A stretch of DNA of 39,177 nucleotides, from contig JACQAC010000120.1 of NCBI GenBank assembly GCA_016195245.1, positions 1 through 39,177 of the forward strand. Direction: 5' to 3'. The notes below the pieces were generated by a model that made no database searches, was not told where the DNA came from, and saw only the letters and a program-made list of their open reading frames with translations. A program made the translations under genes and the position numbers. This document shows positions 1 through 39,177 of the stretch, one piece after another. Position 1 is the first letter of the stretch; each line of letters starts with the position of its first letter. Source of the DNA: Pseudomonadota bacterium. Its GTDB lineage: Bacteria; Pseudomonadota; Alphaproteobacteria; Caulobacterales; Aquidulcibacteraceae.

Positions 1-1
1 T

Positions 2-142
2 GCGCTGTACCGTAACGTCCTACGGAAGATATTCTCCGGACGCGCTGTAACCTGTGCGTTGTTGTGGACGGAAACACCGCATCTGATGGCATTGCCGGAC
101 GCCCGCTTGGATGCTGCATTGCACGCGCTCGAGCGTGGTTGA
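2..142 (+). CDS. addA: C-terminal end of double-strand break repair helicase AddA (partial, truncated by window edge)
   Basis: Open frame 2 from the window edge: ALYRNVLRKIFSGRAVTCALLWTETPHLMALPDARLDAALHALERG*, resembling the AddA C-terminus; lies directly upstream of trxA, as in Caulobacter relatives. Confidence 0.6.
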   Translation, partial: ALYRNVLRKIFSGRAVTCALLWTETPHLMALPDARLDAALHALERG

Positions 143-198
143 ATCGGTAACCTTTCGCGCCTACATCCGGGCTTCGACCCTCTTTTCGGGAGCATAAC

Positions 199-519
199 TT
201 GGCTACGACCAAAACCAGCGACGACGGCTTCGAAAATGACGTGCTGAAGTCGAGCACGCCTGTCCTCGTGGATTTCTGGGCGGAGTGGTGTGGCCCCTGC
301 AAACAGATCGGCCCGGCGCTGGAAGAGATCGCCACCGAGATGGGTGGACGCGTCAATGTCGTGAAACTCAATATCGACGACAATCCGATGACGCCCGGCC
401 GTTACGGCGTGCGCGGCATTCCGACCTTGATGGTGTTCAAGGATGGCAAAGTCGCTTCGACGAAAGTCGGCGCGATGCCGAAGTCGAAGATCGTCGAGTG
501 GCTGAACGAAAGCGTCTAG
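199..519 (+). CDS. trxA: Thioredoxin
   Basis: 106 aa with WAEWCGPCKQIGPALEEIA active site and GIPTLMVFKDGK; TTG start. Confidence 0.97.
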   Translation: MATTKTSDDGFENDVLKSSTPVLVDFWAEWCGPCKQIGPALEEIATEMGGRVNVVKLNIDDNPMTPGRYGVRGIPTLMVFKDGKVASTKVGAMPKSKIVEWLNESV

Positions 520-1811
520 GCGCTTTCTGCTGCTAGCGCTTCAGCGGCCAGCAAGAACGACCCACAGATCAGCACACGCGGCGCAGTCAACCGCGCCGCG
601 TTTTGCATGGCTGCGGCGAGGGATCCCACGGTTGAGGCGTCGATGTCCTTTGCTCCTGCGAGTTGTGCGAGCGCGTCTGGCGCAATGTGATCTTCGCTTA
701 ACGGCACGGCGATTAACTGATCCACGGCGCTCGCGAGCGTGCTGACAAATGCATTCGCATCTTTGCGCGCGCGCATGCCGATGATGGCGACTGTGGTGGC
801 TGGGCGCTTTGCGTCCATGCCGTGCAGCGCCTGCGCTAGAGCGTCAGCGGCGTGCGCGTTGTGGCCGGCGTCGATCCAGACTTCGCCGCCTATGGCGCGG
901 ATCGGCGCGCTAAGCGGCCCACGTGTCAGCGGTTGCAAGCGCGCGGGCCAGCGGGCGTTGGCGATGCCTGCGGCGAAGGCGTCGTTGGAAATGGGCGCGT
1001 CGGCAAAGAGCAGAGCTGCAACAGCGAGGCCGGCATTATCGATCTGATGTTGGCCGGCGAGGGTTGGGAGCGGCAGATCAAGCGTCTCTTCTTCCGTTTG
1101 CACGGCTAGTCGGCCGTGCGCGGCGTAGGCGTCCCAATCGACGCCCTGCAGCTGCAGTTGTGCGCCGATGCGTGATGCTCTCGCTTCGATGATTTCGCGA
1201 ACCTCGTCGCGTTGGCGCGAGACGATGGCGGGGACGCCAGGTTTGAGAATGCCGGCTTTGTGCATGGTAATCTCGGATAAAGTGGCGCCGAGTGCATCTT
1301 GGTGATCGAGTGCGATCGGCGTGATGACCGTCGCAGCTGGCCTGGTGATGGCATTGGTGGAATCGTCACGCCCGCCCATGCCGGTTTCGATCAGTGTGAT
1401 GTCCGCGGCTTCTTCGCTGAAGAGCAGGAAGGCGGCAGCGACTTGCGCATCAAATTGCGTGAGGTCGCGCGAGATTTCGGCGATCTGTTCGGCAGCGAGG
1501 GTGAGGGCATCTTCAGAGACCGCCTTGGCGGCTACTGTGAAGCGCTCAGTGAGGCGATGGAGGTGCGGCTTAGTGAAGGCGTGAACCCGCAGGTCCGCCG
1601 CTTCAGCGATCGCACGCATGAAGGCGATGGTCGAGCCTTTGCCGTTGGTCCCGGCGACGTGGATTGGGAAGGGAAGCTTGTCTTGCGGATCGCCGAGCGC
1701 GTTCAGCGCCGCGCGCAGCGGCGCGAGATCGAATGACTTACCGTGACCGAATTCGGGGCCAAACAAGCGTTCAAACGCGGCGAAAGCGCGATCTGTCATC
1801 TGACGCGGCAA
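516..1811 (-). CDS. folC: Bifunctional folylpolyglutamate synthase/dihydrofolate synthase
   Basis: IHVAGTNGKGST P-loop, ETGMGGRDDSTN, VWIDAGHNAHA; convergent with trxA, 4 bp overlap. Confidence 0.95.
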   Translation of the reverse strand: MPRQMTDRAFAAFERLFGPEFGHGKSFDLAPLRAALNALGDPQDKLPFPIHVAGTNGKGSTIAFMRAIAEAADLRVHAFTKPHLHRLTERFTVAAKAVSEDALTLAAEQIAEISRDLTQFDAQVAAAFLLFSEEAADITLIETGMGGRDDSTNAITRPAATVITPIALDHQDALGATLSEITMHKAGILKPGVPAIVSRQRDEVREIIEARASRIGAQLQLQGVDWDAYAAHGRLAVQTEEETLDLPLPTLAGQHQIDNAGLAVAALLFADAPISNDAFAAGIANARWPARLQPLTRGPLSAPIRAIGGEVWIDAGHNAHAADALAQALHGMDAKRPATTVAIIGMRARKDANAFVSTLASAVDQLIAVPLSEDHIAPDALAQLAGAKDIDASTVGSLAAAMQNAARLTAPRVLICGSFLLAAEALAAESA

Positions 1812-1822
1812 GCAAGTCCAGG

Positions 1823-1931
1823 GTCATTCCGGACGCGCGGAGCGCGATCGGGAACCCAGGGGATCATAGAGTTGAGCGAGTTGCCCCTGGGTTCCGGCTC
1901 TACGGAGCTTCGCGCCTCCGGCCGGAATGAC
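1823..1931. repeat. Intergenic palindromic (REP/MITE-like) element, copy 1
   Basis: GTCATTCCGGACGCGCGGAGCGCG...GAACCCAGGGG ... CCCCTGGGTTCCGG...GGCCGGAATGAC; inverted ends GTCATTCCGG/CCGGAATGAC; second copy at 5417-5522. Confidence 0.85.
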
Positions 1932-1951
1932 TCTAAAGGGCAGATCGCAAA

Positions 1952-2920
1952 TTACTCCGCCGCCTTGGCGCGCGGCGCTTTGGTGGGCTTGCGCTTCGAT
2001 ACGGGTTCTTCTTCCGCGCCTTCGAACATTTCAATCGTCTCAGCATCGGCGCCCGCATTCGCTGCGCGCTTGGACATCAGCACGGAGAGCAGTGTCGACA
2101 GCGTCGCTTTCAGCTGACGACGATCGACGACCATGTCGACCATGCCTTTGTCGTGCAGGTACTCCGAGCGTTGGAAGCCTTCCGGCAATTTTTGACGGAT
2201 GGTTTGCTCGATGACGCGCGGGCCGGCGAAGCCGATGAGCGCGCCGGGTTCGGCGATGTGGATGTCACCGAGCATGGCGTACGACGCGGTGACGCCACCT
2301 GTGGTCGGATCGGCGAGGATCACGATGTAGGGAAGGCCCTCTTCCTTCAGCATTTGTACGGCGAGCGTGGTGCGCGGCAACTGCATCAGCGAGAGGATGC
2401 CTTCTTGCATACGCGCGCCGCCGGAGGCGGTGATCATCACCATCGCCGCATTGCGGCGCACGGCGGCTTCGGCGGCGGCGATGAAGGCGTCGCCGGCAGC
2501 CATGCCGAGCGAGCCGCCCATGAATTCGAAATCTTGCACGAGGATGACAGTCGGCAATCCGCCGACGCGGCCGTAGCCGGCTTCCATCGTGTCGTCGCGA
2601 CGCACTTTGTTGCGCGCGCTCTTCAGGCGATCGACGTACTTCTTGTCGTCCTTGAATTTTAGCGGATCGGTTTCGACCTTTGGCAGCGTGATCTTCTGCC
2701 AAGCCTGATCATCGAACAATTGACGGAAGCGCGGCTCGGGACCGATGCGCATGTGGAAGCCAGACGGCGTGACCCAATGCAAAGCTTCAAGCTCTGAGCG
2801 ATAAATCAAATCGCCGCTGATCGGATCCTTGATCCAAAGATTGTCGGGCGTGTCGCGCTTGGGCTCTTCAGCGCCTTGCTTCTTCAAGCCGGGCCGCGCG
2901 AAATTCGACAGCCAGTTCAT
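1952..2920 (-). CDS. accD: Acetyl-CoA carboxylase carboxyltransferase subunit beta
   Basis: 322 aa: [73 protein letters not shown]. The usual N-terminal Cys4 zinc ribbon is not apparent. Confidence 0.95.
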
Positions 2921-3744
2921 GGCGATTTACCTTCAACTTCCCGGGCCGTGTGCACAGCATCGCTCAATTGCTTGACCTTGCGCAAGACGCGTTCGACGGC
3001 CTTTTCGCTCGCGCCATTGGCGATTTCACCGACAATGGCGGAGCCGACTACAACAGCATCGGCCGTTAACGCTATGGCGCGCGCAGCTTCCGGCTCGCGT
3101 ACGCCAAATCCCACCGCAATCGGCAAACTCGTGGCGCGCTTCAAGCGTTCCACCGCGGCGCCGACATGATCTGCGACCGCAGCTTTCGCGCCGGTTACTC
3201 CGGCGACGGCAACGTAGTAAATGAAACCAGAAACGCCATCGAGTACGGTTTTCAGCCGTTCATCATTCGTTGTCGGCGTCGCCAAGCGGATGAGTGAAAG
3301 ATCGTGTGGAGAAAGCGCCATGCGCAGTGGGGCGTCTTCTTCCGGCGGCAGATCGACAATGATGGCGCCGTCAACGCCAGCCTTGTGTGCTTCTTCTGCA
3401 AAGCGTGTGTGGCCGAATTGCTCCACTGGGTTGGCGTAACCCATGAGGATGATGGGCGTGTCTTTGTCGTGAGCGCGGAAACGCGTGACGAGGTCAAGGG
3501 TTTTGCGCAATGAGCCGCCGGCTTTGAGCGCGCGTCGCGCGGCTTTCTGCACCGAGACGCCGTCGGCCATCGGATCGGAGAAGGGGAAGCCAAGCTCGAT
3601 CACATCCGCGCCCGCTGCGGGCAGTTGGCGCAGAATGTCGAAGCAGGTCTCGTGATCGGGATCACTCGCCATGATGTAGGCGACGAACGCGGCGCGATTG
3701 TTTTGCTTCAAGTCAGCGAAGCGTTTGTCGAGACGCGCAGTCAT
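2917..3744 (-). CDS. trpA: Tryptophan synthase alpha subunit
   Basis: [44 protein letters not shown]. The ORF track extends to 3813, but the extra N-terminus (TPPPNPLSSRRGG) is translated repeat [15 protein letters not shown] at 3744 is preferred. Confidence 0.95.
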
Positions 3745-3886
3745 TCCCCCTCTCCTCGAGGAGAGGGGGTTAGGGGGTGGGGTGATGCGCGGTGTTTGGA
3801 GTTGCGCACGCAAAGGAAGTTTTCAAATGCCGGAGCTTCACCCCGCCCCCTGCCCCCTCCCCTCAAGGGGAGGGGGTTTGCGCGCA
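3742..3886. repeat. Imperfect inverted C/G-rich repeat upstream of trpA
   Basis: CCCCCTCTCCTCGAGGAGAGGGGGTTAGGGGGTGGGG ... CACCCCGCCCCCTGCCCCCTCCCCTCAAGGGGAGGGGG; hairpin-forming arms. Confidence 0.75.
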
Positions 3887-3941
3887 ACGTTTCGAGGGGC
3901 GCCGTCATAGCTGCTCGGAACAAAACGGTATTCCGCGAGGC

Positions 3942-4178
3942 TCAATCATGATGATGCCTCGGTCGCGATTGATTCCGATCATGATCATGTCGAGACAATG
4001 CGGTTGCCGCGAAGCGCGAATGAAGCAATCGGGCGCAAAAGGCCCGATGACCTTGTGACTCAATATGACACGCGTGGGTGCCGGAAATGTACGGAAGATC
4101 GACTGCGGGTGGCGCATACGCGCAGCCAGACACGGCCGATATGCCTAGAAGTGCGGCGATAGTACCGCGCACGCTCAC
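3942..4178 (-). CDS. Putative small lipoprotein with His/Asp-rich C-terminus
   Basis: 78 aa, GTG start in a 4-bp GTGA overlap with the trpB stop; signal peptide plus lipobox ([15 protein letters not shown]); ends [17 protein letters not shown]. An overlapping ORF (3905-4117) means a frameshift cannot be excluded. Confidence 0.5.
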
Positions 4179-5389
4179 AGCTTCACGCCAAGCGCATCCG
4201 CCACAGTGAACACGTCTTTATCGCCGCGCCCGCAGAGGTTCATGATGATGAGGCCTTTGGGGCCGAGCTCGCGCGCGATGTCGCCGACGCGAGCGAGCGC
4301 ATGTGAGGGTTCGAGGGCCGGCAGGATGCCTTCCAGTTTGGCGCAGAGTTGGAAAGCGGCCAGCGCTTCATCATCGGTAGCGCTCAGATATTTGGCGCGG
4401 CCGATGTCATTGAGGTAAGAGTGCTCGGGACCGACGCCGGGGTAGTCGAGGCCGGCGCTGATCGAATGGCCTTCGAGGATTTGGCCGTCTTCGTTTTGCA
4501 AAAGATAAGTGCGGTTGCCGTGCAGCACGCCGGGGCGGCCGCCGCTGATGGCGGCGGAATGTTCGAAGCGATCATCGATGCCACGGCCTGCTGCTTCTAC
4601 GCCGTAGATCTTCACGGCTTCATCATCGAGGAAGGCGTGGAAGAGGCCGATGGCGTTGGAGCCGCCGCCGACGCAGGCCACCACCGCATCGGGCAAGCGG
4701 CCTTCGCGTTCCAGAATTTGCGCACGGGCTTCGCGGCCGATGATGCTTTGAAAATCGCGCACCATTTCCGGATAGGGGTGCGGGCCGGCGACGGTGCCGA
4801 TGCAATAGAAGGTGTCGTGGACGTTGGTGACCCAATCGCGCAGCGCTTCGTTCATAGCGTCTTTCAGCGTGGCGGCGCCTGATGTCACCGGACGCACTTC
4901 AGCGCCGAGCAGCTTCATGCGGAAGACGTTGGGCTTCTGCCGCTCAATGTCGGTGGCGCCCATGAATACGACGCACGGCAAGCCGAAACGCGCGCAGATG
5001 GTGGCGGTGGCCACGCCGTGCTGGCCGGCGCCGGTTTCCGCGATGATGCGCGTCTTGCCCATGCGCTTGGCGAGCAGCACTTGGCCGAGGCAATTGTTGA
5101 TCTTGTGCGCGCCGGTGTGATTGAGCTCGTCGCGTTTGAAGTAAATCTTGGCGCCACCGAAATGCTCGGTCAGGCGCTCGGCGAAATAGAGCGGCGAGGG
5201 TCGGCCCACATAATGGGTCCAGAAATCGTCCATCTGCGCGGCGAAGGCGGGATCGGCCTGGGCGGCGCGGTAGGCCTTCTCCAAGTCCAGCACGAGCGGC
5301 ATCAACGTCTCGGCGACGTAACGACCGCCATAAGCGCCGAAACGACCTTTGTCGTCAGGCAGATCCTGCCAGTTGCGGCGAACGTCCAT
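4175..5389 (-). CDS. trpB: Tryptophan synthase beta subunit
   Basis: [62 protein letters not shown] track start 5470 runs into the palindromic element; [18 protein letters not shown] at 5389 is preferred. Confidence 0.96.
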
Positions 5390-5416
5390 CACCGGCTCCG
5401 AACGCCAACCAACATC

Positions 5417-5522
5417 GTCATTCCGGACGCGCGCAGCGCGGTCCCGAACCCAGGGGCGAACGCACCGCACTCTGGCATCCCCTGGGTTCCGGGTTCATCG
5501 CTGCGCGATGCCCCGGAATGAC
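5417..5522. repeat. Intergenic palindromic (REP/MITE-like) element, copy 2
   Basis: GTCATTCCGGACGCGCGCAGCGCGGTCCCGAACCCAGGGG ... CCCCTGGGTTCCGGG...CCCCGGAATGAC; same family as 1823-1931. Confidence 0.85.
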
Positions 5523-5546
5523 GAAAATTTGGATGCACGTGGTCAG

Positions 5547-6185
5547 TCATTCTGCCGAGGTTGCGGCTTTGAGGAATTGGGAGATTTTCGCTGGGTCCTT
5601 TAGGCCGGGGGCGCTTTCGACGCCAGAGGAGACGTCCACGATGGCCGCCCCTGAGGCTGCAATCGCCTCCTGCACGTTTGCAGGGGTCAGCCCGCCCGAG
5701 AGCATCCAGGGCCGGGCAAAGCGCTGGCCGGCCAGGATGGGCCAGTCGAAGGCGGCTGCGTTGCCGCCGGGGAGGCCGCCAGGGGGTGGCTTGGCGTCGA
5801 ACATAAGCATTTCGGCGACGTTCTCGTAGGCGCTGGCGCCGTCCAGGTCCTCGCGGCGCGCAACGCCCAGCGCTTTAATCACGCCCGTGCGGGCGTACTG
5901 GCGCGCATGCGAGACCAGCGCCGGGCGTTCGCGGCCATGCAGCTGGATCCAGTCCGGTTTGGCGTGATGCTGGATCAGCGAGAGTAGTTCATCATCCGCA
6001 TCAACCGTGACCACTACGATCTGCGCGCGACCACGCGCACGATTGCTGAGCGCGCCGAGCTTGTCGCGCGAGAGATGTCGTGGACTCTTCGGATAGACGA
6101 CGAAACCGACGTAGCGCGCACCGCCGTCAACCGCTGCGTCCAGCGCGTGCGCATCGGTAATGCCGCAGATTTTGACGTCAGCCAT
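5547..6185 (-). CDS. trpF: Phosphoribosylanthranilate isomerase
   Basis: MADVKICGITDAHALDAAVDGGARYVGFV, WIQLHGRE, PWMLSGGLTPANVQEAI, VDVSSGVESAPGLKD. Confidence 0.96.
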   Translation of the reverse strand: MADVKICGITDAHALDAAVDGGARYVGFVVYPKSPRHLSRDKLGALSNRARGRAQIVVVTVDADDELLSLIQHHAKPDWIQLHGRERPALVSHARQYARTGVIKALGVARREDLDGASAYENVAEMLMFDAKPPPGGLPGGNAAAFDWPILAGQRFARPWMLSGGLTPANVQEAIAASGAAIVDVSSGVESAPGLKDPAKISQFLKAATSAE

Positions 6186-6195
6186 ACGCCCCTAG

Positions 6196-6636
6196 TTAGG
6201 AACGCGTCTTCAACAAATCACGGATTTCGGTCAGGAGCTGCACATCGGCCGGAGGCGCCGGAGGTGCTGCCGGCGCTTCTTCTTCCTTCCGCTTCATCGT
6301 GTTCATGGTCTTGATGATGAAGAACAGCACGAAGGCGACGATGATGAATTTGATCGCGGCGTTGATGAACTTGCCGTAGCTGATCGCCGTTTCCGGAACG
6401 GCCGCGGCGTAGCCGGCTTGGCCTTCGGTCCCGACGGCGGCGGTCGCGGGGTGCAAGACCAGTTTCAGCGTCGAGAAGTCGATCCCCGCCAGCGCCAAGC
6501 CGATCGGCGGCATAATGATGTCGTCGACGAGCGACGACACGATGGTTCCGAACGCCGCGCCGATGATGACGCCGACCGCCAGGTCAACAACGCTGCCTTT
6601 GAGCGCGAATTCGCGGAACTCCTTCAGCATGGACAT
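6196..6636 (-). CDS. mscL: Large-conductance mechanosensitive channel
   Basis: [44 protein letters not shown]; the ORF-track N-terminal extension to 6756 is unlikely. Confidence 0.96.
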
Positions 6637-6815
6637 TGGTCGGTTGCCTCTCTGCAATTTCCCGTGGCCGTCCTTTGCCATTATTCCCAAACGGACGCTA
6701 GCCAATGATGGACGGGAGTTCCGTCCGAGCGTTCGGCGCACGCCGGAACTCGCCATCGAAACAAAATGTCGGACTGCGTGTGCGCGGTTCGTCCTAGAGC
6801 CAGGAGGACACGCGA

Positions 6816-7220
6816 ATGCGCTTCATGATGCTGATGATCCCAAAGGGGTACGAGACCGCCGCGCCGAACACGATGCCGGAAGCCAAGGCCGTTGAAGCCA
6901 TGATGGCCTATAACAAGGAACTCCAAGGTGCGGGCATTCTAATTGATCTGAATGGCCTGCACCCGCCGTCGGTGGGCGCTCGCGTTTCGTTCAAGGGCGG
7001 CCAACCAATGGTCACCGATGGCCCGTTCGCCGAGACCAAGGAAGTGCTTGGCGGCTATTGGATCATCAACGTGAAATCGCGCGACGAAGCTATCGCATGG
7101 GCCAAGAAGTGCCCGGGCGGCGACAACGAGACGATCGAAGTGCGGCAGATCCAAGAGATGGAGGATCTTCCGGAGGACGTGCAGAAGGCGGCCGAGGGTT
7201 TCGACAAGATGCGCCGCTGA
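6816..7220 (+). CDS. YciI/DGPF-domain family protein
   Basis: [13 protein letters not shown]..., [35 protein letters not shown]. Confidence 0.9.
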
Positions 7221-7511
7221 TTACGGCTCTTCGCCGCCGTTGACGTTGAGCCGGAGTTCCTTGCCGGGCTTGAAGAATGGCACGCGCTTGGCGGAAACCT
7301 TTACCGCCGCGCCGGTCCGGGGATTGCGGCCGGTGCGCGCGCCGCGCTTACGCACCGAGAAAGCGCCGAAGCCGCGCAATTCGACGCGCCCGTCCGTAGC
7401 CAAAGCGGTGGCGATTTCATCGAGTACGATGTCGACGGCGTGCTCGACTTCCTGTGCCTTCATCGGCGCAAACTCTTCTTGAAGTTTGACGACCAGTTCG
7501 GATCGCAACAT
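7221..7511 (-). CDS. ihfB: Integration host factor subunit beta
   Basis: MLRSELVVKLQEEFAPM..., VELRGFGAFSVRKRGARTGRNPRTGAAVKVSAKRVPFFKPGKELR; adjacent to rpsA as is usual. Confidence 0.93.
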   Translation of the reverse strand: MLRSELVVKLQEEFAPMKAQEVEHAVDIVLDEIATALATDGRVELRGFGAFSVRKRGARTGRNPRTGAAVKVSAKRVPFFKPGKELRLNVNGGEEP

Positions 7512-7579
7512 GGACCGCTCCCCATTGATCCAGTCCAGAGTAGAAGCCTGGCGCCGGCCGAGGTCAATCCTCTAGCCGC

Positions 7580-7621
7580 TTGAAAAATGAAAAGAAAAGG
7601 CCCGGTGGAGTCCACCGGGCC
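7580..7621 (-). terminator. Predicted Rho-independent terminator of rpsA
   Basis: Minus strand GGCCCGGTGGACTCCACCGGGCC (perfect stem) followed by TTTTCTTTTCATTTTTC, downstream of the rpsA stop. Confidence 0.85.
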
Positions 7622-7629
7622 TCGTCTTT

Positions 7630-7688
7630 GATCGCCGGCACTTTGCCGGCATTTCTTGGAGAGCTGCCGGCTGAAAGCCGGCGCTCCA
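7630..7688. repeat. Pair of GCCGGC stem-loops downstream of rpsA
   Basis: GCCGGCACTTTGCCGGC and GGAGAGCTGCCGGCTGAAAGCCGGCGCTCC. Confidence 0.6.
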
Positions 7689-9398
<1,710 letters not shown>

Positions 9399-10026
9399 AA
9401 GACTTTCAACTCCAGAATTGACACGGGCCGACCGGTTGGCTCCGGCGGTCTCCGTTCGGCAATCTGTCGCTCCAGCTCCTGGTAAGTGATGTCTTCACCA
9501 CGGCTTTTTAGCTCGGCCAGGCGGCGTTCGACGCGCGGGCCGAGATCGGCGGTGACGTAGAGCTTCACCTCTGCGTCCGGGCAGATCACCGTCCCAATAT
9601 CGCGGCCATCCAGCACTGCGCCGTGAGGGTCGTTGGCGAACACGCGCTGGGCTTTGCGCAGCACGACCCGGACCGCGGGTATGTTGGCGACCACCGAAGC
9701 CGCGGCGCCGGCGGCGGCGGAGCGGATGCGGTGTTCGTCGATGGCGCTGAGATCGAGCGCTTCGGCGGCAGCGATGGCGGCTTGCTCGTCGGTTGGATTG
9801 CCGCCGGCATCAAGCACCGCGAGCCCGACGGCGCGATAAAGCGAGCCGGTGTCCAGGCGCTTCAGGCCGTAGTGCTCCGCCAGGCGCTTGGCGATCGTGC
9901 CTTTGCCCGACGCTGTGGGTCCATCCACCGCGATGATCATGGCGCCGCGTGTAGCGAGCGCAGGCGCTTCGCGAAAGGCTTTGCTTTCAAGCGGAGCCCG
10001 CTAAGGTCGCAAATGGGGAATGCGGA

Positions 10027-11526
10027 ATGCGATTGAACACCTTCATCGCTGCATTGCTGATGCTGGCCGCGTCCGCGCCGCCGGCACTGTCGCAACAGAC
10101 CTATGCGCAGACCCGCGCGGTATCGCTCTACGGTCAGCTTTCCGATGCTTCGACCTGCGAAGCGGCATTGCCGACCGCGCGCCAATTCTGGCCCTCGACA
10201 GAGTTTCAGCAGCAGCTCAGTTCCGAGGATCAGTCAAACTTCCTAGCCGCCGTGGTTGGCTGCGCCATGTCGCTGCAGGACGCGGAAGCGGCTATCGCGG
10301 CGGCGACAGCGGCGCACGACCTGAATGCCACATGGGCTGACAAGGTGCGCCTGATCCTCGGCATGTCGTCCGACAACGATGCGCTGACCGTGCAAGCCTT
10401 CTTCGACCTCGCTCAGACCTCGCCGAAGGATTTCGCCGCACTGGAATCCTTCAATGCGTGGGGCGCGATCCGGGCGGCAGAAAACATCAGCGGCGGTTCG
10501 GATATCGCGCTGCAGATGCACAATTTGCTTGTGAGCGCTCACTATACGCCGAACGACGCGTCGTTTGACGATTTCTTTCGTCTCGATCACGCACGCCTAC
10601 TGCTCCTGCACAACCAAGTAGCGCAAGCGCGGGCGCGGCTCGACGGGGTTGTTGACCCTCAAGCCATTCTGACCATCCGCATCAACAAAATCTATGACCC
10701 TCTACGCAGCGATTCGGCCTTTGAGCGGCACCTCGATGTGGAGTCGGTGGCGAATGAGTCGATCGCGCGCGCGCGCCGCGCCGTAGCGGACCATCCGCGA
10801 CAACTTTCGGCAGTCGTGGGTCTGGCGCGTGCGCTGCGCGATGTCGGACGCTCGCGCGAGGCCCTCGACGTCATCGAACGTGTCCTTCCCGCAGCTCGGG
10901 CTGAGCAGGCGGCGCAAAGCTTCGATGATCTGGAAGAGCAGCTGCAATGGCTCCTGAACGAGAAGGCTGACCTTCTCTACGATCTGGGTCGCAACGACGA
11001 AGCCAGATCCATCTATCTTGAATCAGTCAGCGCCAACGGCGGAGGGGGATCGAATGCCAACCAGGCCGTCGAGTTCGCTGGCCTTCTGAATGCCGAAGGC
11101 CGCGCCACTGACGCGTTACAGGTTCTGCAAACTTTGCTCCCCCACCTCAACAGCTACGGCGAGCTGTTGCGCCAATCGGAACGGGCCTGTGCAGCTGAGC
11201 AATTGCACGATCCGGCGACTCAAAATGCGGCCCTTGCCATCTTGCGCGCCCATGAAATGGATAATCCTGGCGCGCTGGCGCACGCCCTGCTCTGCATGAA
11301 CGACATCGATGGGGCCGCCGCGCTGATGATCCGCCGGCTCGCCAACCCTGTCGAGCGCGAGCGGGCGATCCTAGCGCTGCAACCGTTCCGCCACCTCGAG
11401 ACGCGTCATCTTCCGCTCGAAGCGGTTGAGTTGCAGCGTTTGGCGCAAGTGCGTGCGCGGCCCGATGTGCAGGCCGCGCTAAGCGCTGTAGGCCGCATCG
11501 AACAATCACCCCTCTACGGAAACTGA
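10027..11526 (+). CDS. Exported TPR-like hypothetical protein
   Basis: Signal peptide MRLNTFIAALLMLAASAPPALSQ; helical repeats (LARALRDVGRSREALDVIERVLPAAR, LLYDLGRNDEARSIYLESV). Confidence 0.75.
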   Translation: MRLNTFIAALLMLAASAPPALSQQTYAQTRAVSLYGQLSDASTCEAALPTARQFWPSTEFQQQLSSEDQSNFLAAVVGCAMSLQDAEAAIAAATAAHDLNATWADKVRLILGMSSDNDALTVQAFFDLAQTSPKDFAALESFNAWGAIRAAENISGGSDIALQMHNLLVSAHYTPNDASFDDFFRLDHARLLLLHNQVAQARARLDGVVDPQAILTIRINKIYDPLRSDSAFERHLDVESVANESIARARRAVADHPRQLSAVVGLARALRDVGRSREALDVIERVLPAARAEQAAQSFDDLEEQLQWLLNEKADLLYDLGRNDEARSIYLESVSANGGGGSNANQAVEFAGLLNAEGRATDALQVLQTLLPHLNSYGELLRQSERACAAEQLHDPATQNAALAILRAHEMDNPGALAHALLCMNDIDGAAALMIRRLANPVERERAILALQPFRHLETRHLPLEAVELQRLAQVRARPDVQAALSAVGRIEQSPLYGN

Positions 11527-11590
11527 GCGTCACCGCAAATGACCCAGCGTTAGCTCTTGGTAGGAGGCGACGAGTGCGCGACAATGGGCC

Positions 11591-13102
11591 ATGGCATACG
11601 GAACAACCACTGACGAAGAGTTCGACGTCCTGATCGTTGGCGCGGGGCTATCTGGCGTCGGTGCAGGCTATTATTTGAAGCGCGATTGCCCCGATCGCAG
11701 TTTCGTCATTCTCGAGAATCGCGAGGCCATCGGCGGCACTTGGGATCTCTTTCGCTACCCGGGCATCCGCTCCGACAGCGACATGTACACGCTGGGCTAT
11801 GCCTTCAAGCCTTGGCGCGAGCAGAAGGCGATCGCCGACGGACCCTCGATCCGAAAGTACGTGAACGAGACGGCCGACGAGTACGGCATCCGTGAGCACA
11901 TCCGCTTCAGGCACAAAGTGTTGCGCGCCTCGTGGTCGAGCGAGGCAGCGCGCTGGACGGTGGAGGCTGAGCACGAGGGCAAGCCGGTGCGCTTCACCGC
12001 CAAGTTCGTGCTGAGCTGCGCGGGCTACTACAATTACGACAAAGGCTATCTGCCCGATTTCAAGGGCATGGATCAGTTCAAGGGCACGCTGATCCATCCC
12101 CAGCATTGGCCGGAAGACTTGGACTATTCCGGCAAGCGGGTGATCGTCATCGGCTCGGGTGCAACCGCAGTGACTTTGGTGCCCGCGATGACCGACAAAG
12201 CAGCGCACGTCACCATGCTGCAGCGCTCACCCACGTACATGGTGTCGTTGCCAGCTGAAGATGCGATGGCGAACTGGATGCGGCGGCGCATGCCGGAGTC
12301 GCTGGCGTATGACATCACTCGCCTCCGCAAAGTGCTTTTCCAGCAGATCTTCTTCAGGTTGGCGCGCAAGCGGCCGCAGAAAACCAAGGAACGTCTGCTC
12401 GGCCTCATCCGCGAACAACTTGGGCCGGACTACGACATGGAGACGCATTTCACTCCGCGCTACAATCCGTGGGAGCAGCGGCTCTGCCTGGTGCCGGACA
12501 ACGACATGTTCCTGGCCATCCGCGACGGCAAAGCCTCAGTGGTGACCGATACTATCGAGACGTTTACCGAGAAGGGCATCAAGCTGAGCTCAGGCCAAGA
12601 ACTGGAAGCGGATATCATCATCACTGCAACTGGTTTGAACCTACAAATGTGGGGCGGGACCGAACTCACGGTCGACGGCAGGGCGATCAAAACCGGCGAG
12701 CTCTATGCTTATAAGGGCGCGATGTATTCCGGCGTGCCGAACTTCGCGTCTGTGTTCGGTTACACCAACGCCTCCTGGACCCTGCGCGCCGACTTGATCT
12801 GTCAGTACGTTTGTCGCGTCATCAACTATTTACACGACTACAAACTCGACTCTGCCACGCCGCAATTGGGGCCGGAGCACGAGGACAAGCCGTTCGTGGA
12901 TTTCTCGTCCGGCTATTTCCAGCGCGCGCAGGGCATCCTGCCAAAGCAGACCACCATGGCGCCCTGGAAGCAGAACCAATCCTATGGGCATGACCTCATG
13001 GATCTGCGTTTTGGGGCGCTCGAGGATGGCGTGCTGATCTTCCAGAAGAGGCCTGCACAAGCGGCGGCGGAAACACGCGCGCGTGAAGCGGCGTTGGCTT
13101 AG
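11591..13102 (+). CDS. FAD-dependent flavin-containing monooxygenase (Baeyer-Villiger type)
   Basis: DVLIVGAGLSGVGAGYYL, GGTWDLFRYPGIRSDSDMYTLGYAFKPW, FKGTLIHPQHWPEDLDYSGKRVIVIGSGATA. Confidence 0.92.
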   Translation: MAYGTTTDEEFDVLIVGAGLSGVGAGYYLKRDCPDRSFVILENREAIGGTWDLFRYPGIRSDSDMYTLGYAFKPWREQKAIADGPSIRKYVNETADEYGIREHIRFRHKVLRASWSSEAARWTVEAEHEGKPVRFTAKFVLSCAGYYNYDKGYLPDFKGMDQFKGTLIHPQHWPEDLDYSGKRVIVIGSGATAVTLVPAMTDKAAHVTMLQRSPTYMVSLPAEDAMANWMRRRMPESLAYDITRLRKVLFQQIFFRLARKRPQKTKERLLGLIREQLGPDYDMETHFTPRYNPWEQRLCLVPDNDMFLAIRDGKASVVTDTIETFTEKGIKLSSGQELEADIIITATGLNLQMWGGTELTVDGRAIKTGELYAYKGAMYSGVPNFASVFGYTNASWTLRADLICQYVCRVINYLHDYKLDSATPQLGPEHEDKPFVDFSSGYFQRAQGILPKQTTMAPWKQNQSYGHDLMDLRFGALEDGVLIFQKRPAQAAAETRAREAALA

Positions 13103-13159
13103 CGGCGCTGGCGCGTATCGTATCGCCACGCTAACAAGTGCGACCTTCTTGGGGGTCGC

Positions 13160-14503
13160 ATGATCAAGCCGCTTAGTTTTGTAGTCCTGCTGGCATTGGT
13201 GGCGGGCATCGCGCTTGGCGCGTGGGTCGAGGAAACCCACAACGCGCAATTCATATCGGCGGCGACGGTCGTGAAGGCGTTTGGCGATCTCTGGCTCAAC
13301 GCGCTGCGCATGACTGTGGTGCCGCTGGTGTTTGCGTTGCTCGTCGTTGGCGTGGCGTCCGTGGCGGACGCGGCGCAGACCGGCGGCCTGGTATTCCGTG
13401 CGATGATCCTGTTCGCCGTGCTGCTTTTTCTGGCGGGCGCATATGCAATCGGGTTGACGGAGTTCTGGCTATCGCTTTGGCCGGTCGATCGCGCGGCCGC
13501 GCAAGCTCTGATCGCCGGTGCGGGCGCAAGTGCGCCGCATATCGCGTCACCGCCGACCTTCGTGGATTGGCTGGCGAGCCTTGCGCCCTCGAATCCGGTC
13601 GGCGCCGCGGCGGACGAGAAGATGGTGCCGCTGGTCTTCTTTGCACTGTTTTTTGGGTTTGCTTGCACGCGGCTCACGCAGGACCTGCGTGCATCGATCG
13701 TCACGCTTTTCCGCGCTGTGTCGGAAGCGATGGTGGTCATCGTGCATTGGGTGCTACTTGCGGCGCCGATTGGCGTTTTCTGCTTGGCGCTCGGCGTCGG
13801 GCTCGCCGCAAGCAACGCTGCGCATGCTGACATTCAAGCCGTTCTGCAGCTCATTCTTCAATACATCGTGGTGGTGGCGGGCGTGCTCGCAACGATGACC
13901 TTGATCGGGTGGCTGATGGCGGTCACCATCGCGAGACAGCCGATTGGGCGTTTCACTGGCGCGATGTTGCCGGTCTGGGTGATTGCGCTCTCGACGCAAT
14001 CCTCGCTCGCCTCATTGCCCGCGATGATCGCGGCGGCGCGCGATGGCCTAAGATTGCCCGAGCGGGTGGTGGACGTGATACTCCCTCTGGCGGTTGCCGT
14101 GTTCCGCTTCACCAGTCCGGTGGGCAATCTCGCTGTCTGCTTTTTCATCGCGCATTGCTATGGTCTGCATCCGTCGATGCTGCAGATCGGCGCAGGACTC
14201 GCAGTGGCGTACGCGATGAGTGTAGGCGCCGTCGGCTTGCCGGGTCAGGTCAGTTACATCGCGTCGATTGCGCCGATCGCCATTGCGCTTGGGCTTCCCA
14301 TCGACCTCTTGGGAATTTTCATCGCCGTCGAAAACCGGCAAAATCCGGGAACGATGTGGCGATCATTTCCGCATCATCGACGACAACCGGTTCTTTCGAT
14401 GCCATGCCCAGCACTAGGAATGACATGGCCACGCGGTGATCGCCATGCGTGCGGATGTTGGCGCCCCCGCGCACGCTCTTTGGTCCGCCGCCGCGCACGA
14501 TGA
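13160..14503 (+). pseudogene. Dicarboxylate/amino acid:cation symporter (DAACS family), probable 3'-truncated pseudogene
   Basis: MIKPLSFVVLLALVAGIALG..., LWLNALRMTVVPLVFALLVVGVASV, STQSSLASLPAMI, LPGQVSYIASIAPIAIALGLPIDLLGIFIAVE; residues after about 14335 are antisense translation of aroA and lack the TM8 D..RT..NV.GD motif. Confidence 0.75.
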
Positions 14504-15602
14504 GCCCATCTGGCAATTCCTCAGCGTCGACACCGCAAGCGCGCAAGCCATCCACCATCATGGCGATGCGGTCGCTTTCCTTCACCCGCAATTCGGCGGC
14601 GCCTTCGATGCGGGTTTCACCCTCAGCAAACGCCGCAATCACCGACAGGATGGGAAACTCGTCAATCATCGAGGGCGCGCGCCGTGCTGGAGGCGTGACT
14701 CCGTTGAGCCGGCTCGTCTTCACCACCAGATCGGCAATCGGCTCGCCGATCGGATCGCGGCGTTCTTCGAAGGTGAGCGAGGCGCCCATCTCCAGAAGCG
14801 TCTCGATCAGACCAAGGCGCAGCGGATTGACCAACAGATCCTCGATCCGGATTTCTGACTTTTGCGCGATGAGCGCTGCGGCGATGGGAAACGCAGCCGA
14901 CGACGGATCGCCTGGCACATAGATGTGGGCGCCTTTGAGCTTGCCCGGTCGAATGCGCGGATGCAGTGCGCCGTCGATGTCGACCACGTCAAAGTCGGCA
15001 CCGAAGACCTTGAGCATGCGCTCCGTGTGATCACGTGACCGTTCTGGTTCAACCAAGATGGTTTCGCCGTCGGCGCCCAGGCCCGCCAGCAGCACCGCGG
15101 ACTTCACCTGCGCCGATGACACCGGGGAGCGGTAGGTGATGCCTTTCAGCTTGCCGCCATGCACCACCATAGGCAGCGTGCCTCTGGCGCTGTCGAAGCG
15201 CGCGCCCATTTGCGTCAACGGCGCCACGACGCGGTTCATCGGGCGCTTACGCAGTGACTGGTCGCCATCGAAGCGGGCGCTGATCGGATAGGCGGCGGCG
15301 GCCCCGATTAGGATTCGCGCCGCGGTGCCGGAATTACCGCAATCAATGGTTTCCGGCGGCTGTTTGAAGCCGCCCGCGCCCTCGATGGTCCAGCGGCCCT
15401 CCGGACTACGCTCCACCCTTGCCCCAAAGGCCTTGGCGGCGTCCGCGCTGTGAAGCACGTCCGCCGCCTCCAGCAAGCCATCCACGGTGGTTGTTCCCTC
15501 GGCAAGCGCTCCCAAGATGAGCGCGCGGTGGGAGATGGATTTGTCGCCTGGGGGCCGGGCGCGGCCACGCAAAGGGCCTGCGAATCGCGACTTCAGCCGC
15601 AT
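14319..15602 (-). CDS. aroA: 3-phosphoshikimate 1-carboxyvinyltransferase
   Basis: PPGDKSISHRALILGALAEGTT, DCGNSGTAARIL, RGGANIRTHGDHRVAMSFLVLG, MIATSFPDFAGFRRR*. Start uncertain (ORF track to 15674; MRLKSRFAGPLRG at 15602 preferred). Confidence 0.94.
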   Translation of the reverse strand: MRLKSRFAGPLRGRARPPGDKSISHRALILGALAEGTTTVDGLLEAADVLHSADAAKAFGARVERSPEGRWTIEGAGGFKQPPETIDCGNSGTAARILIGAAAAYPISARFDGDQSLRKRPMNRVVAPLTQMGARFDSARGTLPMVVHGGKLKGITYRSPVSSAQVKSAVLLAGLGADGETILVEPERSRDHTERMLKVFGADFDVVDIDGALHPRIRPGKLKGAHIYVPGDPSSAAFPIAAALIAQKSEIRIEDLLVNPLRLGLIETLLEMGASLTFEERRDPIGEPIADLVVKTSRLNGVTPPARRAPSMIDEFPILSVIAAFAEGETRIEGAAELRVKESDRIAMMVDGLRACGVDAEELPDGLIVRGGGPKSVRGGANIRTHGDHRVAMSFLVLGMASKEPVVVDDAEMIATSFPDFAGFRRR

Positions 15603-15709
15603 TGGTCCACTCGCGCCGTCAGCTGCTGAAAATGCAGCGATAAAGCTTTTGACAGGCGCCCCCGATGGTGGCAAGCGACCGCCCCGCGTAGGGGCCGTGA
15701 ATCAAAGAC

Positions 15710-16213
15710 GTGCCGAAGGAGAGCCATTTGGGCAGGACCGATCTGGGCGATAAACAAGTTTGCCCGAGTTGCGGGGCAAGATTCTACGACCTTCGCAAGC
15801 GTCCCGCCACGTGTCCCAAATGCTCCACCGCCTTCGATCCTGCTGAGGAAGGTGTGCGTGTTCGACGCGGCCGCTCGCGGGTGAGCGCGAATGAGGCGGC
15901 TTACGAGGACGATGAGGAACTCGAAAAGAAGAAGGTCAAAGCGGAGGGCGACGAGGACGAGGACGAAGAAGAGGCCGATGACGCCGTTGAGGCCGACGGT
16001 GAAGCCGAGGCCGAGCCAATCCTCAGTACCGATGATGACGACGAGGAAGCGCCGGCCGGCAGTGAGGAAATTCCCGAAGGCTTCTCAGAAGAGGAAGAGG
16101 AGGTTGGCGATGCTGCGGACGACGATTCCGTGCCGCTGATCGAGGACGAGGAAGAGTTCAACGAGGATGAACTCGGTGTTCCCGGCGCCGAGGAGGACGA
16201 TGGCGGCCGCTAG
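15710..16213 (+). CDS. TIGR02300-like protein (zinc-ribbon N-terminus, acidic tail)
   Basis: LGDKQVCPSCGARFYDLRKRPATCPKCSTAFDP then a long Glu/Asp-rich low-complexity tail; start may be a TTG at 15728. Confidence 0.85.
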   Translation: MPKESHLGRTDLGDKQVCPSCGARFYDLRKRPATCPKCSTAFDPAEEGVRVRRGRSRVSANEAAYEDDEELEKKKVKAEGDEDEDEEEADDAVEADGEAEAEPILSTDDDDEEAPAGSEEIPEGFSEEEEEVGDAADDDSVPLIEDEEEFNEDELGVPGAEEDDGGR

Positions 16214-16295
16214 GGCCGCTTGACGCCAATCGGGTGGCGGTTAGGTTCCGCCCTTCCCGAATCCGGAACGCCGCTGCTGCCGCAGCGCCGCTATC

Positions 16296-16371
16296 GGGCC
16301 CTTAGCTCAGCTGGGAGAGCGCCTGCATGGCATGCAGGAGGTCAGCGGTTCGATCCCGCTAGGGTCCACCA
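16296..16371 (+). tRNA. tRNA-Ala (anticodon GGC), CCA encoded
   Basis: GGGCCCTTAGCTCAGCTGGGAGAGCGCCTGCATGGCATGCAGGAGGTCAGCGGTTCGATCCCGCTAGGGTCCACCA; anticodon loop ATGGCAT between CCTGC/GCAGG stems. Confidence 0.96.
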
Positions 16372-16374
16372 ACA

Positions 16375-16900
16375 TTTCTGTAGTGGCAACGCGACTCGAT
16401 GTGATCGCAGCAAAGGATGCGCAAACGGCAAGGCCGAATTCCTGCTGCGTCCATTACTGGCTGAAAAGCCCTTAGTGTGCATTGCCAAGAACGCATCCAT
16501 GGTGTGAAGCGCGCAGCAGCTCCACTCCCATTCCTTCGTTGGGAAGAATGTCCTCGTGGGCAACAAATGCGGCAACGCAATGCGCCTCAGGGATGTGCGC
16601 AGCCGCATCGCCCTATCCTTGTCGGCGGAGACGTGGCTGATGAACAGTCGATCCTTTTTTGTCCCTTCCCAATGTTTCAGGGGAAGGGATACGCCGGAAA
16701 CGATCGCCGCCGCGTTCATGTTCAAGTCGCCAGCAATGCGCCGCACAGCGTCAAGCGGTTCGCCGGCCAAGATGCTCTTCGCATAAACCCACTTACTGGA
16801 AAACCGCCTCTGTGTTGGAGACGAGTATCCCAAACGAACGCAAGGAGGCATTTAGTTCGTAGGTTTGAAGCGGCTTTGAGGCTCGCGGGCGATGCGGTCG
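16375..16900 (-). pseudogene. Multiply frameshifted TIR-domain protein gene
   Basis: Pieces in different minus-strand frames assemble in order: YELNASLRSFGILVSNTEAVF / SSKWVYAKSILAGEPLDAVRRIAGDLNMNAAAIVSGVSLPLKHWEGTKKDRLFISHVSADKDRAMRLRTSL / VAAFVAHEDI / FPTKEWE / ELLRA / LHTMDAFLAMHTKGFSASN / WTQQEFGLAV. Confidence 0.8.
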
Positions 16901-17061
16901 ATAGGCTCGAAGCGCTCTGATTGCTTCATGCGATCTTCCAGAATCATACAGCGATGAGCGGGCGTGCGTTCGACTCACTCGGCTGGATCAGCCAGATCAG
17001 TAGAACCGGGTCGCGACAACAATGTCTAAGCCAAACTGGAGCGCGGAATGATCGTTCGGCG

Positions 17062-18177
17062 CTAGTGTGAGGTGGGTCCGGTTGTCAGCGTCTCATGTTG
17101 GAAATTCACTCTAACCTGTGAATGAACTCCGGCGGAGGGGGTTCCGTCAGTGCGCGCGGGCGCGACGCGCAGCGCACGAGAAGCCTGCAGAGCGGCCTCT
17201 CCGAACCCATATCCAAGTGGTCGCTCTGACACGACGCGGCAATCGGCGCTTAGGCTTGCAAGCATCGTGCAGTCTAAGGTCGCCGTGCCGTCCATAACTT
17301 CCAGTCGCGCGCGTCGAGGATAAAGCTGGCTAAGCATTTGTGGAGTAGGCTGAGCCGTCCAGATCAATCGCCCGCCACTCGACTGCGGAGCGGCCTGTTG
17401 TACGGGAGGTGTGGGAGGCGTTGTATCCGGACGCTGCAACTCCGGGGCGCGCACAACGCTTGGAGGGGGTGGCGATTGTGCGTTGCGCGGCGGTTGCGAT
17501 TGCGACGTGGGAGGCCTGCGCGGCTGAGAGGGTTGCTGCAATTGTGGGGATGGCGCGGTGCGTATTTGCGATAGCTGCTGCACGCGTGCGTCCGCCAAAG
17601 CGCGTTGCACAACGCAAGCGGCCGGCAAATTATTTCGATAGATGCGCAGGATTGCTACGCTATCGCTGTTTTGAAGGGAAGCCCAGTCGGCGCGAGCCTG
17701 CACGCACGGGTCGGATGGAGAGCCCGATCCTGTGCCCGCCGCTTGCGTGTTGATCGCCGCCGGCGGCGAACTGGCAGGTGGCTCGGGAGCGGGCACAACT
17801 TGAGTTTGCGGCGCAAGCGGCACGATGTTCAATGCGCAGACGGTCATAATTTGGTTGGCTGTGATGATTGTCTGACCTAGCTGTGCGACACGTTCCGGCG
17901 GTAGTTCACTTGACTGGCGCGCGTTGGTGCGTGCTTCGTCCAGGTCGCGGATGAAGTCGTCGTACTCGTTGGACGCGGGCCGCTGTTCGCGCAGCGTAAT
18001 TCGCATGCATTCCGCGACTTGGCGCTGATCCGCGGCTGGCACGCAGACGTCGCCCGGGCACGTCGCCTTCTGCTCGACGAAGGTCTGAAGGACATGGACG
18101 TCGCGCGCTTCCAACGGATTCTGTCCGCAAGCTGCCAGGATCAAGCATGCGGACGCCGCTGCAAACCCAAGCCTCAT
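17062..18177 (-). CDS. Lipoprotein with Pro/Gln-rich linker and TonB-C-terminal-like domain
   Basis: Lipobox AACLILAACG; helical module PCVQARADWASLQNSDSVAILRIYRNNLPAACVVQRALADARVQQL; C-term YPRRARLEVMDGTATLDCTMLASLSADCRVVSERPLGYGFGEAALQASRALRVAPA. Confidence 0.75.
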   Translation of the reverse strand: MRLGFAAASACLILAACGQNPLEARDVHVLQTFVEQKATCPGDVCVPAADQRQVAECMRITLREQRPASNEYDDFIRDLDEARTNARQSSELPPERVAQLGQTIITANQIMTVCALNIVPLAPQTQVVPAPEPPASSPPAAINTQAAGTGSGSPSDPCVQARADWASLQNSDSVAILRIYRNNLPAACVVQRALADARVQQLSQIRTAPSPQLQQPSQPRRPPTSQSQPPRNAQSPPPPSVVRAPELQRPDTTPPTPPVQQAAPQSSGGRLIWTAQPTPQMLSQLYPRRARLEVMDGTATLDCTMLASLSADCRVVSERPLGYGFGEAALQASRALRVAPARTDGTPSAGVHSQVRVNFQHETLTTGPTSH

Positions 18178-18228
18178 GATTGACCGCCGAGCGCATCGGC
18201 GGGCGCCGATGTGACCGGACCCACTGCG

Positions 18229-18870
18229 TTAGTTGAGCGAACGCACACCGACCACTCTTCCATTCGACAAATAGACGCGCCTGGAGCTGTAATGCCAAAT
18301 CGCGTCCGTCGGCGTCAGCTGCTCGATCTGAAGCGGCTGGCCGAGCGCGGCGCGCACCTGGTCCGGCGTCATGCCGTTGTTGACCTGACCAGATAGTATC
18401 GTCGCGGCCATCGTCGACCCGTATCGCTGCGTGAGCTGAGTTCGACGCGCGGTCGCCTCGGCCTCGCGAGCCGCCGCCGCTTGTTGTTGCGCTTGTGCTT
18501 CCGCCGCCGCCGCCGCTTGGCGGGCGCTTTCTTCCGCCGCGGCTTGCTGGCGTTGCTGGGCCACGATTTGAGTGCAATTGGCGATCGGCTCCCGCAATCG
18601 ATAATCGTCGGCGCCGACATAGTTCTGGATCAAAGCGCTGACCGGCGTGTTGTAGCGATCGGCTAGACATTTCTGGATATCGGGGTCGACGTTTGCCCAG
18701 GTTCTGGTGACGCGATTCATCCTCGCCTGGTTGATGGCGCCGGTGATGAGGCCAGCGATGGCGTTTCCGAGTTCCGTTCCGTTGTTGTTGTTCGATTGCG
18801 CGCGAGCAAGAGGCGAAGGGGAGAGCACCAGTAGAGTCGTCAGCGCCAGCGCCGCGATCGGACGCAACAT
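18229..18870 (-). CDS. Exported hypothetical protein with coiled-coil and SmpA/BamE-like C-terminus
   Basis: Signal peptide MLRPIAALALTTLLVLSPSPLARAQS; QAR-rich coiled coil; GMTPDQVRAALGQPLQIEQLTPTDAIWHYSSRRVYLSNGRVVGV. Start may be 18936. Confidence 0.7.
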   Translation of the reverse strand: MLRPIAALALTTLLVLSPSPLARAQSNNNNGTELGNAIAGLITGAINQARMNRVTRTWANVDPDIQKCLADRYNTPVSALIQNYVGADDYRLREPIANCTQIVAQQRQQAAAEESARQAAAAAEAQAQQQAAAAREAEATARRTQLTQRYGSTMAATILSGQVNNGMTPDQVRAALGQPLQIEQLTPTDAIWHYSSRRVYLSNGRVVGVRSLN

Positions 18871-18943
18871 TGGGTAGGATCCGATTGTCCGCCGTGGGAG
18901 CGGGGCACGAAGCGCGAGACGCAACTTGAACGCCATGACTTAC

Positions 18944-19279
18944 CTATGATGATCGGCTTCCGCCATGGGATTGCCGAGCGAGAGCTTCCACCGCTTCGCG
19001 TAGTGCTTTGGAATGCCCCTCCATTGCCAGAAACGCCAAGAACAGCGCCACCGTCAAGAATATGGCCATTGCGCTTCCGGCAACGCCCAGCGCAACGTTT
19101 CGCACCGTGGTCGCCATCATCTTCTGCGCTTCAAGAGCCATCCGGTTTTCAAGGTTTCTGCCAAGCACCACATTCGCCGCGGCTTGTTCCTGCGCCGTGC
19201 GTGCGAGGCCGCGTTGAAGCGCGTTCGTCCAGGCGTCACAAACGCCGCGGAAGAACAGGTCCACGTTTTGATCGGTCAA
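18944..19279 (-). CDS. Small single-pass membrane protein, hypothetical
   Basis: 111 aa, one TM (NVALGVAGSAMAIFLTVALFLAFLAM), flanking amphipathic helices. Confidence 0.6.
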   Translation of the reverse strand: MTDQNVDLFFRGVCDAWTNALQRGLARTAQEQAAANVVLGRNLENRMALEAQKMMATTVRNVALGVAGSAMAIFLTVALFLAFLAMEGHSKALREAVEALARQSHGGSRSS

Positions 19280-19883
19280 TTTGAACGATTACATCCGTCG
19301 GCGTAGATCGGAGTCCCGCAGTGTCGCGCGCGACGACCCTAACCGTGAAGCTCTCGGTGGTTGCCGTGCTGTGCGCGGTGCGCGCGGCATTGATCCTGTC
19401 AGCGAACTCCGACGTGGGACGCAAACCCGTGTGACCGTTGGAATGGCGTTCGAGGACGAAGGACGCGGCGTCAGGCCCGCCGATAAGATCGAAATCGTTT
19501 GGGTAGGCCGCCAACCCGTTCGGCGTGTCGGCATAAAAATACCCGAGCGGTTGGTCCTTGGTCAGCGTTGTGGTGATGATGGCTGGATCTTGAACGAAAC
19601 GCGGACTTGTGGGCGGCAACAGCCGCGCCGCGACATCGGAGACCGCGATGGCTTCCGCTTGCGGCGGATGCACGGCTGGCACCGGTTCATCGACGTTGAA
19701 ACGAAATGTCGTAAGCTGCGCCACGAAAGCGATGACCACGGCGAGCGTTAAGAGCGCCAAGCTAACGCACGCCGCGAGAAGGTAGAGTCCTCGCGCGGTT
19801 CGCAAAACCAAGTCGCTCTGCAGCCTGCGACCGAATGCAACTATTCCCGAAAACATCCCCATAGCGCCGCCCCCCAAGGCCAC
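19236..19883 (-). CDS. Membrane-anchored hypothetical protein
   Basis: N-terminal TM (GLYLLAACVSLALLTLAVVIAFVAQL) and extracytoplasmic domain ending FTVRVVARDTAGLRSTPTDVIVQID; overlaps the next gene by 44 bp. Confidence 0.6.
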   Translation of the reverse strand: MALGGGAMGMFSGIVAFGRRLQSDLVLRTARGLYLLAACVSLALLTLAVVIAFVAQLTTFRFNVDEPVPAVHPPQAEAIAVSDVAARLLPPTSPRFVQDPAIITTTLTKDQPLGYFYADTPNGLAAYPNDFDLIGGPDAASFVLERHSNGHTGLRPTSEFADRINAARTAHSTATTESFTVRVVARDTAGLRSTPTDVIVQIDRSKRGPVLPRRL

Positions 19884-20041
19884 GGGTTCATTCTGCTCAC
19901 GATTTCGCGTGGCAGGTCGTGGTGAGTTAGCTCCTCAATGCAACGTTGTGCAAGGATAATTATTACGCTAACGAAAGAGTCTCGCGCAGGGCACTTTTCA
20001 ACAAACGGATAAATTGTAGCGAACAGAAGTGGGGTCACGAC

Positions 20042-22276
<2,235 letters not shown>

Positions 22277-22297
22277 CTGTTGATTTGCCGGCCACCC

Positions 22298-23827
22298 TTA
22301 TTGTTTGTTCTCGAACTGCGCCCAGTCGCTGAAGGCGCTGGCGTTTCCGGACTGATCGATGCCCTGCACGCGCCAGCGCTCTACTTGAGCGCTAGGAAGA
22401 TTGGCGTTGTAGCTTTCGCCGGAAGCTTCGGCGCGCAGAACGCTCGCGGGATCCTCAACCCACTGCTCCGTTGCTGGATCGTAGACCTCGATCTCGACGA
22501 TGTAGCGAACGGCGCCCGGCAATGTTGCCCACGTGAACGTTGCCTGCTGCCCACTGCCGTCCAGAATAGCGCCATTTGCCGGCGTCAGCGGCGACGGCGC
22601 ACTCGATCGGAACTCGTTTTGTGCCTGCACTTGGCCAATCAAGGTGCGCGCGTCCTGGGCATGCGCGCTCGTCGGAAATTCGTCGAGAAACGCCTGCATG
22701 GCGTAGGCGTCGCTGGACGCACGTGCTGCGTTGAACCTTTGTTCTTCAAGCTGGGCAAGCGCCGCTCGCGCGTCGTTCGCGTAGGGTCCCGCGCCATGTT
22801 CGCTGAGATACGAGCGCAATGCGGCTGAATCGGTGTGGGACACCGCTTCCCAGGAGTGACGTTCCGTCTCCGTTTGCTGCCACCAGAAGAAGCCAGCTGC
22901 TCCGATAACGCAGACTGCAAGCCCCGCGCCGATCAGCGCAATGGGCGGCCCCTTCCGGGTTGGCGCGTCGTCGAACGCGTAGTCCTCGCTTCTGGCGAAC
23001 GGCGGTGGCGCGTCGAAGGCGTGAGACATCTCGGCGGCGACCGCAGGCCGCTGGTGGTTCTCGAGCTCGTGCTGAGCAGCGGAAGCCGGCTCGGGTGAGA
23101 CTGCACTGGGCTCCTGGCGCGGCGACGGTGCGGGCAGGGGATCAACGCCCATCCGCTCCAGCTTCATCCGCGCCAGTTCGGCGAAACGGCCGTTCGGATG
23201 GCGCAACAAGTATTCCTGAAGCTCGTCGGGATTGTCCTTGTCGCGCAACCGATCCCAATCGGCGATGTCATCCTCCGGCTTTCGCCGCGCGGGCAGGAAT
23301 TGCTCTGTGACACTGTCGGGAAGTTGTGGCAGCGATTGCCCGTTCAGCGCCATCCCGCTCAAAGCGGCGGCGCCGGTCAGGCCAAGCAGCGTGATGAAAT
23401 AGCCCGGCTGCTCCTTGATCTGAATCATCGCGAGGACGCTGGCGTTCATTTGCGCGTTGTAGTTTGAATTTCTCTGTTCCGCTTGCTCCCGCGCCGCGCG
23501 CTCGGGCGAACCCTTTAGCCACATCATCCCCGCGAAGGTCGCCAACAACGCGATGATCGCTGCGATCAGCGCGCCCCTCGCTTCGTCCTTGGCTTCGCCG
23601 CCGAAACTCGAGATCAAACCAAGCACGGTCGCGATAATCGCGACGATGATGAAGAGGTTGAGACCCGCGTTTTGATCCTGTCCATTAACGTGGATGTGGC
23701 CGATCGCGACGTCGACGCCGGACATCGTCGCGAACTCCTGCCCGGAGCAGGAGAACACCGCCCACGGAAGGAAGAAGCCAAACAAGGCAACGAACTTGGC
23801 GATCCGCACGCCGACGATCGAATTCAT
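22298..23827 (-). CDS. Membrane protein with three helical WxxL/Yxxx repeats and a fibronectin-like C-terminal domain
   Basis: Multiple TMs at the N-terminus; repeats IADWDRLRDKDNPDELQEYLLRHPNGRFAELARMKLERM, HSWEAVSHTDSAALRSYLSEHGAGPYANDARAALAQLEEQ, FNAARASSDAYAMQAFLDEFPTSAHAQDARTLIGQVQ; then TFTWATLPGAVRYIVEIEVYD...RWRVQGIDQSGNASAFSDW. Confidence 0.75.
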   Translation of the reverse strand: MNSIVGVRIAKFVALFGFFLPWAVFSCSGQEFATMSGVDVAIGHIHVNGQDQNAGLNLFIIVAIIATVLGLISSFGGEAKDEARGALIAAIIALLATFAGMMWLKGSPERAAREQAEQRNSNYNAQMNASVLAMIQIKEQPGYFITLLGLTGAAALSGMALNGQSLPQLPDSVTEQFLPARRKPEDDIADWDRLRDKDNPDELQEYLLRHPNGRFAELARMKLERMGVDPLPAPSPRQEPSAVSPEPASAAQHELENHQRPAVAAEMSHAFDAPPPFARSEDYAFDDAPTRKGPPIALIGAGLAVCVIGAAGFFWWQQTETERHSWEAVSHTDSAALRSYLSEHGAGPYANDARAALAQLEEQRFNAARASSDAYAMQAFLDEFPTSAHAQDARTLIGQVQAQNEFRSSAPSPLTPANGAILDGSGQQATFTWATLPGAVRYIVEIEVYDPATEQWVEDPASVLRAEASGESYNANLPSAQVERWRVQGIDQSGNASAFSDWAQFENKQ

Positions 23828-23940
23828 GCGCCGCCCCCGGGGACGCGAAAATCGTCGTGACTATAGGCTCAAGGGCACAAACCACAATACGGTCCGCGGC
23901 CCGATTCTTCACTCGCGCTGGACGGCGCCAATGCCGACAG

Positions 23941-24190
23941 ATGCGCGATGATGGGCCCGAAGTGACCGCGCTATCAGCTGCGGCGCTGCTTGGAACGGCT
24001 CATGTCGTCGCGGCTTCACTCGCGCGACATCGGTATCGCAAGGGTCAATGGGCAACCGATTCAGGCGACGCCCCAGCGCGACAGGCAAGCGGGATTGTCC
24101 GCCGCCTTGAGCGTGCGAGCGCCAACTTCAACGAGACATTTGTGTTGTTTGTCGCGGCTGTTTCTAACACCGTCGCCCAGGACTGTTTCT
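23941..24190 (+). pseudogene. Truncated MAPEG-family-like remnant
   Basis: GPEVTALSAAALLGTAHVVAASLARHRYRKGQWATDSGDAPARQASGIVRRLERASANFNETFVLFVAAVSNTVA resembles the MAPEG N-terminal half; downstream sequence does not continue the fold and runs antisense into gltB. Confidence 0.6.
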
Positions 24191-24264
24191 GCAAGTGGCA
24201 ATGGCCGCCGCGGCGTCCCCGAGCTGCGACGGGACCCACCTTATGGGCGGCAATTCGCAACACA

Positions 24265-28787
<4,523 letters not shown>

Positions 28788-28791
<4 letters not shown>

Positions 28792-30200
28792 TGAGCGGCC
28801 ATGCGTGCTTGCGTTCGCATCCAATCATGCACGGCGTCCGCCGCATCGCGCCCCTCCTTGATCGCCCACACGACCAAGGAAGCGCCGCGCACGATGTCAC
28901 CCGCAGCGAATACGCCGGATAAACTGGTCTCGAAGCGCCGATTGACGGCGAGCGTTCCCTCGCGTGTTGTCTCAAGCCCCCAGGCGCTCAAGTTCTCGGG
29001 ATCGAATCCAAGCGCGGTGATCACCAGGTCGCTCGACAGTTCGTAGGCGCTATCTTGCACTTCTTCGGGTGTTTGCCGTCCGCTTGCGTCGGGCGCGCCG
29101 AGGCGCATACGCACGGCCTTCACGGCCGGCGATTTTCCGCCGCGCACGGATTTTGGAGCGGCGAGCCAGTCAAACGTGACCCCTTCCTCTTCCGCATGGA
29201 CAACCTCGCGCTGTGATCCAGGCATGTTCGTTCGATCGCGTCTGTAGAGGCAGATCACGCTTTCCGCGCCTTGGCGTTGGGCCGTACGCACGCAGTCCAT
29301 GGCGGTATCGCCCCCGCCGATGACCACAACTCGGCGATCTTTTGCGTTGAGCCGGCCGTTGGCAAAGTCCGCCACCTCGTCGCCGAGGCCAATACGATTG
29401 GCGGCGATGAGAAACTCAAGCGCCGGCACCACACTTCGATGAGTAGGGGCGTTCAGAGGCTTAGCCTTGTAGACGCCTGTTGCGATTAAGAGCGCGTCGT
29501 GGCGTGAGCGCACTTCATTGAGACTGATCGTCTCACCAACATTGCAGTTGAGTTCAAAGCTCACGCCGCCCGCGCGGAGGCGTTCGACACGGCGCATGAC
29601 GAGATGCTTTTCGAGCTTGAAGTTTGGAATGCCATAGATGAGCAGGCCGCCCGCGCGGTCATGGCGGTCATAGATTGTAACCCGATAGCCCCGTTGACGC
29701 AGGCGTTCGGCCGCCGCCAAACCGGCCGGGCCGGCGCCAACTATGCCGATGCTTTCTGCGCGCTCTAGTCGCGGCGAGATGGCGTCGACCCAGCCTTCGC
29801 TCCATGCCGCTTCCGTCAGGTATCGTTCCACGGCGCCTATCGTCACAGCGCCATGCTTCGACTGCTCAAGCACGCAAGCCACTTCGCACAGCCGATCCTG
29901 AGGGCAGATGCGCCCGCAGATTTCCGGCATGGGATTGGTGGCCGCTGCAGCGCGATAGGCTTCCTCCAACCGTCCGTCCGCCGTTAGCTTCAGCCAGTCG
30001 GGAATGTTGTTTTGGAGCGGACAATGAAACTGACAGAAGGGTACGCCGCACTGGGCGCAGCGCGCAGCCTGGATGCTGGCTTTCTCGGCGATGAACTCGC
30101 GGTGAATTTCGAGGAAGTCGCGGGCTCGCTCACCTGCTGGCCGTTTCTCCGGCCAAGCCTGTGTCTCCCCAACAAACCGTTGCATTCGCTCCGTCACCAC
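28788..30200 (-). CDS. gltD: Glutamate synthase small subunit
   Basis: CAQCGVPFCQFHCPLQNNIPDWLKL, VGAGPAGLAAAERLRQRGYRVTIYDR, GGGDTAMDCVRTAQRQGA. Confidence 0.97.
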
Positions 30201-30404
30201 GACCCCTGACTCTTCCAGGCCTATTGGTTCGAAGATTTGTCATTGGTGGCAAGTGACGCGACCGAAGTGCCGTTACGGAAAAATCGTGTTTGCTCAGTTT
30301 TTATGCAGTGCGGGCGTGCATTCAGTATCAATGTGGAACCGCCGCATTGCGGCCTGTAGAGAGTGTACTAGGCTTGGTGAATTCATCGAACGCTCGGTCA
30401 GCAC

Positions 30405-32870
30405 GTGCAACCACTTCCAAATTGGAATGTTTACAAGTTCGGCGGCTCGAGCCTCGCGGATGCCGAATGTTTTCGCCGCGTGGCGAACATCGTTTGTGCC
30501 CACTCAACTCGAATTGCGGTGGTGCTGTCGGCGTGTCGCAACGTCACAGACGCGTTGCTATCTCTGGTCAGCGTGGCAGAGGAGCAGGGGGACTGGAGCG
30601 ACGCCCTTAGCGTTCTTCGCGCCCGTCACGCCGATATCGCGGGCGGGCTGCTAAACGAGGCGAATGCTTTCCTTCGCGAACTCGATGCCGACCTGCGTGA
30701 CATCGAGGGCGTCCTGCAAACGATCCGCCTTAGCCGCAACGCCTCATCCACTTTGCGCGATCTCGTTGCGGGGTTTGGCGAGGTTTGGTCATCGCGCCTA
30801 TTCGCGGCGGTGCTTCGGCAGCAAGGGAGGCCTGTGCAATGGCTCGACGCGCGGTGCGCGCTGGTGGTCGAGTGGGGGCAGCTTGGGCCCTCCGTCGATT
30901 GGGAGCGTTCACAGGTGCAAATCGATGCGCTCGTTGATCGTAAGTTCGACGGTGTCCTTGTCATCACTGGCTTCATCGCGTCTGACCCAAAGGGCGCTCA
31001 AACCACGCTCGGACGCAATGGCAGTGACTATTCGGCGTCCATTTTTGCGGCTCTGCTGCACGCTGCCGAGATCCATATTTGGACAGACGTCGACGGCGTG
31101 CTGTCGGCCGATCCGCGACGTGTCCCAGAAGCGCAGGTGGTCAGCTCGCTCTCCTATAACGAAGCGATGGAGCTGGCCTACTTTGGCGCCAAAGTCCTGC
31201 ACCCTCAAACTATGGGGCCGGCGGTTACGCACGGGATTCCGATTTGGATACGTAACACCTTCGCTCCCGGCCACCCGGGGAGCATGATCTGTGCGTCGCC
31301 GCCTGCCGGATCGCCCGTGAAGGGCATCACCAGCATCGAGCAGGTTGCGCTGATCACACTCGAAGGCGCCGGCATGATCGGCGTGCCGGGAACGGCGCAC
31401 CGACTTTTCGAGGCGCTTCGCCAAGCCGGTGTCTCCGTCATCCTCATCTCGCAAGGCAGTTCGGAACACTCAATCTGTTGCGCGGTGCCGCGCGTGCAGT
31501 CATCGGCTGCCGCCACGGCCATTCGAAACGCATTCGATCGCGAGTTGCGAGAGGGCCAGGTGCAGGACGTGTCTATCGCAGACGATCTTGCCATTCTTGC
31601 TGTCGTAGGTGACGGCATGGCGGGCACGCCGGGCGTCGCCGCGAAAGTATTTGGAGCTCTCGCTGGCGCCAACGTGAATGTCAGAGCAATCGCGCAAGGC
31701 TCGTCGGAGCGCAACATATCGGTTGCTGTGGGCTCTGAAAGTGCGACGCGCGCGTTGCGCGCAGTCCATGCGGGCTTCTACCTATCGCCTGACACGATCT
31801 CGATTGGCGTGATCGGTCCAGGCATTGTCGGTCGCGCCTTTCTCGATCAGCTCGCTGGGCAGAACGTCCGGCTGCGCGAACGGTTCAACGTTCACCTCGA
31901 TGTTCGCGCATTGATGACGTCAAGCCGAATGCTCCTTTCCGAGGGTGGTGTCGATCTTCGGGTTTGGCCTGAGAGGTTTTCGGCGCAGTCCACGGCGAGC
32001 GCCGATCTTGATCACTTTGTAGATCATGTCTGCGCTGAGCACGTGCCGCATTGGGTCGTGGTCGATTGCACCGCCAGTGATGCGGTTGCCGGTAGCTATG
32101 CCCGGTTGTTTGCGCGCGGCGTTCACGTGGTTACCCCAAACAAACGGGCGTTGAGCGCCAGTTTGGATTACGTTGAAGCGATGCAAGCCGCGCGGCGCGC
32201 GAGTGGCGCGCACTTTTTGTACGAGGCGACCGTTGGCGCGGGCCTGCCGATCATTCAAACTATCCGCGATCTTCGCGAAACTGGTGACGAGATTGGCGTC
32301 GTGGAGGGAATTCTTTCTGGCACTCTGGCCTATCTGTTTAACGTGTATGATGGCTCAACGCCGTTTTCTGAGATTGTCGCAAGCGCCCGCGCACAAGGTT
32401 TCACGGAGCCCGATCCGCGCGATGACCTCTCGGGCCGCGATGTCGCCCGAAAGCTCATCATTCTCGGTCGAGAAATGGGCTTGAAACTCGAATTGGGGCA
32501 GGTGGCGGTGACAAGCCTCGTGCCTGAGCCCCTCCAACACTGTGACGCCGACGAATTCATGCGCCGTTTGCCGGAATTCAACGCGGAGATGGACGCGCGT
32601 GTGGGCGCAGCGCGGGCGAAGGGCGCTGTGCTTCGCCACGTTGGCCGCGTGAGCGCCGATGGAACGGCGAACGTCGGCTTGCTGGAGTTGGATGGCGCGC
32701 ATCCGTTTGCAAACAGTTCGATGACCGATAACATCGTTCGGTTCGCCACGGCGCGCTACAATCGCAATCCGCTTATCGTGCAGGGTCCTGGCGCCGGCCC
32801 GGACGTGACGGCAGCCGCCGTTTTCGCCGATCTCCTGCGGCTAGCCTCCTATCTCGGCGCAAGGATGTAA
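30405..32870 (+). CDS. thrA: Bifunctional aspartate kinase / homoserine dehydrogenase
   Basis: VYKFGGSSLADAECFRRVA (AK), GRNGSDYSASIFAALLHAAEIHIWTDVDGVLSADPR, ACT repeats (GAGMIGVPG, VVGDGMAGTPGVAAKVF), then GVIGPGIVGRAFLDQL ... VVTPNKRALSA ... EATVGAGLPIIQTIRDLRETGDEI (HSD). GTG start. Confidence 0.95.
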   Translation: MQPLPNWNVYKFGGSSLADAECFRRVANIVCAHSTRIAVVLSACRNVTDALLSLVSVAEEQGDWSDALSVLRARHADIAGGLLNEANAFLRELDADLRDIEGVLQTIRLSRNASSTLRDLVAGFGEVWSSRLFAAVLRQQGRPVQWLDARCALVVEWGQLGPSVDWERSQVQIDALVDRKFDGVLVITGFIASDPKGAQTTLGRNGSDYSASIFAALLHAAEIHIWTDVDGVLSADPRRVPEAQVVSSLSYNEAMELAYFGAKVLHPQTMGPAVTHGIPIWIRNTFAPGHPGSMICASPPAGSPVKGITSIEQVALITLEGAGMIGVPGTAHRLFEALRQAGVSVILISQGSSEHSICCAVPRVQSSAAATAIRNAFDRELREGQVQDVSIADDLAILAVVGDGMAGTPGVAAKVFGALAGANVNVRAIAQGSSERNISVAVGSESATRALRAVHAGFYLSPDTISIGVIGPGIVGRAFLDQLAGQNVRLRERFNVHLDVRALMTSSRMLLSEGGVDLRVWPERFSAQSTASADLDHFVDHVCAEHVPHWVVVDCTASDAVAGSYARLFARGVHVVTPNKRALSASLDYVEAMQAARRASGAHFLYEATVGAGLPIIQTIRDLRETGDEIGVVEGILSGTLAYLFNVYDGSTPFSEIVASARAQGFTEPDPRDDLSGRDVARKLIILGREMGLKLELGQVAVTSLVPEPLQHCDADEFMRRLPEFNAEMDARVGAARAKGAVLRHVGRVSADGTANVGLLELDGAHPFANSSMTDNIVRFATARYNRNPLIVQGPGAGPDVTAAAVFADLLRLASYLGARM

Positions 32871-32875
32871 GCGCC

Positions 32876-33811
32876 ATGGCAATCGAACGCGCTACCGCTT
32901 TCGCGCCTGGCTCCGTGGGGAATGTTGGCGTTGGCTTCGACATTCTTGGGTTTGCCTTTGGCGCCGTCGGCGATCGCGTCACAGTCACGCGCCGCCCCAC
33001 GCCAGGCGTCAACATTCGCGCTATATCTGGTGTGCCGGATGCTTTGCCTCAGGACGCGGAGCAGAACACCGCTGGGGGCGCCTTGCTGGCGATGCAGGAG
33101 GCGCTGCGCCTGCCGTTCGGCTTCGATGTTGAGATCGAGAAAGGCATTCCGCTGAGTTCTGGTCTCGGCGGGTCGGCGGCGTCGGCCGTCGCGGCTGTCG
33201 TCGCAGCGAACGCATTGCTCGACGTGCCTCGTCCGATGGCCCAGCTGCTGACTTATGCGCTTCAGGGTGAGGCGATCGCCAGCGGGTCGAAGCACGCTGA
33301 CAATGTGGCGCCGTGCTTATACGGCGGACTCGTTCTCGCCATCGGCGCTGAGCCGCCGCGCATTGCCAGCATCCCAGCGCCCGCCGGCGTTCGGGCGATT
33401 GTCGTACATCCCCACCTGCAGATCGCCACCAAGGCGGCGCGCGCGGTGTTGCGTCCAGATGTGCCGATGCCGTCTTTCATCGAGCAAACCGCGAACCTGG
33501 CGGGGTTCATTACGGGGTGCTTTGCCGGCGATCTCGACTTGATCGCCGCATCGCTTCGCGATGTCGTGATTGAACCACAACGGGCGCATCTGATCCCTAG
33601 GTTTGAGGCCGCGAGAGACGCCGCGCTTAGCGCCGGCGCGCTGGGCTGTTCGATTTCCGGCGCCGGCCCCTCGGTATTCGCGTTTGCGCGTGAAGAATGT
33701 GCAGAAGCTGTTCTCGCGGCGCTTCTGACCGTCTTCGCCTCGCGCTCAATTGCCAGCGATGGTTGGGTCGTCGACCTGAATTCGCGCGGCGCGCACGTGC
33801 TGCCCACATGA
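32876..33811 (+). CDS. thrB: Homoserine kinase (GHMP family)
   Basis: ATAFAPGSVGNVGVGFDILGFAF, IPLSSGLGGSAASAVAAVVAAN, ALGCSISGAGPSVFAF. Confidence 0.95.
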   Translation: MAIERATAFAPGSVGNVGVGFDILGFAFGAVGDRVTVTRRPTPGVNIRAISGVPDALPQDAEQNTAGGALLAMQEALRLPFGFDVEIEKGIPLSSGLGGSAASAVAAVVAANALLDVPRPMAQLLTYALQGEAIASGSKHADNVAPCLYGGLVLAIGAEPPRIASIPAPAGVRAIVVHPHLQIATKAARAVLRPDVPMPSFIEQTANLAGFITGCFAGDLDLIAASLRDVVIEPQRAHLIPRFEAARDAALSAGALGCSISGAGPSVFAFAREECAEAVLAALLTVFASRSIASDGWVVDLNSRGAHVLPT

Positions 33812-35103
33812 TCCGCTATCGCAGCACGCGCGGCGCACGGGGCGACGCCTCATTCAGCGAGGCCATCGTGCGTGGCCTGGCGCCAGACAGAGGTCTCTAC
33901 GTACCCAGTGCTTGGCCGAGCTTGAATGCCGTCTCGATTCCAAACGCACCTCTGAGCGCAGCTGCGGCCGCTGTGCTGCGACCCTTCCTAGCGAGCGACG
34001 CTCTGGAACCATTCCTGGAGCCGATCGTCGCCAAGGCCTTTGATTTTCCGGCGCCGCTCAAATCGCTCGAGTCGAGGAATCGCTTGAGCGTGCTTGAGCT
34101 CTTTCATGGCCCGACCGCCGCGTTCAAGGATTTTGGCGCGCGCTTTCTTGCGGCATGCCTGACGCGGTTTCCAGAGCGCTCGCAGCGTCTTTGCATACTT
34201 GTGGCGACCTCCGGCGATACCGGGGGCGCGGTGGCCGCGGCCTTTCACAACACGCCGGGGGTCGATGTCGTCGTACTCTATCCGGAAGGCCGCGTGTCGC
34301 CGCTGCAGGAGCAGCAATTGACCTGTTGGGGCGACAATGTCCGAGCCTTTGCGGTGCGTGGATCGTTCGACGACTGTCAGCGCCTCGTGAAGGCGGCGTT
34401 CGAAAGCGCGGAAATTGCAAGGCATCGCAGCTTGTCGTCGGCGAACAGCATCAATCTCGGCCGCTTGCTGCCGCAGATGACGTACTTCGCCGCCGCGAGT
34501 TTGAGTGTGTGGCGGCAGGCGGGCGAGCGAGCATCCTTCATTGTGCCGAGTGGAAACCTAGGTCACGCCACCGCTTGTATCTGGGCCAAACACGTGGGCC
34601 TGCCGATCGGCAGAATCGTGCTTGCTCACAACGCAAACCGCACTTTTCCGGATTTCCTTGACTCTGGCGTTTGGACGCCGAGCGCGAGCCTCACAACACC
34701 TGCATCGGCAATGGATGTCGGCGATCCCAGCAATGCCGAGCGGCTGCGAGATCTATTTCCCAACATCGAGTCATTGCGTACCGCGCTTAGCGCCGCTTCG
34801 GTTGAGAGCGAGGCGATCGCGCCGCGCATCAGGGGAGACTTCGAGCGTTATGGCGAAGTCTGGTGCCCCCACACGGCTGTTGCCGCGGAAGCTTACGCGC
34901 GGCTCAGCGAACGCGAGCGCGCCGAAAGCCGTTGGGTGCTTGTTGCCACGGCGCATCCGGCGAAATTTCGCGAGATTGTCGAGCCTGCTATCGGTCAGTC
35001 GGTGGCGCTTCCGGATTCGCTTGCCGCTATCATGGCGCTGCCGAGCAAACGGGAGCAGCTGCCAGCGGACGTCGAGACGCTCGCCTCGGTGCTCATGCGC
35101 TAG
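33808..35103 (+). CDS. thrC: Threonine synthase
   Basis: MIRYRSTRGARGDASFSEAIVRGLAPDRGLYVP, ELFHGPTAAFKDFGARFL, VATSGDTGGAVAAAF, SANSINLGRLLPQM; ATGA overlap with thrB. Confidence 0.95.
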   Translation: MIRYRSTRGARGDASFSEAIVRGLAPDRGLYVPSAWPSLNAVSIPNAPLSAAAAAVLRPFLASDALEPFLEPIVAKAFDFPAPLKSLESRNRLSVLELFHGPTAAFKDFGARFLAACLTRFPERSQRLCILVATSGDTGGAVAAAFHNTPGVDVVVLYPEGRVSPLQEQQLTCWGDNVRAFAVRGSFDDCQRLVKAAFESAEIARHRSLSSANSINLGRLLPQMTYFAAASLSVWRQAGERASFIVPSGNLGHATACIWAKHVGLPIGRIVLAHNANRTFPDFLDSGVWTPSASLTTPASAMDVGDPSNAERLRDLFPNIESLRTALSAASVESEAIAPRIRGDFERYGEVWCPHTAVAAEAYARLSERERAESRWVLVATAHPAKFREIVEPAIGQSVALPDSLAAIMALPSKREQLPADVETLASVLMR

Positions 35104-35105
35104 GC

Positions 35106-35174
35106 GACGAGGATATTGTTTTGAAGTTCGGTGGTGAGTCCGTGGCATGGGCGGAGACGGACGCACGCTCTTGA
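35106..35174 (+). other. Aspartokinase N-terminus-like fragment
   Basis: DEDIVLKFGGESVAWAETDARS* immediately after the thrC stop; resembles VxKFGGTSVA of aspartate kinases. Confidence 0.4.
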
Positions 35175-35310
35175 AACAAGTGCTGACTGGTCCGATGAAA
35201 CGTTAGGTTCTTCACTTGGATGAGCAGACTTCCTTGGCGCATTGCCCTGATTGAAACCACGGCCTGCCAAAAAAGAAGGGCACTCCCGCCTTTAATGGCG
35301 CGATCATGAC

Positions 35311-36480
35311 TTAGAATCGTGTCGTAAGCGCCAACGAGACTTGGTCTGCATGGTAGTCCGACAACAGCTCGTTCGAGTTGTTGTCTCGGTAGCGATATTG
35401 CAGTCGCAGATCGCACGTGCAGGGTAACACATCTTGCAGCGTTATGCTGGCCTGCGGTGAGAAATAGGTGTCGCTGCGAACGCTGCCCGTGAAGTTGCGT
35501 TGCCGCATGAGCGCGCCGACCGACGCCCGCACGTGATCCGAGAGCTGATAGTTGTAATTCACGTCGGCGCCGAATTCGCTATATTTGCCTGGCGCCATCA
35601 CATCGAACGTGAAGAAGTCGAAGACGTCGCCGTCGAACATGCTCCAACGTACAAACGGCGAGATTGTTAGCGTGCCGCGTTCCAGAAACGTGTGCGGGCG
35701 AGAATAACCGCCAACGATTTCGAAATAGTCGCCGTCTTCCGTAACAGGATCGAAGAACGACGACGTGGCGTGGTCAAACCAGCGATAGCCATAGCGGGCG
35801 CGCCACCAGTACGATGCGCCGCCGCCGCGTCCTTCCATGCCCAAGGTCAAATTGGTTTCGTTGAAATAGTGCTCGTCGCCAAACCATGACGTCGCCACGC
35901 CAATCGCAGGCAGAACAGCCGTATGCGGGCCGACATAGAGGATTGGGCCAGTTTGGGCGCCGACATATTCGTAGTTGAGTTCGTGGATATCTGGCGTCTG
36001 CTCGACATCGACATTCAAGATCGAACGCCAACGATGGTCCACGAACTGAGATTCGTTGGCGACCATCAACCGGCCGTAATAGGTCGCGGCGGCATCGTGC
36101 GCGCCAAAGAACGAGAAGTCCGGATTGCGATTGAGCGGGTCGGAGTCCCAACGTACACCCACTTCCAAGCGGGTGACCGTGTATCCCGGTTCGATGATGC
36201 GTCGTACGCGCTCATAGCCATTATGCGCTTCCAAGTTGTTGGGATCATTGATCAGGATGCGCTCGTAAGCAGCGAGCGCAAGGCGCGGCTTACCGGCAGC
36301 TTCGGCCGCACGTGCGTAACGCAGGTTCAGAGATGCGTCAGTCGGGTTGTCGAGAATCTGTTGGCTCAACGCGTCGAGGTCATTACCGTTTTGCGCGTGT
36401 GCTGTGCCGGCCGAAGCGGTGACGCTGACAGCCACCAACAGCGCCCGACAAAGACCGCTGAGTTTCAATTGCATGGCCAT
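35311..36480 (-). CDS. TPR plus outer-membrane beta-barrel protein (SLAM/DUF560-like)
   Basis: Signal peptide ...LCRALLVAVSVTASAGTAHAQ, TPR (LNLRYARAAEAAGKPRLALAAYERILINDPNN), aromatic-alternating strands, terminal LALTTRF. Start 36480 preferred over 36570. Confidence 0.75.
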   Translation of the reverse strand: MAMQLKLSGLCRALLVAVSVTASAGTAHAQNGNDLDALSQQILDNPTDASLNLRYARAAEAAGKPRLALAAYERILINDPNNLEAHNGYERVRRIIEPGYTVTRLEVGVRWDSDPLNRNPDFSFFGAHDAAATYYGRLMVANESQFVDHRWRSILNVDVEQTPDIHELNYEYVGAQTGPILYVGPHTAVLPAIGVATSWFGDEHYFNETNLTLGMEGRGGGASYWWRARYGYRWFDHATSSFFDPVTEDGDYFEIVGGYSRPHTFLERGTLTISPFVRWSMFDGDVFDFFTFDVMAPGKYSEFGADVNYNYQLSDHVRASVGALMRQRNFTGSVRSDTYFSPQASITLQDVLPCTCDLRLQYRYRDNNSNELLSDYHADQVSLALTTRF

Positions 36481-36646
36481 GCAAAAATCCCCACCGCTCG
36501 CCGTATTGGCGTCGATTCGCCCAGTAAAAGCCTCTTCGGCGGGCGAGTTCAAGCGCTCAGGTAGTAGCACATCTGAAACAAGTTCCGAGTTGCCATGCGC
36601 AGCGCTATGGGCCTACTTTTGAGGCGTATTCGCGGAGAAGATAGCC

Positions 36647-37381
36647 ATGCGGCGGTCAATCCTGGCGTTCGGCGTGATGTGCGCAAGCGTCGCCCTGACA
36701 AGTTCCCCGGCAAGGGCTCTCGGCAATGACGGCCACATTGGCGCGGCGGTTGCTGTCCGCAACCAAGTTACCGGCAACCATGCCGGTCAGGATCGGCCGC
36801 TTACGGTTGGCAATCCCGTCTTTCAGAACGATCGCATCAGCACCGGCGCTAGCAGCGTGGCGCAATTGATGTTCACAGATCAAACGACGCTGAGCGTTGG
36901 CCCGCGTTCGCAAGTGACGTTGGATCGCTATGTGTACGACCCAAACCAATCGGCGGGCGATGTCGCAGTGTCGTTCACGACCGGTGCAATGCGCTTCATC
37001 ACGGGTTCGCAAGCTCCGCAAAACTACCAAGTGCGAACACCAGTCGCCAGCATCGGCGTGCGCGGCACGATCGTCGATCTGTTGATGCTCGATGGGCGTA
37101 TGTTCGGCATTCTCGATGAGGGCCGAGTGATCTTCACGCTACCTGGCGGGCAAACGATCGAATTGAATCATCCCGGTTCAGCGATCGAATTTTTTTCGAA
37201 CGGCAGGACGTCGCGTCCGTTCACCTGGCGTGGCAGTTATGAAAGTTCGCTCGGCGGCGCGACCTATCCGCTATTTGGCAATCCATTCGGCGAGTTCCCC
37301 TGGTTCGAGGGCGCCGACGACGCCGATGATCCGACCAACCGCACCGACGATCTGAACGCGCCGTTGGCACAGGGCGACTAA
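36647..37381 (+). CDS. FecR-domain protein
   Basis: Signal peptide; VGNPVFQNDRISTGASSVAQLMFTDQTTLSVGPRSQVTLDRYVYDP, YQVRTPVASIGVRGTIVDL. Confidence 0.9.
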   Translation: MRRSILAFGVMCASVALTSSPARALGNDGHIGAAVAVRNQVTGNHAGQDRPLTVGNPVFQNDRISTGASSVAQLMFTDQTTLSVGPRSQVTLDRYVYDPNQSAGDVAVSFTTGAMRFITGSQAPQNYQVRTPVASIGVRGTIVDLLMLDGRMFGILDEGRVIFTLPGGQTIELNHPGSAIEFFSNGRTSRPFTWRGSYESSLGGATYPLFGNPFGEFPWFEGADDADDPTNRTDDLNAPLAQGD

Positions 37382-37389
37382 GCGGCGCC

Positions 37390-39177
37390 TTACTTTTCTT
37401 CGAGTTCGTAGACCCCGTCCCATTGTTCGACAGAGCTGGTCTTCAAACGTGCGATACGGCGCGCATAGACTTCATACAGGCCACGAAGCGCCGGCGGTGG
37501 AGCGATCGCCTGCAGCAAGGTCTCAGCTTCGCCCCAGCGCGCGCCTCGATAGGCCGCCAACAACGCGCCGTGGCGTTCGTTCAGAGGCAGCCACGCTGGC
37601 GTACTCACCAGATCCGGCAAGATCGTGAAAACGTGTGAAGGCGCGCTGCGACCCTTGAGGCGCACGAGATCCACTTCGATGAAGGGCAGGCCCGGCGCGA
37701 GCGCGGCGGTTTCTTCGCCCACCAGAAGCGACAGTTTCAGGGTTTTTGTGAGACTTTCGAGCCGTGAGCTGACGTTCACGGTGTCGCCGATCGCCGAATA
37801 ATCAAAGCGTCTGTCGGAACCCAAATTGCCGACGCAGCATTCGCCAGAGTTCAAACCGACGCCGATCGCGACGTCGTTGAAGGCGCGTCCTGCCTTCTCC
37901 GCTTCGGCCCGCCAACCATCGTTCATGCTCTTTAGACGTTCGATGATTTTCAGCGCCGCTTCGCAGCCGCGCCGCGCGTGTTCTGGGTCGTCGATCGGGG
38001 CGTCCCAAAACGCCATGATCGCGTCACCCTTGTACTTGTCGATGGTGCCGCCGTTTTCGATGATGATGTCGGTGAGCGGCGTCAAAAAGCTGTTGATGAA
38101 TGCGGTGAGCTCTTCGGCGTTCAACTTCTCCGAAATGCTGGTGAAATTGCGAATATCGCACATCAGCAAGGTGAGATCCCGCACCTCGCCGCCAAGCTTC
38201 AAGCGCTCCGGATGCGCTGCCAATTCTCGCACAATCGCGGGTGAGACGTATTGACCGAACGCCCGCCGAATCTCTGCGCGCTGATGTTCGGTTTGCCGGT
38301 AGAGATAGGTCGCCGAACTCGCCGCGAATAGAAATGCGCAGAGGGATGGGAAGACCGGATCGAACAAATAGCCGGCGCGATTGAACAGAAGCACGCCGCC
38401 GCCGCAAATGGCTACGATCACCACAAGCGCCAGCAGTGCGCCCAGGCTTGCAGGCACGCGGGTTGCAGCAAACGCCAGAAGCAGAATGGAAAGCACCGCG
38501 ACCAGCCATTCAGCGCCTGGCGCGTAATCCGGCCGCGTCAGAAAATGGCCGCTGACGATTTGTTCCAGCAATTGCTGGTGAACATCGACACCCGGGATTG
38601 ATGCGTCGAGCGGCGTGGCGCGCAGGTCCATAAGTCCGGGCGCGCTCGATCCGATCAGAATGATGCGTCCGTTCAGGTCGGCGGCGCCGACATCGCCACT
38701 AATCACTCGCCAGGCCGGTATGTGTTCGGCGAGGTTGCCGGGCCGGAAGTGCAGCCAGAGTTCGCCTTGCGCGTCCGTCGGTATGATGGCCGGACCAACC
38801 CGCACGGCGTTGATGCCTGTATGCTGCCCGTATGCGGTCGCGCCGTGCGCGTTCGACGAGCGGATCATGTAGGTCGAGGCGCCGACCGCTACGCGCAGGG
38901 CTTCAAGCGCCAAAGAGGGCGCAACCGTTTCGCCTTGTCGTGCGAACAACGGCACGCGACGGACGACCTGGTCGCGGTCCGGCACCCAGTTCATGAAGCC
39001 GACGCCTTGCGCGGCTTCCGAGAGCTCGGGCAAATTGGTCGAAACGCTGGCATAGGATGGCAGCAGTTGCGCTGGATTGTCGCCCGCGAAGACGAGCCCG
39101 GCCTTTTGGGGGAACACTTCAGAGTCCGCGCCATTCTGAAAACTAGCAGCGAGCACCGTGCGATAGCGGCCCAAAGC
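37390..39177 (-). CDS. CHASE2-domain adenylate/guanylate cyclase (N-terminus beyond window)
   Basis: CHASE2 segment (GFMNWVPDRDQVVRRVPLFARQGETVAPSLALEALR, GRIILIGSSAPGLMDLRATPLD), TMs, class III cyclase domain (LTLLMCDIRNFTSISEKLNAEELTAFINSFLTPLTDIIIENGGTIDKYKGDAIMAFWDAP). Confidence 0.93.
   Translation of the reverse strand, partial: ALGRYRTVLAASFQNGADSEVFPQKAGLVFAGDNPAQLLPSYASVSTNLPELSEAAQGVGFMNWVPDRDQVVRRVPLFARQGETVAPSLALEALRVAVGASTYMIRSSNAHGATAYGQHTGINAVRVGPAIIPTDAQGELWLHFRPGNLAEHIPAWRVISGDVGAADLNGRIILIGSSAPGLMDLRATPLDASIPGVDVHQQLLEQIVSGHFLTRPDYAPGAEWLVAVLSILLLAFAATRVPASLGALLALVVIVAICGGGVLLFNRAGYLFDPVFPSLCAFLFAASSATYLYRQTEHQRAEIRRAFGQYVSPAIVRELAAHPERLKLGGEVRDLTLLMCDIRNFTSISEKLNAEELTAFINSFLTPLTDIIIENGGTIDKYKGDAIMAFWDAPIDDPEHARRGCEAALKIIERLKSMNDGWRAEAEKAGRAFNDVAIGVGLNSGECCVGNLGSDRRFDYSAIGDTVNVSSRLESLTKTLKLSLLVGEETAALAPGLPFIEVDLVRLKGRSAPSHVFTILPDLVSTPAWLPLNERHGALLAAYRGARWGEAETLLQAIAPPPALRGLYEVYARRIARLKTSSVEQWDGVYELEEK

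What the first reader, a model, noticed from the sequence alone, without database searches (positions are those of the whole stretch)
16375..16900. Decayed TIR-domain gene abutting the 3' end of tRNA-Ala(GGC)
Minus-strand pieces in different frames line up collinearly as a TIR protein: FLR-like SFGILVSN...SKWVYAKSIL, RLFISHVSADKDRA, AAFVAHEDI, PTKEWE, LHTMDAFLAMHTKGFS.SN, WTQQEFGLAV. At least four frame changes are needed, and the gene ends just short of the tRNA 3' end. TIR proteins are common in bacterial immunity and tRNA 3' ends are common integration sites, so this may be the remnant of an integrated defence module. Residue motifs are well preserved despite the frame changes, suggesting recent decay.
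Basis: partly seen in the sequence, partly recalled or inferred. Interest (0 to 1): 0.6.

Follow-up and report, generated by a model that had tools for sequence, protein, structure and literature searches.

The report
Decayed TIR immune gene at tRNA-Ala
A broken, tail-less copy of a bacterial TIR-type immune gene sits beside a tRNA gene that marks a hotspot of variable DNA; its intact relatives in many phyla end in a short tail that copies the tail of the DNA-replication protein SSB, a feature of which I found no published account.

Summary
Observation confirmed and extended. The minus strand at 16929-16424 is a pseudogene of a TIR protein. A frameshift-aware alignment to an intact 242-aa Hyphomonadaceae relative gives 102/171 identities across five frameshifts (score 462; 30 shuffles reach at most 66). 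The start codon survives, but about 71 C-terminal codons are gone; homology stops 52 bp from the tRNA. Protein change is not accelerated, so decay looks recent.

The integration idea is partly supported. In 20 relatives the genes before this tRNA-Ala are conserved, those after its 3' end almost never shared. Four carry serine-recombinase genes there, three more have fragments. The window has no recombinase and no attachment repeat.

Following the family outward gave the most interesting result. 26 of 40 relatives end in an SSB-like acidic tip (e.g. DDEIPF), against 0 of 491 neighbouring ORFs; 21 of 24 match their host's SSB at the variable third-last residue. Two archaeal members lack both host SSB and tip. 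In the window copy this part is lost, so its former tip is inferred. Likely mechanism of intact members: an NAD-consuming TIR effector docked on the DNA-maintenance machinery by SSB mimicry. This is untested, and the tree-controlled test of the host match was underpowered.

The parts
16424..16929 (-). TIR-family pseudogene as a whole: start codon to about residue 171 of 242; five frameshifts, 3' end deleted
   Evidence: frameshift-aware alignment to the L037 protein; profile hit E 4.5e-29
16867..16929 (-). piece 1: start codon and first helix (MKQSERFEPIDRIAREPQSRF)
16825..16864 (-). piece 2, other frame: second helix (TYELNASLRSFGI)
   Evidence: the stretch down to 16798 is poorly conserved
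16591..16797 (-). piece 3: end of N-terminal domain and start of TIR (SKWVYAK ... RLFISHVSADKDRAMRLRTS)
16547..16590 (-). piece 4, other frame: EAHCVAAFVAHEDI
16457..16542 (-). piece 5: PTKEWE ... LHTMDAFLAMHTKGFSAS (part of the middle is out of frame)
16424..16453 (-). piece 6, other frame: WTQQEFGLAV, with the conserved TIR glutamate codon at 16439-16441; homology ends here
   Evidence: glutamate invariant in relatives
16372..16423 (.). 52 bp between the end of TIR homology and the tRNA; too short for the missing ~71 codons
16296..16371 (+). tRNA-Ala(GGC), boundary of variable DNA in the genus

Best explanation
The locus is a recently decayed, 3'-truncated copy of a stand-alone TIR immune gene, lying at a tRNA-Ala(GGC) 3' end that is a hotspot of variable and partly mobile DNA in this genus. 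Shown: homology, frameshifts, loss of the 3' end, hotspot behaviour in relatives. Intact members of its clade have an N-terminal helical domain, a TIR domain with an invariant glutamate in W-x-x-Q-E, and a C-terminus that in about two thirds of the wider family is a disordered acidic tip copying that of bacterial SSB. Inferred: the TIR domain consumes NAD+ when infection is sensed (abortive infection), and the tip docks the protein on SSB-binding partners (such as RecO, RecQ, ExoI, PriA or HolC) so that it watches or acts at replication and repair sites. The window copy has lost the end of the TIR domain and any tip and should be inactive.
For: Alignment 102/171 identities, score 462 against at most 66. 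TIR_2 over its cut-off. 41 related loci, best 61% identity. Tree puts the window copy beside L037 (88/80) in a 7-row clade (97/96). Tip in 26/40 relatives against 0/491 other ORFs, variable linker before it. Host SSB match at -3: 20/22 pairs, permutation mean 9.6, 0 of 20,000 reach it; with two more SSB ends read 21/24, within-architecture p 0.0009. Archaeal hosts of L051 and L070 have no SSB-family match and those TIRs have no tip. The [DE][DE]IPF-stop motif is otherwise found about once per proteobacterial genome. Model: helices, TIR, low-confidence tail 234-241; fold matches are TIR structures, many of them NADases. Hotspot.
Against: No element boundary, recombinase or attachment repeat in the window. 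The tip cannot be seen in the window copy. 14 of 40 relatives lack it, though one of these, L039, is itself frameshifted. The tree-controlled test of the host match has only 3 supported pairs and cannot reach significance. Relatives were found through short exact peptide patterns, which may bias the sample. NADase activity, defence and partner binding are untested.
Confidence: 0.8

Rival explanations
1. The gene is functional in the organism and the frameshifts are sequencing or assembly errors in this metagenome-assembled genome.
For: All disruptions are small indels without nonsense substitutions or excess amino-acid change.
Against: Long neighbouring genes are open (aroA 451 aa, gltB 1519 aa, gltD 470 aa). 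The indel sites are not long homopolymers. About 71 codons at the 3' end are absent, which small errors cannot explain.
Confidence: 0.08
2. The pseudogene is the surviving piece of a larger mobile element that inserted at the tRNA with a recombinase and has since been deleted.
For: The tRNA 3' end is a sharp boundary of variable content in 20 relatives, with serine recombinases or fragments in seven. The truncation lies only 52 bp from the tRNA.
Against: No attachment repeat, recombinase or fragment of one in the window beyond the tRNA itself; the rest of the downstream side carries ordinary genes such as gltBD. It is compatible with the best explanation and would add to it.
Confidence: 0.4
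3. The SSB-like tips are inherited by common descent alone and have no SSB-related role.
For: The tree-controlled test is underpowered and some clades share both tip and host group.
Against: Tip conserved beside a variable linker; presence changes at least nine times on the tree; host match persists within architectures, p 0.0009; absent in two archaeal hosts that lack SSB.
Confidence: 0.25

Closest known systems
Stand-alone proteins annotated 'toll/interleukin-1 receptor domain-containing protein', e.g. WP_086540592.1 on a Klebsiella plasmid
   Same: Same family: helical N-terminus, TIR domain, SSB-like end ESDDIPF
   Different: The window copy is frameshifted and truncated; no function is published that I found for these
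Thoeris ThsB (TIR sensor)
   Same: TIR domain; weak PADLOC profile matches (E 1.2e-4 for the composite, down to 1.6e-8 for L042)
   Different: Matches cover the TIR part only; no ThsA partner was recognised; ThsB is not known to me to carry an SSB-like tip
AbTir, BtTir, SpbK and other bacterial TIR NADases
   Same: TIR fold, conserved glutamate
   Different: Only weak sequence similarity in the PDB (best E 0.0065); different N-terminal domain; activity untested here
Bacterial SSB
   Same: C-terminal acidic tip, mostly the same -3 residue as in the same genome
   Different: No OB fold; only the last residues are alike

Membership tests
Pfam TIR_2 (PF13676) | profile score over the curated cut-off | tested here: met
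   hand-joined composite 34.4 bits against 28; intact relatives 50-52 bits
Pfam TIR_2 (PF13676) | complete TIR domain | tested here: not met
   homology stops at residue 171 of 242, inside the TIR domain; the window copy is a remnant
TIR NADase | catalytic glutamate in W-x-x-x-E | tested here: met
   WTQQE at 16453-16439; invariant in relatives
TIR NADase | NAD+ cleavage | not testable with these tools
   needs an assay of an intact relative
Thoeris | thsA gene beside the TIR gene | tested here: not met
   no thsA-like neighbour recognised among the proteins scanned at the window, L037, L038, L042, L031; not every neighbouring ORF was scanned
SSB-tipped TIR family (described here) | acidic tip ending PF | tested here: inconclusive
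   present in 26/40 relatives including the sister L037; the region is deleted in the window copy
Element integrated at a tRNA | direct repeat of the tRNA 3' end | tested here: not met
   none in the window with up to 3 mismatches; the contig may be too short to hold the far end
Element integrated at a tRNA | recombinase next to the tRNA | tested here: not met
   none in the window, no PF07508 match in G000; present at the same tRNA in G011, G017, G019 and G020
Pseudogene | reading frame disrupted relative to intact homologues | tested here: met
   five frameshifts and a 3' deletion

The most novel reading that the evidence does not exclude
A widespread family of TIR immune effectors carries a host-matched mimic of the SSB C-terminal tip, tethering an NAD-depleting enzyme to the SSB-binding replication and repair machinery, possibly so that phage interference with that machinery triggers it; the window holds a dead member.
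Probability: 0.45. Interest if true: 0.75.

Novelty: new variant of a known kind. Interest (0 to 1): 0.5.

Why it matters
The pseudogene itself is an ordinary relic. The family behind it is less ordinary: how bacterial TIR effectors sense infection is mostly unknown, and an SSB-mimicking tail gives a concrete docking site and a short list of candidate partners that can be tested directly. It would also be a sequence signature for finding immune proteins that watch DNA replication.

Tried and rejected
Attachment repeats of the tRNA 3' end in the window: none. Tyrosine integrases in 30 genus genomes: none of the listed matches lay beside this tRNA, but the list was cut. Phage records: no relative; viral contigs: one, L128, ending TSEAIPF. 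A 33-aa match of the L090 recombinase from the tRNA antisense out to 16408 was set aside: only the tRNA part matches well. Conserved partner gene: none found; L038 follows a type IIG restriction enzyme, others differ. Name for the N-terminal domain: no Pfam match at E 0.1. An NCBIfam scan failed on wrong coordinates and was not repeated. Searches for published SSB-tipped TIR proteins found nothing in the open-access library; most subscription papers are not held there. Intact copies at the same tRNA: none in 20 relatives.

Full report
Observation. A scan of bacterial and archaeal genomes gave 41 loci that encode relatives. The best, L037 from a Hyphomonadaceae genome, has an open frame of 242 residues from its first Met of the matching domain. 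A protein-to-DNA alignment allowing frameshifts matches residues 1-171 of L037 to window 16929-16424 with 102 identities and five frameshifts; it scores 462, while 30 shuffled versions of the DNA reach at most 66. A hand-joined composite passes the Pfam TIR_2 cut-off. Because that composite was made by choosing frames, the independent supports are the shuffled control and the profile of intact relatives, which finds the locus in its own genome at E 4.5e-29.

Extent. The gene starts at ATG 16929. The last ~71 codons are missing: homology stops at 16424 and only 52 bp remain before the tRNA 3' end at 16371. So the gene was truncated as well as frameshifted.

Age and reality of the decay. The aligned pieces hold no in-frame stop codon. 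Differences from L037 fall at codon positions 1/2/3 as 56/41/99. At 76 outgroup-conserved sites the window has 6 private changes and L037 has 5. This fits recent decay. Indels that outrun substitutions could also hint at an assembly error, which cannot be excluded without reads, but neighbouring long genes are open and the 3' loss is not a small indel.

The tRNA. In 20 relatives, the flank before the tRNA is conserved, mostly in the order FMO-SDF-aroA-FYDLN-tRNA-Ala: 85 of 137 ORFs are shared with three or more others. After the tRNA 3' end, none of 136 ORFs is shared that widely, and no window gene from that side is found there. Serine-recombinase genes (PF07508 or PF00239) lie just downstream in G011, G019 and G020, and in G017, where the open frame lacks the N-terminal part; fragments lie in G018, G016 and G007. 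For the window itself no attachment repeat or recombinase was found, so membership in an integrated element is not shown.

The family. Intact relatives of the window's clade have an N-terminal domain without a Pfam name, modelled as four helices, then a TIR domain, a C-terminal helix and a low-confidence end (mean pLDDT 79.5). The fold search matches TIR structures. The glutamate of W-x-x-Q-E is invariant in the alignments. Members are rare: 5 of 398 other genomes drawn from the phylum. One sits directly behind a type IIG restriction enzyme gene (L038) and one on a conjugative Klebsiella plasmid.

The tail. 26 of 40 relatives end in an acidic tip followed by PF, 24 of them in a stricter form, against 0 of 491 other ORFs in the fetched loci. 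One tipless relative, L039, is itself frameshifted. The [DE][DE]IPF-stop motif occurs about once per genome in a draw of 60 from the phylum. Of 20 extra places read in genomes with more than one, several were SSB genes themselves; the others were mainly DUF6511 proteins and a few uncharacterised proteins. SSB was then read from the hosts: the residue at -3 agrees in 20 of 22 pairs (0 of 20,000 permutations reach it), and in 21 of 24 after two more were read, p 0.0009 when permuting within architectures. The architecture groups were assigned by eye. The two archaeal hosts have no SSB-family match and their TIRs have no tip. On a tree, tip presence changes at least nine times; the supported independent-pairs test has three pairs and no power. 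The window genome's own SSB ends LDDEIPF, like the tip of the sister L037 (FDDEIPF). The window copy has lost that part, so its former tip is an inference.

Mechanism. Shown: the pseudogene, its truncation, the hotspot, and the tip in relatives. Inferred from established knowledge of TIR proteins: NAD+ consumption as an abortive response. Inferred and untested: docking on SSB-binding proteins through the tip. No paper describing such tips on TIR proteins was found in the searched library; absence there does not prove novelty.

Verdict. The finding as given is a confirmed but ordinary relic (new member of a known kind on its own). The family feature it led to is a new variant of a known kind, if no earlier description exists, and carries most of the interest score.

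Noticed in passing
L037-L076 (intact relatives): 26 of 40 TIR relatives end in an SSB-like acidic tip that mostly matches the host SSB at the third-last residue.
   Followed up: yes
window 16296-16371; relatives L078-L097 and L189-L208: The tRNA-Ala(GGC) 3' end is a sharp boundary of variable content in the genus, with serine recombinases or fragments beside it in seven of 20 relatives.
   Followed up: yes
L039 624-1276: A second relative of the window copy is also frameshifted, between its N-terminal domain and the TIR domain, and lacks the tip.
   Followed up: partly
L038 2642-6465: The TIR gene overlaps the end of a type IIG restriction enzyme gene, a defence-type setting.
   Followed up: partly
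own genome G000: Eleven TIR_2 matches in an incomplete 3-Mb genome.
   Followed up: no
L169-L174 and L177 (six to seven similar genes, DUF6511 in the two scanned), L180, L188: Other proteins with SSB-like tips in proteobacteria: repeated DUF6511-type genes in one genome and two uncharacterised proteins.
   Followed up: partly
L135 6001-6933 (Klebsiella pneumoniae plasmid): A full-length family member ending ESDDIPF on a conjugative plasmid, about 1 kb from an IS26 transposase gene.
   Followed up: partly
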